Positions 1 to 64,000 of a stretch of 64,000 nucleotides of DNA are shown here, piece by piece. Every line of letters starts with the position of its first letter. The stretch's first letter is position 1. Where the stretch lies: contig NZ_CP058579.1 in assembly GCF_013402875.1 (NCBI RefSeq), positions 3,224,001-3,288,000 of the forward strand, written 5' to 3'. A model generated the notes under the pieces. It was not told where the DNA came from. It saw nothing but the letters and a program-made list of their open reading frames with translations, and ran no database searches. Source of the DNA: Halorarum salinum (GTDB lineage Archaea; Halobacteriota; Halobacteria; Halobacteriales; Haloferacaceae). The translations under genes were made by a program, and so were the position numbers.

Positions 1-1
1 C

Positions 2-397
2 CAGTCGTACTACGAGCCCGAGATCAGTAACGCGCGACTCTACTCGAACCTGCCCGATCTCGCCGGGCAGGGCCTCATCGAGGTCAGCGCACTCGACAAG
101 CGCACGAACCAGTACGAACTCACCGAGGCCGGACGCGACGCGATCGAGACGCACGCGCACTGGTACCGGGATCTGCTCGGCCTGCTCGATTCGGAAGCCG
201 ACGAGGAGGCGGTGTACGTCTACCGATGTACCAGCAGAAATGCGCAGCCGAAGCTCCACTTCGATCCGGAGTGCTCCAAGCTCGGAACGTCCGAGACGAT
301 CTCCCGGAAGCTGCTCTCGGTCTTCCCCGAGTCCCACCAGGACTGGTGTACGCAGTGTGCCCCACAGCGGGCGGACGACCAGGGAGGTGACGCCTGA
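2..397 (+). CDS. PadR-like winged-helix protein with C-terminal Cys cluster, 5' truncated by window edge
   Basis: The open frame runs in from the left edge, so the N-terminus is missing; 131 residues are visible. The first 60 look like the wing and last helix of a PadR-type winged-helix domain (NARLYSNLPDLAGQGLIEV, then a beta-hairpin ending NQYELTEAGRDAI). The C-terminal part carries spaced cysteines (YRCTS, DPECSKL, WCTQCAP), a likely zinc site. It ends in TGA overlapping the next ATG by one base. Its place at the head of the mobile-element operon suggests a DNA-binding regulator of that element. The domain call is by resemblance, and the role is inferred. Confidence 0.65.
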   Translation, partial: QSYYEPEISNARLYSNLPDLAGQGLIEVSALDKRTNQYELTEAGRDAIETHAHWYRDLLGLLDSEADEEAVYVYRCTSRNAQPKLHFDPECSKLGTSETISRKLLSVFPESHQDWCTQCAPQRADDQGGDA

Positions 398-624
398 TGT
401 CGTGGACCATTTCGAACCGGCTCCAGTACGGCGCCGTCGTCGCGGCACTCGCCGTCCTCGGGACGAGCCTCGCCTACTCCCAGCTCGTCGCGACCGGGAA
501 CGCGACCGAGGCGGCGATGCTCACCGCCTACTGGGTGGTGGCGTTCACGATCGTCTCCTGGCTGGCCGTCCGGAACCTCGGTGTCGACGAGCCGGTCACG
601 GCCGAGGGAGGTGACGAGGCGTGA
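397..624 (+). CDS. Small two-TM membrane protein of the mobile element
   Basis: 75 residues with two hydrophobic segments (about 10-27 and 38-57) separated by a short loop, and an acidic tail (GGDEA). The start ATG overlaps the upstream TGA, and a strong Shine-Dalgarno (GGAGGTGA, 383-390) precedes it inside the upstream gene. Its stop overlaps the GTG of the following frame by 4 nt. Such tiny membrane proteins are common in haloarchaeal proviruses and integrative elements. No function can be assigned. Confidence 0.6.
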   Translation: MSWTISNRLQYGAVVAALAVLGTSLAYSQLVATGNATEAAMLTAYWVVAFTIVSWLAVRNLGVDEPVTAEGGDEA

Positions 625-1133
625 CCGGGATCGTCGAGGTCCACGGTCACCGCCTCCAGCACTTCCGGCACGGGAGTGACGAGCAACGCTGCATCAGCTG
701 TCCGCTCGTCGTCGATGAGTCGGAGGAGGCGGCGAGCGCCGACTGCGAACCCCGGCTCGTGACCGACGGTGGTCAGACTGCGAACGGCACTGATCGCTGC
801 GGTACCTCGATGGAGAGGATAGAACCAGTGTCAGAGACGGCGAGAGAGCCTCAGCGATTTTGGCAGGTGTTGATCCCAAGAAGAGCGTTTGCTGGACACC
901 ACTGTGCGAACACGTTGACCGAGAGTTCGGCGATTGCGTACACAGTCAGGAGTTCCGAAAGGGTGATGGATCGATCGTCGATCTCCTGCTGTCTGGAGGA
1001 GCGAAACAAGTTCCACAACAGAAGCACGCCCAGGACGGCACGGACGAGACGATCGGCGCCGCATACGTTCTTCTCCATACAGTCGATACGCTCTGATCGA
1101 CAAAAATTCCTTCCAGGGGGTGTGGAGGCGTGA
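621..1133 (+). pseudogene. Interrupted small gene of the mobile-element operon
   Basis: The frame starts at GTG 621 after a Shine-Dalgarno (GGGAGGTGA, 606-614) and stops at TGA 1131-1133, overlapping the next gene's GTG. Roughly the first 35 residues (VEVHGHRLQHFRHG, then a CISC motif) look like a real small metal-binding protein, and the last few (GGVEA) look like the normal C-terminus of this operon. The middle has Ser/Arg-rich composition and lies antisense to a convincing DUF2892-like gene (851-1078). The simplest reading is that a segment carrying the antisense gene was inserted into a short gene and happened to leave the frame open. The full 170-residue frame may be translated but is unlikely to be an original protein. 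Confidence 0.45.
851..1078 (-). CDS. DUF2892 (YgaP-like) small membrane protein
   Basis: A 75-residue protein read antisense inside a broken gene. It starts MEKNVCGADRL and ends CPANALLGINTC, close to the conserved N-terminus (MxKNVGGxDRxxR) and C-terminus (CPxxxLLGINTC) of DUF2892 membrane proteins. Two hydrophobic stretches (about 10-24 and 42-62) flank a polar loop that is more charged than usual. The ATG at 1076-1078 is preceded on the minus strand by an AATTTTTG box at 1101-1109, about 27 nt away, consistent with a haloarchaeal leaderless promoter. This family often sits near rhodanese or thiol genes, but there is none here. The divergent middle may mean relaxed function. Confidence 0.7.
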   Translation of the reverse strand: MEKNVCGADRLVRAVLGVLLLWNLFRSSRQQEIDDRSITLSELLTVYAIAELSVNVFAQWCPANALLGINTCQNR

Positions 1134-1585
1134 GGTACCTCTGTCACTACCCGGCGGAGAGCCCGAAGGGGATCTGTTTCGACTGGCAGATATTCGAGGT
1201 GCTCTGGCGACTCTACGAGAACGAGGAGGAGCGCGGCCCGCTCGAGGGCGGCGTTCTCCCCGAGCGACTCGCCGAGGAGTTCGGCGCCTCGCCCGACACG
1301 ATGGCCCACCGCCTCCGCGGGATGCAGCGCGAGGGCGCCGTCACCCAACTGGAGACGTGGAACTTCGACTCGGGCCTGACGAAGAAATCCTGGGCGCCGG
1401 TCGCGCTGATCGACGACGTCGTCTGCCCGACCTGTGGGAAGATCGCGAAGGACGTCCAGCGCTCCGGGCCCGGCGACGTCCGCGCCTCCCCGTGTGGCTG
1501 TCCCGTCACCCCCGAGGAAGCGCTCGCGATCTCCGGAACGCGGCCCATCGTTTCCGACGGGGGCGTTCCCGGAGGTGACGACTGA
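1130..1585 (+). CDS. HTH protein with C-terminal zinc-binding motif
   Basis: 151 residues. The N-terminal half (about 20-80) predicts a winged-helix fold in which LPERLAEEFGASPDTMAHRL is a typical helix-turn-helix. The C-terminal half contains CPTCGKIAKD and a later CGC, a probable zinc ribbon. The GTG start overlaps the upstream TGA (GTGA), with GGAGG immediately before it; the stop overlaps the next ATG (TGATG). It is probably a DNA-binding protein of the integrated element. I cannot name a family more exactly. Confidence 0.65.
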   Translation: MRYLCHYPAESPKGICFDWQIFEVLWRLYENEEERGPLEGGVLPERLAEEFGASPDTMAHRLRGMQREGAVTQLETWNFDSGLTKKSWAPVALIDDVVCPTCGKIAKDVQRSGPGDVRASPCGCPVTPEEALAISGTRPIVSDGGVPGGDD

Positions 1586-1773
1586 TGGCGTGCAGTCGCT
1601 GCGGGCGGCAGTGTGCTGGCCGGCGCTGCGCGCACTGTCTCCGCGAGAAGAACCAGGAGGAGACCCGACAGTCGGGCGCGTTCGATATGGAGTCGTTCGA
1701 GTGTCCCAAGTGTGGAGGCGAAACGAGCGGTCGGAACGTCGTCTGTGCCAGCTGTCGCGGGGGTGCTGCCTGA
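1585..1773 (+). CDS. Small double zinc-finger protein
   Basis: 62 residues carrying four Cys pairs: CSRCGRQC, CAHC, CPKCGGE and CASC, arranged as two treble-clef or zinc-ribbon units joined by a charged linker. The start ATG overlaps the upstream TGA and has GGAGGTGA at 1571-1578. Mini zinc-finger proteins of this type are abundant in haloarchaeal viruses and integrative elements, where they are thought to bind nucleic acid. The role here is inferred only from architecture and location. Confidence 0.65.
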   Translation: MACSRCGRQCAGRRCAHCLREKNQEETRQSGAFDMESFECPKCGGETSGRNVVCASCRGGAA

Positions 1774-2039
1774 TGGCGCTGTTCGACCTCAACGACGACA
1801 AGGAAGACCAAGAGGCATCGAAACTCGCCATCGAACTCAACTCGGTCGATGCCGTCCTCGGGGCGGGGCTCCAGCAAGACGAGGCGGGAACGTACGTCGA
1901 GGCCGTTCTCGACGAGGACCGCGATCGCGTGCCGGCCTCTATCGTCTGGCCGACCTACAGCGCCGAGTTCGGGATCGCCAACGTCTCCCCGCAGGGGACC
2001 GGCGACGATCGCCATCTCGTCGTGGAGGTTCGACCTTGA
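1773..2039 (+). CDS. Uncharacterised small protein of the mobile element
   Basis: 88 residues, acidic (MALFDLNDDKEDQEASKLAI), with no membrane segment or Cys motif; it predicts a short alpha/beta fold. The start was chosen at ATG 1773 because it overlaps the upstream TGA and has GGGGGTG at 1759-1765. The same frame is open further upstream but overlaps real genes there. It ends at TGA 2037-2039, overlapping the TTG start of the J-domain gene. I do not recognise a family. Confidence 0.6.
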   Translation: MALFDLNDDKEDQEASKLAIELNSVDAVLGAGLQQDEAGTYVEAVLDEDRDRVPASIVWPTYSAEFGIANVSPQGTGDDRHLVVEVRP

Positions 2040-2638
2040 CCGCTCTCGACTGGCCGGACGGCTTCCCGCGGACTCCGGCTGGAGAGCGGACCTCGTACCC
2101 GGGCGGCTTCGAGGTGAGCCGGGCGACGGCGTTCGACAGCATCCTCGAGGAGCTGGAGAAGCTCGAGGCCGCGAACCCTCGCATCGAGACGGCCGCGCCG
2201 CACACGGCGAAGCACCCGCACCGTCCCTACGCGGACCGCGACCCGGAGGACCCGGGCGTGGTCGCCTACTACGACAAGGACGGCCAAGGATTCGCCGTCG
2301 CGTGCGACCGCTGGGACAACCTCCGGGATAACGCTCGCGCGGTGGCGCTGTACATCGACGCGAAGCGCGCGATCGATCGATACGGCGTCTCGACGGTCGG
2401 CAGCGAGTTCCAGACCCAGGCGCTCCCCTCGGGTGACGAGGACGATGTCGTGGTCGCGGGGAGCGGCGAGGTCGCGGCGCCGCACGAGGTGCTGGGAGTG
2501 TCTCCCGATGCGCCCGACAACGTCGTGAAGGCGGTCGCGCGCCGTCTGAGCGCGGATGTCCATCCGGACTCGGACTCCCCGGACGTGGAGAAGTACAAGC
2601 AGGTCCAGCGGGCCAAGGAGGTGATGCTCGATGCCTGA
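2036..2638 (+). CDS. J-domain-containing protein of haloarchaeal mobile elements
   Basis: About 200 residues starting at an unusual TTG (2036-2038) that overlaps the upstream TGA; GGAGGTT at 2024-2030 is the Shine-Dalgarno. The N-terminal two thirds (TALDWPDGFPRTPAGER, then VAYYDKDGQGFAVACDRWDN) resemble a protein common in haloarchaeal proviruses. The last ~50 residues form a J-domain-like unit (HEVLGVSPDAP, then VHPDSDSPDVEKYKQVQRA) that keeps the HPD tripeptide needed to stimulate Hsp70. This suggests the element recruits host DnaK, for example in replication or assembly. No downstream ATG would keep the conserved N-terminus. Confidence 0.8.
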   Translation: MTALDWPDGFPRTPAGERTSYPGGFEVSRATAFDSILEELEKLEAANPRIETAAPHTAKHPHRPYADRDPEDPGVVAYYDKDGQGFAVACDRWDNLRDNARAVALYIDAKRAIDRYGVSTVGSEFQTQALPSGDEDDVVVAGSGEVAAPHEVLGVSPDAPDNVVKAVARRLSADVHPDSDSPDVEKYKQVQRAKEVMLDA

Positions 2639-2942
2639 AGAGCGCGACGTTCGGGCGGCAACCGAGCGCCTCTTCGTCCACGACGTCAAGGAACCCGGCT
2701 CCTATCACGTCTACTCGGGGAGCTACCCGTTCATCGTCGACGTCGTCTCGGGCCGGTGTACCTGCCCGGACGCCCGCTTCCGGCGGGCGACGTGCAAGCA
2801 CATCCGGCGCGTCGAGATGCTCATCGGCGAGCGCGACCTCCCGGAGCTCCCGCGGCGCCGGCTCGACCCGCTGCTGCTCGAGCGCTGCGGCGCCGGTCGG
2901 GCGCCGTCGGAGGCGACTGTCGCGACCGGAGGTGAGGCGTGA
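2631..2942 (+). CDS. SWIM zinc-finger protein
   Basis: 103 residues. The segment SGRCTCPDARFRRATCKHI fits the SWIM pattern CxC...CxH, a zinc-binding fold found in bacterial, archaeal and eukaryotic DNA- or protein-interaction proteins. The N-terminus (MPEERDVRAATERLFVHDV) matches the usual start of SWIM proteins in haloarchaeal integrative elements. The ATG lies within the last codons of the J-domain gene (8-nt overlap), preceded by GGAGGTGA (2617-2624). The C-terminal 30 residues are Arg/Leu-rich and not conserved-looking. Confidence 0.75.
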   Translation: MPEERDVRAATERLFVHDVKEPGSYHVYSGSYPFIVDVVSGRCTCPDARFRRATCKHIRRVEMLIGERDLPELPRRRLDPLLLERCGAGRAPSEATVATGGEA

Positions 2943-3079
2943 TGTTCCATGTGTGCTGTCGCGACTGTCCCTTCGAGGGGCTCGCGAGTTCGTTCGAGCA
3001 GGCAGAGCGCGCCGTCGACGCTCACGGCGTCCTCGAGGAGGATCACCGTGCCGTCTTTGGTGAGGTGGACGATGTCTGA
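2942..3079 (+). CDS. 45-residue mini zinc-binding protein
   Basis: The ATG at 2942 overlaps the SWIM gene's TGA, with GGAGGTGA at 2928-2935. The product begins MFHVCCRDCPFEGLASSFEQ and then has AVDAHGVLEEDH, so Cys-x-x-Cys followed by a His resembles a C2H2-like mini finger. It overlaps the next gene by 8 nt. Its size, overlaps and Shine-Dalgarno support translation. Function is unknown. Confidence 0.5.
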   Translation: MFHVCCRDCPFEGLASSFEQAERAVDAHGVLEEDHRAVFGEVDDV

Positions 3080-3185
3080 ACCCAGCTACAAGGGGACGAT
3101 GGACGTCGTCTGTGGGAGTTGTCGGCAGCGGTACCCGGCGGTCCGTCATCGGTGCCCGAACTGCGGACGCGGGAGGTTGCGATGA
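3072..3185 (+). CDS. 37-residue zinc-ribbon protein
   Basis: The product (MSEPSYKGTMDVVCGSCRQR, then RCPNCGRGRLR) has two CxxC knuckles 15 residues apart, the minimal zinc-ribbon pattern. The start ATG lies inside the end of the upstream gene with GAGGTGG at 3062-3068, and its TGA overlaps the following ATG by 4 nt. It is probably a nucleic-acid- or protein-binding accessory of the element. Confidence 0.55.
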   Translation: MSEPSYKGTMDVVCGSCRQRYPAVRHRCPNCGRGRLR

Positions 3186-3352
3186 CCGAATCACTCTCCT
3201 GCGGTGTCTGTGGTAGGTCGGTCCCGCTCGACGAGGACCACGTCACAGTGAGCGTCGAGGCGATTCGTATTCGTGACCGGGACAATCGCGACGAGTACGT
3301 CCTTCACTGGCGGTGTGCCGAGTCCGCCTTCGGGGGGTGGCTGAAACCGTGA
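3182..3352 (+). CDS. 56-residue small Cys-pair protein
   Basis: The product starts MTESLSCGVCGRSVPLDEDH and has a later HWRCAES, giving a likely Cys3His or Cys4-type metal site on a beta-rich mini-domain. The start ATG 3182 overlaps the upstream TGA and is preceded by GGGAGGTT (3171-3178). It terminates at TGA 3350-3352, overlapping a GTG that opens an 11-codon frame before the integrase. Family not recognised. Confidence 0.55.
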   Translation: MTESLSCGVCGRSVPLDEDHVTVSVEAIRIRDRDNRDEYVLHWRCAESAFGGWLKP

Positions 3353-3384
3353 GCGACCAACTCGAATCTGGAGTCGGGCAGTGA
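3349..3384 (+). CDS. Possible 11-codon coupling ORF before the integrase
   Basis: GTG 3349 overlaps the upstream TGA, reads 11 codons and ends at TGA 3382-3384, which in turn overlaps the integrase GTG (3381). A purine-rich GGGGGGTGG lies at 3332-3340. The arrangement keeps the stop/start-overlap chain unbroken into the integrase, so it may be a translational coupling peptide rather than a functional protein. It is too short for any composition test. Confidence 0.3.
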   Translation: MSDQLESGVGQ

Positions 3385-4403
3385 CCGATCTTACGCCGAT
3401 GACGCCGGGCGCCGCGATGGATCTCTACCTCGAGCACCGTCGCGACGAGGTCGTTGCCGAGACCCTCCGGTCACACGAGGCGCGGATCTCGAAGTTCGTC
3501 GAGTGGTGCGACGCAGAAGGAATCACCAATATAAACGACCTTGACGGGCGGACGCTCCACGCGTTCCGAGTCCACCGTCGTGAGGAGGCTGGCCTGAAGC
3601 CCGTGACCCTCCAGGGGCAACTCTCGACGTTGCGCCAGTTCCTCCGCGTGTGCGCGGCGATGGACGCCGTCCCGGAGAACCTTCACGAGAAGATCCTCCT
3701 TCCGACCGTTGGGAAGGGCCAAGGGACGGACGACACGCAGCTCCCCGCTGGGCGCGCAAAGGCAATTCTCGAATACCTCGGTACGTATGAATACGCCAGC
3801 GTTCAGCACGTCACACTGCTGCTCGCCTGGCGGACGTCCGCCCGACGAGGTGGCCTCCGCGCGCTCGACCTTGGAGACTTCGACCAGGAGGACGATGCGC
3901 TCGAATTCCGGCACCGGCCCGCGACCGACACGCCGCTGAAAAACGGCGAGTGGGGCGAGCGGGATGTTGCTCTCCTGAAGGGCGTAGCTGACGTCCTTCG
4001 GGACTACATCAACGGGCCTCGCCACACCGTCCAGGACGAGCACGGACGCGCCCCCCTAATCACTACCCAGCGTGGGCGGCCGTCCGTATCGACGATCCAG
4101 TCCTGGGTTTACCGCGTAACCCGACCCTGCGTGATCGGCGAGCCCTGCCCCCACGATCGCGACCCTGACACGTGCGAGGCAATGCGGTCCGACCTCGCGA
4201 GCAAGTGCCCGTCGTCGCGGAGTCCGCACCAGGTCCGGACGGGTTCGGTAACGACGTTTCTCGACGAGGGGACGCCGAAGGCGATTCTCAGTGACCGAGT
4301 AGACATGACGGAGGACGTAATGGACGAACACTACGACCAGGGGACGAAGCGCGAGAAGATGCACCGCCGGCAGGAGTACCTCCGCGGGGGAGACGGCTCA
4401 TGA
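3381..4403 (+). CDS. Tyrosine recombinase / phage-type integrase
   Basis: 340 residues. The N-terminal SAM-like core-binding domain (about 10-95) is followed by a catalytic domain. Visible catalytic signatures are Arg155 in TSARRGGLRALDL, the HxxR box His283-Arg286 in SPHQVRTGSV, and Tyr318 in VMDEHYDQGTKREKM. The region 255-280 carries several cysteines (CPHDRDPDTCEAM...CPSS) between the Arg and HxxR boxes, a feature of haloarchaeal integrases. It is the last large gene of the operon and should catalyse site-specific insertion and excision of the element. No tRNA gene was seen beside it, so the attachment site is not identified. Confidence 0.9.
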   Translation: MTDLTPMTPGAAMDLYLEHRRDEVVAETLRSHEARISKFVEWCDAEGITNINDLDGRTLHAFRVHRREEAGLKPVTLQGQLSTLRQFLRVCAAMDAVPENLHEKILLPTVGKGQGTDDTQLPAGRAKAILEYLGTYEYASVQHVTLLLAWRTSARRGGLRALDLGDFDQEDDALEFRHRPATDTPLKNGEWGERDVALLKGVADVLRDYINGPRHTVQDEHGRAPLITTQRGRPSVSTIQSWVYRVTRPCVIGEPCPHDRDPDTCEAMRSDLASKCPSSRSPHQVRTGSVTTFLDEGTPKAILSDRVDMTEDVMDEHYDQGTKREKMHRRQEYLRGGDGS

Positions 4404-4628
4404 TGCATACCCAGGGTCGGCGGCAAGCCCGATGGGTGCATCCGCGTTGGCCCATATCCGTCCCGACCGTTCTTCGGTCGGGAGGAATTGGGGCCGTCGG
4501 CTCCCCAGCCACCCAATTTCCGCGTTCTAACGGATCTGAGACGGCGAGCCTGCGGTTAGTTCGGGATGCATCGTTCATACCCCCAGCGCCATCCATCGGT
4601 TTTCGTTAGCCGAACGGAGGTGTTCGGC
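4404..4628 (+). other. Intergenic segment after the integrase, rich in inverted repeats
   Basis: 225 nt without a convincing gene. It holds an imperfect inverted repeat (GATGCATACCCA at 4402-4413 against TGGGTGCATC near 4434-4443) and a perfect 9-bp hairpin (4461-4483). A G/C-rich dyad follows (GGGGCC...CTCCCC around 4490-4506), and another GATGCAT occurs near 4564. It could be integrase arm-site DNA, a transcription terminator for the integrase operon, or both. A 69-codon frame crosses it, but the composition is not protein-like. Confidence 0.4.
4461..4483 (+). repeat. Perfect 9-bp hairpin downstream of integrase
   Basis: TCCCGACCG is followed by a 5-nt loop and CGGTCGGGA. The G/C-rich stem lies 58 nt after the integrase stop. 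It may act as a recombination-site arm, RNA stability element or part of a terminator; no T-run follows. Confidence 0.55.
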
Positions 4629-4856
4629 GTGAGCCACGTCTGGCCCGGTGCAGCCCGGCCCGCGGCCGAGTGCCGACACTGTGGCGAGCACGTCCCCGAG
4701 GGCTTCCGCCGCGTCTTCGGAGACGAGCAGGGCCGCGCGCATCGCTGTCCCAACTGCGACAGCAACCGTCTCCACCGCGGAAGCGCGGCCGGCCGTGAGG
4801 TAGACGTTCCCGACCCGGAGACAAGTCCGGGGCGGAACGGAGGTGAACCCGCGTGA
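4629..4856 (+). CDS. Small zinc-finger protein (DUF7563-like) of the mobile element
   Basis: 75 residues. Two Cys pairs frame a short beta unit: CRHCGEHVPEGFRRVFGDEQ and then HRCPNCDSNRLHRGSAAG, a pattern common in haloarchaeal provirus proteins. The start was set at GTG 4629 because GGAGGTG at 4616-4622 is at proper spacing; the longer frame back to 4566 lacks this. The stop overlaps the next GTG (4-nt overlap). Probable nucleic-acid binding, inferred. Confidence 0.6.
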   Translation: MSHVWPGAARPAAECRHCGEHVPEGFRRVFGDEQGRAHRCPNCDSNRLHRGSAAGREVDVPDPETSPGRNGGEPA

Positions 4857-5243
4857 TGTTCGTCCGGACCACCGGACAGTACGACCTCGGGAGCGCCTCG
4901 CGGGGATCCTGTCCACTCGGTCGACTCCGAGGACATCATCGCCGCGATCGAGCGCCCGAACATGATGCCCGACGACGCCGCCTATCACCGCGGGATTCTC
5001 CCGCTGCTCGATCTCCCCTCGTTCGGCGAACCCGATGAGGATCCACCCCAGGAGGCCGCCGCGGGACGGCCCCGGTCGGAAGGTTCCTCACCGGACTTCG
5101 ACCTCGCGCGATTCGATCGAGTACTCCCGATGCAACGGTCGGCGGGCGTCCCGGTCGAGCGCCGCGAGCGCAGTCCTACGAACAGAAAACGTAGTATTTC
5201 CGGTATATGCGTCCTCGAGATTGGTGTTCAGACGATAGAATGA
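4853..5243 (+). pseudogene. Frameshifted remnant at the element's end
   Basis: A start at GTG/ATG 4853-4858, with GGAGGTGA at 4839-4846 and overlapping the preceding stop, opens a reading that looks normal for about 15 residues (MFVRTTGQYDLGSASRG). Around 4900 the protein-like reading moves to another frame (DSEDIIAAIERPN, MMPDDAAYHRGILPLLDLP, then DFDLARFDRVL), which stays open to 5243. The last ~25 codons are again unlike the start. A +1/-1 slip near 4895-4905 would join the two. I read it as a decayed last gene of the element, although a genuine short 61-residue product from the first frame cannot be excluded. Confidence 0.4.
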
Positions 5244-5291
5244 ATGCTGATTCCACGATGTATTTGTCAAGAACGGTCAAGGTAGGATTCA

Positions 5292-5873
5292 GTGAGCATC
5301 GATAACTTTCCCCGGACGCTGGTCACCTTCACCCTAGCGGGCATTATGCTGTTAGTTTACGTCGTTAATCCGGCAATCGCGGAATTGTCCTACATCTTCC
5401 TTGCACCGTGGATGCACTCGGGATGGCCGCACTTTTGGAATAATCTGTTCATCTTTGTCCCGTTAGGAGCGTGGGTTGAGAACAGAGTTGGATGGTTGAC
5501 CTTCCTCACGTTCGCCATTATGATTCCCTACCTCGCACTCTCTGCACCCGTCGCTTTCGGATACGGTGAGTTATCGAGAGGAGCGAGTGGATTGACGATG
5601 GCAGTATCGGGGTACATTGTTCCTGTCTCGTTAACGAACCTCTCCGAGCGCTTAGACTCGATCAGTCTTGAGAGACGGGAGCTTTTCGTCTGGGGGTTGA
5701 AACTCCTAATTGTACTGTACCTGGCTGCAGATGCGTATATGACTGTGAAGCGGTTTTTCGGATTCGAACCACGTCCAGATGGCGTGGCAGTGTCGGCTCA
5801 CTTCACAGGCTTGGTCACTGGTTTACTTTGGTTTGCGTGGAGGGGAGGGAGGCACGGGATTTTCGACGCATAG
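5292..5873 (+). CDS. Rhomboid-family intramembrane serine protease
   Basis: 193 residues with six predicted membrane segments. Rhomboid hallmarks are visible: HxxxxHxxxN in HSGWPHFWNN (His42, His47, Asn51), the nucleophile motif GASG with Ser99, and the catalytic His170 in SAHFTGLVTGLLW. Rhomboids cut helical membrane proteins within the bilayer. The start is GTG 5292. Base composition is clearly lower in G+C than the core genes, suggesting recent acquisition. It faces the DUF5305/signal-peptidase operon convergently, so a link in membrane protein processing is possible but unproven. Confidence 0.85.
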   Translation: MSIDNFPRTLVTFTLAGIMLLVYVVNPAIAELSYIFLAPWMHSGWPHFWNNLFIFVPLGAWVENRVGWLTFLTFAIMIPYLALSAPVAFGYGELSRGASGLTMAVSGYIVPVSLTNLSERLDSISLERRELFVWGLKLLIVLYLAADAYMTVKRFFGFEPRPDGVAVSAHFTGLVTGLLWFAWRGGRHGIFDA

Positions 5874-5989
5874 TAATGGAACAGATTTGGTTCACGAGGG
5901 AAGAGAGTTCACAAACGAAATCGGTGAAACGATCGCTTCCGCGAATGGGCCGTTCATGGAACTCCCCGTAGCATACCGTGCAAGAGGGA

Positions 5990-7093
5990 TCACGGTGGAT
6001 TTCCGTCCGACGAACCATTCTGATCGCGCTCATCACCCTTCGCGGATTCATCCGTTGTCATAGGCTCCGACGTCCGTTCCGGCCACGGAGTTCCCTCACC
6101 GTAGTAATAGACGATCTCTCCGTCGATCACCGCATACGCGTCCTTACCGAAGTCCTGGATCACACGCTTTCCCATATCGATTCCGATATCGACGAGATCC
6201 TCGAGGGAGTCAACTTGCACGTACTGACTACCGATCCCTGGTGATAACGTCCCTTCAGAGATCCATTCGGCGTACCGGTTCTGGTGGATTTGGTCTTCGA
6301 CTGCTCCCCACTGTTCCCGTCGACTGTACAGGCCCCCGACGACTCCAGCGATAAGAAGCGCAGTTACGCCTATTCCAGCGGGAATCGCGTACGCGGACGT
6401 GTCTCGTGTGGGAACCACGACTTCCCGCGTTTCCGGTGTACTTTCCGTTCGTTCGAGAGTGAGCGGGTCGATCTCGTACGAACGCTCGGAGAGTTGGAGT
6501 GGAGTCGTCCGGTTGAGGGTCCCTGAATACTGACTCGTTTCGTACGATGTCCTCACGCGGACGAACACGCGGAGTGAGCCATCTCTCCCGAGTTCGTTTT
6601 CGATGGGTCTTACCTGCTCCTTGAGCTGAGGGACGTTGATCTTCGTCGACGTCGTCACTGACCCATTTGATGTCGACTTCCGACTCCGCTCGAGGTCGCG
6701 AGTTTCCTGCCAGAACGCATCCTCATTGTGCGCAGCCTGCATCACGAGTTCGACGTGCTGATCCACTTGGACCGGCTGATCGGCAGGTACAGTCGTCTCT
6801 AAAGTGAGCGTGAGGTTCGGAGTAGCGGCTATGAGATAGATCGGCTGGTTCTCCACACGTTCGCCGGAACGATACAGCGCACTATCCCCAGTGACGACAG
6901 CACTCGGGTGGAGCGTCGACCGAATCGTTTGCTCGTTCGTCTGATCCGTGACGGTGGTCGTCGGCGGATGTGCGTATATCCAACCTGCCCCTCCGATGAA
7001 CAGGACTCCGATCACGGCGAGAACGGCTGCCAACTCTCGGCCGTAGTCGGAAATGAATAGTTTCGTTCGCGCGAGTCCGGGGTATCGGATCAT
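5990..7093 (-). CDS. DUF5305-like membrane protein linked to signal peptidase
   Basis: 367 residues, one TM near the N-terminus (about 21-40), a large extracytoplasmic beta-rich domain (about 50-230) with NxT/S sequons, a second TM (235-256), and a ~100-residue cytoplasmic tail ending in a charged low-complexity stretch. This layout fits DUF5305 proteins encoded beside SipW-like signal peptidases in haloarchaea. It starts at an ATG overlapping the upstream gene's stop by 4 nt and is the last gene of the four-gene operon. It may anchor or export the operon's secreted products; this is inference. The family assignment is from memory of its architecture. Confidence 0.65.
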   Translation of the reverse strand: MIRYPGLARTKLFISDYGRELAAVLAVIGVLFIGGAGWIYAHPPTTTVTDQTNEQTIRSTLHPSAVVTGDSALYRSGERVENQPIYLIAATPNLTLTLETTVPADQPVQVDQHVELVMQAAHNEDAFWQETRDLERSRKSTSNGSVTTSTKINVPQLKEQVRPIENELGRDGSLRVFVRVRTSYETSQYSGTLNRTTPLQLSERSYEIDPLTLERTESTPETREVVVPTRDTSAYAIPAGIGVTALLIAGVVGGLYSRREQWGAVEDQIHQNRYAEWISEGTLSPGIGSQYVQVDSLEDLVDIGIDMGKRVIQDFGKDAYAVIDGEIVYYYGEGTPWPERTSEPMTTDESAKGDERDQNGSSDGNPP

Positions 7094-7596
7094 TCGTTCA
7101 CCGGGGCACTCCTGTCTGGTGCCGTCACTTCAAGTCCCGGCGCGGACGCATCGACATAAAAATACACGGTTTCATCCGTGAGAGAAGCGTCGTCCGGAAT
7201 CTCGATTTGCACCGTCCGTTCTGTCCCCTGCGTGAGCGTGAACGAGGTGGCGTTACCGACCACCGTTCCATCGACGACGAGGTCGCCGATGTGTTCGGAG
7301 TCATCGCGAAGGCCCACGGTGATCGTAACGTCTCGCCCCAGCCGATTGGTCACGGTCACGAGGGAGCTAGTCGAGTTGATGAAGACTGATTGAGCAACAT
7401 CGAGGGAGTGAGCACCGAGCTCGTCCGAAGTCACGTCTACGGCCGAATTTCGCGGTGCGTCTACGGTCGTAAAGGACGCCGTCGCCATCCCCCCGCTTCC
7501 CATCACGACGGACATCACGAGGACGCCACTCGCCAGCATGATCAACGCCGGGAACGTCGCGTTCGATCCGCGGCGACGGGAACGACGTTTCCTCAT
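7090..7596 (-). CDS. Small secreted protein with SipW-type signal peptide
   Basis: 168 residues. A strongly basic N-terminus (MRKRRSRRRGSNA) precedes a single hydrophobic stretch (about 17-38) and then MATASFTTVDAPRNSAVDV, resembling SipW-dependent signal peptides where the mature chain begins with an aromatic/beta segment. The rest is Val/Thr-rich and beta-stranded (VTVTNRLGRDVTITVGL) with glycosylation-type sequons. Start and stop overlap both neighbours by 4 nt. By position it could be the minor or anchoring subunit of a fibre whose main subunit is the DUF1102-like protein. Function is not demonstrated. Confidence 0.6.
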   Translation of the reverse strand: MRKRRSRRRGSNATFPALIMLASGVLVMSVVMGSGGMATASFTTVDAPRNSAVDVTSDELGAHSLDVAQSVFINSTSSLVTVTNRLGRDVTITVGLRDDSEHIGDLVVDGTVVGNATSFTLTQGTERTVQIEIPDDASLTDETVYFYVDASAPGLEVTAPDRSAPVNE

Positions 7597-8594
7597 CGAT
7601 CCCTCCCCCCGAGATGGGATCGCCGTCGAGACCGCGATGACCGAAGCGGTTGCTGGCCGTCGAGAAAGAGCGCATACAGGATGAAGAACGGCATGAACAA
7701 CACCCCGACCGTCGTAAACGACGCAACTACGGGGTGAACGGAATGCAGCGTCTGGATCGTGCGTTCGGGAAGAACCGCCGGATATCGATAGACGGTGATG
7801 CTCGTCGTGTGTGCCCCACGTTCTGTCGGACCAGGAATGAACACCTCCGCAGAGATAGACGACGCGTTGGCGGTCTGATTCTGGATCGTCATTCCATCAG
7901 TGCTCACCATTCGGTGGGTGAACGGAGTGGATGGAACGGCGATCAACACGCTCTCCGTCGTGTTCTCCCCAATCGAGAGGGTATTTTGACCACCAACTGT
8001 GCCATCAACGGCCACGTACGTCAGGTCGTGACTGATCGCGCCGACCAGCAGAACCACTATCCCTCCAAAGATGGCCATGGCAAACAACGGGAGAAGTACG
8101 TCGTTCACTCGTACGAAGGATCGGTCGGGGCGAGCGCTTGAGCCGAATAGCAGGCCCCCTGCTATTAGGAGGCCAGCGACACCCAGAACGGTGAGACGGT
8201 GCGTGGTCACCAGTGAGATGAGTGTTCCGAGTGCCGGAATGGTAACCGGATCACCGTTTACGGTGAGAACCGCACCCACAACGTCCTCGCGTTGCACGTG
8301 CTGATACCCGGCGGCCTGATCCGTGACGTCGTTGTTGTCGCCCTGTGTGAGCAATCCGGCGTCAGAGCGTCCAACGACACGGTGTGTGACGTGCTCTTCC
8401 CGCTCGGAAGACCAGAACACGACGATATCTCGCTGCTCGATGGTCCCCTCCGGAACGACGATGTACCCGTCGTTCTGCCCGATCGTGGGTTCCATACTAT
8501 CAGAATATACGTACGACACTTGGACCGGGGACGCCGGCGTCGTGACTAAGATAGCTACAAAAACGGCGATTATGATGACGATACGTCTAAGCAC
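7593..8594 (-). CDS. SipW-like signal peptidase I (archaeal/ER type)
   Basis: 333 residues. An N-terminal TM (about 4-20) is followed by YSDSMEPTIG with the nucleophile Ser33. The general base His71 in HVTHRVVG replaces the bacterial Lys, as in archaeal and ER peptidases, and the acidic box is GDNNDVTD. Three further TM segments follow, including one near the C-terminus, making it longer than a minimal SPase. It should remove signal peptides at the outer membrane face. Flanked by two genes for proteins with SipW-type signals and overlapping the next gene, it is probably dedicated to them rather than being the housekeeping enzyme. Confidence 0.85.
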   Translation of the reverse strand: MLRRIVIIIAVFVAILVTTPASPVQVSYVYSDSMEPTIGQNDGYIVVPEGTIEQRDIVVFWSSEREEHVTHRVVGRSDAGLLTQGDNNDVTDQAAGYQHVQREDVVGAVLTVNGDPVTIPALGTLISLVTTHRLTVLGVAGLLIAGGLLFGSSARPDRSFVRVNDVLLPLFAMAIFGGIVVLLVGAISHDLTYVAVDGTVGGQNTLSIGENTTESVLIAVPSTPFTHRMVSTDGMTIQNQTANASSISAEVFIPGPTERGAHTTSITVYRYPAVLPERTIQTLHSVHPVVASFTTVGVLFMPFFILYALFLDGQQPLRSSRSRRRSHLGGRDR

Positions 8595-8610
8595 GAATCC
8601 TGGATTCCGC

Positions 8611-9165
8611 TTAGGCCGAGATCGTCAGCGTCCCGGAGAGATCGGAATTGCTGGTGAGCCCGTGGGTGTCCACGACGATGACGACGTAGTACGTATCACC
8701 AGAGGCGACACCATTCAGGTTGACCGCACCACTCTCCTCGCTCACGGTAGTCTGGAGCACGCCTGTGTCATCGTACACCTGGAACTGGAGGTTCTCGTCG
8801 TCGTCCTCGCTGTCGGTACCACTGTATTCGAAGGTGAAGTCGTGGCCTTCGGCGTCGAGGTTGGTGAGGTTGAACGCGTACGATTCGTTCGCGTTGGCCT
8901 GGTCACCGAGCTCGAAGTGAGCCGCTGTGTTGACACCGCTTGCGCTTCCGTTCGTGAAGTCGATCTCGAGGGCACCGGATGAATTCTGGTAGACGAGGTC
9001 ACCAGAGTTCCCGTCCTGAAGTGCGATGAGACCCGTATCGTCGTTCACGACGTTGACGTTCGCAGCACGATCGACACTCCCGCTCGTATACGCACTCGCC
9101 GCGAACGCGCCGGATGTGACGACAAGCATGACAGCAATCAAACCAATCTTGATTTTGGTTGACAT
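8611..9165 (-). CDS. DUF1102-like secreted protein (possible TasA-like fibre subunit)
   Basis: About 184 residues from ATG 9163-9165. The longer frame to 9210 runs through the TATA box, so it is rejected. The N-terminus KIKIGLIAVMLVVTSGAFAA is a clear signal peptide. The mature chain is acidic and beta-rich, with repeated Asn/Asp-Gly turns and several NxS/T sequons, ending LSGTLTISA. DUF1102 proteins are secreted archaeal proteins often found next to SipW-like peptidases. It is the first gene of the operon, 16 nt upstream of the peptidase, under a strong near-leaderless promoter, as expected for an abundant structural protein. Confidence 0.7.
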   Translation of the reverse strand: MSTKIKIGLIAVMLVVTSGAFAASAYTSGSVDRAANVNVVNDDTGLIALQDGNSGDLVYQNSSGALEIDFTNGSASGVNTAAHFELGDQANANESYAFNLTNLDAEGHDFTFEYSGTDSEDDDENLQFQVYDDTGVLQTTVSEESGAVNLNGVASGDTYYVVIVVDTHGLTSNSDLSGTLTISA

Positions 9166-9190
9166 TGCGTTCTGCAGAAGTGTCTTGTAA

Positions 9191-9200
9191 TATAAATACC
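9191..9200 (-). promoter_or_regulatory. TATA box of the DUF1102/SipW operon
   Basis: The plus strand reads TATAAATACC (minus GGTATTTATA). It is centred 30 bp before the ATG at 9165, so the transcript should be almost leaderless. The whole upstream stretch is A+T rich against the genome background. Confidence 0.7.
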
Positions 9201-9606
9201 CACTCACCAAATTATCAAAACAGAGTTCCTTACGTCTTGATTACTGATTCTTAATCGTCCTAGATTAGGGCATCTAGGGAACTTTAATGAACGTATTGGG
9301 GTTCCACACTACGGTCCTCCCATGGGAAATATTGTTATTGATATTTGACGCGGGCCCAAAAGAGGGAGGGATGATTATCGCCCTCCGAAATGTGACATCG
9401 TGTTTTCAGCTGTGCTTTTAGGATCAGTGTTACGGGTCTCAAACTGTCAGAAACCAATGACTGGCTTCGGGAGCACTCTGTTATGGATGGATCTCTAGTA
9501 GCTTTCTGATTAAACAACCCGCTCATATACTCTAGTTATAATTCGTTGAAAAACAACCGATTATCGTAAATACTGTTGTCGGTTTCCGGTTGGTACAAGA
9601 ATCCAG
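9201..9606. other. A+T-rich intergenic region between divergent genes
   Basis: About 400 nt, much lower in G+C than the surroundings, separating the secreted-protein operon (minus) from the receiver-PAS gene (plus). A minus frame at 9335-9526 exists, but its composition and lack of start signals argue against coding. A GTAAATACT box near 9565-9573 could serve the downstream gene. The region looks like foreign DNA or a large regulatory spacer. Confidence 0.4.
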
Positions 9607-10335
9607 ATGACTAGATCCCCGCAACTCGCCGTGCTCGCGGTCGATGACGACCCCGATTTTGGGGAGTTAACCGCGTTGTCACTCGCGCAGGAGGATTCTC
9701 GTTTCCAGGTTCAAACGACGACGAACGCGATCGATGCGCTCGAACTGTTCGCAGAATACGATGTCGACTGCATCGTCTGCGACCGCGAGATGCCGGAGAT
9801 GTCGGGACTCGACCTCCTCCGGGACGTCCGCACACTGGACGAACACATTCCGTTCATCCTCTTCGCCGGCCGCGGAAGGGAGGAGATCGCCAGTGAAGCG
9901 ATCTCGGCAGGGGTAACGGACCATCCCCAGAAAGGGAATGGCTCTGACCAGTACACGCCTCTGGCGGATCGTATTCGCGATGGCGCTGGTTCGTTTCGGG
10001 TCGAACTCGAGCGCCAACTCACCATTGACTGGGTGACGGACGCGCTCATCGAGGTGGACCCGGGCTGGGAGATCACAGCCGTCGACAGTAAAGCTGAAGC
10101 GATCTTCGAGATGGACGCAGACGAGATGCTCGGCCGTAACCTCTGGGACGTGTTCCCGAAGGCGGTCGAGACGGATCGGTACGATGCGTATCGCGAAGTG
10201 GGGAAGACCAACGAACCGACGACGGTCGAGGGTTACGACGAGGAGACTCGTCTTTGGTCAGAGAATCACGTGTATCCTGAATCCAGTGGTGGGCTCTCCT
10301 TCTCCATCCGGGATGCGATCACACTGACGGAGTAG
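9607..10335 (+). CDS. Receiver-PAS signalling protein
   Basis: 242 residues. Residues 7-120 form a response-regulator receiver with the acidic pocket Asp13-Asp15, phosphoacceptor Asp59 (IVCDREMPEMSG) and Lys109. Residues ~135-235 are a PAS domain (TDALIEVDPGWEITAVDSKA) ending in a short tail. There is no output domain and no kinase module, so it probably relays phosphate or binds a partner, as is common in haloarchaeal signalling. It lies 15 nt upstream of a degenerate receiver-HalX protein, so the two are likely co-transcribed. Confidence 0.8.
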   Translation: MTRSPQLAVLAVDDDPDFGELTALSLAQEDSRFQVQTTTNAIDALELFAEYDVDCIVCDREMPEMSGLDLLRDVRTLDEHIPFILFAGRGREEIASEAISAGVTDHPQKGNGSDQYTPLADRIRDGAGSFRVELERQLTIDWVTDALIEVDPGWEITAVDSKAEAIFEMDADEMLGRNLWDVFPKAVETDRYDAYREVGKTNEPTTVEGYDEETRLWSENHVYPESSGGLSFSIRDAITLTE

Positions 10336-10350
10336 ACGGCTCCTGGTGCA

Positions 10351-11139
10351 ATGACTGTCACAGAACTCACGGACGAATTCAGCGTACTTCTCTTGGAAGA
10401 GAGTTCGACACACGCGGATCTCTTCGAGATGTGGCTTGAAGGCGTACAGACGAAGCGAGCAGCGAGACCACGGGATATATTTCGAGTGTTCGATTCGACC
10501 GTCGCCGTCGCCTGTCTCTCTCAGTCGGTCCTCGGGGAGGACGAACCGGACATCCGCCGGTTCATCTTGAACCGCAATCCGTACTGTCAGCTCATCCTGA
10601 TCGCGTCGTGCTCCTCGCCCGACATCCTGTATGAGCAGCACTACGACGCGACGATCGTGCGCCCTACGTCCAGAGAGGAGTTCCAGACGGCCGTCGAGAA
10701 GCGGCTCACGTATGGGATGTACAGCGCGCTCCTCGACGAGTTCTATTCGTTGAACGCCGAACTCGTGTCGCTCGAGCGAGCTGGGGACTCCGAGGTCGAC
10801 CTCGACCCGGATGCACTGCAGAAACGGCTTCAGAGGGTGCGAAAACCGCTGAACCAGCTCACTGCTGCGATTGACCACGCCGATACGAAGGCGTTACTTC
10901 AGAGTCTCAACCTCCACCGGAAGTACCTGACTGAACCAGCCCAGGCCATTGATTCCGAGCCGGCGTCCAAGTATCATCCGAAGGCGTGTCCGAACTGTAA
11001 GTTACCCTGGGGGGTCGACCACAGAAACGACCTGGGGAAGGGGTTCACGTCGATTGGCGCGTACGTCTGGCGGTGTAGCCGCTGCCACGACATCACTCAT
11101 GGGTCGAGTCCCAGCGACCGACGTGTCGCTCGCCGGTAA
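10351..11139 (+). CDS. Degenerate receiver-HalX protein with C-terminal zinc ribbon
   Basis: 262 residues. The first ~120 resemble a receiver fold (FSVLLLEESSTHADLFEMWL), but the phosphoacceptor region reads STVAVACLSQSVL, so the Asp is missing. Residues 125-200 fit the HalX domain (LLDEFYSLNAELVSLERAG). The C-terminus has CPNCKLPWG and CSRCHD, a zinc ribbon not usual in HalX regulators. It is probably a phosphorylation-independent partner of the preceding receiver-PAS protein. HalX proteins are haloarchaeal regulators of unclear mechanism. Confidence 0.7.
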   Translation: MTVTELTDEFSVLLLEESSTHADLFEMWLEGVQTKRAARPRDIFRVFDSTVAVACLSQSVLGEDEPDIRRFILNRNPYCQLILIASCSSPDILYEQHYDATIVRPTSREEFQTAVEKRLTYGMYSALLDEFYSLNAELVSLERAGDSEVDLDPDALQKRLQRVRKPLNQLTAAIDHADTKALLQSLNLHRKYLTEPAQAIDSEPASKYHPKACPNCKLPWGVDHRNDLGKGFTSIGAYVWRCSRCHDITHGSSPSDRRVARR

Positions 11140-11239
11140 CAGGCCGGGAAGGTAGATCAGCAAGGAATCCAAACGAGCCCCGGAATCCCTCACATTGAGT
11201 TACTGAGGGACTTCCGGGACTATGCGAGATCCGGCAGAT

Positions 11240-11276
11240 TCCGTACGCGGGGAACGTTCACGTTCCCACATACGGA
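11240..11276. repeat. Nested stem-loop
   Basis: The outer arms TCCGTA (11240-11245) and TACGGA (11271-11276) enclose a perfect inner hairpin, GGGAACG-TTCA-CGTTCCC (11250-11267). The inner tetraloop and compact stem suggest an RNA or single-strand DNA structure. Confidence 0.6.
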
Positions 11277-11359
11277 CGCTTTCACCGCACCCGTCCTGCT
11301 CACCTCTTCGTCGGTACATGGTAGTTCTCCGTCCACGGGCATGACCAACTCCACACGGA

Positions 11360-11399
11360 GTCGCCCTGACCGCCGCTCCTCCCGGGCGGTCAGGGCGAC
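11360..11399. repeat. 15-bp perfect inverted repeat
   Basis: GTCGCCCTGACCGCC at 11360-11374 pairs with GGCGGTCAGGGCGAC at 11385-11399 around a 10-nt spacer. This is the strongest simple hairpin in the accessory region. It is not next to a gene end, so a terminator role is unlikely. Confidence 0.75.
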
Positions 11400-11681
11400 G
11401 CTCGCTCCGACGGCTACGGCGCGAGTTCTATAACGAAATTTGCGCGATGGCCCACATGTTGGCTCGGCCCCTCTCGTTTTCTCTCGCCGAGGCGGATCGG
11501 TTGGCGGAGACCGTTCGCGGATGGTTGAGCGATCTGCACCTCACTGCTGTCGGTCGATCGTGGCGCCTGAAGGCTCCGGGGCTAGGAGTTCTCCCCGGAG
11601 ACGCCTATAGCTATTCCTGTCGTGTGATCTCGACGCCCGAGTGGCAAACCTGCTTGCTCGTGCCACGTCAACACGCACCAT

Positions 11682-12161
11682 ATGGCTTCGGAGACCGTCA
11701 CCGACGTCGAGCGAAGGGGTATCACCGGACACGGATGGGTCAGTGCGGCGCTCGCGGGCATCGTGGGTGGGATCGCCTTCGGGGCGATGATGCAGCTGAT
11801 GATGCCGGACGTCCTCGAGATGGCCATTCCGAGCCTGTACGGGCTCGGGCCGGGGCTCGCGGTCGGCTGGCTCGTCCACCTGTTCCACAGCGCCGCGTTC
11901 GGGCTGGTCTATGCGGCGATCGTCCGGCTGGATGCGCTCGCCGCGTACGCCAATCGGGTCACCACGGGGGCCGGTCTCGGAGTCGCCTACGGCGTGCTCG
12001 TCTGGCTGTTCGCCGCGTCGGTCGTCATGCCGCTGTGGGTCGGCGCCGTCCTACCGATGAACCCGCCCGTGCCCGACTTCAACCCCGCGAGCCTCGTGGG
12101 CCATGCCGTCTTCGGCGTGCTCCTCGGCGCGCTCTACCCCCTCCTCGCGGCACGCGTGTGA
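11682..12161 (+). CDS. Uncharacterised four-TM membrane protein
   Basis: 159 residues with four hydrophobic helices (about 20-42, 60-85, 95-115 and 135-155), Gly/Ala-rich. The start (MASETVTDVERRGITGHGW) and HSAAFGLVYAAIVR motif match a small haloarchaeal membrane family sometimes labelled histidine kinase by mistake; it has no kinase motifs. The stop overlaps the GTG start of the decayed thioredoxin-like gene, so the two were once an operon. Function unknown. Confidence 0.7.
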   Translation: MASETVTDVERRGITGHGWVSAALAGIVGGIAFGAMMQLMMPDVLEMAIPSLYGLGPGLAVGWLVHLFHSAAFGLVYAAIVRLDALAAYANRVTTGAGLGVAYGVLVWLFAASVVMPLWVGAVLPMNPPVPDFNPASLVGHAVFGVLLGALYPLLAARV

Positions 12162-12771
12162 CTCTGGTCGAACTCGAATCGCGGGACGTACTCGACGGGG
12201 GTGAGGAAGCACCGGATTTCGAACTCCGCTGAACCGACGGCGAACGGTACGTCCTCGCGGATTTCGAGGAGTACGAAGCCGTGCTCCTCGTGTTCGTCCG
12301 TAACCACTGCCCCACGTCGCAGTCGAAGTTCGCGGAACTGAACCGACTCACGGAGGGGTACGACGAGGTAGCCGTCGTCGGTATCGATCCCGACGACCCG
12401 TCGGAGTATCCCGACGACGACGTCGAAGCGATGGTCGAGAACGTCGAAGCGGGGCGCGTTCGCTGGGACGCGTACCTTCGTGACGACGCGCAGTCCGTCG
12501 CCGCCGCATGCGGCGCGACGTGCACGCCCGATCCGTTCCTCCTGAAGAACGCCGACGGCACGTTTCGGCCGGCGTACCACGGTCGCCTCGACGACGCGCT
12601 CGTTCCGGACGAGGCGCCGACGGTGCGCGAGATGAAGGGGATCATCGATACGCTGAGGGGATCATCGATGCGCTGCTGGCGACCGGGGAGGTCGACGCGG
12701 AGTTCCGACCGTCCCGCGGCAGCTCCATCAAGTGGCGCGGCGGGAACGAACCGGAGTACCGGAACCGGTAG
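12158..12771 (+). pseudogene. Decayed thioredoxin-fold / peroxiredoxin-like gene
   Basis: GTG 12158 opens a reading (TLVELESRDVLDGGEEAPDFE) typical of a haloarchaeal thioredoxin-family protein. An in-frame TGA at 12230-12232 breaks it after 24 codons. The same frame then continues with the core (AVLLVFVRNHCPTSQSKFAE) until a 20-bp tandem duplication at 12637-12676 shifts it. The proper C-terminus (EFRPSRGSSIKWRGGNEPEY) is read in the +1 frame to 12771. Family members usually have CNHCP and RGCSIKW; here the first Cys of the former is Arg and the latter is RGSSIKW. Two frame lesions and two lost cysteines make loss of function very likely. Confidence 0.8.
12637..12676 (+). repeat. 20-bp tandem duplication causing a frameshift
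   Basis: Copies at 12637-12656 and 12657-12676 (GGGGATCATCGATACGCTGA and GGGGATCATCGATGCGCTGC) differ at two positions. Twenty bases is not a multiple of three, so the duplication moves the thioredoxin-like reading into another frame. Confidence 0.85.
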
Positions 12772-13180
12772 ACCCGTCCGAGATCGGTTTCATTCGTCAC
12801 AATCATCGATCCGGGCGGTTCGCGGACAACGTGTTAGGATCGTCGACTGAATCCTCCATCCCCGGTACGCCGTTCGTGACGGATGGCGGGTGAACAGGTG
12901 ATCGGCATCCCACGTCGTTCGACCGTACGTGGCGACTCGTGGGGCCAACCGATCTATAGCGATTCCCTCGAACACCCAGGTCTCGGCATCCATTCACGGG
13001 GAGATCGCCAGGTCGCTCGGCGAGTGTGACGCTCTACCTGCTTTAATCCGATCGACGATGGCTGCATCAGTTGCCGAGCGCATCCGCGAAGTCACCATCG
13101 GAGAGGATTCGTTACCGATCTGCGTGATGAGATACTCGCCGTCAGCGATTCAACACGATGTGCAGTCGATCAGCGACGAA
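12772..13180. other. Intergenic region without a clear gene
   Basis: About 410 nt between the decayed thioredoxin-like gene and the 3' end of the kinase gene. Frames on both strands (for example 12929-13207 plus and 12790-12993 minus) lack conserved-looking motifs. It contains one copy of a 20-bp sequence repeated beyond the kinase gene. Nothing else recognised. Confidence 0.4.
12923..12942. repeat. 20-bp direct repeat, copy 1 (beyond kinase 3' end)
   Basis: CCGTACGTGGCGACTCGTGG is identical to positions 15770-15789. The two copies flank the histidine kinase gene. Confidence 0.7.
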
Positions 13181-15622
13181 CTAATCGGACGTCGTCCGTG
13201 CGGGTAGCGAGAACGAGAACGTCGTCCCGTCACCCGGCTTCGAGTCGACCCAAATCTCGCCTCCATGGCGCTCGACGATTCGCTTGCACATCGCGAGCCC
13301 GATCCCCGTTCCGGCGTGCTCGTCGCGACTGTGAAGGCGTTGGAAGATCTCGAAGATGCGATCCCGGTGATCGAGGTCGATGCCGATCCCCTCGTCGTTA
13401 ACCGATAGGATCCACTCGCCGCCGACTCGTTCGGTCGACACATGGACTCGGGGTGGAGCATCGCCGCTGTATTCGATGGCGTTCTCCAGGATGTTCTGGA
13501 ACACTTGGTGGAGTTGGATGGCGTCGCCCTCGACCGTAGGCAACTCTTCGCTCGTGATTCGGGCGTCCTGTTCCTCGATCCGTATCTGAAGATCGGCTAG
13601 GACGTCCTCGAGGACGGCATCCAGGTCGACCGGTTCGAACGGGTCCCCCTCCGTTTCAACCCGGGAGTATTCGAGCAGAGCGTCGATCATCTCGCTCATC
13701 CTGTCGGCACCATCCACGGCGAACTCGATGAACTCCCTCCCGTCCTCGTCGAGTGCGTCGGCGTAGCGACGCTCGATCAACTGGAGGTAGCTCGACACCA
13801 TCCGGAGTGGCTCCTGGAGGTCGTGGGAGGCGGCGTACGCGAACTGTTCGAGGCGCTCGTTCGAGTCCTGCAACTTACGCTGGAAGGTCTTCCGTTCGGT
13901 GACGTCCCGCGCCACGCCTACCATCCGCGTCGAGCCGTCCTCGTCCCGGATGGGCCGACCCGGAACTTCGATCCACCGCTCTTCCCCGTCCCGATCGATA
14001 CGGATCTCGTCGGACTTCGGCTCGCCGGTTTCGAGTGATTCCCTGATCCCCTCTTCGACCTGCTTTCGGTCGTCCGGATGGACGATCTCGATGAAGTCAT
14101 CCCAGTTCTCGACGGAGGTCCCGTACAACGACTCCGCCGAGGGATGGAACGACGTCCGATTTCGGTCGACGTTCCAGTCCCAGACGATCGCATCCGTGGC
14201 GTCGAGGGCAAACTCCATCCGATCCCGGACACGCTGGAGTTCCCGTTCGCGTTCTTTTCGCTCGGTGACGTCCTGGACGGCCCCGCGGAGCGAAACGACC
14301 TCCCCGTCCTCGACGTCCGGCTCACCGATGATTCGGAGCCAGCGCACGTCGCGGCTGGGCGTTCGGAACCGACTTTCTACATCGAAGGGTTCGCCGGATC
14401 GAAGCGCCTCTTCGACGGAACGTTCGACGATCGGTCGGTCCTCATCGTGGTAGACGTCGAGAGCTTCGTGCAGTGGCGGCTCTTCGTCGGAGGAGACCTC
14501 CAGAATATCGAAGAGGTGGTCGGTCCAGAACACGCCACGCGTGTCCGGGTCGATCTCCCAACCGCCGATGTCCGCGATGCGTTCCGCCCGCTCCAGGAGA
14601 TCGTACACCCGTTCGAGCTCCCTTTCGCGCACTTTGCGTCGGGTAACGTCCTCGAAATACACGGAGAGGCCGGACTGGGAGGGGTACACCCGGACCATCG
14701 TCCAGACGTCGAGCGGCTCCGAGTAGCGCTCGAATCTCATCGGTTCCTGCGTCGTGAACGCCTCTTCAAACCGCTCGAAGAGCGGGTCCGATTCGTCGAC
14801 GTCAAACACGTCCCACGGTCTCCGACCGATGAGGTTCCTTGCCGGCTCGCCAAGGTACGCTACGGCGTGATCGTTCACGTATTCGTACCTGAACTCGTCG
14901 TCAAGCGCGTAGAAGGCGTCGCCGATTCGCTCGAACACGTCGTCGAGTTCCCGTTCAAGTTCGTCCCGCTGGCGTTGGAGCCGCTCGGCCTGTTTTTCGA
15001 GTTGCTGCTCGTACTCACGCCGATCAGTCATGTCCCGCGTGACCTTGGTGAATCCCCGGAGCGTGCCGTCGTCTCGGATGGCAGTGATCGTGACGTTCGC
15101 CCAGAAGCGCGAGCCGTCTTCCCTGACCCGCCATCCTTCGTCCTCGACGCGGCCCTCGGTCACGGCGGTTTCGAGATTTCGAGCGGGAACGCCATCATCG
15201 ACGTCGTCGTCGGTGTAGAACGTCGAGACGTGTTTGCCAACGATCCCCGCTTCGGCATAACCCTTGATCCGCTCGGCGCCGTCGTTCCAGCTGATGATTC
15301 GGCCCTCGGGATCGAGCATGAAGATGGCGTAGTCCTTGACCGCTCTCACGAAGGCCCCGAGCTGCTTGCTGGCTGCATCTTGACGACCTCTACCACCTCC
15401 CTCGGTGGTCCACCAAACTCGGATCGAACCATCGATCCGTTTGCTTTGTAATTCACCCCGTTCGGCGAGTTCCTCGAGATGACGGTGCGCTGTCTCCGGC
15501 GTACAGCTGAGGAACTCGGTGACTTCCGTGATCGACACCGGATTCGTCGGCGGCTCTAATTGGCTGAAGAATCCACGGAGATCATCGATAGACGTCCCTG
15601 GAGGTGGGTCCGAGGTTCCCAT
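13181..15622 (-). CDS. Multi-PAS sensor histidine kinase with N-terminal HTH
   Basis: 813 residues, soluble. Residues ~25-72 are a winged-helix-like segment (SITEVTEFLSCTPETAHRHL). Four PAS/PAC units follow (about 90-210, 235-345, 350-465 and 470-590). Then come HisKA with the phosphorylated His near residue 600 (ASHDLQEPLRMVSSYLQLIE) and an HATPase domain with N box (NILENAIEYS), G1 (NDEGIGID) and G2 (HAGTGIGLAMCKRI). No TM segment is visible, so it senses an internal signal such as redox or light through PAS. The promoter side (15623-15789) contains the second copy of the 20-bp repeat. No partner regulator is adjacent; the receiver-PAS protein at 9607 is a candidate partner by proximity only. 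Confidence 0.9.
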   Translation of the reverse strand: MGTSDPPPGTSIDDLRGFFSQLEPPTNPVSITEVTEFLSCTPETAHRHLEELAERGELQSKRIDGSIRVWWTTEGGGRGRQDAASKQLGAFVRAVKDYAIFMLDPEGRIISWNDGAERIKGYAEAGIVGKHVSTFYTDDDVDDGVPARNLETAVTEGRVEDEGWRVREDGSRFWANVTITAIRDDGTLRGFTKVTRDMTDRREYEQQLEKQAERLQRQRDELERELDDVFERIGDAFYALDDEFRYEYVNDHAVAYLGEPARNLIGRRPWDVFDVDESDPLFERFEEAFTTQEPMRFERYSEPLDVWTMVRVYPSQSGLSVYFEDVTRRKVRERELERVYDLLERAERIADIGGWEIDPDTRGVFWTDHLFDILEVSSDEEPPLHEALDVYHDEDRPIVERSVEEALRSGEPFDVESRFRTPSRDVRWLRIIGEPDVEDGEVVSLRGAVQDVTERKERERELQRVRDRMEFALDATDAIVWDWNVDRNRTSFHPSAESLYGTSVENWDDFIEIVHPDDRKQVEEGIRESLETGEPKSDEIRIDRDGEERWIEVPGRPIRDEDGSTRMVGVARDVTERKTFQRKLQDSNERLEQFAYAASHDLQEPLRMVSSYLQLIERRYADALDEDGREFIEFAVDGADRMSEMIDALLEYSRVETEGDPFEPVDLDAVLEDVLADLQIRIEEQDARITSEELPTVEGDAIQLHQVFQNILENAIEYSGDAPPRVHVSTERVGGEWILSVNDEGIGIDLDHRDRIFEIFQRLHSRDEHAGTGIGLAMCKRIVERHGGEIWVDSKPGDGTTFSFSLPARTTSD

Positions 15623-15769
15623 CGTCCCTGCTTAAAGCGTGAGGGAATAAGCTCTTGGTGGAACCGATGTCGTTCCGTTCAGGCCTGAGAATCCCAACGA
15701 GATGCACGCGATGGATCCCCCTCGGACTTTCCACCGGAATTTGATAACGAGGGGCGTTAGCGACTCTAC

Positions 15770-15789
15770 CCGTACGTGGCGACTCGTGG
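15770..15789. repeat. 20-bp direct repeat, copy 2 (upstream of kinase)
   Basis: Identical to 12923-12942 and in the same orientation, about 2.85 kb apart. It lies about 150 bp upstream of the kinase start. Confidence 0.7.
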
Positions 15790-15817
15790 AGTCGCCTGAA
15801 CTGGAGTGATTTCCGAG

Positions 15818-16206
15818 GCTCGATTACTCTCAGGAACCCGAAGTCGCGTGGCCCCTTCGCCGATGGGTCAACACCCGCTTCGAGCGCCACCTTCGCAGCC
15901 TCGGCAGAACTCCCCTTCCGGGACTGGCTCGAGATCGCCGGATGTCGGAACCAGCGACACTCGAGGCCCCACGGAAATCGTCACGAACGTGACCGTCCAA
16001 CGAACGTCCGCGTCGTCGACGACGTCGATCGAAACCCACCGAAGGGACTCGCGACCGCGCACCGTGTCGCCGCGCCGCTCGTCGACGGGGAGGGGACCGA
16101 TCGCGAAGGGGAGTTCGACGACCTCGACGACGGGGACGCCGCTTTCGTCGAACCGACGAGCCTTCGGCCCGGAACGAGAAGACGAAAACCGTCCTCCGGG
16201 ACGGGG
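15818..16206 (-). pseudogene. Frameshifted relic of an unknown protein gene
   Basis: Downstream of the pilin gene, on the same strand, protein-like sequence is spread over several frames. One frame gives VPEDGFRLLVPGRRLVG. A second gives FDESGVPVVEVVELPFAIG followed by SLRWVSIDVVDDADVRWTV and TFVTISVGP to PVPEGEF. A third gives AEAAKVALEAGVDPSAKG and FGFLRVIEP. Codon bias matches haloarchaeal coding DNA in each stretch, and the junctions are near 16150 and 15915. I do not recognise the family. It may be a decayed gene or, less likely, carry sequencing indels. A short product from GTG 16062 to 15868 could also exist. Confidence 0.45.
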
Positions 16207-16209
16207 AGG

Positions 16210-16641
16210 TCAGTTCGGCGTGCTACCTTCCGCGAGCGCCTGGGAGTTGCTCCCATCGGGTGAGGTCCAGATCACGCTCACGTCCGTCCCGTTATCGACG
16301 GGATCGAGCGTGGCGGAGCTCCCGGTGCTGATGCCCGCGTCCTCGAAGTCCTCGAATCCCGATTCGTTCGTCCCGTCGCTCAGCGTGACGTTGTTCGCGT
16401 TATCCTGGCTAATGGTGGCACCGCCCCTGTGAGTCGCCGTCACGTTGTACGAGTTCCCGCCCGTTTCGTCGTAATCGAAGTCGAAGTTCGCGTTCGGCGC
16501 GGTGTCGCCTAAACTGTTCCCGAGTCCGAGGACGAACGTCCCGATAACTGCCGCGAGAATGACCGTGATCGCGACCATGAGAATGACACCGATGACGGGT
16601 GAGACGGCGCGACCGTCCGTGAAGACCTCCGTGAGCTTCAT
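16210..16641 (-). CDS. Type IV pilin (Pilin_N / PilA-like)
   Basis: 143 residues. The N-terminus [20 protein letters not shown] is a class III signal with predicted cleavage by prepilin peptidase after Ala12. The long hydrophobic helix ([20 protein letters not shown]) is nearly identical to haloarchaeal adhesion pilins. The remaining ~110 residues are Asn/Asp/Thr-rich with several N-glycosylation sequons. Secreted subunits of this type assemble into surface adhesion pili, and the helix can also signal biofilm or planktonic state in Haloferax. A TATA box 30 bp upstream gives a near-leaderless transcript. No pilus assembly genes are present here. Confidence 0.9.
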
Positions 16642-16666
16642 TTCCTACCTGTATTGAAATGTAGCT

Positions 16667-16675
16667 AATATAAAT
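16667..16675 (-). promoter_or_regulatory. TATA box of the pilin gene
   Basis: The plus strand reads AATATAAAT (minus ATTTATATT), centred 30 bp before the pilin ATG. This is typical haloarchaeal spacing for a leaderless mRNA. Confidence 0.65.
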
Positions 16676-16815
16676 GTATTCGTCGGAACGTTTGTGGCGT
16701 CGGACCGCCGTGAGCCCGTGAAACCGCCCTCCGACGCGCCCTGGAATCCGGAGGCAGAACGTCCCGATCGATGCCGAGACACTTACGGCCCCCTCCTGCG
16801 ACGGCCCTGACACGA

Positions 16816-17637
16816 ATGGCGACGCCCTCCACCCCCGCGGACCCCGTAGACGGCGCCGACCGGCCCGACGGCTACCTCGATCACCTCTCGCGCGGCGCCG
16901 ACGCCGTCGGCGAGGCGCCGTACCTGATCCTGGTCACCCTCTGCAGCGCGCTGCTCGGGTTCGGCAGGGCCGACGCGGTGGTCGAGAGCGACCAGTTCGT
17001 CTCGCTCACCCTCGGGCTCCCCTCCCCCACTCCCGACGTCTGGGCGTTCCTGAACGCCGCACCGCCGGTCGGCGTGACCGAGGGCGTCGTTCGGACCGTG
17101 GGCGCCGGCGAGGCGGGGGCGTTCCTCCTCGGGGCCGTCGTGCGCGCCGCGCTCGGCGCCGGCCTGCTCGGCGTCCTCGCCGGCGTCATCGGCGAGCGCG
17201 AGCGCCCCCCGTTCCCGGCGGCCGTCCGCCGACACTTCCTCCCGGTCCTCGTCTACGAAGTCGTCGTCCTGTTGGGGGTTCTGCTGCTCGCGCTCCTCGC
17301 GGTCGCAAGCGGCGGGAACGCGGCCGTCGTGTTCGTCGGCATCCTGCTCGGACTCGCCGTCCTGTACGCCATCTACGGGGTCCCCTTCGTCGCCGTCGTC
17401 CGGAACTGCGGCTTCGGCACGGCGCTGGACCGCACCGTCTCGCTCGCCGGCACGGCCCCGTACGCGCTGTTCACCGTCGGATACGCGCTGACCGTGCTCG
17501 CGTTCTCGCCCGTCGTGAGCGTGCTGGCGTACGGTGGCGGACTGCCGGGACTCCTCCTCGCCGCCGTCGTCGCCGCCCCCGTCGGAGCCGTCCTCGCCGG
17601 CGCCGTCACGTCGTTCTTCCTGTCCGTCGCCGAGTGA
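16816..17637 (+). CDS. Uncharacterised multi-pass membrane protein
   Basis: 273 residues from ATG 16816; an extension to 16771 exists but has a Pro/Arg-rich shadow-like N-terminus. About six hydrophobic segments are seen (near 35-55, 95-125, 140-165, 168-190, 210-235 and 240-270), Ala/Val/Leu/Gly-rich with few charged residues between them. No transporter or enzyme signature is visible. It ends just before the convergent acetyltransferase gene. Similar unnamed permease-like membrane proteins are widespread in haloarchaea. Confidence 0.65.
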   Translation: MATPSTPADPVDGADRPDGYLDHLSRGADAVGEAPYLILVTLCSALLGFGRADAVVESDQFVSLTLGLPSPTPDVWAFLNAAPPVGVTEGVVRTVGAGEAGAFLLGAVVRAALGAGLLGVLAGVIGERERPPFPAAVRRHFLPVLVYEVVVLLGVLLLALLAVASGGNAAVVFVGILLGLAVLYAIYGVPFVAVVRNCGFGTALDRTVSLAGTAPYALFTVGYALTVLAFSPVVSVLAYGGGLPGLLLAAVVAAPVGAVLAGAVTSFFLSVAE

Positions 17638-17660
17638 GTCGACCGACGCGATCGACCGAC

Positions 17661-18890
17661 TCAGAACCCCTCGCGGAGGAACGGCTCGGTCCTCGGGAAC
17701 GCTGCTTCGAGCGTCCCTTTCGCATCCACGCTCCCGGACGCGACCGTCACGTGGCCGAGTTCGACCAGCCGCTCGACCGGGTGTGAGCCGACGGCGAGAC
17801 GCGAGAGCGCGCCGATCCCGATCGACACGTCCGGCTCCGCCTCGGCTGGCTCGCACGCGGCCGTCCCGCCGTCCACGGACAGCCGAAACGTCCGGTCGTT
17901 CCACTCGCAGTGATCGTCGGCCACTGCGAGGACCACCTCCCCGTCGACCCCCGTCGGGTACTCGAGCGCCTCCAGTCCGGCACGGACGTCCACGAGCCTG
18001 AACATCGGCCCCGGCCGTACCGTCGTCTCGACGGCCCTCGGATCGCCGAGCCGATCGAAGAGTCGAACGTCCGCCCGATCGACGATCCGAACGCGCTCGA
18101 CCTGCGAGTCGTGGTTCCGGCAGAACCGCAGGAGGTGTCCGCGCGCGTCGTCGTCGACGCCGACGAACTCCCGGACCTCGAGGGTCTTCCCGTCCTCCTC
18201 GCCCTCGTCGGCGGCGACGGAGTAGACCAGATACCCCCGGAGCCGTCCGTCACGTTCCCAGCCGTACACGAACGGGTCGACCTCCCACGACTGGAACACC
18301 CTGGTTCGCCACCAATCCTCGGTCCGATCGAGCGCGAGCGGCTCCGTCGCCGCGGCGCCGTGAACGGCGTCGAGCCGTTCCCAGTCGTCCGGGCGGAGAC
18401 GAACGAACTCGCCGGCCGGCTCGGGCACCGCCCCGTCCAGATCCCCCGGCGGGACCGTCAGGCGCGAGTAGTCGTTCACCCGCGCGTAGCCGAGCCGCCG
18501 GTAGAACGGGTACTCGAACGGCCACAGCGCCGCGAACGCGACGCCCTCCGACCGGTACTCCGCGTGGAGCGCCGCGAGCATGGTACGCACGACGCCCCGC
18601 CGCCGGTGTTCGGGCGGCGAGGCGACCGCCGACACGCCGCCGAGCGGACGAAACTCCCCGCGGATCCGGGCACGGAAGTCGTACGAACCACAGACGGCGA
18701 GCAGGTCCTCGGCCTTCCGTTCCTCGACCGGCGTTCCCGGTGCGGCGTCGTACATCCCGCGCCGCCGGAACGACGCCGGACGGTCCGGCCCCTCGCGGTC
18801 GGGATCCGGCCCTCGTTCGGGCGCGAACGCGTACGAGAGCGTTCGTCCGTACGCCTCCTCGTGTTCGGCGGGGACCTCGGCGTACTCCAT
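17661..18890 (-). CDS. Eis-like GNAT N-acetyltransferase
   Basis: 409 residues, the normal length of the Eis family. The first GNAT unit has the acetyl-CoA motif VSAVASPPEHRRRGVVRTML (near residue 85-105) and the ALWPFEYPFYRRLGY signature. A second degenerate GNAT unit follows (about 155-285). The C-terminal ~100 residues resemble a sterol-carrier (SCP2-like) domain. Bacterial Eis proteins acetylate amines at several positions; the substrate here is unknown. The start was set at ATG 18890 rather than the longer frame to 18974 because MEYAEVPAEHEEAYGRTL aligns with typical starts. It is convergent with the membrane protein at 16816. Confidence 0.8.
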   Translation of the reverse strand: MEYAEVPAEHEEAYGRTLSYAFAPERGPDPDREGPDRPASFRRRGMYDAAPGTPVEERKAEDLLAVCGSYDFRARIRGEFRPLGGVSAVASPPEHRRRGVVRTMLAALHAEYRSEGVAFAALWPFEYPFYRRLGYARVNDYSRLTVPPGDLDGAVPEPAGEFVRLRPDDWERLDAVHGAAATEPLALDRTEDWWRTRVFQSWEVDPFVYGWERDGRLRGYLVYSVAADEGEEDGKTLEVREFVGVDDDARGHLLRFCRNHDSQVERVRIVDRADVRLFDRLGDPRAVETTVRPGPMFRLVDVRAGLEALEYPTGVDGEVVLAVADDHCEWNDRTFRLSVDGGTAACEPAEAEPDVSIGIGALSRLAVGSHPVERLVELGHVTVASGSVDAKGTLEAAFPRTEPFLREGF

Positions 18891-18998
18891 GGAACGCGTC
18901 GAGACGCCCAGCTCATAGCCCTTTCGCGGGGTAGCGACATGAGGACACTCGGCACGCCGAACCGAGGGGTTCACCTGTCGGGCACCCCGACGTGGGGT

Positions 18999-19253
18999 AT
19001 GAGCGACTCCGACGACGGGTGGCGTGCGCGGGTCACGCGAGACCGCCTCCTCCTCGCGACCGTCCTGCTGGTCGGCATCGCCGGAACCGGGATCGTCAGA
19101 CGGCTGCTTGGCCTGATCGGCTACAACGAGCTCGGTCGGATCGTGTTCATCCTGGGCTACGGCGGCACCGTGTTCGTCGTCTGGTACGGGTGGATCCGGC
19201 CGCTCGACATCACCGGGCCGAGCGGCCGCTCCGACCGCGACCGGGAGGAGTGA
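18999..19253 (+). CDS. Small two-TM membrane protein
   Basis: 84 residues starting MSDSDDGWRARVTRDRLL. Two hydrophobic helices (about 18-34 and 45-65) are separated by NELGRI, and the tail is charged (SDRDREE). The start is ATG 18999, only a short distance from the divergent acetyltransferase start. No family recognised. The length and composition are typical of haloarchaeal conserved membrane peptides. Confidence 0.55.
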   Translation: MSDSDDGWRARVTRDRLLLATVLLVGIAGTGIVRRLLGLIGYNELGRIVFILGYGGTVFVVWYGWIRPLDITGPSGRSDRDREE

Positions 19254-19347
19254 GCCGTCCCGCGGCCGTCTCCGCCCGCGATACGGCCGGAACGGTGCCG
19301 AAAGAACGGAACGTTAATGCGGGCCCCGAAGCCACGTCGTGGTAAGA

Positions 19348-19596
19348 ATGCTGCCGCTACAGGTCATCGACAGTTTTCTGCTCGATTACAACGTTGGGCA
19401 GGCGCTCCTGCTCGGGTTCGTTCTCACGACGGTGGCGACGCTGCCGCTCTCGCGGAAGGTGCTCGCGCTCAACACGATCCTGTTCGGCGTCGTGTTCATG
19501 CTGACGCCGCAGTCGCTCGTCCCCGTCCACTACCTGTTCCTCGGGATCGTGCTCGTCGTCGTCGGCCCGCTCCTGTACGTCACGGCCCGCGACTAG
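19348..19596 (+). CDS. Small three-TM membrane protein
   Basis: 82 residues from ATG 19348; a GTG at 19339 would add three residues. Three closely packed hydrophobic helices (about 12-30, 36-50 and 55-78) include SRKVLALNTILFGVVFML. No catalytic motif. It lies 57 nt upstream of homoserine kinase on the same strand and may share a transcript, but a functional link is not evident. Confidence 0.6.
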   Translation: MLPLQVIDSFLLDYNVGQALLLGFVLTTVATLPLSRKVLALNTILFGVVFMLTPQSLVPVHYLFLGIVLVVVGPLLYVTARD

Positions 19597-19652
19597 CGGT
19601 ACCGTTCGGTCGAACGCGAACCCTTTTCCCCGCGCTCTCACATCGCTTCGCC

Positions 19653-20528
19653 ATGGTCACCGCCCGCGCACCGGCAACCAGCGCGAACCTGGGGAGCGGG
19701 TTCGACACGTTCGGCGTCGCGCTCGAACGTCCCGCCGACGTCGTCACCGTCGAGCGCGCGGACGAGACGTCGATCGACGTCACGGGCGCGGGCGCTCAGT
19801 ACATCCCGGAGGACCCGGAGGGGAACACGGTCGGTGCGGTCGCGGAGGCGCTCGACGCCCCGGCCCACATCAGCATCGACAAGGGCGTTCGCCCCGCGTC
19901 GGGGCTGGGTTCGTCCGCGTCGTCCGCCGCCGCGGCCGCCGTCGCGCTGAACGAACTGTACGAACGCGGATACTCACGCGAGGGGCTGGTCCCCGTCGCC
20001 GCGAAGGGGGAGGCCGTCGTCTCCGGGGACGCCCACGCCGACAACGTGGCACCGTCGCTGCTCGGAGGCTTCACCGTCGTCCGCGGCGACGAGGTGACCC
20101 GTATCGACGCGGACGTCCCGCTCGTGGCGTGTCTCCCGGAGGTAGCAGTCTCGACGCGAGACGCTCGCAGGGTGGTGCCCGACTCGATCTCGATGGACGA
20201 CCACGTCGAGACGGTCGGGAACGCCGCGGCGCTCACGGCCGGGATGTGCCGGTCGGACCCGACGCTCGTCGGCGCCGGGATGGACGACCCGGTCGTGACG
20301 CCGGCGCGCGCCGACCTGATCACCGGCTACGAGTCGGTTCGCGAGATCGCGTTCGAGGCGGGCGCCACCGGCGTCACCGTGAGCGGCGCGGGGCCGTCGC
20401 TGCTCGCGGTCTGTCACCCGGAGAAGTGCCGGGCGGTCGCCGGCGCGATGGTCGAAGCGTTCGCCGACGCCGGCGTCGGCGCGCGCGCCTACCAGACGCG
20501 CGTCGGCCGCGGGGCGACGCTCCTGTAG
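19653..20528 (+). CDS. thrB: Homoserine kinase
   Basis: 291 residues of the GHMP kinase family. Motif 1 is ATSANLGSGFDTFGVAL. The ATP-binding loop is PASGLGSSASSAAAA (about 88-102), and motif 3 is GVTVSGAGPSLLAVC near residue 240. It phosphorylates L-homoserine to O-phosphohomoserine for threonine synthesis. The start ATG 19653 gives the family's usual N-terminus (MVTARAPATSANLG). Threonine synthase is not in the window. It ends head-to-head with the DCC protein gene, whose stop is immediately adjacent (20528/20529). Confidence 0.93.
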   Translation: MVTARAPATSANLGSGFDTFGVALERPADVVTVERADETSIDVTGAGAQYIPEDPEGNTVGAVAEALDAPAHISIDKGVRPASGLGSSASSAAAAAVALNELYERGYSREGLVPVAAKGEAVVSGDAHADNVAPSLLGGFTVVRGDEVTRIDADVPLVACLPEVAVSTRDARRVVPDSISMDDHVETVGNAAALTAGMCRSDPTLVGAGMDDPVVTPARADLITGYESVREIAFEAGATGVTVSGAGPSLLAVCHPEKCRAVAGAMVEAFADAGVGARAYQTRVGRGATLL

Positions 20529-21044
20529 CTACCCGGACCCGTCGAGCCCCTCGAGCGCCCGTTCCGCGAAGCGTTCGCGGAGTTCAGGCGGCGGAAGCTG
20601 GCACTCGTCGGTCCGGCCGAACACCCGATAGCGATTGGCCGCGACGAGGTCGTAGGTGGCGTCGCGCAGTCGCTCGGGGAGGAACAGGAGCGGCCGGAAC
20701 AGCGGCCACGGCCCGTCGAGCCCCCGGGCGACGCGGAGTGCCGCCGTCGACTTCTCGTACGCCTCGTCCCCCTCCACGAGCACGAAGGAGTCGAACTCCC
20801 CGGCGTCGATGCCGTGTCGCTCCAGCAACGCCCGACCCACCGCGGACTGGAGCGGCGCGAACCGGAACGTTCCGGCGTCGTCGAACCGCACGACGAACCG
20901 CACGATCCCGTTACAGAGGTTGCACACCCCGTCGAACAGGAGGACGGGGTGCTCGGACGCGTCCAGGTCCGCGAGCGGGTCCTCGACGGCGTCGTCCGCG
21001 GACCCGCCCGTGGAGCCGTCAGCTTCGTCGTCCACGTCGCTCAT
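20529..21044 (-). CDS. DCC-family thiol-disulfide oxidoreductase (DUF393)
   Basis: 171 residues. After an acidic ~30-residue extension, LLFDGVCNLCNGIVRFVVRF carries the DGxCxLC signature that names the family. The C-terminal half contains ALRVARGLDGPWPLF and a conserved RDATYDLVAANRYRVFG block. The fold is thioredoxin-like, with CxxC as the predicted redox site. Family members are poorly characterised thiol-redox proteins. Its stop codon abuts that of thrB on the other strand. Confidence 0.85.
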   Translation of the reverse strand: MSDVDDEADGSTGGSADDAVEDPLADLDASEHPVLLFDGVCNLCNGIVRFVVRFDDAGTFRFAPLQSAVGRALLERHGIDAGEFDSFVLVEGDEAYEKSTAALRVARGLDGPWPLFRPLLFLPERLRDATYDLVAANRYRVFGRTDECQLPPPELRERFAERALEGLDGSG

Positions 21045-21226
21045 CGTCTGGGGTAGGCCGTGCTGACGGATGAATCTGGCTGGCAGGCGGCGTCGACCTC
21101 CGCCGGGCGGCGTGCCGCGCGACCGCGGACCGCCCGGCGGCGACTCGTCAGGTCACGGGGGAGATGGCCCCGTCATCGGTCAAAAGGGTTCGGCAGCGGT
21201 CGGGAGGTGGTTCGCGATCGCGCGCC

Positions 21227-22132
21227 CTAGACGCCGCGGCCCTGGAGCTTCTCCTCCTCGGGCATCGTCTCGTTCGCCTGGCCCTTCATGCCCCGTCCGA
21301 TCCCCTTCGCGATCTCCTTCAGCGTCTCGGGGTCGTCGTAGTTGTTGACCGCGCGAACGACCGCCGAGCCCATCTTCTCGGGGTCCTCGGCGCCGAAGAT
21401 GCCAGACCCGACGAAGATGCCGTCACAGCCGAGCTGCATCATCAGCGCGGCGTCCGCGGGCGTCGCGATGCCGCCCGCCGCGAAGTTGACGACCGGCAGT
21501 CTGCCCATCTCGGCGGTCTCGTGGACCAGCTCGCGGGGCGCCTCGTTCTTCCGGGCCCACTCGTCGCGTTCCTCGAACGCCATCCCGGAGAGCTGTCGGA
21601 TGGATCGCTGGATCGACCGCTGGTGGGTCACGGCCTGGTTCACGTCGCCGGTGCCGGCCTCGCCCTTGGTGCGGATCATCGCGGCGCCCTCGTCGATGCG
21701 CCGGAGCGCCTCGCCGAGGTTCCGGGCGCCGCAGACGAACGGCGCGGTGAACTCGCGCTTGTCGATGTGGTAGCGCTCGTCGGCCGTGGTGAGCACCTCG
21801 GACTCGTCGAGCATGTCGGCGCCGGTCGCCTCGAGGATCTGCGCCTCGGCGGTGTGGCCGATGCGACACTTGCCCATCACCGGAATGGACACCTCGTCGA
21901 TGATCTCCTCGAGGAGGCCGGGGTCGGCCATCCTCGCGACGCCGCCCCGCTTGCGGATGTCCGCCGGAACCGCCTCCAGCGACATGACCGCGACCGCGCC
22001 CGCGTCCTCCGCGATGCGCGCCTGTTCCGGCTCCACCACGTCCATGATGACGCCGCCCTTCTGCATCCGCGCGAACCCCCGCTTCACGAGGTCGGTCCCG
22101 CGCTTGAGGTCTTCCAGATCCGTCTCGGTCAT
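21227..22132 (-). CDS. pdxS: Pyridoxal 5'-phosphate synthase lyase subunit
   Basis: 301 residues from ATG 22132, a TIM barrel of the PdxS/SNZ family. Signatures include [17 protein letters not shown] near the N-terminus, the [10 protein letters not shown] stretch, the lysine in [17 protein letters not shown] that forms the Schiff base, and [20 protein letters not shown]. With the glutaminase PdxT it makes PLP from ribose 5-phosphate, glyceraldehyde 3-phosphate and glutamine. pdxT is not in the window, as is common in haloarchaea. PLP made here would serve TrpB and other enzymes. Confidence 0.95.
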
Positions 22133-22242
22133 ACCTGATGGTACGAGGGCGCACACTTAACGAGTGCCCTTCGACCGGGGCGTCGTTTCGATGTGACAGT
22201 CGACCTCCCAGTCGACTCCGAGCGTCCGTATCCGGACGGGCG

Positions 22243-24564
22243 CTACGACGAGGCGTCGAGCGCCTGTTCGACGCGGCGTTCCGCCTGCGCCACCCGTCGT
22301 TCCACGAGCGACGCGAGCTCGTCGGGGACGTCGTCAGTCCGTTTCTCGATCGCATCCGTGATGGCGTCGAGCCGCCGTCGGAGCCCGCGAAGCCGGCGGT
22401 CGGCGGACTCGTCGTTGCCGTTCTCCGCCGCCGACGCCGCCCGGTTCGCCTGTTTCGTCGCCGCGTCGAGCGCCCGAAGGAGACCGTTCAGCCCGGCACC
22501 GCCCCCGCCGCCGGTTCCGGCTCCGTCGTCCGGCGTCTCGGTCGGGGTGCGTGCCGGCGGTTCCGTCGTCACGGCGTCCGGGTCGTCGTCCTCGCCCTCC
22601 TCGGTCCCGCCGTCCAGGTCGGTCCCTCCATCTCCCTCGGTCCCGTCGAGCACCGAACCCGCGGCGTCTGCCGCCGCATCGGCTCCCCGCTCGACGGTAT
22701 CGTCCGCGGGCGACGCCTCGTCGATGGCGCCGATGCCGCCTCGCGCGACGGCGTCCGTCTGTGCGAACGTCTCCGAGAGTAGCGAGTCGAGAAAGCTCGA
22801 CAGCGACGCCTTCCCCGTGCGGAGTTCGGGGACGGTCGCGGTGGTCTGCTCCGGGTCGGGGTTGACGCGGAACGCGCCGACCTCCCCCGCCTCGTCGGTG
22901 ACTTCGGCGGTGTACGCGCCGGCGCGGTGGACGTACACGCCGAACGAGCCGTCCCCGTCCCGCGGCGGTCGGCCGGCGAACACGGGACCCGCGAAGTCGT
23001 CCTCGACGGCGACCGAATCGGCCGTCGGCCCGTCCGCGCTCGCCGCCACGCGCAGTTTCACGGCGTTCCGGTTCGCCGGCAGGACGACCTCGCCCTCCTC
23101 GCCGGCCGCGGTCGGCGTCCCGTCGTCCCGGTGGTCGATCTCCTCCGCGTACGGCGCGCTCCCGGGAGCGTTCACCGTCAGGCGGTGGTCCCCCTCCGGG
23201 ACGTCGCGGAACGCGGCGACGCCGTTCCAGGTCGGCACCGCCGTCGGCTCGGACTGAAGCAGCGCCACCCCCTCGACGCGCGCCTCCTCGGTCTCGACGC
23301 CGTTGTCGCCCGGCGCGTCGTCGGACTCGGTCGCCTCCCTGAGCACGGCGACGACGCCGCCGAGGGGGCCGGTGACGTCCAGGTCGTAGCGGTCGGAGAG
23401 CTCCGCCCGGTGGAGCGGGTCGGTCACGTCCGCGATGGGGTTCGAGAAGCGCTCCTGCTCCCACGGGAGTTCGACGGTCGTGAGGTGAGCCGCGAGCGCG
23501 TCCTCGGCGAAGCCGGGGACGGCGAACTCGAAGCTCAACTGCGGCCCGGCGAACGCCGCGAGGTGGGTCACCTCCTCCATGCGCTCCAGCGCGTACGCGT
23601 GGTCGGCCTCGTCCGCGTCCGGGTCGCCCTCGAAGCGGAACTCGAGGCCGGTCTCGCGGCCCGGGAGGCCGTCGGGCGGGCTCTCGTACTCGTCGAACCC
23701 GCGCACCGTCAGCTCCGACGGGACGAGGTGCTCGCGGGTGACGTTCGGGAGCTCCGGGAGGTCGTAGACGGGGGTGCCGTCGAGTTCGGGCACGACGTAC
23801 GGCAGCCTGAGGCCCTCGTCGCGCGGCAGACCGTAGGCGGCCGGGACGTCCACGAGGTCGAGGACGCTGTTGGTGATGTCGGCGATGCCGCCGTCCAGCG
23901 GGAACCGCTGGAAGGAGTCGCGTCGCTCGTTCACCCCGAGCGCGCTTGAGTGGCTCCCGACCTCCGAGATGACCGCCGGCCGCTCCGTCTCGGGGTCGAG
24001 GAACTCGTTGTTGGGGACCGAGCGCGAGTGGGAACTGGCGACGAACAGCGACGGCGACCCCGTCTCCAGGTCGACGAACACCTGCAACAGCTCCCAGTCG
24101 TGCCAGTGGAAGTTGACCGAGAACTGGTCGAACGCGGAGTACATCCAGAACTGGACGACCCCGAGGTCGGTCCCCTCGTAGGCGAGCCCCCGGTAGAACA
24201 CGGTCGGCGCGGGCGGCGCGCCGGTTTCGGTCAGGTCGCGCGAGTAGCCGTCGAACGCGTCGAACCCGTCGACGACGGGGGCGCCGTCGCTCGTCGACTC
24301 GTACTCCCGTGGGTCGGTCGGGAACCACGCCTCGCCGGCCCCGAAGTGGAGCGCGGGCGCGAACCGCTCGGCGTAGCGCCGTTGCGTCTCCTCGTCCATC
24401 CGGTCGGCCGGCGGTGCCGACCCGGAACCGGTACCCGTGCTCGTCGCCCGCGCTCCCGCCCCGATCGCCGCGGCGCCGACCGCACCGCCGGCCAGCAGCC
24501 GTCGGCGTGTGAGTTCCACGCTCGTCTCCCCCTCTCTGTCGAGCGTCTCGACCCCCCGACCCAT
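22243..24564 (-). CDS. Tat-exported protein with Vps62-like N-terminal region and acidic linker
   Basis: About 773 residues from ATG 24564, giving a twin-arginine signal (TRRRLLAGGAVGAAAIGAGA) at the usual distance; longer starts would bury it. Residues ~45-330 contain FAPALHFGAGEAWFPTDPRE and VVQFWMYSAFDQFSVNFHWH, resembling the Vps62 domain (a beta-rich region seen in fungal Vps62 and bacterial secreted proteins). A central beta-sandwich follows (about 400-560). A low-complexity acidic/Thr linker, a Gly-rich hinge and a coiled-coil tail (SADRRLRGLRRRLDAITDAI) complete it. It is probably an extracellular surface protein of unknown role. Family resemblance is moderate. Confidence 0.6.
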   Translation of the reverse strand: MGRGVETLDREGETSVELTRRRLLAGGAVGAAAIGAGARATSTGTGSGSAPPADRMDEETQRRYAERFAPALHFGAGEAWFPTDPREYESTSDGAPVVDGFDAFDGYSRDLTETGAPPAPTVFYRGLAYEGTDLGVVQFWMYSAFDQFSVNFHWHDWELLQVFVDLETGSPSLFVASSHSRSVPNNEFLDPETERPAVISEVGSHSSALGVNERRDSFQRFPLDGGIADITNSVLDLVDVPAAYGLPRDEGLRLPYVVPELDGTPVYDLPELPNVTREHLVPSELTVRGFDEYESPPDGLPGRETGLEFRFEGDPDADEADHAYALERMEEVTHLAAFAGPQLSFEFAVPGFAEDALAAHLTTVELPWEQERFSNPIADVTDPLHRAELSDRYDLDVTGPLGGVVAVLREATESDDAPGDNGVETEEARVEGVALLQSEPTAVPTWNGVAAFRDVPEGDHRLTVNAPGSAPYAEEIDHRDDGTPTAAGEEGEVVLPANRNAVKLRVAASADGPTADSVAVEDDFAGPVFAGRPPRDGDGSFGVYVHRAGAYTAEVTDEAGEVGAFRVNPDPEQTTATVPELRTGKASLSSFLDSLLSETFAQTDAVARGGIGAIDEASPADDTVERGADAAADAAGSVLDGTEGDGGTDLDGGTEEGEDDDPDAVTTEPPARTPTETPDDGAGTGGGGGAGLNGLLRALDAATKQANRAASAAENGNDESADRRLRGLRRRLDAITDAIEKRTDDVPDELASLVERRVAQAERRVEQALDASS

Positions 24565-24676
24565 AGGTCCGTCGAACCGGCGGGCCGACGGGGTGGCGTC
24601 GCTCGTTCGAGCCGACGGGACGGCGTCGACCGTCCGAACCGACGAAGTCATACGGCGCCGAGCGGACGAATACGGT

Positions 24677-26203
24677 ATGAGAGCCGCGCTCGTCGTTCTC
24701 GACGGGTGGGGGCTCGGCGACCACGACCGGCTCGACGCCGTCAGGACCGCCGACACCCCCACGTTCGACCGGCTACGCGAGACGGGGGCGTTCGGGACGC
24801 TGACCGCCTACGGGCGGTCGGTCGGCCTGCCGAACGACCAGATGGGAAACAGCGAGGTCGGCCACGTCGCCATCGGCGCCGGGCGAACGGTCCACCAGGA
24901 GTACACCCGCATCAACGACGCCATCGCGGCCGGCGAACTGGCGACGAACGACGCGATCTCCGGCGCGTTCGACTACGCCGGGGAGCACGGCGGTCGCGTC
25001 CACCTCGCGGGGCTCGTCAGCGACGGGGGCGTCCACTCGGACCAGGAGCACCTCCACGCGCTGATCGCGGCGGCCGCGGACCGCGGACTCGACGCGGTGA
25101 CCCACGCCTTCACCGACGGTCGCGACACGGCGCCGAAGTCCGGCGCCGGCTTCCTCGCGGACCTGGAGCGGGTCGTCGCCGAACGCGGGACCGGCGACGT
25201 CGCGACGGTGACGGGCCGCTACTACGCGATGGACCGTGACCGGAACTGGGAGCGGACGGCCCGCGCCTACGACGCCATCGTGAACCGCGAGGCCGACCAC
25301 GAGGCCGACTCGGCGGTCGAGGCGGCCGAGGCGAGCTACGAGCGGGGCGACACCGACGAGTTCGTCGAGCCGACGCTGGTGAGCGGGGGCCCAGCGCTCG
25401 CCGACGGCGACGCCGTCGTGTTCTTCAACTTCCGCGCGGACCGCGCGCGCCAGCTCGTCCGGATGCTCGCGGACGTCGGCCCGCCCGAGTGGGAGGCGGC
25501 GGGCATTCGGACGGACCCGCCGGACGTGCGGGTCGCAACCATGACCGAGTACGACGCGACGTTCGGACTCCCGGTCGCGTTCGAACCGGAACAGCCGGAG
25601 GACACGCTCGGGGAGGTGCTCTCGGAGGCGGGGCTCACGCAGTTCCGCGTCGCCGAGTCGGAGAAGTACCCCCACGTCACCTACTTCCTCAACGGCGGCC
25701 GCGAGGTGGAGTTCCCGGGCGAGCGCCGGGAGATCGTCGAGTCGCCGGACGTGCCGACCTACGACCTGCGACCGGAGATGAGCGCCGTCGAGGTGACCGA
25801 CACGGCCGTCGACGTGATCGGGAGCGACGACCCGGACGTGCTCGTGCTCAACTACGCGAACCCGGACATGGTCGGCCACACGGGCGACTTCGAGGCCGCG
25901 GTCGAGGCCGTCGAAACGGTCGACCGCGAACTCGGGAGGCTGGCGGCGGCGGTCCGGGGGGCGGGCGGCGCCCTGCTCGTCACGGCCGACCACGGCAACG
26001 CCGACGACATGGGGACGCCCGAGGAGCCCCACACGGCCCACACGTTCGCGCCGGTTCCGTTCGTCTTCGTCGACCCCGACGGCACCGACGGCGGCCGCCG
26101 GGTCCGCACCGGAGGGTCGCTCCCCGACATCGCGCCGACGCTGCTGGAACTCGTCGGCGTGCGGAAGCCGGCGGCGATGACGGGCGAGTCGCTCCTGGAG
26201 TAG
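24677..26203 (+). CDS. gpmI: 2,3-bisphosphoglycerate-independent phosphoglycerate mutase
   Basis: 508 residues, normal length. MRAALVVLDGWGLGD starts with the metal-binding Asp. The catalytic serine is in NDQMGNSEVGHVAIGAGR, and the C-terminal metal ligands are in LVTADHGNADDM and HTAHTFAPVPFVF. It interconverts 3- and 2-phosphoglycerate with manganese in glycolysis and gluconeogenesis. The start ATG 24677 is only 112 nt from the divergent Tat-protein gene. Pyruvate kinase, the next-but-one glycolytic step, is 6 kb downstream but not in an operon with it. Confidence 0.95.
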   Translation: MRAALVVLDGWGLGDHDRLDAVRTADTPTFDRLRETGAFGTLTAYGRSVGLPNDQMGNSEVGHVAIGAGRTVHQEYTRINDAIAAGELATNDAISGAFDYAGEHGGRVHLAGLVSDGGVHSDQEHLHALIAAAADRGLDAVTHAFTDGRDTAPKSGAGFLADLERVVAERGTGDVATVTGRYYAMDRDRNWERTARAYDAIVNREADHEADSAVEAAEASYERGDTDEFVEPTLVSGGPALADGDAVVFFNFRADRARQLVRMLADVGPPEWEAAGIRTDPPDVRVATMTEYDATFGLPVAFEPEQPEDTLGEVLSEAGLTQFRVAESEKYPHVTYFLNGGREVEFPGERREIVESPDVPTYDLRPEMSAVEVTDTAVDVIGSDDPDVLVLNYANPDMVGHTGDFEAAVEAVETVDRELGRLAAAVRGAGGALLVTADHGNADDMGTPEEPHTAHTFAPVPFVFVDPDGTDGGRRVRTGGSLPDIAPTLLELVGVRKPAAMTGESLLE

Positions 26204-26239
26204 CACGGACGGCAGAACGGGGCGGCGAACCTCGCCGAA

Positions 26240-27727
26240 CTACACGCCGAGCGCGTCGGCGGTGAGCACCCGCACGGCGGTCGGACGCTTCACGAACTCG
26301 CCCTCGGTCTCCGCGACGACGTGCTGGACGCCGCGCTGGGCGGCGACGTCGAGCACCCGCTGGGAGAGTTCGCCGTCGACGACGAGCGCGAACGGCCGTT
26401 CCTCGGCGCTCGAGACGGCGTCGAAGGCGTCGGCCGCGGGGACCTCGGCGAGGACGGCGAGGTCCCCGTCGAGCAGGCGCGCGTGGTTCGTGCCGGCCGC
26501 GATGAGTTCGGCCGCGTGATCGCGGAGCGTCGCCGGGGCCGCGTCCGTCCGGTCGCCCCCCTCTCCCGTGTCGTCGGACGCCTCCGGATCCGATCGCGCC
26601 GCCCCGATCCGTGCGCCGTCGAACTCGGTCTCGTCGGCGGATTCGTCGTCTAACCCGGCTTCGTCTACGGTCTCGTCGGCGGATTCGTCATCTAACCCGG
26701 CTTCGTCTACGGCCTCGTCGTCGGGTTCCGCGTCGTCGGCCGGCTGAGGGGGGGCCTCGGGCGTTTCGGGGGTCCCCGGGCCCGACGGCTCGCCGTCCGT
26801 CTCCGGCGCCGGGCGGGCGCTCCCGTCGGTCGCGGCGACAGACCCGGCGTCGGCGTCCGGCCCGGTCGTCGCCCCGGGGTCGGGCGACGCGCGGGACCCC
26901 GATCGTCCCTCTACGGGGTCGTCCAGTTCGATCGAGTCGAACGGCACCTTCTCGCGGAGCGCCGCCATCACCTCGTGGCGAGCGAGGTCCTCGACGGACC
27001 GGCCCTCGGGGGCGAACGCGACGTGGTCCACGTTCCCGACCTGCGCCAGTTCGCGGAGGATGAGTTCGCCGCCACGGTCGCCGTCGAGGAACGTCGTGAC
27101 CGTGCGCTCGGCCGAGAGGTTCGCCACCGCGTCGGGGACGTTCGTCCCCTCGACGGCGACGGCGTTCTTCACGCCGTACTTCAGGAGCGTGAGCACGTCG
27201 GCGCGCCCCTCGACGACGACGACCGCGTCCGAGGAGCCGACCCGCGGGCCGGCCGGCAGCCCCTCGAACTCGTCGATGCGCTCGACGCGCTGGGCCTCCC
27301 GGACCTCCTCTAAGATCTCCGTCGAGTCCATGACGGAGTCGTCGAACGAGTCCGCGAGCAGTTCCTTCGCCCGCTCGACGACCTCGCGGCGCTTGGCGGC
27401 GCGCATGTCCTCGATGTCGGTGACCTCGACGCGGGCCTCGCAGGGGCCGACGCGGGTGATCGACTCGAGGCTCGCCGCGAGGATGGAGGTCTCGACCTTG
27501 TCGAGGCTCGACGAGATGGTTATCTGACCGAAGCTCTGCCCGTTCTCCGAGCCGACGTGGACGTCGATGCGGCCGACCTTCGAGGACTGCTGGAGGTCCC
27601 GGAGGTCCAGCTCGTCGCCGAGCAGGCCCTCTGTCTGGCCGAAGACCGCGCCCACGACGTCGCTGCGTTCGACGACGCCGTCGGCCGTGATCCGCGCGTG
27701 GATGAGGTATTTCGATGGGTCGTTCAT
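26240..27727 (-). CDS. dnaG: Archaeal DnaG-type primase
   Basis: 495 residues from ATG 27727 (MNDPSKYLIHARITADGVVE). The Toprim domain shows VVVEGRADVLTLLKYG and the DxD-like TTFLDGDRGGELILREL. A long acidic Pro/Asp/Glu linker (about 300-420) includes a duplicated 14-residue unit, and the C-terminal ~75 residues are a second conserved block (AELIAAGTNHARLLDGDLAV). Archaeal DnaG has weak primase activity and associates with the exosome. An upstream ATG-less extension runs through the promoter and is excluded. It is convergent with gpmI. Confidence 0.95.
   Translation of the reverse strand: MNDPSKYLIHARITADGVVERSDVVGAVFGQTEGLLGDELDLRDLQQSSKVGRIDVHVGSENGQSFGQITISSSLDKVETSILAASLESITRVGPCEARVEVTDIEDMRAAKRREVVERAKELLADSFDDSVMDSTEILEEVREAQRVERIDEFEGLPAGPRVGSSDAVVVVEGRADVLTLLKYGVKNAVAVEGTNVPDAVANLSAERTVTTFLDGDRGGELILRELAQVGNVDHVAFAPEGRSVEDLARHEVMAALREKVPFDSIELDDPVEGRSGSRASPDPGATTGPDADAGSVAATDGSARPAPETDGEPSGPGTPETPEAPPQPADDAEPDDEAVDEAGLDDESADETVDEAGLDDESADETEFDGARIGAARSDPEASDDTGEGGDRTDAAPATLRDHAAELIAAGTNHARLLDGDLAVLAEVPAADAFDAVSSAEERPFALVVDGELSQRVLDVAAQRGVQHVVAETEGEFVKRPTAVRVLTADALGV
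26630..26713. repeat. Two tandem 42-bp repeats in the dnaG linker
   Basis: Copies at 26630-26671 and 26672-26713 differ by two bases and encode the 14-residue unit DEAGLDDESADETV twice, with a third partial unit following. In-frame expansion of an acidic linker. Confidence 0.85.
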
Positions 27728-27783
27728 GTGAGTGCCCTCCTCGGGCGGTGATGGTGATGTGACGGCGGCGCAGCCGACCGTCT

Positions 27784-27795
27784 CATATATATAAG
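27784..27795 (-). promoter_or_regulatory. TATA box of dnaG
   Basis: The plus strand reads CATATATATAAG (minus CTTATATATATG), about 63 bp before the dnaG ATG, giving a leader of some 35 nt. Confidence 0.6.
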
Positions 27796-28027
27796 TTTCC
27801 ACCGTGCAAATACCTGTCGTACCGCCGCTCCGGCCGTCCCGTGCGTCGTCCGCCGACGGCCCGCCGAGGCGTCTACTCGGAGGTTTTTCCGTTGATCGAA
27901 GGGTGATCAACTCCCCACGTGCGGTAGTGTTACCCGATCCCCCTGGGAAGTCGCGAGTTGATCGTACGTACGGTCAGTTATATTGCCGGGACGAAAGACA
28001 CAACGTGGCCCGGCCGGACCGGGGCGT
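27796..28027. other. Divergent intergenic region with GTTGATC repeats
   Basis: Between dnaG (minus) and the YqcI/YcgG gene (plus). GTTGATC at 27891-27897 and its inverse GATCAAC at 27905-27911 form a 7+7-bp dyad with a 7-nt spacer; a third GTTGATC lies at 27957-27963. A GTTATATT box at 27977-27984 is the likely TATA of the plus-strand gene. The heptamers could be regulator sites upstream of that promoter. Confidence 0.45.
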
Positions 28028-28840
28028 ATGAACGAACCGGGGTTCGGGTCGCTGCTGGACCACGAGACGATGACCGAGCGCGTCGCCGCCGGTGAGGGAC
28101 CCGGGTGGGTTCGTCGCCACTTCGAGAGCTTCACCGACGGGCTGACGGGCGAGCGAAACGGGTCGCCGTTCCCCTGTCACTTCGGGACGAACGCCGCCCG
28201 GCGCGGCGACCTGCTGTTCTCCGCCGTCCCGTCGCTGACCGACCCGGCGGCGCTGTTCGACCTCCGGGACGCCCTCCTCGAGTACCTCGACGTCTACGGG
28301 GACCACGCCGACCTCGCGCCGCTGGTCGCCTTCTTCGCGCCGCCCGCGGGGTCGTTCACGGAGGCCGACTGGCACGAGGCGCTCTGGCACGTCCTCCAGT
28401 TTCTCCACGTCAACGATCCGGAGCCGTGGCCCGGGGACGTTCCGACGACCCCGGACGACGAGCGCTGGGAGTTCTGCTTCGGCGGCGAGCCGATGTTCCC
28501 CACCTCCCGCGCGCCGTTCTACGAGGACCGTGCGAGTCGCTACTCCCCCGTGGGCCTGGAGATAACGTTCCAGCCGCGCTCGCTGTTCGACGGGCTGACC
28601 CACGACACCGAGGCGGGCCGTCGCGCCCGCGAGGTCATCCAGGGCCGTCTCGCCGAGTACGACGGCGTCTGCCCCCACGCGGACCTCGGCGACTGGGGCG
28701 TCGAGGGCGACCGCGAGTGGCGCCAGTACCTCTTCTCGGCCGACGAGGCGCAGTTCCCCGACGAGTGCCCGCTGACGGTGACGCCCGAGGTGACCGCGAT
28801 GGACGACCCGCGGGCGGCGACGGACGGAGGTCGGCCGTGA
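28028..28840 (+). CDS. YqcI/YcgG family protein
   Basis: 270 residues from ATG 28028. Conserved family blocks seen are [20 protein letters not shown], the tryptophan-rich [35 protein letters not shown] and [13 protein letters not shown]. The family is widespread in bacteria and haloarchaea but its reaction is unknown; several members sit with oxidative or detoxification genes. The stop overlaps the GTG of the isochorismatase-family gene by 4 nt, so the two are translationally coupled and probably act together. Confidence 0.8.
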
Positions 28841-29442
28841 CCGCCCCCGCGGACGCCGGCGACGACGACGGGGACCTCGACGACGCCCGACTTCCGGCGC
28901 TCCTGCTCGTCGACTTCCAGGCAGGCTTCGACGACCCGGGATGGGGCGAGCGCAACAACCCCGGCGCCGAGGCGAACGCCCGGCGACTGCTCGACGCGTG
29001 GCGCGGGCGAGGCGGCCCCGTCTTCCACGTCCGGCACGACTCGACGGAGCCGGACTCGCCGCTCCGCCGCGACCGCGAGGGGTTCGCGTTCGACCCCGAC
29101 CTCGCGCCCGCTGCCGACGAACCGACGTTCGTCAAACGGGTCAACTCGGCGTTCGTCGGGACTGATCTGGAAGCGCAGCTCCGCGCGGGGGACCACGGGG
29201 AACTCGTCGTCGTCGGCCTCACGACCGACCACTGCGTGTCGACGACGACCCGGATGGCGGAGAACCTCGGCTTCGAGCCGACGGTCGTCTCCGACGCCAC
29301 CGCCACGCACGAACGTGGACTCGACGGGGAGACGTTCGACGCCGACACGGTCCACCGGACCGCGCTCGCCCACCTCGCCGGGGAGTTCGCCGAGGTCGCC
29401 ACGGCCGACGAGGTGCTCGCCCGCCTTCCCGGGGGGACGTAG
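28837..29442 (+). CDS. Isochorismatase-family cysteine hydrolase
   Basis: 201 residues from GTG 28837 in the overlap with the upstream gene. The catalytic triad is visible: Asp in [11 protein letters not shown], Lys in [12 protein letters not shown], and nucleophile Cys in [20 protein letters not shown]. Such enzymes hydrolyse isochorismate, nicotinamide, ureidoacrylate or similar amides; the substrate cannot be read from the sequence. The acidic 16-residue N-terminal extension is a halophilic addition. It is the second gene of a two-gene operon with YqcI/YcgG. Confidence 0.85.
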
Positions 29443-29675
29443 TCCGGTCTCCGGCGACGACGGGCGGCCTGCTTACCCGCGGCGAACGACCGGGCGACAC
29501 CCGGGTTCGGGACCAGCGTGTCCGACTGCGACGCCTGGCCGGCCATCCGGAGGGCAGGACTTTCACGGGCGGAACGTCACCGGTGGTAGCCCGTACGTGT
29601 GGGTGGGATGAACAGGTCTCACGGCTGAGTGTTCCGTCGGGTTCGGTCGGGTTCGGGATGAGCGGTGTGGATCGA

Positions 29676-30047
29676 CTATCCCGAGTCGCGTACACTGTAG
29701 AGTATCCCCCCTGCGAGCGACGCGGCGATGAAACAGCCGATGCCGTAGACGATCGCGACTGCGAAGAACGGTCCGAGGCCCTGCACCAACGGTTCCGGAT
29801 TTCCGGAGGCGAGCGCGGGACGTACCCCTTCGCCGAGGCCGAAGACGACGGCGAACACGAGCGCGGCGACGACACCCGCCTCCGCGCCGTGCAGTATCGC
29901 CCCCGCGAGATCGGAACTCGTGGCTCCAACGACCGCACCCGCCACTCCCCCGCCGAGTGCCCACCCGGACGGGCCGATCCACGGTTCCGCCACGATACCG
30001 ACCGCCGATCCGACGATCGCACCCGTGAGGACGTCCCTCCGAAACAT
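29676..30047 (-). CDS. Small Gly/Ala-rich membrane protein (DUF5518-like)
   Basis: 123 residues from ATG 30047. Three or four hydrophobic helices rich in Gly and Ala (VLTGAIVGSAVGIVAE, WALGGGVAGAVVGATSSDLA, AGVVAALVFAVVFGL and FAVAIVYGIGCFIAASLAGG) resemble the haloarchaeal DUF5518 type. The start was chosen because a CTAAAAAAT box (minus ATTTTTTAG) at 30077-30085 lies ~34 bp upstream, whereas the longer frame runs through it. Function unknown. Confidence 0.6.
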   Translation of the reverse strand: MFRRDVLTGAIVGSAVGIVAEPWIGPSGWALGGGVAGAVVGATSSDLAGAILHGAEAGVVAALVFAVVFGLGEGVRPALASGNPEPLVQGLGPFFAVAIVYGIGCFIAASLAGGILYSVRDSG

Positions 30048-30212
30048 ATCAACGGTTAGATTTGAAACTTCGCTCACTAAAAAATCACCGCCCGACGAGG
30101 AACCCGTACCTGCCGGTTCGCACGTCCACCCGTGAACCGTTCCGCTTTCGGGGGTAGCCGGGGACTCCCGGTCGTTCGGAATTTCACTCGATCCCGACTC
30201 CCATCGTCGCAC

Positions 30213-30219
30213 CTTTATC
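30213..30219 (+). promoter_or_regulatory. TATA-like box of pyk
   Basis: CTTTATC is centred 29 bp before the pyruvate kinase ATG. The same CCTTTATC pattern recurs at 32033-32040 before the next gene. Confidence 0.5.
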
Positions 30220-30244
30220 AATCGTCCGGCAATACAGTCGGAAC

Positions 30245-32011
30245 ATGAGCATGCGCCGCGCCAAGATCGTCTGCACCCTCGGGCCGGCCTCCGACGATCC
30301 GGAGACGGTCCGGGCGCTCTCGGACGCCGGGATGTCCGTCGCGCGCCTGAACGCCAGCCACGGCACCACCGAGGACCGGGGCGAACTCATCGACACCGTG
30401 CGTGCGGTCGACGACGCCACCGCCGACCCGCTCGCCGCGATGCTCGACCTCCAGGGGCCCGAGGTCCGCACCGCCGAACTCGACGAGCCGATCCGCCTCG
30501 AGACCGGCGCCGAGGTCCGGTTCGTCGAGGGCGACGACGCGACGCCCGAGGAGGTCGGCATCAGCTACTCCATCGCCGCGGTCGAGGCCGGCGACACCGT
30601 GCTCCTCGACGACGGACGCATCGAGACGACCGTCGAGCGCGTGACCGACGACGGCGCCGTCCTCGCGCGGGTCGACTCCGGCGGGCGACTCGGCTCCCGG
30701 AAGGGCGTGAACGTGCCGGGCGTGGAACTCGGACTGGACACCATCACGGCGGGGGACGAGGCGGAGCTCGACCTCGCCGCGGAGGCGGAGGTGGACTTCG
30801 TCGCCGCCTCGTTCGTCCGCGACGCCGAGGACGTGTACGCCGTCCGCGACGCGCTGGACGAGCGGGGCGGAAACGACGTCCCCATCGTCTCCAAGATCGA
30901 GCGGGCCGGGGCGGTCGAGAACCTCGAGGGCATCATCGAGGCGTCCTACGGCGTGATGGTCGCGCGCGGCGACCTCGGCGTCGAGTGCCCGCTCGAGGAG
31001 GTCCCGATGATCCAAAAGCGCATCATCCGCCGGTGCGTGAACACCGGCACGCCCGTCATCACCGCCACGGAGATGCTCGACTCGATGGTCCGCTCCCGCC
31101 GGCCCACCCGTGCGGAGGCCTCCGACGTGGCGAACGCCGTGCTCGACGGCACCGACGCGGTGATGCTCTCGGGGGAGACCGCGATCGGCGACCACCCCGT
31201 TCGGGTCGTCGAGACGATGGACCGCATCGTCCGGCAGGTCGAGACGAGCGGCGAGTACGACGAGACGGTCGAGGAGCGCGTCCCCGTGGCGGACGAGGAC
31301 TCCCGGACCGAGGCGCTCGCGCGGTCGGCCCGCTATCTCGCCCGCGACACCGACGCCGCGAGCGTCGTGGCCGCCTCGGAGTCGGGCTACACCGCCCGGA
31401 AGGCCGCGAAGTTCCGGCCCGGCGTCCCCGTCGTCGCGGCGACCCCCAGCGACCGGGTCCGCCGTCAGCTTGCGCTCTCGTGGGGCGTCCAGCCGATGTA
31501 CGCCGACTACTCTCCTGGGATGGACTCGGTCATGGACTCGGCGGTGTCGGCGGCCCTGGAGGCGGACGTCGCGGAGTCGGGCGACACGCTCGTCGTGCTC
31601 TCGGGGATGATGACCGAGATGGAGGGGACGGACACGACGAACACGCTGAAGCTCCACGTCGCCGCCGAGACGGTCGCGGCGGGCCGAACCGTCGTGAGCG
31701 GGCTGGTCGCCGGCCCCGTCCACCGGGTCCGCGACGGCGACCTCTCGGAGGTGCCGGAGGGGGCGCTCGCGCACCTCCCGGCGGACTTCGGCGACGAGTT
31801 CACCGGCGACACGGGGAAGCTCGCCGGCATCGTCGACGCCCGGCCGGGGATGACCGGTTACCCGGCCCTCGTGGCCCGCGAGCACGGGATCCCGATGGTG
31901 TCGGGTGCGCCCCTCCCGCCGGAGGTGACCGACGGCACGACGGTGACGCTCGACGCCGAGCGCGGCGTCGTCTACGAGGGCGACATCATCTCGCCCGCCA
32001 GGAGGCGGTAG
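30245..32011 (+). CDS. pyk: Pyruvate kinase with C-terminal PEP-utilising mobile domain
   Basis: 588 residues, about 110 longer than a minimal enzyme. The barrel has RRAKIVCTLGPAS and ARLNASHG near the start, the catalytic lysine in IVSKIERAGAVENLEG, the Mg/K site MVARGDLGVE, and ATEMLDSMVRSRRPTRAEAS. After the allosteric domain (about 345-475), residues ~485-588 form a swivelling phosphohistidine-type domain (DARPGMTGYPALVAREHGIP), but with Tyr-Pro where PEP synthase has a His. It makes ATP and pyruvate from PEP. This long form is typical of haloarchaea and some bacilli. Confidence 0.95.
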   Translation: MSMRRAKIVCTLGPASDDPETVRALSDAGMSVARLNASHGTTEDRGELIDTVRAVDDATADPLAAMLDLQGPEVRTAELDEPIRLETGAEVRFVEGDDATPEEVGISYSIAAVEAGDTVLLDDGRIETTVERVTDDGAVLARVDSGGRLGSRKGVNVPGVELGLDTITAGDEAELDLAAEAEVDFVAASFVRDAEDVYAVRDALDERGGNDVPIVSKIERAGAVENLEGIIEASYGVMVARGDLGVECPLEEVPMIQKRIIRRCVNTGTPVITATEMLDSMVRSRRPTRAEASDVANAVLDGTDAVMLSGETAIGDHPVRVVETMDRIVRQVETSGEYDETVEERVPVADEDSRTEALARSARYLARDTDAASVVAASESGYTARKAAKFRPGVPVVAATPSDRVRRQLALSWGVQPMYADYSPGMDSVMDSAVSAALEADVAESGDTLVVLSGMMTEMEGTDTTNTLKLHVAAETVAAGRTVVSGLVAGPVHRVRDGDLSEVPEGALAHLPADFGDEFTGDTGKLAGIVDARPGMTGYPALVAREHGIPMVSGAPLPPEVTDGTTVTLDAERGVVYEGDIISPARRR

Positions 32012-32063
32012 GCTCCCCGCCGACCCCGCCATCCCTTTATCGTTCCGTCACGAACCGGTGATC

Positions 32064-32240
32064 ATGGAAGACGACCCCGACGGCGAGTGGCGCTTCGAAC
32101 TCGACGAAGTCGACGAGAACGGCATCGTCCAGCCGGAGGCGGAACCCGTCGAACCCGAGTCGGTCGAACTGGAGAACGCACTGTTCGTCGCCGTCGGCGC
32201 CTTCGGGACGCTGCTCGTCGTCCTCTCGGCCACGCTTTAG
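32064..32240 (+). CDS. Small C-terminally anchored protein (DUF7312-like)
   Basis: 58 residues: an acidic cytoplasmic N-terminus (WRFELDEVDENGIVQPEAEP) followed by one C-terminal TM (ALFVAVGAFGTLLVVLSATL). The start is ATG 32064 with a CTTTATC box 27 bp upstream; an ATG-like codon two residues earlier is less likely. It lies 24 nt upstream of NfeD and is probably co-transcribed, suggesting a partner of the NfeD/stomatin membrane system. Confidence 0.65.
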   Translation: MEDDPDGEWRFELDEVDENGIVQPEAEPVEPESVELENALFVAVGAFGTLLVVLSATL

Positions 32241-32263
32241 TTCCCCCCGCCCAACACCCGGTT

Positions 32264-32878
32264 ATGCCACTGCAGACGGACCTGCTCGGCCCGGAGACGC
32301 TTCCGCTGCTGCTGGTCGCATCCGGGCTGATCATCTCCATCATGGAGGCGCTCGCGCCCGGCGCGCACCTCATCGTCGTCGGGATCGCCCTGCTGGCCGC
32401 GGGGCTGGTCGGCCTCCTCCTCGGTCCGCTCGCGGCGCCGCTCGCGAGTCCGTTCGTGCTCGGCCTGCTCGTCATGCTGTTCGGCGCCGTCGCCTTCTAC
32501 GGCTACCGCGAACTCGACGTCTACGGCGGCAAGGGCCAGCAACAGACGTCCGATTCGGCGTCGTTACGCGGGTCGACTGGCCGCGTGACCGAACGGGTGT
32601 CGCCGACCGCCGGGGAGATCAAACTCGACGGCGGCGGCTTCAACCCCTACTACTCGGCGCGCTCGGTGAGCGGCGAGATCGACGAGGGGACCGAGGTGAT
32701 GGTCGTCGACCCCGGCGGCGGCAACGTGGTCACCGTCGAGTCGCTCGAGGCCGGTCCCGACGACATCGACCGCGAACTGGCGCGGGCCCGCGAGCGGAAC
32801 GGCGCCGAGGTCGAGGAGGACGACCGGTCGCCGGCCGACGCGGGCGCCGACCGGGAACGCGAGACCGAGCGGGAGTGA
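32264..32878 (+). CDS. NfeD-family membrane protein
   Basis: 204 residues. Three TM segments (about 15-30, 34-53 and 58-78) are followed by an OB-fold-like beta domain (about 97-160), with LRGSTGRVTERVSPTAGEIK and SARSVSGEIDEGTEVMVVDPG, the short NfeD1b layout. The tail is highly charged. NfeD proteins pair with stomatin/SPFH proteins in membrane microdomains, and an SPFH gene follows at 33001 on the same strand, as expected. Confidence 0.85.
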   Translation: MPLQTDLLGPETLPLLLVASGLIISIMEALAPGAHLIVVGIALLAAGLVGLLLGPLAAPLASPFVLGLLVMLFGAVAFYGYRELDVYGGKGQQQTSDSASLRGSTGRVTERVSPTAGEIKLDGGGFNPYYSARSVSGEIDEGTEVMVVDPGGGNVVTVESLEAGPDDIDRELARARERNGAEVEEDDRSPADAGADRERETERE

Positions 32879-33000
32879 CGCGAACCGACGGGGGAGTAAC
32901 CCGAGCCGAACGAGAGTAACCCGAACCCAACGGCCGAACGCGTGACCGAGCGGGGATGGCCGGGCCGAACGTTTAAGCCCCGTGCGAAGAAGGCCCCCAC

Positions 33001-34137
33001 ATGGCCCCGCTCCCACTACAGTTCGCCGGGCTGACCGTCACGGTCGTCGGGCTGTTGTTCCTGCTCGTCGTCGTCGCGGCGGTGTACTCGGCCATCGTCA
33101 TCGTCGACGCGTACGAGAAACAGGCCCTCACCGTGTTCGGCGAGTACCGAAAGCTGCTCGAACCGGGCATCAACGTCGTCCCGCCGTTCGTCTCGCGGAC
33201 GTACACCTTCGACATGCGGACCCAGACGCTGGACGTCCCCCGTCAGGAGGCGATCACCCGGGACAACTCGCCGGTGACCGCGGACGCGGTCGTCTACATC
33301 AAGGTGATGGACGCCAAGAAGGCGTTCCTCGAGGTCGAGGACTACAAGACCGCCGTCTCCAACCTCGCCCAGACGACCCTCCGCGCGGTGCTCGGCGACA
33401 TGGAACTGGACGACACGCTGAACAAGCGCCAGGAGATCAACGCGCGCATCCGGAAGGAGCTCGACGAGCCCACCGACGAGTGGGGGATCCGCGTCGAGAG
33501 CGTGGAGGTCCGCGAGGTCAACCCCTCGAAGGACGTCCAGCAGGCGATGGAGCAGCAGACCTCCGCCGAGCGCCGCCGCCGCGCCATGATCCTGGAGGCG
33601 CAGGGGGAGCGGCGCTCCGCCGTCGAGTCAGCCGAGGGTGAAAAGCAGTCGAACATCATCCGCGCGCAGGGCGAAAAGCAGAGCCAGATCCTCGAGGCGC
33701 AGGGCGACGCCATCTCGACCGTGCTGCGGGCCAAATCGGCCGAGTCGATGGGCGAGCGCGCCATCATCGACAAGGGGATGGAGGCGCTCGTCGACATCGG
33801 CCAGGGCGAGTCCACGACGTTCGTGCTCCCGCAGGAGCTCACCTCGCTCGTCGGCCGCTACGGCAAACAGCTGACCGGCTCGGACATACAGGAGAACGAG
33901 GGGCTCGACTCGATGGAGTTCGACGAGGAGACCCGCGAGATGCTGGGGCTCGACGACATCGAGGAGATCCTCGGACAGATCGACGAGGCCGCCGAGATGG
34001 ACACCGAGGCGCTCGAACAGGAGGCCGAGGCCGTGAAGTCCGGCGACATCTCCGGGGACATCAAGTCCGCCGACGAGATCATCTCGGGCGCCGACGGCGA
34101 GGACGTGGAGACGGACGCGGAGGCGGAGACCGAGTAG
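33001..34137 (+). CDS. SPFH/stomatin-family membrane protein
   Basis: 378 residues: one N-terminal TM (about 12-35), the SPFH/Band 7 domain (about 37-210; ALTVFGEYRKLLEPGINVVP, DVPRQEAITRDNSPVTADAV), and an Ala/Glu-rich coiled coil (RRRRAMILEAQGERRSAVES, EKQSQILEAQGDA). An acidic tail of about 110 residues is unusually long. A TTTAAG box at 32972-32977 suggests its own leaderless promoter. It probably oligomerises with the NfeD protein to organise membrane domains or control proteolysis. Confidence 0.9.
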   Translation: MAPLPLQFAGLTVTVVGLLFLLVVVAAVYSAIVIVDAYEKQALTVFGEYRKLLEPGINVVPPFVSRTYTFDMRTQTLDVPRQEAITRDNSPVTADAVVYIKVMDAKKAFLEVEDYKTAVSNLAQTTLRAVLGDMELDDTLNKRQEINARIRKELDEPTDEWGIRVESVEVREVNPSKDVQQAMEQQTSAERRRRAMILEAQGERRSAVESAEGEKQSNIIRAQGEKQSQILEAQGDAISTVLRAKSAESMGERAIIDKGMEALVDIGQGESTTFVLPQELTSLVGRYGKQLTGSDIQENEGLDSMEFDEETREMLGLDDIEEILGQIDEAAEMDTEALEQEAEAVKSGDISGDIKSADEIISGADGEDVETDAEAETE

Positions 34138-34225
34138 CGACCCGTTTGGACCGGTCGCGACCGGCTACTGACCACGCCGCCGCGGCGACGACACGCTTTT
34201 GCGGTCACCGTCACTACGTAGTTCC

Positions 34226-34834
34226 GTGACACGCGAGGTCGACCCGGACAAGCGGGCCACGCTCCGCCGCTTCGCCGCCCTCGGGGCGGCGACCCCGCTG
34301 GTGGCGAGCGCGCCGACCGCCGCCGAGGAGGACACCTCGGCGGTCCGGGACGCCATCCGCGGCTACCTCGCGACGACGCCCGGCGCGCACTTCTCGAAGC
34401 TCCGCGACGACCTCCAGCTCGGCACCGGCGAGACCCAGCACCACCTCCGCAGGCTCGAGTCCGAGGGGGAGGTGACCTCCATCAAGGACGGCGACTACCG
34501 TCGCTACTTCCCCGCGGAGCGCTTCTCGACGTTCGAGATGGTCGCGCTCGGCTACCTCCGGCGGACCACGCCGCGGGGGATGCTCGTCGAACTCCTCCGC
34601 GACCCGTCGACCACCGGCGCCGACGTGGCCCGGACGCTCGACGTCTCCCGGGCGACGGTGTCGAACTACGCCGGCGAACTGGAGGCGGCCGGCCTGCTCG
34701 ACCGCTCGGACGGCTACGCGGTCGCTGACCCGGAGACGGTCATCGCGCTGCTGGTGCGGTACGCGGACTCCTTCGGTCCCGACGCGGCCGCCTTCGCCGA
34801 CGATGCGGCCCGGTACATCAGCTACGACGGCTGA
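34226..34834 (+). CDS. Transcription regulator with two winged-helix domains
   Basis: 202 residues from GTG 34226. A short basic/Ala-rich N-terminus (DKRATLRRFAALGAATPLVA) could be a membrane-contacting helix. The first winged helix (about 42-95) has SKLRDDLQLGTGETQHHLRR. The second (about 105-165) has DVARTLDVSRATVSNYAGEL. The tail is acidic. Such two-HTH proteins are common haloarchaeal regulators of unknown targets. A CTTTTGC box at 34195-34201 fits a leaderless promoter. It could regulate the adjacent SPFH genes, but nothing shows this. Confidence 0.7.
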   Translation: MTREVDPDKRATLRRFAALGAATPLVASAPTAAEEDTSAVRDAIRGYLATTPGAHFSKLRDDLQLGTGETQHHLRRLESEGEVTSIKDGDYRRYFPAERFSTFEMVALGYLRRTTPRGMLVELLRDPSTTGADVARTLDVSRATVSNYAGELEAAGLLDRSDGYAVADPETVIALLVRYADSFGPDAAAFADDAARYISYDG

Positions 34835-34938
34835 ACCGGACGGAGAAACCGGACGCGGAGGAACAGTCGGACGAGCGGGGCGGCCGGTAGGGGGGGATCG
34901 ACGTGCCGGTCCCGTTCCGGGGACGCCGACCGCCCGAT

Positions 34939-35199
34939 TTACGCCGTGACCATCCACGTCGTCCCGGAGCTGTACCCCCACTTCTCCACGTCGAGGTCGA
35001 ACCCGCCCTCGCAGATCGCGGGCATGTTCGCCCCGACCTCCTTCGCGCTCATCCCGAGGTCCTCGGCGATGAGCCGCGACTTGAAGTACGTCTGCGTGGA
35101 CGCGTGTTCGCGGAGGTAGCCGAGGATCCGGAGCTGCTTTTCGGTCAGGTCGGTCGCCGCCGGGGACGCCGTCGCGCCGTTCGTACCGGTCGCGCTCAT
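34939..35199 (-). CDS. DUF7123-like small winged-helix protein
   Basis: 86 residues from ATG 35199. LTEKQLRILGYLREHASTQT, then SRLIAEDLGMSAKEVGANMP and KWGYSSGTTWMVTA, match a very conserved haloarchaeal HTH family. The CTATAG box at 35223-35228 is about 27 bp before the ATG, so the longer frame to 35253 is rejected. Likely a DNA-binding regulator; the target is unknown. Confidence 0.8.
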   Translation of the reverse strand: MSATGTNGATASPAATDLTEKQLRILGYLREHASTQTYFKSRLIAEDLGMSAKEVGANMPAICEGGFDLDVEKWGYSSGTTWMVTA

Positions 35200-35423
35200 A
35201 CCACTACCGTGGTCGCGGACGGCTATAGTGGATTTGGTACGTCGGCTTAACACGGCGCCCTCTCGTGGTTTCGTCCCCTGTCGACCCCGAGGCGAGACCC
35301 GCGAGCGGCGACCCCGGTACGGTCGTCAAACGTCACCTTACCCGCTCGGGCGCCTCGGATGGCGTCGCCTTACTCCGATCCCCCGTCAGAAGGTTCTTAG
35401 CCGGTCGAAGGGTAATCCCTGTA

Positions 35424-37331
35424 ATGAGCCGCTCCGGCGGTGACCATGCAGGTACGGGCGATTCGTCCCCTCCGGTCGACTCGAGCTCCGTCGAGGTGAG
35501 CGTCGTCCTCCCCGCCTACAACGAGGAGGGGACCATCGAGGAGACCGTCCACACGACCGTCCGGACGCTCGAGGCGTTCCTCCCGTCTAACGCCTTCGAG
35601 GTGATCGTCGCCGAGGACGGCTGTTCGGATCGGACCCCGGAGATCGCCGATCGGCTGGCCGCCGAGGACGGCCGCGTCCGCCACATCCACAGCGACCGGC
35701 GGCTGGGGCGGGGGGGTGCACTCGAGTTCGCCTTCGAGCGGGCGGCGGGCGACGCGCTCGTCTACTTCGACACCGACCTCGCCACGGACATGCGCCACCT
35801 CGAGGAGCTCGTCGAGACGGTTCGCTCCGGCGAGGCCGACGTCGCGACCGGCTCGCGGTGGATGCCCGGTCGGACGGCGGACCGACCGCCCGAGCGCGGC
35901 ATCCCCTCGCGGGGGTTCAACCTGCTCGTGCGGACGGTGCTCCGGTCGGACCTGCGCGACCACCAGTGCGGGTTCAAGGCGCTCTCGCGGGGGGCGTTCG
36001 ACCGCCTGAAGGACGACGTCGAGGACGAACACTGGTTCTGGGACACGGAACTGCTCGTGCGGGCCCAGCGGGAAGGGCTCCGGGTCGCGGAGTTCCCCGT
36101 CGACTGGGAGCCGAAGGGCGACTCGAAGGTCGACCTCGTGCGTGACGTGTTCGGCATGGGGAGCCAGATCCTCCGGCTCTGGTGGCAGCTCTCGGTGACC
36201 CCGCGGATCACCCGCCGCCGGACGGTCGGTGCGGGCGCCCTGCTCACGGTCGTCGCGCTCGCGCTGATGACGCTGTATCTCGACCCCCGGCAGGTGTTCG
36301 ACGCGTTCCGGGGGGCGGACGCCGGACTCGTCGCCGCCGCGGCGGTCGTGTACGCGCTCTCGTGGCCGCTCCGCGGGCTCAGGTACCGGGACATCCTCTC
36401 GGAGCTGGGCTACCGCGAGAAGCTCGGGTTCCTGACCGGCGCGGTGTTCATCAGCCAGACGGGGAACCTCGTGTTCCCGGCGCGGGCGGGCGACGCCGTC
36501 CGGGCGTACGTCGTGAAGGCCCGGCGGGGGATCCCGTACCCGACGGGGTTCGCCTCGCTGGCCGCCGAGCGCGTGTTCGACCTGCTCACCATCACGGTGA
36601 TGGCCGGCGCGGTGCTCGCGGGCCTGCTCGCCACGGGGAGCACTGGCGACCTCGCTGCCGCGGTCTCGGGGAACGTCTCGGGTGACGTGGTGACCGCCGG
36701 CGCGATCCAGACGGCCGTCCGCGTCGCCGCGGGCGTCGGCCTGGCCGCCGCGGCGGGGCTGCTCGTCATCGTCGCGTCCGCCAGGACCGAGCGGAACCAC
36801 GTCCGGGCGGTCGTCGGGCGGTTCTCCTCGGACTCGTACGTCGACTACGTGGCCGGCGTCGTCGAGGAGTTCGTCGCAGGCGTCCAGACGGTCGCGGGCC
36901 GGCGGGGGTCGTTCCTGCGGGTCGGCTCGGAGTCGGTGATCATCTGGACGCTGGACGTCGTCACCGCGCTGCTCGTGCTCGCGGCGTTCCCCGAGGCCGT
37001 CGGGTCGATGAGCACGGTTCAGCTGGTCGCGGTGGGCTTTTTCGCCGTCTCGGTCGGGAACCTCGCGAAGGTACTCCCGCTCTCGCCCGGCGGCATCGGG
37101 CTGTACGAGGCGGCGTTCACGGCGTTCGTGGTCGCGCTCGGCGGCGTGGCCGCGCCGGTCGCCTTCGCGGCGAGCGTGCTCGACCACGCGGTCAAGAACG
37201 CGGTCACGATCGTTGGCGGCGTCGGCTCGATGCTGGGGCTGAACGTCTCGCTCACGGCCGCTGTCGACGAGACCGAGGACGTGGACCCCGACCCGGACTC
37301 GGACGTCGACGTCGAGCCGACCGACGACTGA
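35424..37331 (+). CDS. Family 2 glycosyltransferase fused to a flippase-like membrane domain
   Basis: 635 residues. The N-terminal ~250 form a DPM1-like GT-A domain: VSVVLPAYNEEGTIEETVH, VIVAEDGCSDRTPEIA, the metal-binding DTDLATD, and the acceptor motif WFWDTELLVRAQREGLRVAE. From ~265 on, eight or so TM helices make up a lysylphosphatidylglycerol-synthase-TM/UPF0104-type domain (SQTGNLVFPARAGDAVRAYV, LPLSPGGIGLYEAAFTAFV). It probably makes a polyprenyl-phosphate sugar and moves a lipid across the membrane, feeding N-glycosylation or glycolipids. The acidic tail is halophilic. Confidence 0.85.
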   Translation: MSRSGGDHAGTGDSSPPVDSSSVEVSVVLPAYNEEGTIEETVHTTVRTLEAFLPSNAFEVIVAEDGCSDRTPEIADRLAAEDGRVRHIHSDRRLGRGGALEFAFERAAGDALVYFDTDLATDMRHLEELVETVRSGEADVATGSRWMPGRTADRPPERGIPSRGFNLLVRTVLRSDLRDHQCGFKALSRGAFDRLKDDVEDEHWFWDTELLVRAQREGLRVAEFPVDWEPKGDSKVDLVRDVFGMGSQILRLWWQLSVTPRITRRRTVGAGALLTVVALALMTLYLDPRQVFDAFRGADAGLVAAAAVVYALSWPLRGLRYRDILSELGYREKLGFLTGAVFISQTGNLVFPARAGDAVRAYVVKARRGIPYPTGFASLAAERVFDLLTITVMAGAVLAGLLATGSTGDLAAAVSGNVSGDVVTAGAIQTAVRVAAGVGLAAAAGLLVIVASARTERNHVRAVVGRFSSDSYVDYVAGVVEEFVAGVQTVAGRRGSFLRVGSESVIIWTLDVVTALLVLAAFPEAVGSMSTVQLVAVGFFAVSVGNLAKVLPLSPGGIGLYEAAFTAFVVALGGVAAPVAFAASVLDHAVKNAVTIVGGVGSMLGLNVSLTAAVDETEDVDPDPDSDVDVEPTDD

Positions 37332-37394
37332 CCGGCGTCCGCCCCGACCTGCCGGAGCGGTCCGATGCCGCTCGGTCGTCAGCGCCGATGCCGC

Positions 37395-37826
37395 TCAGTC
37401 GTCCGCGAGCGGCATGGCGCCGGCGGCGTGTCCGCTCCCGTCCGCCCCGCCGACGGCGGAGACGTACGCCATCAGCAGCATGCTGACGACGAGACACAGC
37501 CCCCAGAGGAACGCCGTCGGCATGAGGGCGGTCACGCCGGCGCCCTCGCCGATCCAGATGGTCAGCGGCAGGAACCACTGCCCGACGACGAACAGCCCGG
37601 AGACGGCCGCCCGCAACCGCCCGACGACGCCGAGCGCCGGAACGGCGAACCCGAGCACGACGGCGAGGATGGAGAGCACGCCCAGGTGGGCGTGTCCGCC
37701 GACCATCCACGGCGGGGCAGCCTGCCCGGAGGCAAGCAGGAAGTTCTGATACAGTCCGACGGTCATCATCGTCGCCAGTCCGAGGAACCCGGACGTCTTG
37801 AGAACACGCGTCATCGTCGGTCGCAT
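37395..37826 (-). CDS. Four-TM membrane protein with GHAH motif
   Basis: 143 residues from ATG 37826; an in-frame TTG at 37844 would add six. Four hydrophobic helices are seen (about 10-28, 40-60, 68-92 and 100-122). GGHAHLGVLSILAVVLGF has paired histidines at the start of helix 2, which could bind metal or heme. No named family recognised. An A+T-rich upstream (AATTAACG near 37856-37863) fits a near-leaderless promoter. Confidence 0.65.
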   Translation of the reverse strand: MRPTMTRVLKTSGFLGLATMMTVGLYQNFLLASGQAAPPWMVGGHAHLGVLSILAVVLGFAVPALGVVGRLRAAVSGLFVVGQWFLPLTIWIGEGAGVTALMPTAFLWGLCLVVSMLLMAYVSAVGGADGSGHAAGAMPLADD

Positions 37827-37894
37827 CGTGATAGCGGGAAACAATAACTGTTCGTTAATTTATTCACGGGCGACAAGTGTGAAACCGGTCGGGG

Positions 37895-38419
37895 TCAGTA
37901 GAGCGGGCTGACGAACGGCCCGAGCGCGCCGGCGACGGCGGTGCGCAGGGCGTCGGTCCGGTCGACCCGCCCGCCCGTGAGCGCCCCCGCGGCGCCCCGT
38001 CGTTCGGCGACGTTCTCCTCGCCGAGCACGTCGTCCATCACCGGGCCGAGCTCCTCGCCGTCCCGGACGCGGGCGGCGACGTCTGCGGGGAGCGCGAGGC
38101 TCGGCCCGGCGCCGTGGCCGCGACGGTCCCCGTCGGTCACGACCGCCCACATGACGAGCGCGAGGCCGCCGTCCGCTCCGCCGGCGACGCCGCCCTCGAT
38201 GCCGACGCCGAGGTCGTACCCCTCGGCGAGGGTCGCCTCCGCGCGGTTCTCGGCCCCCCGTCGCGTCTCCCCGTGCCCCGAGGGCTGTTCGGGGACGCCC
38301 GACGGGACCGGACACGGCTCGACGGCCGCGTCCGCCCCGAACTCGTCGGTTCCGCCCGACAGCGCGCGCCTCGTCGCCTCCACCTTGACGGGGTTCCCCG
38401 ACCCGACGCCGACTCTCAT
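37895..38419 (-). CDS. Inosine/xanthosine triphosphatase (DUF84, YjjX-like)
   Basis: 174 residues. MRVGVGSGNPVKVEATRRAL carries the conserved SGNPVKV start; GVPEQPSGHGETRRGAENRA and DLGVGIEGGV are further family blocks. These enzymes hydrolyse non-canonical purine triphosphates to keep them out of nucleic acids. The start ATG 38419 gives the expected N-terminus. No operon partner is obvious; it sits between two minus-strand genes with 70-120 nt gaps. Confidence 0.9.
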   Translation of the reverse strand: MRVGVGSGNPVKVEATRRALSGGTDEFGADAAVEPCPVPSGVPEQPSGHGETRRGAENRAEATLAEGYDLGVGIEGGVAGGADGGLALVMWAVVTDGDRRGHGAGPSLALPADVAARVRDGEELGPVMDDVLGEENVAERRGAAGALTGGRVDRTDALRTAVAGALGPFVSPLY

Positions 38420-38539
38420 CGGGTTCGTGGTTCGGGTCGGGGTACGTCGATGTTGCGATTCCGGGCGGGTTCCGGAGCGGCGGGGCTCGCGGTAGCCACG
38501 ACCGTTCCGCCCCGGCGGCGTCGGGTCCAGTAGCCGTCG

Positions 38540-39286
38540 TCAGCCCGGATCGACGCCGTGCAGCCGCCGGGCCAGCGCCTCGACGCCGTCCACGAGGCGG
38601 GGACTCGGCTGGTTGAGGAGGGAGTCGTCGAGGACGTGGACCGCGGCGTCGAGGTTCCACCCTCGCTCGTCGAGAACCCCGGGGTCCGACCGTTCGCCGT
38701 GCCCGCAGACGTGGAGGACGGCGTGGTCCGGGTCGGCGGCCGGCACCTCGCCGGGGTCGACCTCCCGCGATCTGTCCCCGGGGTCGACGAACGGGTAGCG
38801 GCCGCCGGCGGCCCGGACCGCGTCGGGCACCCAGTTGCCCGCGGCCATCGGCGGGTCGGACCACTCCTCGCAGTAGACGACCGGCCGGTCGCGGCCGGCC
38901 ACCGCCTCGCGAACGCGCTCGACGCGTGCCCGACACCGCTCCGCGAGTCGCGCCCCCTCGTCCGGCCTGCCGACCGCCTCGCCGACGGCCGCGATCGAGT
39001 CGAACACGTCCGGGAGCGTCGCCGGTTCGCGGTGGTGGACGTCGAGTCCGCGGTCCCGCAGGTCGTCGCGGAGCTCCCGCTGGAGGGCGTCGCTCGTCAG
39101 GACGACGTCCGGATCCCGCTCGACGAGCGCGTCCGTATCGACGTTCAGCCAGCCGCCCACCACCGGGGCGTCATCGTACTCGCAGTGGGCCGTCACGCCG
39201 ACGAGCGTCCCCGCGGCGTCCATCGCCCGCAACGCGGCGGTCGCGCTCGGGGCGAGCGAAACGACGCGGGTCCGCCGCGCGCACAT
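38540..39286 (-). CDS. Cobalamin-binding protein (BtuF-like), no signal peptide
   Basis: 248 residues from ATG 39286. VVSLAPSATAALRAMDAAGT, VGGWLNVDTDALVERDPDVV, YCEEWSDPPMAAGNWVPDAV and LNQPSPRLVDGVEALARRL fit the class III substrate-binding fold of BtuF-type proteins. There is no signal peptide or lipobox, so the protein is probably cytoplasmic and may bind corrinoid internally rather than feed an ABC importer; no btuCD genes are nearby. A 12-bp palindrome lies between its TATA box and start, suggesting regulation. Confidence 0.8.
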   Translation of the reverse strand: MCARRTRVVSLAPSATAALRAMDAAGTLVGVTAHCEYDDAPVVGGWLNVDTDALVERDPDVVLTSDALQRELRDDLRDRGLDVHHREPATLPDVFDSIAAVGEAVGRPDEGARLAERCRARVERVREAVAGRDRPVVYCEEWSDPPMAAGNWVPDAVRAAGGRYPFVDPGDRSREVDPGEVPAADPDHAVLHVCGHGERSDPGVLDERGWNLDAAVHVLDDSLLNQPSPRLVDGVEALARRLHGVDPG

Positions 39287-39293
39287 ACCTGAG

Positions 39294-39305
39294 GGTAACG
39301 TTACC
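39294..39305. promoter_or_regulatory. Palindromic operator candidate before the cobalamin-binding protein gene
   Basis: GGTAACGTTACC is a perfect 12-bp palindrome placed just upstream of ATG 39286 and downstream of an A/T-rich box (TTCAAAAACC, 39308-39317; minus GGTTTTTGAA). A bound regulator would block transcription start. Confidence 0.5.
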
Positions 39306-39463
39306 GGTTCAAAAACCTCACGTTCGTTGATACCAAACACGGAGACGGCGCGGTCGAGCGTCCGGCCGATACCGTTTGATTTAAAAGTCCTTCGCCCGTC
39401 TATTGTATACAGAATTAGCCCGGGGCATTTTTCAGAGGCCATCCGGGGAGCATTCGCTAACGA

Positions 39464-40432
39464 ATGAGTGAGAAAGCACACGCCCGACGACAGCCAACCG
39501 AACAGGAGACCGCCGAACGGGAGACGACCGACGAGACGCTATCGTGCCCCGAGTGCGACGGCAACGTCATCCAGGACGAGGAGCACGGCGAGACGGTCTG
39601 CGAGGAGTGCGGTCTCGTCATCGAGGAGGACTCCGTCGACCGCGGGCCCGAGTGGCGCGCGTTCGACGCCGCCGAGAAGGACAAGAAGAGCCGCGTCGGC
39701 GCCCCGACGACGAACACGATGCACGACAAGGGGCTCTCGACGAACATCGACTGGCGCGACCAGGACGCGTACGGCCGGTCGCTCGGTTCCCGCCAGCGCC
39801 AGAAGATGCGACGGCTCCGGAAGTGGAACGAGCGGTTCCGGACGCGGGACTCGAAGGAGCGGAACCTGAAGCAGGCGCTCGGCGAGATCGACCGCATGGC
39901 CAGCGCGCTCGGCCTCCCGAAGAGCGTCCGCGAGACCGCCTCAGTCATCTACCGCCGCGCGCTCGAGGAGGACCTGCTGCCCGGTCGCTCCATCGAGGGC
40001 GTCGCCACCTCCTGCACGTACGCGGCCGCCCGGATGGCCGGCGTTCCGCGCTCGCTCGACGAGATCTCGGAGGTCTCCCGCGTCGAGAAGGACGAGGTCG
40101 CCCGGACGTACCGCTACGTCGTCCGCGAACTGAAGCTCGAGGTGAAACCCGCCGACCCGGAGCAGTACGTCCCCCGGTTCGCCTCCGCGCTGGAGCTCTC
40201 GGACGAGTCCGAGCGACGCGCGAAACAGCTGCTGAAGAACGCCAAGGAGAAGGGCGTCCACTCGGGCAAGTCGCCCGTGGGGCTCGCGGCGGCCGCCGTC
40301 TACGCCGCGGCGCTTCTCACCAACGAGAAGACGACCCAGGCGGCCGTCTCCGAGGTCGCGGACATCTCCGAGGTCACCATCCGCAACCGGTACCACGAAC
40401 TGCTCGAGGCCGAGGAAGGCCTCGTCGCCTGA
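39464..40432 (+). CDS. tfb: Transcription initiation factor TFB
   Basis: 322 residues. The N-terminal zinc ribbon (CPECDGNVIQDEEHGETVCE, then ECG) spans about 27-50, followed by the B-reader/linker (GPEWRAFDAAEKDKKSRVGA). Two cyclin-like repeats follow (about 125-215 and 220-312; KQALGEIDRMASALGLPKSV; HSGKSPVGLAAAAVYAAALL). TFB bridges TBP-TATA and RNA polymerase. Haloarchaea have several TFBs with different promoter preferences; which paralogue this is cannot be told. Upstream are TTTAAAAG (39380-39387) and GGGGAG (39445-39450), so it likely has a leader of about 50 nt. Confidence 0.95.
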   Translation: MSEKAHARRQPTEQETAERETTDETLSCPECDGNVIQDEEHGETVCEECGLVIEEDSVDRGPEWRAFDAAEKDKKSRVGAPTTNTMHDKGLSTNIDWRDQDAYGRSLGSRQRQKMRRLRKWNERFRTRDSKERNLKQALGEIDRMASALGLPKSVRETASVIYRRALEEDLLPGRSIEGVATSCTYAAARMAGVPRSLDEISEVSRVEKDEVARTYRYVVRELKLEVKPADPEQYVPRFASALELSDESERRAKQLLKNAKEKGVHSGKSPVGLAAAAVYAAALLTNEKTTQAAVSEVADISEVTIRNRYHELLEAEEGLVA

Positions 40433-40522
40433 ACCGGAGCGGCATCAGGGCGATCGAACCGCGGAACCGGTTCGACACGGGGCCCGGGAAACCGTTTTGC
40501 GTCGTGGGGGTGTGACCCCGGT

Positions 40523-41212
40523 ATGAACTTCGACTCCTTCCGGCTCGCGGCCGCCACCGCCGACCTCTCCGAGGAGCCGACGGCACGCGAGCACGCCGAC
40601 CTCGTGGAGTTTCGGATGGACCTGGCCGACGAGCCGCTGGACGCGCTCGCGGGCTACGACGGCGACCTCCCGCTGCTCGTCACGAATCGGACGACGTGGG
40701 AGGGCGGCGAGGCGCCGCCGTACGGGCGGCTCGACGCGCTCGCGGGGGCGATCGAACACGACGCGGTCGCGGCCGTCGACGTGGAACTGGCGACGCTCCG
40801 GGGCCGCCCGACGGGGACGAACGACGCGACGGTCGCGGACCTGGTGGAGGCCGCGCGCGAGCGCGACGTGACCGTGGTCGCGTCCGTCCACGACTTCGAC
40901 GGGACGCCCGACCCGCGGACGCTCGACGCGCTCCTCTCGGCCGCGGCCGCCGCCGGCGACGTGGGAAAGCTCGCGACGACGGCCGGGGGGCGGGGTGACG
41001 CGCTCGCGCTCCTCGCCGCCACCCATCGGGCCGCGGAACGCGGGGCGCCCGTGGCGACGATGGCGATGGGCGAGGCGGGCCGCCACACGCGCGCCGTGGC
41101 GCCGGTGTACGGCTCACGGATCGGGTACGCGCCGGTCCGACCCGAGGCCGCGACGGCGCCGGGACAGTTCGACCTCGCGACGTTACGGGAACTGGTCGAT
41201 CGGCTCCGCTGA
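40523..41212 (+). CDS. aroD: 3-dehydroquinate dehydratase, type I
   Basis: 229 residues, class I aldolase barrel. VEFRMDLADEPLDAL near the start binds substrate. The catalytic His is in VASVHDFDGTPD, the Schiff-base Lys in GDVGKLATTA, and the closing loop is PVATMAMGEAGRHTR with YGSRIGYAPV. It dehydrates 3-dehydroquinate to 3-dehydroshikimate. It faces the gene for the preceding enzyme, 3-dehydroquinate synthase II, convergently 78 nt away, linking the two steps genetically though not in one transcript. Confidence 0.93.
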   Translation: MNFDSFRLAAATADLSEEPTAREHADLVEFRMDLADEPLDALAGYDGDLPLLVTNRTTWEGGEAPPYGRLDALAGAIEHDAVAAVDVELATLRGRPTGTNDATVADLVEAARERDVTVVASVHDFDGTPDPRTLDALLSAAAAAGDVGKLATTAGGRGDALALLAATHRAAERGAPVATMAMGEAGRHTRAVAPVYGSRIGYAPVRPEAATAPGQFDLATLRELVDRLR

Positions 41213-41290
41213 GGTGGACGCTACGGACGGAGCGTACGGAAAAGCACCGTCGGCGGGACCGGCCGACCATCCACCGCCTACTACCCGTCG

Positions 41291-42478
41291 TCACTGCTCG
41301 ATGATGCTCTCCTCGACCTCCTCGCCGAAGTGGCGCGCGACGTCCTCGTAGTAGACGAGCACCTCGTCGCCCTCGGCGAGGTCGGTGACCGCCGTCCGGC
41401 CGTCCGCGGTCGCGACCTTCACGGTCTCCGCGTTCTGGATGAGCGTCTCGATCACGTCGACCCCGTCGTCGGTCTCGACCTCCGCCTGCACGCGGAACAT
41501 CGGGCGCTTCTCGATCTTCACGCGGCCGACGATGGCGTCCCGCGTCCGGCCGTTCGTGTTCACGACCTGCACCTCGTCGCCGCTGCGCAGTTCCGAGAGG
41601 TACTTCGTGCCCCCGTCGGGGGTCCGGGCGTAGGCGTGGACCGCGCCGGCGTTGACCCTGAACGGGCGGGAGGCGACGTACGGCGAGTCGGCCGTCTCGG
41701 CGTGGACGAAGAACAGCCCCCGGGACATCGAGCCGACGAGCATCCCCTCGTCGTCGCCCATGATGCTCCCGGTGTCGACGCAGACGCGGTCGGCGGAGCC
41801 GGTCTGTTCGACGGCGGTGACGGTCGCGTGCCGGAGCTCCAGCGACTCCCGTTCGGCCTCGTCGCGCACCTCGACGGTCCGGCGGATCTCGTCGGGGTCC
41901 TCGGTGTCGAGCAGCACCCCCTCGGCGCCGATCTCGAGCGTCTCGAAGGCCGTCCGAGCCTCCTCGGCGGAGGTGACGCCCGCGATGAGGTTCGTCTCCT
42001 CGCCGATGCGGGCGATGAGGTTCTCCAGCGGGATGATCTTCCAGTTCTCGCCGACGACGACGACGAACTCGGCGTCGCGGGCGGCCTCCTCGGCGAACGC
42101 CTCGTACTCCTCGTCGAAGATGCGGACGTAGGCGCCCTGCGCGCGGTTGTCCGACCGGCGGAGCGTCGTCAGGTCCGCCGACCCGGAGAAGTCGCCCGGG
42201 AGGTCGACCGTGCCGTCGCCCTCGCCGTCCTTGCCGACGAGGTAGGCGTCCGCGGTCGCGTCCTCGCCCTCGGCGTCGTCGACGAGGTCGACGTCCGCGT
42301 CCGAGCGGAACGCGGCGACGTTCACGGCGCCGAGTTCGCGCACCTTCGAGACGTCGCGCTCGTCGACGAGCACCCAGTCCACCCCGGCCTCGAGCCCCGC
42401 GGTGATGCGGTGCTTCCGTCGCTCCCAGTCGCCCACGCCGTCGTCGGCGCGAAGCCAGACGCTCCGCTTTCGTGTCAT
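41291..42478 (-). CDS. aroB': 3-dehydroquinate synthase II (archaeal)
   Basis: 395 residues. Conserved archaeal DHQS-II blocks are WLRADDGVGDWERRK, VVVGENWKIIPLENLIA, EGVLLDTEDPDEIRR, DRVCVDTGSIMGDDEGMLVG and SRPFRVNAGAVHAYARTPDG. It oxidatively deaminates and cyclises 2-amino-3,7-dideoxy-D-threo-hept-6-ulosonate with NAD to give 3-dehydroquinate, replacing the DAHP route. The enzyme making its substrate is encoded at 44183-44968. It is separated from that operon by a giant palindrome and a HAD gene. Confidence 0.95.
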   Translation of the reverse strand: MTRKRSVWLRADDGVGDWERRKHRITAGLEAGVDWVLVDERDVSKVRELGAVNVAAFRSDADVDLVDDAEGEDATADAYLVGKDGEGDGTVDLPGDFSGSADLTTLRRSDNRAQGAYVRIFDEEYEAFAEEAARDAEFVVVVGENWKIIPLENLIARIGEETNLIAGVTSAEEARTAFETLEIGAEGVLLDTEDPDEIRRTVEVRDEAERESLELRHATVTAVEQTGSADRVCVDTGSIMGDDEGMLVGSMSRGLFFVHAETADSPYVASRPFRVNAGAVHAYARTPDGGTKYLSELRSGDEVQVVNTNGRTRDAIVGRVKIEKRPMFRVQAEVETDDGVDVIETLIQNAETVKVATADGRTAVTDLAEGDEVLVYYEDVARHFGEEVEESIIEQ

Positions 42479-43130
42479 TGGAGCGTTCCTCTCGGCGGGG
42501 GCGCTTCAAGTTGGCGAATGCGCGGTCGACGAGCCGGACGGGAGAATCCCGGCTTCCACGAGGTGGACGATTTCCGCACGGCGACGACCTCGAACGCCCT
42601 CGCGCTCTCGAGTCGGGTATCAGGTCGTGCGTCGTGGCGAAGTTCCCGAAAATCCCGCGGCGTTCGACTTCGGTGTCGACCCATATACTGCCGAGCAGTC
42701 CCCGAAAGCCCCCGTGGCTCTCGACTCGGTGCGACCGCTGTGCTCCTCGTCGCTCGGCTTCGCCTCGCTCCCGCGGTGCTCGACGGTCCGCGCCTGCGCC
42801 GACCGCCGCGGCCCCTTTCGGTCCCACCCGTCACCACCTCACCCTCCCTTACCTCGGAGCGAGCCCCTCGGAAGTCACCCTCGCTCGCGTGACCAACCTC
42901 CTGTGCTCCTCGGCCTTCGGCCTGCGGTGCTCGTCCCTCGCACGATCGGCCGCGCTCCGCGCGGCCGCCGCGCGCCACGTGGTTGGCCCGGGACGTACGG
43001 TCGACGCGTGCCGGCGGGCAGGGAGGCCCGCCGGATGCGCGCGAGGGATGAGCGAGCCGGAGGCGAGCGAATCGGCCGGGGAGGGCGTGGCTGCGGTGCG
43101 GTCGGGCGGGACTGAAAGGGGCCGCGACGT

Positions 43131-43152
43131 TCACGGGCGCACGCGCCCGTGA
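43131..43152. repeat. Perfect 10-bp hairpin inside the right arm
   Basis: TCACGGGCGC at 43131-43140 and GCGCCCGTGA at 43143-43152 are separated by two bases. Confidence 0.8.
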
Positions 43153-43155
43153 ATT

Positions 43156-43175
43156 CGGGAGAGCGTGCTCTCCCG
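43156..43175. repeat. Perfect 9-bp hairpin next to the previous one
   Basis: CGGGAGAGC at 43156-43164 and GCTCTCCCG at 43167-43175 flank GT. Only four bases separate it from the preceding hairpin, giving a twin-stem structure. Confidence 0.8.
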
Positions 43176-43411
43176 TAACTCGGCGAACCCCGACCCCTCA
43201 AGCACCGGAAGGGGCGAACGAGGTGAGCGACTGAGGAGCGCAGAGAGGGTCGCGGGAGCCGAGAGTCGCGGGGGCTTTCGCGACCTGCACCACGACGATC
43301 CGACCGGCACACCAACCGGGAGCCACGTCGGCTTTCGACGTCGTCGCCGGTCGAGCGGTCGGAGTCCGACGGTCGTTCGCGCTCGAAGGACGGGACACGT
43401 CCCAACCGTAG

Positions 43412-43420
43412 GCTTAAATT
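43412..43420 (+). promoter_or_regulatory. TATA box of the HAD gene
   Basis: GCTTAAATT is centred about 31 bp before GTG 43447, predicting a leaderless transcript and supporting that start over the longer frame back to 43165. Confidence 0.6.
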
Positions 43421-43446
43421 CGACCGCCACCTCCAACAAAACAGAC

Positions 43447-44106
43447 GTGACGGTCCTCTTCGACCTGGACGGGACGCTCTGCGTCCGCGACCAGTCGTTC
43501 GACGCCCTCCTGGACGAGGCCTTCGGGTCGGCCGGGGTCGCCCGCTACTGCGACCCGGCCGACCTGGCGAGCGCCGCGGAAGTCATCGACCCCGCCGAGT
43601 CCGACGTGGACTTCCACCGGCGCTGCCTCCGCGTCGCCGCCGAGCGCGCCGGCGTGGAGGCACACGCCGACTCGATCGCCCGGGCCTACGACGCCGCGCT
43701 CGACCACACCGCGGTCTCGTTCCGCGACGGCGCTGCGGACGCGCTTCGGGCGGCCATCGACTCCGAGCGGCGGGTCGGCCTGGTGACCAACGGCGCCCGC
43801 GGGACCCAGCGGACGAAACTCGATGCGCTCGGCATCGCCGACCGCTTCGAGACGCACGTGTACGCCGACCCCGAGATGGGCGTCAAGCCCGACCCGTACC
43901 CGTTCGAGCGGGCGCTCGACGGGCTCGAGGCCGACCCCGCGGCGACGACGTACGTCGGCGACTCGCTCCGCGCGGACGTCGCCGGCGCGAACGCCCTCGG
44001 AATGGAGACGGTGTGGACGCCCGTCGGCGACTCGACGCGCGACCCCGACGACCCCGAACCCGACCACACGCTCGCGTCGCTCTCGGAACTACCGGGGCTG
44101 TTGTAA
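43447..44106 (+). CDS. HAD-superfamily hydrolase
   Basis: 219 residues from GTG 43447. Motif I is VLFDLDGTLCVRD with the nucleophile Asp; motif II is GLVTNGARGTQRTKL; motif III/IV is MGVKPDPYPFERAL plus TTYVGDSLRADVAGANALGM. The helical cap (about 20-90) is of the phosphoglycolate-phosphatase type. It probably dephosphorylates a small metabolite. Lying between shikimate/tryptophan genes it may act on an intermediate there, but placement alone is weak evidence. Confidence 0.85.
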   Translation: MTVLFDLDGTLCVRDQSFDALLDEAFGSAGVARYCDPADLASAAEVIDPAESDVDFHRRCLRVAAERAGVEAHADSIARAYDAALDHTAVSFRDGAADALRAAIDSERRVGLVTNGARGTQRTKLDALGIADRFETHVYADPEMGVKPDPYPFERALDGLEADPAATTYVGDSLRADVAGANALGMETVWTPVGDSTRDPDDPEPDHTLASLSELPGLL

Positions 44107-44182
44107 CGGCCGAGCGGTCCCCCGGTCCGAACGGGCTGCGAGAAACGGCCCTCGAACGGCGTGGGTTCGACGCGGACGCCGC

Positions 44183-44968
44183 CTACAGCCCCGCCGCGCG
44201 GAGCGCGCCGTCCACGTCGGCGTCCTCGTGGACGATCGCCGAGACGGCCGCCGCGATGGCCTCGGGGTCCTCGTGCTGGAAGACGGAACGACCCATCGAG
44301 ACGCCGGCGGCGCCGCCGTCCATCGCGCCGCGGACCATCTCGAGCGTCTGGCGATCCGTCCCCCGGCTCCCGCCGGCGATGACCACGGGCAGGCGCGTCG
44401 ACTCGACGACGTGCCGGAAGCTGTCGCCGTCGCCCGAGTAGCCCGTCTTCACCACGTCGGCGCCCAGTTCCTCGGCGAGCCTGACCGCGTGACCGAGCGA
44501 CTCGGGGTCGGCGCCGTCGACGCCGGGCCCGCGGGCGTACGCCATCGCCAGCGTCGGGAGGCCGTAGTCGTCTGCCGTCTCGGACAGCTCCGCGAGGAAC
44601 TCGATCTGGTCGGGCTCGTGCGTGGAGCCGACGTTGATGTGCATCGAGACGGCGTCTGCGCCCGCGCGGACGGCGCCCTTCACGCTCCCCGTCGGGCGCT
44701 TGTCGTTCTCGTCGGGCCCGATGGTGGTCGAGCCGTTCAGGTGGGCGATGAAGCCCGCGCCGTTCGTGTTGTCGTGGACGCGCGGCGCGATGCCGGTCTG
44801 CGTGAGGACCGCGTCGGCGCCGCCGCGCGTCACGCCGTCGATGGTCGCCTCGATGTCCTTCAGCCCCGTCACGGCGCCCATCGTGAGCCCGTGGTCCATC
44901 GGGACGACGAGGAAGCGGCCCCCCGTCGAGATGCGGTCGAGTCGTGCGTCGAACCCTGCGAACGTCAT
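44183..44968 (-). CDS. aroA': 2-amino-3,7-dideoxy-D-threo-hept-6-ulosonate synthase
   Basis: 261 residues from ATG 44968, a DeoC/FbaB-type class I aldolase. VVPMDHGLTMGAVTGL opens the barrel. ADAVSMHINVGSTHEP, LAMAYARGPGVDGADPE and the Schiff-base Lys in ADVVKTGYSGDGDSFRHVVE follow, with phosphate binding by VVIAGGSRGTDRQTLEMV. It condenses an aspartate semialdehyde-derived carbon unit with a sugar phosphate fragment to make ADTH, the substrate of 3-dehydroquinate synthase II. It lies 49 nt downstream of trpA and probably ends the trpCBA transcript. Confidence 0.93.
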   Translation of the reverse strand: MTFAGFDARLDRISTGGRFLVVPMDHGLTMGAVTGLKDIEATIDGVTRGGADAVLTQTGIAPRVHDNTNGAGFIAHLNGSTTIGPDENDKRPTGSVKGAVRAGADAVSMHINVGSTHEPDQIEFLAELSETADDYGLPTLAMAYARGPGVDGADPESLGHAVRLAEELGADVVKTGYSGDGDSFRHVVESTRLPVVIAGGSRGTDRQTLEMVRGAMDGGAAGVSMGRSVFQHEDPEAIAAAVSAIVHEDADVDGALRAAGL

Positions 44969-45017
44969 TTGAGTGTGGTAGTGTCTTCCAAGGGTGCGTA
45001 AATGGCTTGCGAACGGC

Positions 45018-45860
45018 TCATTCGGATGTACGTTCCGGTCGCGGCGCACGTTGCGAGTACCCTCGCTCGGCGCCCGCGTTCAGTTCCCGGGCGAGCGACT
45101 CCAGCCTGTCGGCCACGTCCGCGACGGGGTCGTCGTTCCGGTACCCCTCCCCGACGACGTCGACGAGCGCCGAGCCCACGATGACGCCGTCGGCGCCGGC
45201 CTCGACCACCGTCGCGGCCTGCTCGCCCGAGGAGATGCCGAACCCGACCGCCTTGGGGAGGTCGACGTCCGACAGTCGGTCGAGCGACGCCGCAGTCCGG
45301 TCGGAGACGGACGACTGTGCGCCCGTCACCCCGAGCCGCGCCTGCACGTAGAGGTAGCCCGAGGAGACCGAGACGAGTTTCCCGAGGCGCTCCTCGTCGG
45401 TCGTCGGCGCGACGATGGAGACGAGATCGAGCCCGAACTCGTCGCAGGCCGCCCGGAGCGGCCCGGCCTCCTCGGCCGGCAGGTCGGGCACGACGAACCC
45501 GGAGAGGCCGACCTCGGCCGCCTTCTCGACGAACGGCCGCGGACCCCGCTCCTCGCCGTACTGGTAGACGAGGTTGTAGTAGGTCATGCAGACGAGCGGC
45601 ACGTCCACCTCGAGGTCCCCGACGAACTCGAAGAACAGGTCGGGCGTCGTGCCCGCCTCCAGCGAGCGCACGACCGCCTCCTGGATGGTCGGCCCCTCCG
45701 CGATGGGCTCCGAGAAGGGGAGCCCGAGTTCGACGACGTCGGCCCCGCCGCGTTCGAGCGCCTCCACGTACGCGAGCGACGACTCGTAGTCCGGATCGCC
45801 GACCGCGAGGTAGGGGACGAACGCCGGGCCGTCCGCGAACGCGGTCGAGAGGTCGCTCAC
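45018..45860 (-). CDS. trpA: Tryptophan synthase alpha chain
   Basis: 280 residues, GTG start overlapping the trpB stop by 4 nt. The catalytic Glu is in [20 protein letters not shown], and the catalytic Asp in [27 protein letters not shown] and [20 protein letters not shown] form the phosphate-binding end. It cleaves indole-3-glycerol phosphate to indole, channelled to TrpB. The C-terminal ~20 residues ([17 protein letters not shown]) are an unconserved tail. Confidence 0.95.
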
Positions 45861-47137
45861 AGGCCACCCCCGAACGCGCTCATGTCCGGCGCGTTCGGCG
45901 TCCCGCGGGCGTCGGTCTCCTCGACGACCGATTCGAGGTCCTTGTCGCCGCGTCCGGAGACGTTCACGACGACGACCCCGCCGAGGCCCGCGTGGTGCTC
46001 GTGGAGGTAGCCGAAGGCGTGGGCCGTCTCCAGCGCGGGGATGATGCCCTCCTCCTGGGAGAGCCGGTGGAACGCCGCGAGCGCCGCGTCGTCGTCGACG
46101 GCGACCGGCGTCACCCGGCCCTCGTCGACCAGGTGTGCGAGTTCCGGGCCGACCCCGGCGTAGTCGAGCCCCGAGGAGATCGAGTGCGACTCGACGATCT
46201 GGCCGTGGCCGTCCTGCAGGAGTTTGGTCCGCGAGCCGTGGAGGACGCCCTCCGACCCGGTCGTGAGCGACGCCGAGTTCGGCGCGACGCCCGTCCTCTC
46301 GTCCACCTCGAGCGAGGAGCCGCCGGCCTCGACGGCGTACAGGTCCACGTCCTCGTCGGGCACGAAGCGGTGGAACGCCCCCATCGTGTTCGAGCCGCCG
46401 CCCGCGCAGGCGAGGACGGCGTCCGGGAGCCTCCCGGCCCCCTCCCGGATCTGCTCGCGCGCCTCCTCGGAGATGACCGCCTGGAAGTCGCGCACCATCC
46501 GCGGGAACGGGTGGGGACCGACGACGGAGCCGATGACGTAGTGGGTGTCCTCGACGTTGCTCGCCCAGTCGCGCATCGTCTCCGAGATGGCCTCCTTCAG
46601 CGTCCCGCGGCCCGTCGTGACCGGAGTCACCGCGGCGCCGTTTATCCTCATCCGGAAGACGTTCGGACGCTGGCGGTTGATGTCGCGCTCGCCCATGTAC
46701 ACCTCGCAGGGCATCCCGAGGTGTGCCGCGGCCATCGCGGTCGCGGTGCCGTGCTGGCCCGCGCCGGTCTCCGCGACGATCCGCTCCTTGCCCATGTACT
46801 TCGCGAGGAGCACCTGGCCGAGCGCGTTGTTCAGCTTGTGGGCACCGCCGTGGACGAGGTCCTCGCGCTTGAGGTACACCTCGGTGCCGTAGCGCTCCGA
46901 GAGCCGGTCCGCGCGCTGGAGCGGGGTCGGCCGGCCGCCGAACTCCGCGAGGCGCCGCCGGAACTCGTCGACGAACCCGTCCTCGTTGCCGAGGACGTAC
47001 CGCTCGTAGGCGTCCGTCAGCTCCTCGATCGCCGGCATCAGCGCCTCCGGGACGTACCGGCCGCCGTACTCGCCGAACTTCCCGTCGCCGGCGTCGGTTC
47101 GGTCCTCCACTCCCTTCGCCGCGTCGCCCTCGCTCAT
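45857..47137 (-). CDS. trpB: Tryptophan synthase beta chain
   Basis: 426 residues. [20 protein letters not shown] is the canonical N-terminal block, and the PLP lysine is in [40 protein letters not shown] and the phosphate-binding [16 protein letters not shown] follow; these and [15 protein letters not shown] mark the TrpB1 type that pairs with TrpA. It condenses indole with serine. It overlaps trpA and trpC by 4 nt each, so all three are translationally coupled. A 20-residue acidic N-terminal extension precedes the conserved start. Confidence 0.96.
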
Positions 47138-47928
47138 GGCTCCACCTCCGTCTCCGCGCGGGTAAAGCGTCGCGTGTTGGCCCGAACGTCGCCGTCGCTC
47201 GCGCCCTCGGCGTCCATGATCGCGGAGCCGACGAGCAGGCCGTCCGCGCCGGCCTCGCGCATCCGCCGTGCGTCCGCCGCGGTCGTGATGCCCGACTCCG
47301 CGACGAGGGTCACGTCCCCGGGGATCGCCGGCGCCACCCGCTCGAACGTCGAGAGGTCGACCTCCAGTTTCGCCAGGTCGCGGTTGTTCACGCCGACGAT
47401 CCGGGCGCCCGCGTCGATCGCCGCCTCCAGTTCGTCGGCGTCGTGTACCTCCACGAGCGGCTGGAAGCCGCGTTCGCGCGCGGCCTCGACGAGGTCCGGG
47501 AGGTCCTCGCCCAGGAACCGCGCGATGAGGAGGACCAGGTCCGCCTCGACCGCGTCGAGGTGTCCCTCGGAGAGCAGGAAGTCCTTGCGCAGGACCGGGA
47601 CGTCCACCGCGTCCCGGACCCGTTCGAGCGTCCCGACGCTCCCGCCGAAGTGTTCGGGTTCGGTCAGCACCGACAGCGCGGCCGCCCCGCCCTCGACCAT
47701 CCGCCCGGCGAGTTCGACCGGGTCGTCGAGCCGCTCGCCGTCGGTCGTCGGGCTCGTCGGCTTCACCTCGGCGATCACCGGCACCCGGCCGTCGGCCTCG
47801 GCGGCGGCGAACGCGTCGGGCAGCGACCGCGCGTCGACGTCCGCCCGCCCGGTTCCCCCCGGGCGCTCGGCGGCGGCCGCGAGGATGGAGCGGACGGCGG
47901 GCGCCAGTTCCCCCGTTTCGGTGTTCAT
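47134..47928 (-). CDS. trpC: Indole-3-glycerol phosphate synthase
   Basis: 264 residues. [16 protein letters not shown] carries the catalytic Lys, [20 protein letters not shown] the second Lys, and [16 protein letters not shown] and [20 protein letters not shown] close the barrel. It cyclises CdRP to indole-3-glycerol phosphate, the TrpA substrate. First gene of the trpCBA operon. Its promoter carries an inverted repeat (47930-47959) that overlaps the likely TATA box. trpD, trpE, trpF and trpG are not in the window; split trp operons are normal in haloarchaea. Confidence 0.95.
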
Positions 47929-47929
47929 C

Positions 47930-47959
47930 TATGTACAGCGATGTCCTCTTTCGTACATA
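47930..47959. promoter_or_regulatory. Inverted repeat over the trpCBA promoter
   Basis: TATGTAC at 47930-47936 and GTACATA at 47953-47959 are perfect inverse copies separated by 16 nt. On the minus strand the distal half (CTCTTATGTAC) doubles as a TATA-like box ~30 bp before the ATG, and the proximal half touches the start codon. This is a natural place for a repressor. Confidence 0.55.
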
Positions 47960-48062
47960 AGAGTTGCGTCGGCACGGCTGTCTCCCCTCCCGCGCGGTTC
48001 GGAATCGACGACGGTGCCGTCCCCTCCCGAGGTTTGAAGCCGACGCCGGGCGACCCCTCCGT

Positions 48063-48545
48063 ATGAACGACGCGGGCGGCGCGGGCGGCGCGGGGGAAAC
48101 GGGCGTGTACGCGCGCGTTTCGGACCGCCTCGGCCGAGCGGTCGAACTGGGCGTTGCGGCGGGCCGGGTGCTCTCGCTGTCGTTCCCCGAGGAGCTCCCC
48201 GACGACGCGGAACCGGACCACCCGCTCCTCGACCGGCTGTTCGCCTACCTCGACGGCGAGGAGGACGACTTCTCGGACGTGACCCTCGCCATCACCGTCC
48301 CGACCGAGCAGCGGAACGTGCTCGACGCGCTCCGGAACGTGCCCTACGGCGACGCGGTGACGCTCGACCTCGTCGTCCGGATGACCTCCGGGCTGGACCA
48401 CGAGGACGAGGACGACGTCGCGACCGCGCGCGAGGCGCTCCGGGCGAACCCGGTCCCGGTGTTCGTCCCGGACCACCGCGTGACCGACGCCGAGGGCGCG
48501 ACGCCGCCGGACGTGGCCGAGGCGTTGCGGCGAATCGAGTCCTGA
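48063..48545 (+). CDS. MGMT-like protein lacking the acceptor cysteine
   Basis: 160 residues from ATG 48063. [20 protein letters not shown] and [16 protein letters not shown] match the DNA-binding domain of O6-alkylguanine-DNA alkyltransferases (normally VPYGxTxTYGEL), and [18 protein letters not shown] matches the active-site block. The normal PCHRV is PDHRV here, with Asp137 in place of the acceptor Cys. It should be unable to repair by alkyl transfer and may work like alkyltransferase-like proteins, which bind damage and recruit nucleotide excision repair. It is divergent from trpC. Halo homologues with the same replacement may exist. Confidence 0.75.
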
Positions 48546-48593
48546 CCGGCCGACGGGCCGGCCGTCACGACGGAGTCACCGGCCCCGAGCGAC

Positions 48594-49007
48594 CTACGAG
48601 TAGTCCTTCTGTTCGACGTCGGCCGTCTCGTAGCCGGCCTCCTTCCACGCGGTGAGCCCGCCCTGGACGTGGGCGACGTCTTCGAACCCCATCTCGGTGA
48701 GCACCTTCGCGGCGAGCGCCGACCGGCCGCTCTCGTTGCAGTAGCAGACGAACCGCCGGTCCGTCTCGAAGTAGTCGCGGTGGTACTCCGTCTCCGGATC
48801 GGCCCAGAACTCCAGCATTCCGCGCGGCGCGTGGGTGTCGTCGGGAACGGCGCCCTCGAGCCAGCGCTCCCGGACGTCGCGCACGTCGAGGAAGACCGTC
48901 GACCCGTCCGCGGCCCACTCGTCGTGCGCCTCCTCGACGGGGAGCGCCTCGATCTCCTCCTCGGCCTCGGCCGCCATGTCCCACGCGCGTTTGCGAACGC
49001 CTGTCAT
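48594..49007 (-). CDS. Rhodanese-domain protein
   Basis: 137 residues from ATG 49007. After a short helix the rhodanese fold shows TVFLDVRDVRERWLEGAVPD and the active-site loop VCYCNESGRSALAAKVLTEM, with the persulfide-forming Cys in CNESGRS, then VAHVQGGLTAWKEAGY. A single rhodanese domain of this size transfers sulfur or acts as a thiol regulator. The substrate is unknown. The start was chosen because it gives MTGVRKRAWD with no upstream low-complexity extension. Confidence 0.88.
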   Translation of the reverse strand: MTGVRKRAWDMAAEAEEEIEALPVEEAHDEWAADGSTVFLDVRDVRERWLEGAVPDDTHAPRGMLEFWADPETEYHRDYFETDRRFVCYCNESGRSALAAKVLTEMGFEDVAHVQGGLTAWKEAGYETADVEQKDYS

Positions 49008-49204
49008 GGAGGAACGAGGGGAAGCGCCGGCCAAATAGCTACCGCCCGGCGGGAACCGTGGGCCGCCGGCTCGCTGCGCTCCTCACTCCGGTCGCCCGCT
49101 TCGTTCGCTCCCTCGGCTGCGGTGCTCGCATCGCCGGGCGTTCCCGATAGCCGCCGCGCGACCCGACAGCCGTGGGGGTTCCGTGGTGCTGCCGGTCGCG
49201 GAGA

Positions 49205-50125
49205 CTACCGGACTCGCGACGGCGACGGTCGACGTTCCCGCCCGTCGCCGAACCCCTCGTGGACCACGAACTCCAGCGCGTTCACGAGGTAGTGGGCGAC
49301 CGCGACGACGAGGAAGCTCCCGGTGACGACGAACGCGGCGCCGAGCAACAGCCCCAGCGCGCCCGTCACGAGCATCCCCGCCCGGCCCTGCGCGCCGTGG
49401 CCGAGCGCGAACGCGACCGACGAGCCGACGACGAGGGGCCACGGGGGGAGGGCGAACCCCGCCGCGAACGCGCCGACCAGGACCGAACGGAAGAGGAACT
49501 CCTCGAACAGCGCGACGAGCGGGAGCACGGCGCCGAGCAACAGCGCCCACCCGGCGGGCGAGTCGGGCGCGAGCAGCGCCCTGAGTTCCTCCCCGCCGTC
49601 GACGCCGAACCGGGCGCCCGCCCGTCCCGCGAGTTCGTTGGCGACCCAGAGCGTCAGTCCCAGCGCGACGCCGAGGCCGAGCAGTTCGGGCGTGAACGCC
49701 GGGGCGAGCCCCAGCGGTGCGAGGGGAATCTCGGCCCACCACGTCGCGAGCGCGAGCAGCGTGCCGAACAGGCCCTGCGAGAGCGCGACGTTCCCCAGGA
49801 GCGCCGACGTCGGGAGGTCCGAGACGTCGGCCCGGGGAGGGACGGCGTCCGCGAGGTCCCGTCCGTCGGCCGCGTCGTCGACGCTCCCGGCGCCGTCGAC
49901 GCCCCAGTTCCACTCGTCCGGGGAGAGGTCCGCGTCGAGGGGAGTCGCCCCCGCGGTCGCCTCCGGACCCGCGTCGGCTCCGGGGGCGTCCTCGTCCGCG
50001 ACCCGGCCGGTTGCGTCGCCGGAGGCGGCGCTCCCGGTCACGTGTGCGGTCGACAGTCGCGCGAGAACGAGCAGCAGCGTCAGGACGACGCCCACGACCC
50101 CCGCGAACGCCGTCCAGTCGGGCAC
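49205..50125 (-). CDS. CPBP-family intramembrane protease
   Basis: 306 residues. The N-terminal TM (about 5-24) is followed by an acidic low-complexity loop (about 30-100), then about seven TM helices. The CPBP/ABI motifs are present: EEFLFR with the catalytic Glu pair and Arg (near 208-213), FALGHG, and AHYLVN in the last helix. It should cleave membrane proteins or prenylated peptides by a glutamate mechanism. It is 9 nt downstream of the lonB stop on the same strand, forming a two-protease unit. Confidence 0.85.
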   Translation of the reverse strand: MPDWTAFAGVVGVVLTLLLVLARLSTAHVTGSAASGDATGRVADEDAPGADAGPEATAGATPLDADLSPDEWNWGVDGAGSVDDAADGRDLADAVPPRADVSDLPTSALLGNVALSQGLFGTLLALATWWAEIPLAPLGLAPAFTPELLGLGVALGLTLWVANELAGRAGARFGVDGGEELRALLAPDSPAGWALLLGAVLPLVALFEEFLFRSVLVGAFAAGFALPPWPLVVGSSVAFALGHGAQGRAGMLVTGALGLLLGAAFVVTGSFLVVAVAHYLVNALEFVVHEGFGDGRERRPSPSRVR

Positions 50126-50134
50126 CGGTTCGCC

Positions 50135-52228
50135 CTACTGCGGGCTGGGACTGGAGGGGCCGCGGGTGCCCTGCCCCTCGCCGGCCTTCTCCAGTGCGGA
50201 GCCGGTGATGTTCTTCAGCCGGTCGACCAGCGAGTCCTTCTCGGCCTCGCCCTCGAGCGCGTAGTCGAGCACCTCGGAGATGTGCGAGACCGGGATGATC
50301 TCGATCATCTCCTCGTACTCGTCCTCGATCATCACGTCCTGCTCGTTGGCCTTCGGGATGATGACGCGGTCACAGCCGGACTTGGCGGCGGCCTCGATCT
50401 TGTGGGTGACGCCGCCGACCGGGAGCACGTCGCCCCTGACCGACAGCGAGCCGGTCATGGCGAGGCTCTGGTCGACGCCGACGTTCTCCAGCGCGGAGAT
50501 GACCGCGGTGGCGACCGTGATCGACGCCGAGTCGCCGTCGACGCCCTGCTGGCCGGTCTGGACGAACTGGATGTGGATGTCCTGCTCGGTGATGTCCTCG
50601 TCGGAGAACTTCTTGATGATCGCCGAGACGTTCTGGACCGCCTCCTCGGCCATCTCCTGTAGCTGCCCGGTGGCGATGACCTGTCCGGGACCCTGCGAGG
50701 GCGTCACCTCGGCCATGACGGGGAGCATGATGCCCGAGTCCTCGCCCATGACGGCGAGCCCGTTGACGCGGCCGACCTGGAAGCCCTCCGCGACCTGCAG
50801 TTCGTAGTCCTTCCGACGCTCGATGTAGTCGTCCGCGAGCTGCTGTTCGATGGAGCGGCTGCGCCCCTTCGCCTGCAGCACGTGGTCGCGGGTGACCCGG
50901 TCGGCGCCCTCGCCGCGGGCGATGTCGCCCGAGACGCGGACCAGCCCGCCGAGGTTGCGCAGCTTCAGCGTGAGGTGGTCCTTCCGGCCGGCGCGGCGGC
51001 GCGCCTCCAGGATGACCTCCTCGATCGCCTCGGCCTCGAACTCCGGCAGGCGGCCGTCCTTGGCGACCTCCTGGGCCACGAAGCGGGCGTACTTCCGGCG
51101 CATCTCCGGGGTGTCCTCGATGGTGTCGTCCATGTACACCTCGTAGCCGTACCCCTTGATGCGCGAGCGGAGCGCGGGGTGCATGTTCTCCATCGCGTCG
51201 AGGTTGCCCGCCGCGACCATGACGAAGTCCGTGGGGACGGGTTCGGTCTGGACCATCGCACCCGAGGAGCGCTCGGACTGGCCCGTGATGGAGAACGCGC
51301 CCTCCTGGATCGCGGTCATCAGCTTCTGCTGGGACCGGATGTCGAGCGTGTTGATCTCGTCGACGAACAGCACGCCCTTGTTCGCCTTGTGGATGCCGCC
51401 GGCCTCGACGCGGTCGTGGCTCGGCGTCTCCATCCCGCCCGACTGGAACGGGTCGTGGCGCACGTCGCCCAGCAGCGCGCCCGCGTGGGCGCCGGTCGCG
51501 TCCTCGAACGGCGCGGTCTTCGTGTCGGCGTTGTTGACCAGCAGGTTCGGGATCATCGCGTCCGAGCCCCGCGAACTGTAGCGGAACGCGAGGTAGATGA
51601 TACCCGCGGCGATGATGCCGATGAGGATGTTCCCGATCGCCAGCAGCGCGTAGCCGAGCACCACCGCGATGATGATCCACATCAGGAACGTCCGCATCTG
51701 GTTGCGCTTGCGGGCCTCCTCCTTGTGGGCCTCGACGATCTGTTCGCCCTTGCCCGCCGGCACCGTACGGACCTTGGGGTTGTTCCCGTCGTCGGGGTTG
51801 TGGTACACCAGGACGTCCTGGAGCTCCTCGGGCGGGAGGAGTTCGGACATCGCCTTCGCCAGCATCGACTTGCCCGTCCCGGGCGAGCCGATCATCATCA
51901 CGTGGCGGCGCTGCTTGGCCGCCTTCATCACCACGTCGCGGGCGTGCTCCTGCCCGATCACCTGGTCGACGAGCCTGTCGGGGACCTCGATCTCGCCGGT
52001 GGAGTCGATGAGGAGCCCACCGAGCAGGTCGTCCTCGGCCTCCTCGTCGATCTCGGCCTCGATCTCGACGTCACTTCCGAGGTCGTCGATGGCGGCGTCC
52101 TGATCGGACGGGTCGTTGGACGTTCCGACCGTCCCGTCTTCCGCCGCACCGTTCGACCCCGGGTCGTCGACGGCGGGGAACTCCTCGGCTGCCCCCTCGC
52201 CGCGACTCTCGTTCGAATCGTTGCTCAT
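50135..52228 (-). CDS. lon: Archaeal membrane-bound Lon protease (LonB)
   Basis: 697 residues. Acidic N-terminus (1-80). The AAA+ core has Walker A GSPGTGKSMLAKAMSE (about 114) and Walker B GVLFVDEINTLD. Two TM helices are inserted after Walker A (about 180-223; LMWIIIAVVLGYALLAIGNI), the hallmark of LonB. The protease domain has the Ser/Lys dyad in VDGDSASITVATAVISALEN and GGVTHKIEAAAKSGCDRVII. It degrades membrane and regulatory proteins and is essential in Haloferax. Divergent from nadM, with a TGATATACTT box (52264-52273) upstream. Confidence 0.95.
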   Translation of the reverse strand: MSNDSNESRGEGAAEEFPAVDDPGSNGAAEDGTVGTSNDPSDQDAAIDDLGSDVEIEAEIDEEAEDDLLGGLLIDSTGEIEVPDRLVDQVIGQEHARDVVMKAAKQRRHVMMIGSPGTGKSMLAKAMSELLPPEELQDVLVYHNPDDGNNPKVRTVPAGKGEQIVEAHKEEARKRNQMRTFLMWIIIAVVLGYALLAIGNILIGIIAAGIIYLAFRYSSRGSDAMIPNLLVNNADTKTAPFEDATGAHAGALLGDVRHDPFQSGGMETPSHDRVEAGGIHKANKGVLFVDEINTLDIRSQQKLMTAIQEGAFSITGQSERSSGAMVQTEPVPTDFVMVAAGNLDAMENMHPALRSRIKGYGYEVYMDDTIEDTPEMRRKYARFVAQEVAKDGRLPEFEAEAIEEVILEARRRAGRKDHLTLKLRNLGGLVRVSGDIARGEGADRVTRDHVLQAKGRSRSIEQQLADDYIERRKDYELQVAEGFQVGRVNGLAVMGEDSGIMLPVMAEVTPSQGPGQVIATGQLQEMAEEAVQNVSAIIKKFSDEDITEQDIHIQFVQTGQQGVDGDSASITVATAVISALENVGVDQSLAMTGSLSVRGDVLPVGGVTHKIEAAAKSGCDRVIIPKANEQDVMIEDEYEEMIEIIPVSHISEVLDYALEGEAEKDSLVDRLKNITGSALEKAGEGQGTRGPSSPSPQ

Positions 52229-52364
52229 AGAATCGTTACTACCGAAATCGAGGGCCCGTGAACTGATATACTTTCTCCCCTCGCGGCCTCCCCGACCCCG
52301 ATCGGAAACCGCTCGTAAACCCGCGATAGGCCGGGATTACGCGGTCGCGCCCGTCCCGTCGGGC

Positions 52365-52371
52365 TTATAAA
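52365..52371 (+). promoter_or_regulatory. TATA box of nadM
   Basis: TTATAAA is centred 28 bp before ATG 52396. The divergent lonB box lies about 95 bp away, so the two promoters share a short region. Confidence 0.7.
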
Positions 52372-52395
52372 CTCCGCGCGAGATACACGGCGTGT

Positions 52396-52929
52396 ATGCG
52401 GGGGTTCTACATCGGGCGGTTCCAGCCGTACCACAACGGCCACCACCACATGGTCGAGGAGATCGCCGGCGAGGTCGACGAACTGGTGCTCGGCATCGGC
52501 TCGGCCGGCGACTCCCACACCATGCGCAACCCGTTCACGGCCGGCGAGCGCATCATGATGGTGAGCAAGTCGGTCGACGAGTTCGACCTGCGGACCTACC
52601 CGGTCCCCATCGAGGACCTCGAACGCAACTCGGTCTGGGTGAGCCACGTCCAGTCGATGTCCCCCAAGTTCGACGTCGCCTACTCGAACAACCCCCTCGT
52701 CGTCCAGCTGTTCCGGGAGGCCGACGTGGAGGTGCGCTCCTCGCCCATGTTCCGGCGGGAGGTGCTCGAGGGGACCGAACTCCGCGACCGGATGGTCCAG
52801 GGCGACGACTGGGAGAACCTCGTCCCGGACGCCGTCGTGGAGGTCATCGACGAGGTGGACGGCATCGAGCGCATCCGCCGCGTCGCCGACACGGACGCCA
52901 ACGGCGACGACAGCGCCGACCCGGAGTAG
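52396..52929 (+). CDS. nadM: Nicotinamide-nucleotide adenylyltransferase
   Basis: 177 residues. MRGFYIGRFQPYHNGHHHMV carries the nucleotidyltransferase HxGH-type motif; GIGSAGDSHTMRNPFTAGER is the second conserved block typical of archaeal NadM. YSNNPLVVQLFREADVEV and SSPMFRREVLEGTELRDRMV complete the site. It joins NMN and ATP to make NAD. It lies 7 nt upstream of a SAM hydrolase-family gene on the same strand, a conserved pairing in haloarchaea, so the two are co-expressed. Confidence 0.95.
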   Translation: MRGFYIGRFQPYHNGHHHMVEEIAGEVDELVLGIGSAGDSHTMRNPFTAGERIMMVSKSVDEFDLRTYPVPIEDLERNSVWVSHVQSMSPKFDVAYSNNPLVVQLFREADVEVRSSPMFRREVLEGTELRDRMVQGDDWENLVPDAVVEVIDEVDGIERIRRVADTDANGDDSADPE

Positions 52930-52936
52930 GACGGGG

Positions 52937-53725
52937 ATGTTCACGCTCGCCTCGGACTTCGGCTCCCCCTACCCGGCGGCGATGAAGGGCGTACTGCTCA
53001 CGGAGGCCGACGGGGACCCCCGACTCGTCGACGTCGCCCACGACCTCCCCAGACAGGACCCCCGCGCGGCCGCCTTCTGGCTCCGGTTCGTCCTCCCCGA
53101 GTTCCCGCCCGCCGTCCACCTCGCGGTCGTCGACCCCGGCGTCGGCACCGACCGGGCCGCCGTGGTGGTCGGGGCCGGCGAACACGCGCTCGTGGGACCG
53201 GACAACGGGTCGCTCCTCCCGCCGGCCCGCGCGCTCGCGGGGATCGCCGGAACGGAACCGGACGTGTTCGCCGTCGACGTCGACGACCCCCGGAGCAGCA
53301 CCTTCCACGGCCGGGACGTGTTCGCCCCCGCGGCCGCCGCGGTCCACGACGCGGGCGCGGAGAACCTCGCCGACCTCGACCGCCTCGAACCGACCGACGA
53401 CTACGTCGACCTCCGCCTCCCGGAGGCCGAGGTCGAGGACGACCGCGCGGCCGGCGAGGTGCTCGTCGTCGACGGCTTCGGCAACGCCGTGACGAACGTG
53501 CCGGGCGCGTTCCTCGACGGCCGCGTCGGGGAGGAACTGCGGGTCGAGACCCCGGAAGGGGCCGTGACCGCGCCCGTCGTGGAGACGTTCGCCGCCGTCG
53601 ACCCCGGCGACCCCCTGGTGACCGTCGGGAGCCACGGCTACGTGGAGTGCGACGTCAACCGCGGGCGCGGCGAAGCCGCGTTCGGGGTCGGTCCCGGGGA
53701 CGAACTCGTGCTATCGTTCGGATGA
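52937..53725 (+). CDS. SAM hydroxide adenosyltransferase family protein (DUF62)
   Basis: 262 residues. MFTLASDFGSPYPAAMKGVL holds the substrate-binding Asp, and VHLAVVDPGVGTDRAAVVV and VGPDNGSLLPPARAL follow. FHGRDVFAPAAAAVH has the Arg/His of the water-activating site, and the C-terminal domain has VLVVDGFGNAVTN. Family members split S-adenosylmethionine to adenosine and methionine using hydroxide. Physiological role in haloarchaea is unclear; coupling with nadM suggests adenosine or SAM homeostasis. Confidence 0.88.
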   Translation: MFTLASDFGSPYPAAMKGVLLTEADGDPRLVDVAHDLPRQDPRAAAFWLRFVLPEFPPAVHLAVVDPGVGTDRAAVVVGAGEHALVGPDNGSLLPPARALAGIAGTEPDVFAVDVDDPRSSTFHGRDVFAPAAAAVHDAGAENLADLDRLEPTDDYVDLRLPEAEVEDDRAAGEVLVVDGFGNAVTNVPGAFLDGRVGEELRVETPEGAVTAPVVETFAAVDPGDPLVTVGSHGYVECDVNRGRGEAAFGVGPGDELVLSFG

Positions 53726-53798
53726 ACCGGCCGGCCCGTCGACTCGGGGGCCGGCCTGACTCCCCGACGACCTGTATCCACGACGGCGCTCCGCCGGT

Positions 53799-55151
53799 TC
53801 ACAACGCGTCGGAGAGGTCCTCCTCCACCGTCTCGATCTCACGCTCGAGCACGTCGCGCTCGAAGTAGAGCAGTTCGACGGCGACGACGGCGACGGTCAG
53901 CGCGAGCACCATGTAGAACGTGTGCCGGTTCGCGGTGTACAGGTGATACAGCATCACCGGGAGAAAGCCGGCCGCCCCGACCGTCCCGACTGCCGTCGGG
54001 GCGGTCCGAACCTCCGACCGGTCGCGGTTCCGGAACGCGAGGTAGCTCATCCCGCCGAACACCACGATGAACGCGACGGACGCGAAGTTCGTGATGGCCT
54101 CGAGGCTGCCGTAGGCGGTGAACGCCGCCGTGACGGCGCCGAGGAGGAGCAGCGTCCGGTGGGGGACCCCGCTCTCGCTCGAGTCGCCGACCCGGTCCGG
54201 GAGGAGGTCACTCGAGAGCATCCCCTTCGCGAAGTAGCCCGCCGAGAACAGCGTCGCGTTGATGGCGCTCCCCGTCGAGAACAGCGCGGACAGCGAGATG
54301 ACGAGCGCGCCGGCGCCGGCCATCCCGACCACGCCCGCCATCCGACTCGCCGCGTCCTTCAGCGCCGTGTGCGGGTTCGCCTGAAGCGCGCCCGGCGCGA
54401 GGTGGTACGTCGCGATGCCGACGAGCAGGTAGACGAGGACGGCGACGGGGATGGAGACGTACACCGCCTTCCGGATCGTCGCCGAGGCGCCCTCGATCCC
54501 CTCCTGGTCGTAGAACAGGAGCTGCCACCCCTGGAACGCGACGAACGAGACGCCCGCGGCCATGATCGGCCCGACCGAGGCGAACTGCGAGACGCCGTAC
54601 TTCACCGGTTCGGTCGAGACGAGATAGCCGTAGGCCAGCCCGCCGACGCCGAAGAGCAGGAGGATGGCGACCTTGAGCCCGACGAGGACGTTCTCGGCAG
54701 ACCCGGTCGCCCGCGCGCCGAGGAGGTTCAGTCCGACGAACCCCGCGACGGCGAGCACGGAGACGACCGGCCGCAACGGGACGCTCCCCACGGAATCCGG
54801 GACACCCGGGAGGGTGAGCCCGAACTCCGCGAACGCGAACGCGTACATCGCCATCGAGCCGACGTAGCCGAACAGGAGCGTCCAGCCGACCATGCCAGCG
54901 AGCGTGGCGTTGCCGGTGAAGTACTGGACGAACGTCACCGACCCGCCGTTCCCGTCGACGATCTCGTTGAGCGCGACGTACGAGTGGGCCGCACACAGCG
55001 CGACGACGCCGGCGAGCAGGAACGCGAACCACGTCGCCGCCCCGGTTATCCCGGCGACGACGCCGAGCACGGCGTAGATGCCGCCGCCGATCATCCCGCC
55101 CAGCGCGATCGAGACCGCCTCGGTCAGTCCGAGGCCCGGACCGTCGGGCAT
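53799..55151 (-). CDS. APC-family amino-acid permease
   Basis: 450 residues, 12 predicted TM segments. The first helix has LTEAVSIALGGMIGGGIYAV, the APC substrate-binding GxGI-type break, and TM6 reads AAGVSFVAFQGWQLLFYDQE. The C-terminal ~25 residues are charged (REIETVEEDLSDAL). It imports amino acids or amines by ion coupling; the substrate cannot be assigned. It has short gaps to both neighbours and no partner genes. Confidence 0.85.
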   Translation of the reverse strand: MPDGPGLGLTEAVSIALGGMIGGGIYAVLGVVAGITGAATWFAFLLAGVVALCAAHSYVALNEIVDGNGGSVTFVQYFTGNATLAGMVGWTLLFGYVGSMAMYAFAFAEFGLTLPGVPDSVGSVPLRPVVSVLAVAGFVGLNLLGARATGSAENVLVGLKVAILLLFGVGGLAYGYLVSTEPVKYGVSQFASVGPIMAAGVSFVAFQGWQLLFYDQEGIEGASATIRKAVYVSIPVAVLVYLLVGIATYHLAPGALQANPHTALKDAASRMAGVVGMAGAGALVISLSALFSTGSAINATLFSAGYFAKGMLSSDLLPDRVGDSSESGVPHRTLLLLGAVTAAFTAYGSLEAITNFASVAFIVVFGGMSYLAFRNRDRSEVRTAPTAVGTVGAAGFLPVMLYHLYTANRHTFYMVLALTVAVVAVELLYFERDVLEREIETVEEDLSDAL

Positions 55152-55218
55152 GTGCTCAGGTACGGCGCGGGAACTGAAAGGGGGAGCGGCCGACCCGGAA
55201 AAACGACCCCGGCGGGGC

Positions 55219-56784
55219 TCAGTTCGCCGCGATGACGTCGTCGATGCGGAGGATCATCGTCGCCGCCTCGGTCGCCGACTCCAGCGCCTCGCGCTTCACG
55301 GCGGCCGGGTCGTACACGCCGACCTCGGCGGGATCGCCGATCCGGCCCGACTGACCCTCGGCGACGACGCCCGCGACGCCGTCGCGGTCGAACGTCGCCC
55401 GGAGTTCGACGAGCGCGTCGATGGGGTCCATCCCGACGTTCTCGGCGAGCGTCCGCGGGATCGCCTCGACGGCGTCCGCGAACGCCTCGACCGCGAGCTG
55501 CTTGCGGCCGGTGACGGCGTTCGCGCCCGCGCGGACGTGGTCGACGACGGCGACCTCGGCCGCGCCGGCGCCGGGGACGACCGCGCCGTCCTCGACCGCC
55601 GCGGTGACGACGCCGACGGCGTCCTCGAGGGCGCGCTCCAGTTCGTCGACGACGTGTTCGGTGCCGCCGCGGACGAACAGCGTCACCGTCCGGGAGTCGT
55701 CGGTCCCCTCGACGACGGCGAACTCGTCGTCGCCGAACTTCTCGACGCGGACCTCGCGGGCCGTCCCGAGGTCGGCGGGCTCGACGTCGGAGACCGTTCC
55801 GAGCCGGGAGGCGCCGGTCGCCCGGGCGAACGACCCCGCATCGGACTTCTTCACGTTCGAGAACGCGAGGATGCCGGCGTCGGCCAGGTGGGCGGCGACG
55901 CGGTCGGAGATCTTCTTCGAGCAGACGATCACGTCGACGCCCGCGTCAGAGAGCGCGGACGCGATGGCCCGCCGTTCCTCGTCCTCCGCAGTCAGGGCCG
56001 CGTCCAGTTGGTCGACGGAGGTGATCGTGTACTCGGAGTCGACCTCCCCGCTCCGCACGTCGAGCTTCGCGTCGACCACCGCGACCGACGCGTCCTCGAC
56101 GCGCCGGGGCATGTTGTCGTTGGCCGGCTCCTCCTCGAGGACGACCCCCTGGACGAGTTCCGTCGCGGCCGCCGAGCCGCCCGTCCACGTGAACGTCCGG
56201 ATGTCGTCGCGGTCGACCCGGCCGTCCTCGGTCACCTGCGTCACGGCGTCGACGACGAGTTCGGCGAGGCGGTCCGCGGTCACGTCGCCGGTCCCCTTTC
56301 CGGTCATCGCGGACTCGGCGACCGCCCGGAGGAGGTCCCCGTCGACCTCGTCCCCGATCACCATGCCGTCGACGGCGTCGAGCGCCAGCCGGAGCGCCTC
56401 ATGGTAGCCCTCGACGATCGCCGTCGGGTGGACCCCGTCCTCGAGGAGGTCCTCGGCGCGGCCGAGCAGTTCGCCGGAGAGGACGGCCGCCGTCGTCGTC
56501 CCGTCTCCGAGCTCCTCCTCCTGGGTCTCGGCGACCTCGACGAGCATCTGGGCGGCCGGGTGCTCGATGTCCATCTCCGTGAGGATGGTCGCGCCGTCGT
56601 TCGTGACGACGACGTCGCCGGAGGTGTCGACGAGCATCTTGTCCATCCCGCGCGGCCCGAGCGTCGTCCGTACCGCGCCGGCGACCGCCCGACCGGCCGC
56701 GATGTTCGAAGACTGGGCGTCGCTCCCGCGGGTGCGCTCGCTGCCCTCCGCGAGAACGTACAGGGGTTGCTGCATGTTCGACAT
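55219..56784 (-). CDS. Thermosome (group II chaperonin) subunit, divergent type
   Basis: 521 residues from ATG 56784 ([20 protein letters not shown]). Nucleotide-binding motifs are [14 protein letters not shown] and [11 protein letters not shown], then [15 protein letters not shown] (about 93-107) and [15 protein letters not shown]. The C-terminus ends RIDDVIAAN and lacks the GGM-rich tail of the main haloarchaeal subunits, and the sequence is shorter, like Haloferax CCT3. It folds proteins as part of a hetero-oligomeric ring. A CTATATG box (minus CATATAG) lies 56813-56819. An alternative GTG start three codons earlier is less likely. Confidence 0.9.
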
Positions 56785-56948
56785 GATACTCACCGGAGGA
56801 GATGGTTGCGGTTCTATATGAAGTTTTCGAGCACTGTCGGTCGGAATATGGAACTTTCGGCCGTGTCAGACCTCGGCACGGCGGGTGTCTACGGCGGCGT
56901 CAGCCCTTTCTACAACAACTAAGAGGGGCCCTCACGTTGCCCCACCGG

Positions 56949-57779
56949 ATGCTGGAACTGGAACACGGGTTCCGGGTGGTCGACGTGCACGCGCAACTCG
57001 ATCCCGACGAGCAGGCGGTCGCCACCCACGGCCGGGACATCTCCCCGGAGCGCCTCCAGCGCGAGATGCACCAGGCGGGCGTGGTGCGCGCGGCCGTCTC
57101 CCCCGGCCCCCGCCCGCGAGGTGAGGGCTACCTCCGTGCGAACAACGCGGTCGCTCGGCTCTCCGTCGAGCGCCCGTTCGTCGCGATGGCCCGGCTGAAC
57201 GGGCCCCGGAGGGTCGGTGCGAGCGCGGGCTCGCGGCTCCGGAACCTGGCCGCGGTCCCCGGTGACCACCACGCCGAACCCGGGGACGTGGAGCAGTACG
57301 CCTACGACCACCGCTTCCACGGGTTCGTCGTCGACCCGACCCACGACGGCCTGCCGACCGAGGCCGTCCTCGAACAGATCGGGGCGACCGACTCGCCGGT
57401 CCTGCTCCACAGTTCCGAACGGGTCCCCCCCGCCGCCGTCGCCGAGTCGGTGCTCGAGTACGACTTCCCGGTCGTGCTCACCAGCTTCGGCGGGTTCCCG
57501 CTCGACAGGGCGCGCATGGACGAGGCGCTGGCGCTGCTCGACAGCTACGACGACCTCCACCTCGACACGAGTTTCGTCCGGTACCGGGAGGTGCTCGAAC
57601 GGGGGCTGCTAGAGCATCCGGACAGGGTGCTTTTCGGTTCGGGCGCGCCGGACACCCACCCGGACGTCGGCGTGATGGAGGTGCTCACGCTCGACGTGCC
57701 GGAGGACCTGATGACGCGCGCGTTCACGAAGAACCCCGTCAGGCTGTTCCCCGGACTGGCGACCGGCGCCGAGGACTGA
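56949..57779 (+). CDS. Amidohydrolase-like TIM-barrel metal-dependent hydrolase
   Basis: 276 residues. The HxH-equivalent near the N-terminus reads VVDVHAQLDP, so the second metal His is replaced by Gln. Later barrel blocks are FHGFVVDPTHDGLPTEAVLE, PVLLHSSERVPPAAV, VVLTSFGGFPLDRARMDEAL, the LHLDTSFVRY strand and VLFGSGAPDTHPDVGVMEVL. It resembles the TatD/ACMSD-like amidohydrolase branch. With one metal ligand changed, activity is uncertain. It is divergent from the chaperonin gene. Confidence 0.75.
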   Translation: MLELEHGFRVVDVHAQLDPDEQAVATHGRDISPERLQREMHQAGVVRAAVSPGPRPRGEGYLRANNAVARLSVERPFVAMARLNGPRRVGASAGSRLRNLAAVPGDHHAEPGDVEQYAYDHRFHGFVVDPTHDGLPTEAVLEQIGATDSPVLLHSSERVPPAAVAESVLEYDFPVVLTSFGGFPLDRARMDEALALLDSYDDLHLDTSFVRYREVLERGLLEHPDRVLFGSGAPDTHPDVGVMEVLTLDVPEDLMTRAFTKNPVRLFPGLATGAED

Positions 57780-57822
57780 CGGGCGAGCGGGCCGGCGACC
57801 GGCGGGGACCGAGGGTTCCGGG

Positions 57823-58740
57823 TTACGGCTCCCGCCAGTCGTACTTCGCGACGGCGCGGTCGGCACGGACGCTGAGCCCGTGGGGGTTCCGCGTCGAGGA
57901 CCGATCACTCGCCCGCGCGACCAGACCGTCGGAGGCTCCCGTCGCGATCCCCGTCAGCACGTCGCGGCCGTTCCCGATCCAGGAGGTGGGGGTCGCCTCG
58001 CCGCGGGTGACCTCGCGGAGCGCCCCCCGACCGTCCGAGACGGCGTGCGCGAGGGTGCGACGGGCGACCGTCGGCCGGACGCCGTAGTTCTTCACGAGTC
58101 GGTACGCGAGCGCGCGGTACTTCCACCCCCAGTCGTGCTCGGTCCTCCCCCCGTCGGCCGCCGTCGGCGCCTCCCGGCGGACGGCCATCCCGGGGCGCCA
58201 GGCCACCTCGACGTCCATCCCGGCGAGGCGGTGTGAGACGTCCCGGGAGCCCCCCGTCTCCAGGTACTCGTCGAACCCGTCGAGTTTGGAGAGCAGGTCC
58301 GCGCGGAACGCGGCGTTGCGGCCGTTGACGTACGTCACCTCGCGGCCGACGATCCGCCGGCGTTCGACCGCCTCGCTCGTCGCTCCCCCTTTCACCGTCC
58401 GTCTGAGGGGTCCGGTCACCGCGTCGGCGCCGTCGACGAGCGCGTCCGCCACCGTGTCGAGCCAGTCCGCCTCGACCCGGTGGTCGTAGCCGAGGAGCGC
58501 CACGGCGTCGCCGTCTGCGATCTCGATGCCCGCGTTGCGCGCGACGTTGACGTTGCGGGCGGAGATCTCCACGAGCACGTCCACGTCCTCGCGGTCGCGT
58601 ACCATCCCGGTCGTGCCGTCGGCCGAGGGGCCGTTGACGACGATCACCTCCGCGTCCGGGGCGTGCTCGGCGAGCGAGTCGAGGCTCGCCGCGAGCAGGT
58701 CCCGGCCGTTGAGCGTCGGGACGACGACCGAGATGTCCAT
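57823..58740 (-). CDS. Family 2 glycosyltransferase (possible AglE-like)
   Basis: 305 residues from ATG 58740. The GT-A fold shows ISVVVPTLNGRDLLAASLDS, VIVVNGPSADGTTGMV, RNAGIEIADGDAVALLGYDH (the usual DxD is replaced around LLGYDH), TYVNGRNAAFRADLLSKLDG and ETGGSRDVSHRLAGMDVEVA. The end is soluble; no TM. It likely adds a sugar to a lipid-linked glycan or surface glycoconjugate. The altered DxD means metal dependence is uncertain. Confidence 0.8.
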   Translation of the reverse strand: MDISVVVPTLNGRDLLAASLDSLAEHAPDAEVIVVNGPSADGTTGMVRDREDVDVLVEISARNVNVARNAGIEIADGDAVALLGYDHRVEADWLDTVADALVDGADAVTGPLRRTVKGGATSEAVERRRIVGREVTYVNGRNAAFRADLLSKLDGFDEYLETGGSRDVSHRLAGMDVEVAWRPGMAVRREAPTAADGGRTEHDWGWKYRALAYRLVKNYGVRPTVARRTLAHAVSDGRGALREVTRGEATPTSWIGNGRDVLTGIATGASDGLVARASDRSSTRNPHGLSVRADRAVAKYDWREP

Positions 58741-58848
58741 GCGGGGATGTTTCCGCTCAGCCACTTAAAAGAGGGGTTTCGGGGTGACGGGCGTCCGACG
58801 GTCGCACGGGCCGTCTCGGACGTGATCTCCGTTTTCGTGTGAATTCCC

Positions 58849-59121
58849 CTACGTGTTGAGGAAGTACACCTGCTTGCGCGCGTCCTTGAAGGAGTAGCGC
58901 GACCCAACCAGCTCGCACTCCTCGAGGCGGTTCAGCGCATAGCGAACCGTCCGGTCGGGGAGCAGCGACTCGTCCGCGAGCTGCCCCTGCGAGAGCGGTG
59001 CCTCGCCCTCGAGCACCTTCGCCACCAGTTTGGCGCTCGGGGGGAGTTCACGGAGCCTGTCGCGGTACTCCGTCTTCGATAGGGGGTCGTTACCATCCAC
59101 GTCCGCGGTACTGGTGCTCAT
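58849..59121 (-). CDS. MarR/ArsR-like winged-helix regulator
   Basis: 90 residues. LPPSAKLVAKVLEGEAPLSQ, then LADESLLPDRTVRYALNRLE and the wing SRYSFKDARKQVYFLNT, form a single winged helix typical of a conserved haloarchaeal regulator family. The acidic N-terminal 18 residues are disordered. It is divergent from the flavin-binding-type gene at 59248 with only ~125 nt between starts, so it may regulate that gene. Confidence 0.8.
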   Translation of the reverse strand: MSTSTADVDGNDPLSKTEYRDRLRELPPSAKLVAKVLEGEAPLSQGQLADESLLPDRTVRYALNRLEECELVGSRYSFKDARKQVYFLNT

Positions 59122-59186
59122 ACCACCAGCGAACGGGTGGTCATTGGTAAAGGTTACCTCAATATGACTGCAAAGGGTCCGTATTC

Positions 59187-59203
59187 CTTATATCCCTTAT
59201 ATC
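59187..59203 (+). promoter_or_regulatory. Two tandem TATA-like boxes
   Basis: CTTATATC occurs at 59187-59194 and again at 59196-59203. They sit upstream of the pyridoxamine oxidase-like gene and rule out the ATG at 59164 as start if used. The first box would give a leaderless start at GTG 59218, the second a ~20-nt leader before GTG 59248. Confidence 0.55.
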
Positions 59204-59247
59204 GATCGCCGGGAACGGTGAAGTGGCGGGCGGGGGAACTGGCGTGC

Positions 59248-59640
59248 GTGATCCCCGAGAGCCACCGGGACGTCCTGGAGAAGGAGTCGTTCGGCCACGT
59301 CGCCACCCTGCTGCCCGACGGGTCGCCGCACAACACGCCGGTGTGGGTCGACCACGACGAGGGGGAGGCGGTCCTGTTCAACACCGCCCGGGGCAGGCGC
59401 AAGGAGCGGAACATGCGCCGGAACCCGATCGTGTGCGTCTCCGTGACCGACCCGGACGACCCGTACCGGTACGTCTCCGTCCGCGGCGAGGCAGAACTGA
59501 CCGAGGAGGGCGCCGTCGAGCACATCAACGAGCTGGCGCGCAAGTACATGGACGTCGACGAGTACCCCTACCTCGACGAGGAGGGCGGAGCGCGCGTCCT
59601 CGTCAGGATCCCCGCCGAACACGTCGTCACGAGCGGCTGA
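59248..59640 (+). CDS. Pyridoxamine 5'-phosphate oxidase-like flavin/F420-binding protein
   Basis: 130 residues from GTG 59248 (IPESHRDVLEKESFGHVATL, the family's usual start); GTG 59218 is an alternative, and the longer frame to 59137 crosses the TATA boxes. The split-barrel shows LLPDGSPHNTPVWVDHDEGE, VLFNTARGRRKERNMRRNP and DPYRYVSVRGEAELTEEG. The RxxRKxRNM segment binds the cofactor phosphate, as in F420-dependent members. The reaction is unknown; haloarchaea do use F420. A divergent winged-helix gene may control it. Confidence 0.8.
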   Translation: MIPESHRDVLEKESFGHVATLLPDGSPHNTPVWVDHDEGEAVLFNTARGRRKERNMRRNPIVCVSVTDPDDPYRYVSVRGEAELTEEGAVEHINELARKYMDVDEYPYLDEEGGARVLVRIPAEHVVTSG

Positions 59641-59777
59641 CAGGGTGGAACGGTGCTCGTGTGACACGGGCCTGATCCCGGTCGACGGATCCGCGACGCA
59701 CGCGTGAGGTGTGAGAACCCGCACGCGACGGTTCAATCAGTACGGTTTTACCACTCCGGCGAGCACCCGGTGATAGC

Positions 59778-60500
59778 GTGAAGGGGCAGGAGTGGTACCA
59801 GGCGGACTCGGTCGCCGAGGAGTACGACGCCAAGCGGTTCTCGCGGGGCGGCAGGCTCATCGACCGCCGGGAGAAGGAGGCGGTGCTGGAGGCCGTCGCG
59901 CCCGTCGAGGACGAGCGGGTGCTCGAGATCGCCTGCGGGACCGGCAGGTTCACCGCGATGCTCGCCGAGCGGGGCGCCGACATCGTGGGGCTCGACATCT
60001 CCGACGCGATGCTCTCGCAGGGCCGGGAGAAGGCCCGGCGCGCCGGCGTGAGCGACCACATCGAGTTCATGCGCGGCGACGCCGCCCGCCTCCCGTTCCC
60101 GGACGACCACTTCGACACCGTGTTCGCGATGCGCTTTTTCCACCTCGCGGACACGCCCGCGAAGTTCCTCGCGGAGATGGCCCGCGTCTCGAAACGGCGG
60201 GTGTTCTTCGACACCTTCAACGGGACGTCGCTGCGCGTGCTGTACAACTGGGCGCTCCCGATGGGGTCGCGGCTCTACGGCCACGACGAGGTCGAGCGGC
60301 TCCTCGCGGACGCGGGGCTCGGACTCACGAACGACGCCCACGACTTCCTGCTCCCGTACGGCTTCTACCGGAAGGTTCCCAACTCGATCGCGGACCCGTG
60401 CCGGAGCACTGACACGAAACTCGGCGCGACCCGGCTGGGTCGGACGCTCGCGTCCGTCTCCTACTGGACGGCCGAGGTCCGTGGCGACTCCTCGACCTGA
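59778..60500 (+). CDS. Class I SAM-dependent methyltransferase
   Basis: 240 residues from GTG 59778. Motif I is VLEIACGTGRFTAMLAERGA, followed by the acidic VGLDISDAMLSQGREKA, motif II GDAARLPFPDDHFDTVFA and the RFFHLADTPAKFLAEMARV strand. The fold resembles the UbiE/COQ5-like small-molecule methyltransferases. The C-terminal part (LYGHDEVERLLADAGLGL) forms the substrate lid; the substrate is unknown. It is convergent with the TRAM-domain gene. Confidence 0.85.
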   Translation: MKGQEWYQADSVAEEYDAKRFSRGGRLIDRREKEAVLEAVAPVEDERVLEIACGTGRFTAMLAERGADIVGLDISDAMLSQGREKARRAGVSDHIEFMRGDAARLPFPDDHFDTVFAMRFFHLADTPAKFLAEMARVSKRRVFFDTFNGTSLRVLYNWALPMGSRLYGHDEVERLLADAGLGLTNDAHDFLLPYGFYRKVPNSIADPCRSTDTKLGATRLGRTLASVSYWTAEVRGDSST

Positions 60501-60549
60501 GCAGGGCGACCGTTCGGCCCGGATCGGGCGACAGTTCGGCCCGAAGCGG

Positions 60550-60960
60550 CTACCCCTCGATGACCTCGCCGACCGCGAAGTTCGACTTCACCTCGGTCAC
60601 CTCGATCTTCACCCGCTCGCCGACCTCGGCGCCGGGGACGATGATGACGTAGCCGCGCTCGACGCGCGCGATGCCGTCGCCCTGCTTTCCCAGGTCCTCG
60701 ATCTCGACGTACCGGATCTCGCCCGGTTCGACCGGCGGCTGCGGTCCGTCGCCGGAGCCGGTCGCCTTCGCGCCGCCGGAACTCCCGGCGTCGCCGGCGT
60801 CGGCGTCGGCCCGTTGCGAGATGAGCGCGACCCGGTACACGTCGCCCGCGGCGACGCTCCCGGTCTCGATCTCGCGGCGCGGCACTTCGATCACGTAACG
60901 GTCGTCGTTCTCGCGGACTTCGGCGCTGAACAGACAGAGGAGTTCGTCGGAGATGTTCAC
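60550..60960 (-). CDS. TRAM-domain RNA-binding protein
   Basis: 136 residues, GTG start. The N-terminal block MNISDELLCLFSAEVRENDD is the standard start of haloarchaeal TRAM proteins. A Gly/Ser-rich linker (about 50-78) leads to the TRAM beta-barrel IEDLGKQGDGIARVERGYVI and VPGAEVGERVKIEVTEVKSN. TRAM proteins bind RNA; archaeal stand-alone TRAM proteins act as RNA chaperones resembling cold-shock proteins. A TATTTGTC box at 60986-60993 (minus) lies ~30 bp upstream, indicating a leaderless mRNA. Confidence 0.9.
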   Translation of the reverse strand: MNISDELLCLFSAEVRENDDRYVIEVPRREIETGSVAAGDVYRVALISQRADADAGDAGSSGGAKATGSGDGPQPPVEPGEIRYVEIEDLGKQGDGIARVERGYVIIVPGAEVGERVKIEVTEVKSNFAVGEVIEG

Positions 60961-61003
60961 GATATATACCTCTGCTAGGACCTACGAGCGAGGTGACAAA
61001 TAC

Positions 61004-61864
61004 CTACCGCCGGTCGGATCCGTCCCCGCCCGGGTCCGCGTCGGCTCCACCGCCGCCGCTCGCTGCGCCGCCACGGTCGTCCGTCGTCCCCGGCGCGTCC
61101 GACCGGTCCCCCTCCGCCGGAACGTCGGCCGGTGCTCCGCCCGCCGGCGCGTCGAGCGGCCTGCCGTCCGGCCGCTTCGCGCCCTCCGAATCGTGGACGA
61201 CGACCTCGCCGGGGTCCGGAGTCGCGGGTTCGTAGCCGTCCCGGACCGCGATCGCCTCCTCCAGTTCGCGGACCGACCGCTCCTTCAGCGCGGCCGCGAG
61301 CTCCTCGGCGTCGGCGCGAGTGATGTCGCGGCCGAGCCCCTCGCACTCGTGTGCCCGGACCATACCGGCCTCGTCCACCGCATCGCCCATCGGCCGTGCG
61401 GTGCCGCCGAGCGCGACGCTGAACGGGTACGTCCGGCAGACGAGCGGCCGGTCCTCGTGGACCGTGCAGGCGCCCATCCCGTCGTCGCCCTCCTCGTAGA
61501 ACGTACAGTCGCCGCAGGCGTCGGTCTGGAGCGCCCACTCGAACGTCTCGCCCTCGGGCCCGTCCGGGCCGTCCGTCAGCCCGTACGGCATCGGGCGGGC
61601 GACGTCGCGCCAGTCGTAGTCGGCCTCGCTGCTCCGTTCGACCCCGCCGTCCCCCGGAACGTCACCGCTTTCCCGCGTATCGCCGCCCCCCTGCAGTTCC
61701 CGAACCTCGTCGGGGAACACCGTCGCGGTGTGGGGGTCGTCCGCCTCCGCCTTACAGCACGCGCCGCACCTGGTACACTCGAACCCGATGGTCTCGACGG
61801 CGTCGGCCAGTTCGGCCTCGTCGAGTTCCCGCGCGCGGGCGAGTTCGGTTTCGAGCGAGTGCAC
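61004..61864 (-). CDS. YkgJ-family zinc/iron-chelating cysteine-cluster protein
   Basis: 286 residues from GTG 61864 (VHSLETELARARELDEAELA). The signature is FECTRCGACCKAE near residue 32-44 and ACGDCTFYEEGDDGMGACTV, then VCRTYPFSVALGG, the YkgJ/UPF0153 Cys pattern that binds a metal or Fe-S cluster. The C-terminal ~70 residues are disordered, Gly/Asp/Pro-rich. Role unknown; such proteins may handle metal ions. The longer frame to 61921 adds only a Pro/Arg-rich stretch. Confidence 0.85.
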   Translation of the reverse strand: MHSLETELARARELDEAELADAVETIGFECTRCGACCKAEADDPHTATVFPDEVRELQGGGDTRESGDVPGDGGVERSSEADYDWRDVARPMPYGLTDGPDGPEGETFEWALQTDACGDCTFYEEGDDGMGACTVHEDRPLVCRTYPFSVALGGTARPMGDAVDEAGMVRAHECEGLGRDITRADAEELAAALKERSVRELEEAIAVRDGYEPATPDPGEVVVHDSEGAKRPDGRPLDAPAGGAPADVPAEGDRSDAPGTTDDRGGAASGGGGADADPGGDGSDRR

Positions 61865-61982
61865 GCCGCGGGGTCGGGGTGCCGCGGGGAAAACCCCGTC
61901 GGCTCCGGGCCTCGGGACCACTCAATAGGGGAACGGACGGCTCTTAGCAGGCGTTAGGTGGGAAGCAGTCCAGCGACCGTTG

Positions 61983-62186
61983 ATGGCTGGCACGCCAGAG
62001 GCCCGCAACCGCGGCATCGACGTCGAACCCGACGTCCCGACCGACCTCCGGGCCGTCGTCGTCCGGTACGACGGGGGTCCGGACCGGTGTACGGTGAGCC
62101 CGCGCGACGTCGACGAGGCGCACCGCCTCACCCGCTGGCTCTCCGTCGACGCGGACGTGCTCGTCCCCCTCGAGGCCATGTGCTGA
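61983..62186 (+). CDS. DUF7511-like small protein
   Basis: 67 residues from ATG 61983. VPTDLRAVVVRYDGGPDRCT, DVDEAHRLTRWLSVDADVLV and LEAMC fit a short haloarchaeal family with an alpha/beta fold. The intergenic space upstream is short and no clear TATA is visible, though GCTCTTAGC lies at 61940-61948. Function unknown. Confidence 0.6.
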   Translation: MAGTPEARNRGIDVEPDVPTDLRAVVVRYDGGPDRCTVSPRDVDEAHRLTRWLSVDADVLVPLEAMC

Positions 62187-62206
62187 CCCGCCGGTGCCGC
62201 CGACGG

Positions 62207-62998
62207 TTACGCCGGCGCAACTCGTCCGGTCCCGCGGTCGTACCGGACGCGCCCGGCCCGTGACAGTTTCTCGAGGTGCGCGACGACGGTCGCCCTGGCG
62301 AGGTCCCGGACGCCCGAGAGGTCCTTGTCGTAGGCGGCGTCCAGCACGGCGTCCACGTCGGCCGCGCCCGACCGCACCGCGGCGAGCACCTTCGCCTCGC
62401 GGTCGAGGCGGTGGGCGACGAGTCGCTCGCAGGTCGCCCGCGGGTCGTCGACGACCGGGCCGTGGCCGGGGAACAGCGCGGTCGGGTCGCGCGCGTGCAA
62501 CCGGCGGAGCGAGGTGAGGTACGCCCGGACGTCGCCCTCCGGCGCCCCGACGACGACACTCCCCTCCGCGACGGCGACGTCGCCGGAGAGGGTTCCGAGC
62601 GGCGTCTCGAAGGCGACGTGGTCGGTCGCGTGACCCGGCGTGGCGAGGACGACCGCCGGGCCGACGCGGTCGCCCTCGCGGAAGGTGCGGTCCGGTTCGA
62701 CGCCGGTCGCCTCGGCGAACCGACCTTCCCGACACCGGCGGGCCCAGACGGTGGCGCCCGTTTCGGCGGCGTAGTCGGCGACGGCGCCGACGTGGTCGGG
62801 GTGTGTGTGCGTGACGGCGACGTGGGCCACGGGCTTTTCCCGGACCGCCGCGTCCAGCGAGTCGGTCCGTCCCGCCGGGTCCACCAGCAGGCTCTCCGGA
62901 CCGGCGTCCTCCGAGCCGGCGCCGGTCACGAGGTACGCGTTCGTCTGCCCCGTCGGCGCGCGGGTGGCGACGGGGACGGAGAACCGGTCGACGTACAT
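62207..62998 (-). CDS. MBL-fold metallo-hydrolase
   Basis: 263 residues. The metal motif is VAVTHTHPDHVGAVADYAAE (HxHxDH), followed by VLATPGHATDHVAFETPLGT and FPGHGPVVDDPRATCERLVA with the remaining ligands. The last ~45 residues form a small helical domain (ARATVVAHLEKLSRAGRVRY) like the winged C-terminus of LACTB2-type hydrolases. It probably hydrolyses a thioester or nucleotide; the substrate is unknown. The stop of the upstream radical SAM gene lies 3 nt away, so the two are probably co-transcribed. Confidence 0.85.
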   Translation of the reverse strand: MYVDRFSVPVATRAPTGQTNAYLVTGAGSEDAGPESLLVDPAGRTDSLDAAVREKPVAHVAVTHTHPDHVGAVADYAAETGATVWARRCREGRFAEATGVEPDRTFREGDRVGPAVVLATPGHATDHVAFETPLGTLSGDVAVAEGSVVVGAPEGDVRAYLTSLRRLHARDPTALFPGHGPVVDDPRATCERLVAHRLDREAKVLAAVRSGAADVDAVLDAAYDKDLSGVRDLARATVVAHLEKLSRAGRVRYDRGTGRVAPA

Positions 62999-63001
62999 CG
63001 G

Positions 63002-64000
63002 TCAGTCCGCCCGCCCGGGCGTCCGGGCGGTCACGTACCCCGGAACCTCCACGCCCGCGGCCTCGGCGACCTCCTCGGTCGAGTCGTACGGCCGGTTCAC
63101 GAGGATGTCCCCCGCGGTCCCCTTGCCCACCCCCGGGATGGCGGTGAGTTCGTCCATCGGGGCGGCGTTGGCGTCGAGCGGGTACGGTACCCCCGTCACC
63201 GAACGGTAGCCCCAGTCGACGACCGCCACGTCGACGGTCCGGCCGAGCTCCCGCTCGCCGGGGATGCCGACGAGGATGGGGTAGGTGCCGAGCTGTCTGC
63301 CGAAGGTCGTGCCGTCCTCGTGGTACTCGAGGTGGACGTCCGGCAGCACGGTTCCGGACGGCATGACGCGCTCGAGCATCGGCCGATCGACGGTCTCCCG
63401 GACCTCCCGCTTGTACCGCTGGAACTCCTTCTTGTGTTCCCGCGCGAGGTCGGCGCCGGTCTCCGCCATCTCGGTCCCCTCGAACGCCATCACCTGCCGG
63501 ATGTTCACCCGGCGGAGCATCAGCCCCTCCTCCATCACGCTGTCCAGGAACTCCCTGTTGTGCGCGAAGGTGTCCTCCGTCTCGCCCTCGAGGCCGTGGA
63601 CCAGGTTGATTCCCGGGAGGAGCTTCGGCAGTCGCGTCCCGCGGTCGTCGTCGGGTCGCCACCCGGCCTCCTCGTTGACCACGCGGACGGCCTCGAGACA
63701 CTCCTCGGCCGAGACGAGGAGGTTGTTCCGCTCGCGCACCTCCGGGTCGGCCGATTCGAGGCCGAAGGCGGCCGTGTCGCCGGCCGTGTCGTGCTCGGCG
63801 ATGATCCGGATCGCCTCGCGGGACGCGTCGGGATGGTCCGTGATGGTGACGGGGTTCATGTTGTCGAGGTGGAGCGTCTCCAGGCCGGGCGCCACCTCGC
63901 GGATGCCGGCGTAGAGCTGTCGGAGCGCGTCCGGGTTCGGCGCCTCGCCGTCGCCGCCGAACGCGAGGATGTCCGCCTGCCGGCCGAGTCGGAAGTGGGC
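63002..64000 (-). CDS. Radical SAM protein with C-terminal helix-hairpin-helix (5' end outside window)
   Basis: The frame is open to the right edge, so the N-terminus with the CxxxCxxC cluster motif is not visible; about 332 residues are seen. Features include LGRQADILAFGGDGEAPNPD, LHLDNMNPVTITDHPDASRE, TAAFGLESADPEVRERNNLL, GINLVHGLEGETEDTFAHNR, and a HhH near the end (MDELTAIPGVGKGTAGDILV). The HhH suggests nucleic-acid binding. This matches an archaeal radical SAM family of unknown reaction. A shorter annotation from 63895 would start at an internal residue. Confidence 0.88.
   Translation of the reverse strand, partial: AHFRLGRQADILAFGGDGEAPNPDALRQLYAGIREVAPGLETLHLDNMNPVTITDHPDASREAIRIIAEHDTAGDTAAFGLESADPEVRERNNLLVSAEECLEAVRVVNEEAGWRPDDDRGTRLPKLLPGINLVHGLEGETEDTFAHNREFLDSVMEEGLMLRRVNIRQVMAFEGTEMAETGADLAREHKKEFQRYKREVRETVDRPMLERVMPSGTVLPDVHLEYHEDGTTFGRQLGTYPILVGIPGERELGRTVDVAVVDWGYRSVTGVPYPLDANAAPMDELTAIPGVGKGTAGDILVNRPYDSTEEVAEAAGVEVPGYVTARTPGRAD

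Follow-up and report, generated by a model that had tools for sequence, protein, structure and literature searches.

We describe a four-gene operon that very probably encodes a compact donor-strand pilus, a fibre known here through its genes and through the structural model of one subunit, P1. The operon is located in a window, the whole 64-kb stretch of DNA analysed, of a 4.26 Mb haloarchaeal genome, in which all four genes are single copy. It is a Sec-exported relative of the haloarchaeal Tat-fimbriae (tafi) and belongs to a family of pili, probably of the donor-strand kind, that spans the phylum. The first-pass annotation had read the locus as a fibre module of the TasA/SipW type, and this reading is essentially right, being supported by the predicted fold of P1 and by the conservation of the cassette; it withstood both of the refuting checks that it had named.

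In the ORF map, the four ORFs occupy the minus strand of the window from 5990 to 9165, in the transcription order P1, signal peptidase, P3 and DUF5305 protein (Table 1). As previously annotated, P1 and the peptidase are separated by 16 nt, while the peptidase/P3 and P3/DUF5305 junctions each overlap by 4 nt. The near-leaderless TATA promoter proposed for P1 is also supported: the TATA box TATTTATAT occurs only once across the 64 kb (0.00 expected), and its spacing of 25-33 nt from the ATG fits a near-leaderless transcript. In the copy found in the same genus (L068), TATTTATATA is present at a similar distance before P1. Read from the dN/dS values against this copy, purifying selection acts on all four genes (0.22 for P1, 0.17 for the peptidase, 0.08 for P3 and 0.14 for DUF5305).

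Table 1. Features of the operon, with coordinates given in the window.
Feature	Coordinates	Strand	Description
P1	8611..9165	(-)	184 aa, ATG at 9165; secreted, DUF1102/TafE-like; proposed main fibre subunit
P1 signal peptide	9094..9165	(-)	24 aa, without twin arginine (Sec type); aromatic residue right after the cleavage region (cut between AS and AY or between ASA and Y)
P1 mature N-terminus	9034..9093	(-)	20 aa; proposed donor strand
Signal peptidase	7593..8594	(-)	333 aa; SipW-like, ER-type, Ser33/His71; C-terminal extension with predicted extracytoplasmic domain
P3	7090..7596	(-)	168 aa; second secreted subunit; short P1 paralogue with TafC-like N-terminus; proposed terminal (tip/base) subunit
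DUF5305 membrane protein	5990..7093	(-)	367 aa; proposed to anchor the fibre base or to partner the peptidase in assembly
TATA box TATTTATAT	9190..9198	(-)	single TATA box for the operon; about 25-33 nt upstream of the P1 start codon

From 40 loci chosen for holding DUF5305, a SipW-type peptidase was found in 39, one of the matches being weak. The exact order P1-peptidase-P3-DUF5305 is present in L068, L100 and L105, and a genome scan with the cassette peptidase recovered the same order in 21 of the best 22 named loci (L107-L128). Two loci without P3 (L082 and L115) were left out of the full-cassette count. Some copies are altered, with a shortened DUF5305 match in L110 and split peptidase and DUF5305 genes in L127. 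The co-occurrence survey recommended in the first-pass annotation thus yielded at least 24 further haloarchaeal loci with the four genes together and in the same order, belonging to about ten named genera (Halolamina, Halomarina, Halospeciosus, Halobellus, Haloarcula, Halorientalis, Haloferax, Halonotius, Haloquadratum and Halomicroarcula) and also to several metagenome bins. Since the order is repeated in so many loci, the four genes can be taken as a conserved cassette, and the peptidase-DUF5305 pair reaches other classes of the phylum.

Strong matches to the cassette P1 (110 bits or more) were found in about 29 of 392 haloarchaeal genomes, from many families, a spread that is broad yet patchy. 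Such patchiness would be compatible with an integrated mobile element for which the operon makes a fibre used in adhesion or mating, as would the tyrosine recombinase (integrase) gene nearby (3381-4403), the lack of the cassette in G016, a sampled species of the same genus, and a G+C content of 58% in the operon versus 69% in the window, which agrees with the lower G+C noticed previously for this segment. However, the flanking genes, including the integrase, do not travel with the cassette, and relatives of the integrase were found only in Halopenitus loci. Cassettes of other species match their flanks in G+C, and the copy in L068 is already diverged (62-80% protein identity), so the cassette is not a recent arrival. 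We searched for repeats around it and found only short chance matches, with no element ends seen. We consider the fibre of a mobile element an unlikely explanation; on horizontal acquisition of the cassette, the evidence points both ways.

In P1, no RR was found when a twin arginine was sought in the signal (MSTKIKIGLIAVMLVV...). Among 22 orthologues, 4 carry a twin arginine and 18 do not, and for this reason the export route seems to have switched within a single orthologous family. The predicted mature protein begins with AYTSG, an AF or AY opening is found in 21 of the 22 orthologues, and conservation along the mature sequence peaks in its first block, residues 1-10 (0.76). An AlphaFold2 model of mature P1, built with the 22 orthologues, shows a beta sandwich with a mean pLDDT of 84 and a pTM of 0.80. 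In the first two ten-residue blocks the pLDDT is 53 and then 62, the first block being placed with the lowest confidence, and the strands start only at residue 23. A conserved N-terminus without order in the modelled monomer is as expected for a donor strand.

The comparison with TasA-like folds suggested in the first-pass annotation was run on this model. With VIA-align, the top match is AbpA from the bundling pili of Pyrobaculum (7ueg, Z 9.2), followed by the Sulfolobus threads (7pnb, Z 9.0) and by the Tafi pilus of Natrinema sp. J7-2 (9p0a, Z 8.5). The last alignment covers 137 residues with an rmsd of 3.1 and 19% identity, and in 9p0a it starts at the aromatic residue that corresponds to Tyr26 of P1. 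These Z values exceed the following matches by a modest margin of about one to two units, the next chains being tube-forming and cannula proteins and unrelated domains at Z 7.8 or lower. TasA is not among the best 50 structure matches of P1; AbpA, which ranks first, is described as structurally related to it (PMC9674648). With Foldseek, 7pnb is the only match below 0.001, and a PHROGs comparison gave nothing useful. A type IV pilin or archaellin was discarded as a candidate for P1, since an N-terminal helix is missing from the modelled beta sandwich, which is matched best by donor-strand filaments.

Surface proteins often contain such beta sandwiches, and P1 has many generic matches in Foldseek, as would be seen if P1 and P3 were monomeric surface or S-layer-associated proteins, with the peptidase and DUF5305 serving only for export and anchoring and no fibre being formed. 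We regard this as quite unlikely. Archaeal filament subunits take the first three places among the structural matches, an agreement that is unlikely to result from chance given the P1 model, and a monomer gives no obvious purpose to the conserved, disordered N-terminus. Taken together, the filament matches and this N-terminus support P1 as a donor-strand subunit. It could be a minor one, because the closest named family, TafE, is named an adapter by NCBI; however, no other pilin-like gene of the P1 kind was found in the genome.

By profile comparison, P3 is a shorter relative (paralogue) of P1. After the signal peptides were stripped, mature P1 and mature P3 aligned in hhalign at 97% (E 1.2e-10), while control comparisons with DUF5305 gave 0.1%. 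The start of the P3 in the window is arginine-rich, without a clear Tat motif. Its orthologues have a core shorter than P1, and in some of them extra C-terminal domains are found, such as LamG, a lectin domain (1.7e-18, in Haloferax mucosum), and the lamin-tail domain LTD (1.8e-14, in L122). Neither LamG nor LTD was found in the P3 of the window. Given these domains in the orthologues, and since the C-terminus of the TafC of Haloarcula argentinensis is also LamG, P3 is best read as an end subunit, probably adhesive in some species. The orthologues with LamG or LTD, together with a fusion of DUF1102 and VWA described below, point to adhesive end subunits.

The DUF5305 label of the last gene was upheld, the protein having 144.3 bits against PF17231 (Pfam cut-off 29). 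Its model (pLDDT 91) contains a transmembrane helix (5-41), a beta domain (45-226), a second transmembrane helix (233-257) and a small C-terminal domain. Such a topology would place the beta domain outside the cell and the C-terminal domain inside. A sequence search against solved structures returned chance matches only, and a fold search was uninformative, with only generic Ig-like, transglutaminase and arrestin domains at Z of 8.9 or lower. That DUF5305 comes last in the cassette and sits beside the peptidase suggests, by guilt by association, a role at the base or in assembly.

The signal peptidase scores 56.8 bits against the archaeal signal peptidase I model TIGR02228 (cut-off 51.9) and is similar to the SipW model with 8.6e-9, under the cut-off of that model, which agrees with its annotation as SipW-like. 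S33, H71, D86 and D92 are invariant among the cassette peptidase orthologues, and Ser33/His71 correspond to the ER-type dyad. As the second signal peptidase match, elsewhere in the genome, is weaker, the cassette peptidase is probably an extra, dedicated enzyme, the dedication being read from its linkage. TasA has Phe at P2', two residues past the cut; an aromatic P2' is handled poorly by the ordinary signal peptidase of E. coli, and in Bacillus the dedicated SipW cuts TasA (PMC10269814). If P1 is cut directly ahead of its invariant Ala, it would likewise have an aromatic residue at P2', and by this analogy that residue would tie the cassette peptidase to P1 as substrate. The other signal peptidase of the host would presumably be unable to cut P1.

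We suggest that P1 would be exported via the Sec pathway and that the neighbouring SipW-like peptidase would cut its signal just before the invariant Ala-(Phe/Tyr) start. This cleavage would free the conserved flexible N-terminal strand, which could then complete the beta sandwich of the adjacent P1, and head-to-tail polymerisation of the subunits would give a thin surface fibre, like that of TasA in the biofilms of Bacillus. In the division of labour that we propose, P3, which has the same N-terminus as P1, would cap one end of the fibre and carry a binding domain in some species, and DUF5305 would hold or start the fibre at the membrane, next to the peptidase.

DUF5305 is also present in other classes of the phylum. 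In about 14 of 16 non-haloarchaeal DUF5305 loci a SipW-type peptidase is found within roughly 2 kb, and six of the 16 also hold several DUF1102-type proteins. The DUF1102-type proteins scanned (n=5) have 109 to 149 bits (cut-off 22), and one DUF1102 protein is a fusion with a VWA domain. P1 itself, called DUF1102-like in the previous annotation, has no match to the Pfam DUF1102 model (PF06510) at E<1 and lies below its gathering threshold. The label is nevertheless borne out by profile-profile comparison with hhalign, where the alignment of mature DUF1102 proteins to the P1 family spans 145 columns, with a probability of 97.6% (E 2.7e-12; control 0.05%). By this comparison P1 is homologous to true DUF1102 proteins over its full length, so these are probably pilins of the same kind.

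It is about an even chance that the SipW-type peptidase and DUF5305 form the shared core by which donor-strand pili are assembled throughout the phylum, working with pilins of the DUF1102, TafA or TafE types. In such a scheme the four-gene cassette would be the smallest working form, and orthologous pilins would have switched between Sec and Tat, with the peptidase and the base protein kept. No mention of DUF1102 or DUF5305 was found in the literature searched, and these families of undefined function gain here a testable role. The cassette is small enough to be rebuilt in Haloferax, and with the four rebuilt genes one could test directly how little a donor-strand pilus without chaperone and usher requires, and why its pilins depend on a signal peptidase of their own.

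Among known systems, the closest is that of the tafi, described by Galeva et al. (iScience 2025, 28:111793, as cited in PMC12687288; structure PDB 9P0A), of which the cassette is a reduced relative and not a member. Both have the subunit fold (9P0A), the N-terminal motif and TafE-/TafC-like subunits. Haloarcula argentinensis has a complete taf locus (L088), in which TafA, TafC, TafE and TafF are above the NCBI cut-offs and a DUF7344 regulator is present; the same SipW-type peptidase-DUF5305 pair as in the cassette adjoins these genes, beside TafC and TafA. Judging by gene order, our guess is that DUF5305 is the gene named tafD. The fold match with 9p0a, the similarity to TafE and TafC and the common peptidase-DUF5305 pair would also fit a true tafi system whose sequence has diverged. 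However, the scores are far under the curated NCBIfam cut-offs, with 28.6 bits for P1 against the TafE 'fimbrial adapter' (cut-off 155; 1e-6) and 15.1 bits for P3 against TafC (cut-off 410; 0.009). Across the own genome, neither TafA (best E 0.129) nor TafF (best E 0.009) was found above the cut-off, and the P1 signal has no twin arginine. These results already weaken the identification as a true tafi system, which we consider very unlikely. In contrast to tafi, the cassette has four genes only, without TafA, TafF and the DUF7344 regulator, the P1 of the window has a Sec-type instead of a Tat signal, and its P3 is devoid of the LamG present in TafC.

The DUF1102 (PF06510) operons of non-haloarchaeal members of the phylum resemble the cassette in having homologous subunits, a SipW-type peptidase and DUF5305 within one locus; they differ in their several DUF1102 paralogues, one of them with the VWA fusion, whereas the P1 of the window is below the Pfam threshold. 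With tapA-sipW-tasA of Bacillus subtilis, the cassette shares a dedicated ER-type peptidase, a substrate with an aromatic P2' and two secreted partners, and the donor-strand principle is probably common to both, the cassette being known here from its genes and predicted structures. The gene order is different, and no counterpart of DUF5305 has been described in Bacillus. AbpA (7UEG) and the Sulfolobus threads (7PNB) are the top structural matches of P1, although their sequence identity to it is 10-11%, the likeness being one of compared structures.

P1, the small secreted DUF1102/TafE-like protein proposed as the main fibre subunit, has a clearly lower synonymous divergence from the same-genus copy (L068) than the DUF5305 gene (0.73 vs 2.01), perhaps because high expression of the gene places its codons under selection. 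A genome from the same family (G104) carries three P1-like genes in tandem, which suggests subunit expansion. A fusion of DUF1102 with an integrin-beta-like VWA domain, lying within an operon of DUF1102 paralogues at the non-haloarchaeal locus L201, is a likely tip adhesin. The metagenome archaeon A07HN63 (L127) has both the peptidase gene and the DUF5305 gene of its cassette broken into two ORFs apiece, either by decay or by an assembly error.

Around the operon, a response regulator with a PAS domain is divergent from P1, and the equivalent position in L068 is taken by a short ORF whose start resembles that receiver domain; this could hint at regulation. The Rhomboid-family protease, encoded convergently with the operon, has weak similarity to rhombosortase (9.8e-8), and no relative of it was found in the other loci examined. 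The XerC-like tyrosine recombinase has a relative (5e-45) in Halopenitus persicus, where a DUF5305-peptidase pair lies at a distance of about 4 kb from it; L101 and L140 are one and the same region of this species.

Features of the cassette, its surroundings and the compared loci
Feature	Location	Strand	Remark
XerC-like recombinase	window 3381-4403	+	
Rhomboid-family protease	window 5292-5873	+	
P1	window 8611-9165	-	
Response regulator	window 9607-10335	+	
Pilin-like ORF	window 16210-16641	-	N-terminal sequence (34 letters) not shown
Receiver-like short ORF	L068 3380-3874		
Split peptidase and DUF5305 genes	L127 8001-9094 and 11949-13650		
DUF1102-VWA fusion	L201 2695-4263		
P1-like trio	G104:C1:82703-84286		

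The lower-G+C region that holds the cassette also contains, 7 kb away, a putative second pilus-type gene unrelated to it, whose predicted protein start is typical for an archaeal type IV pilin.
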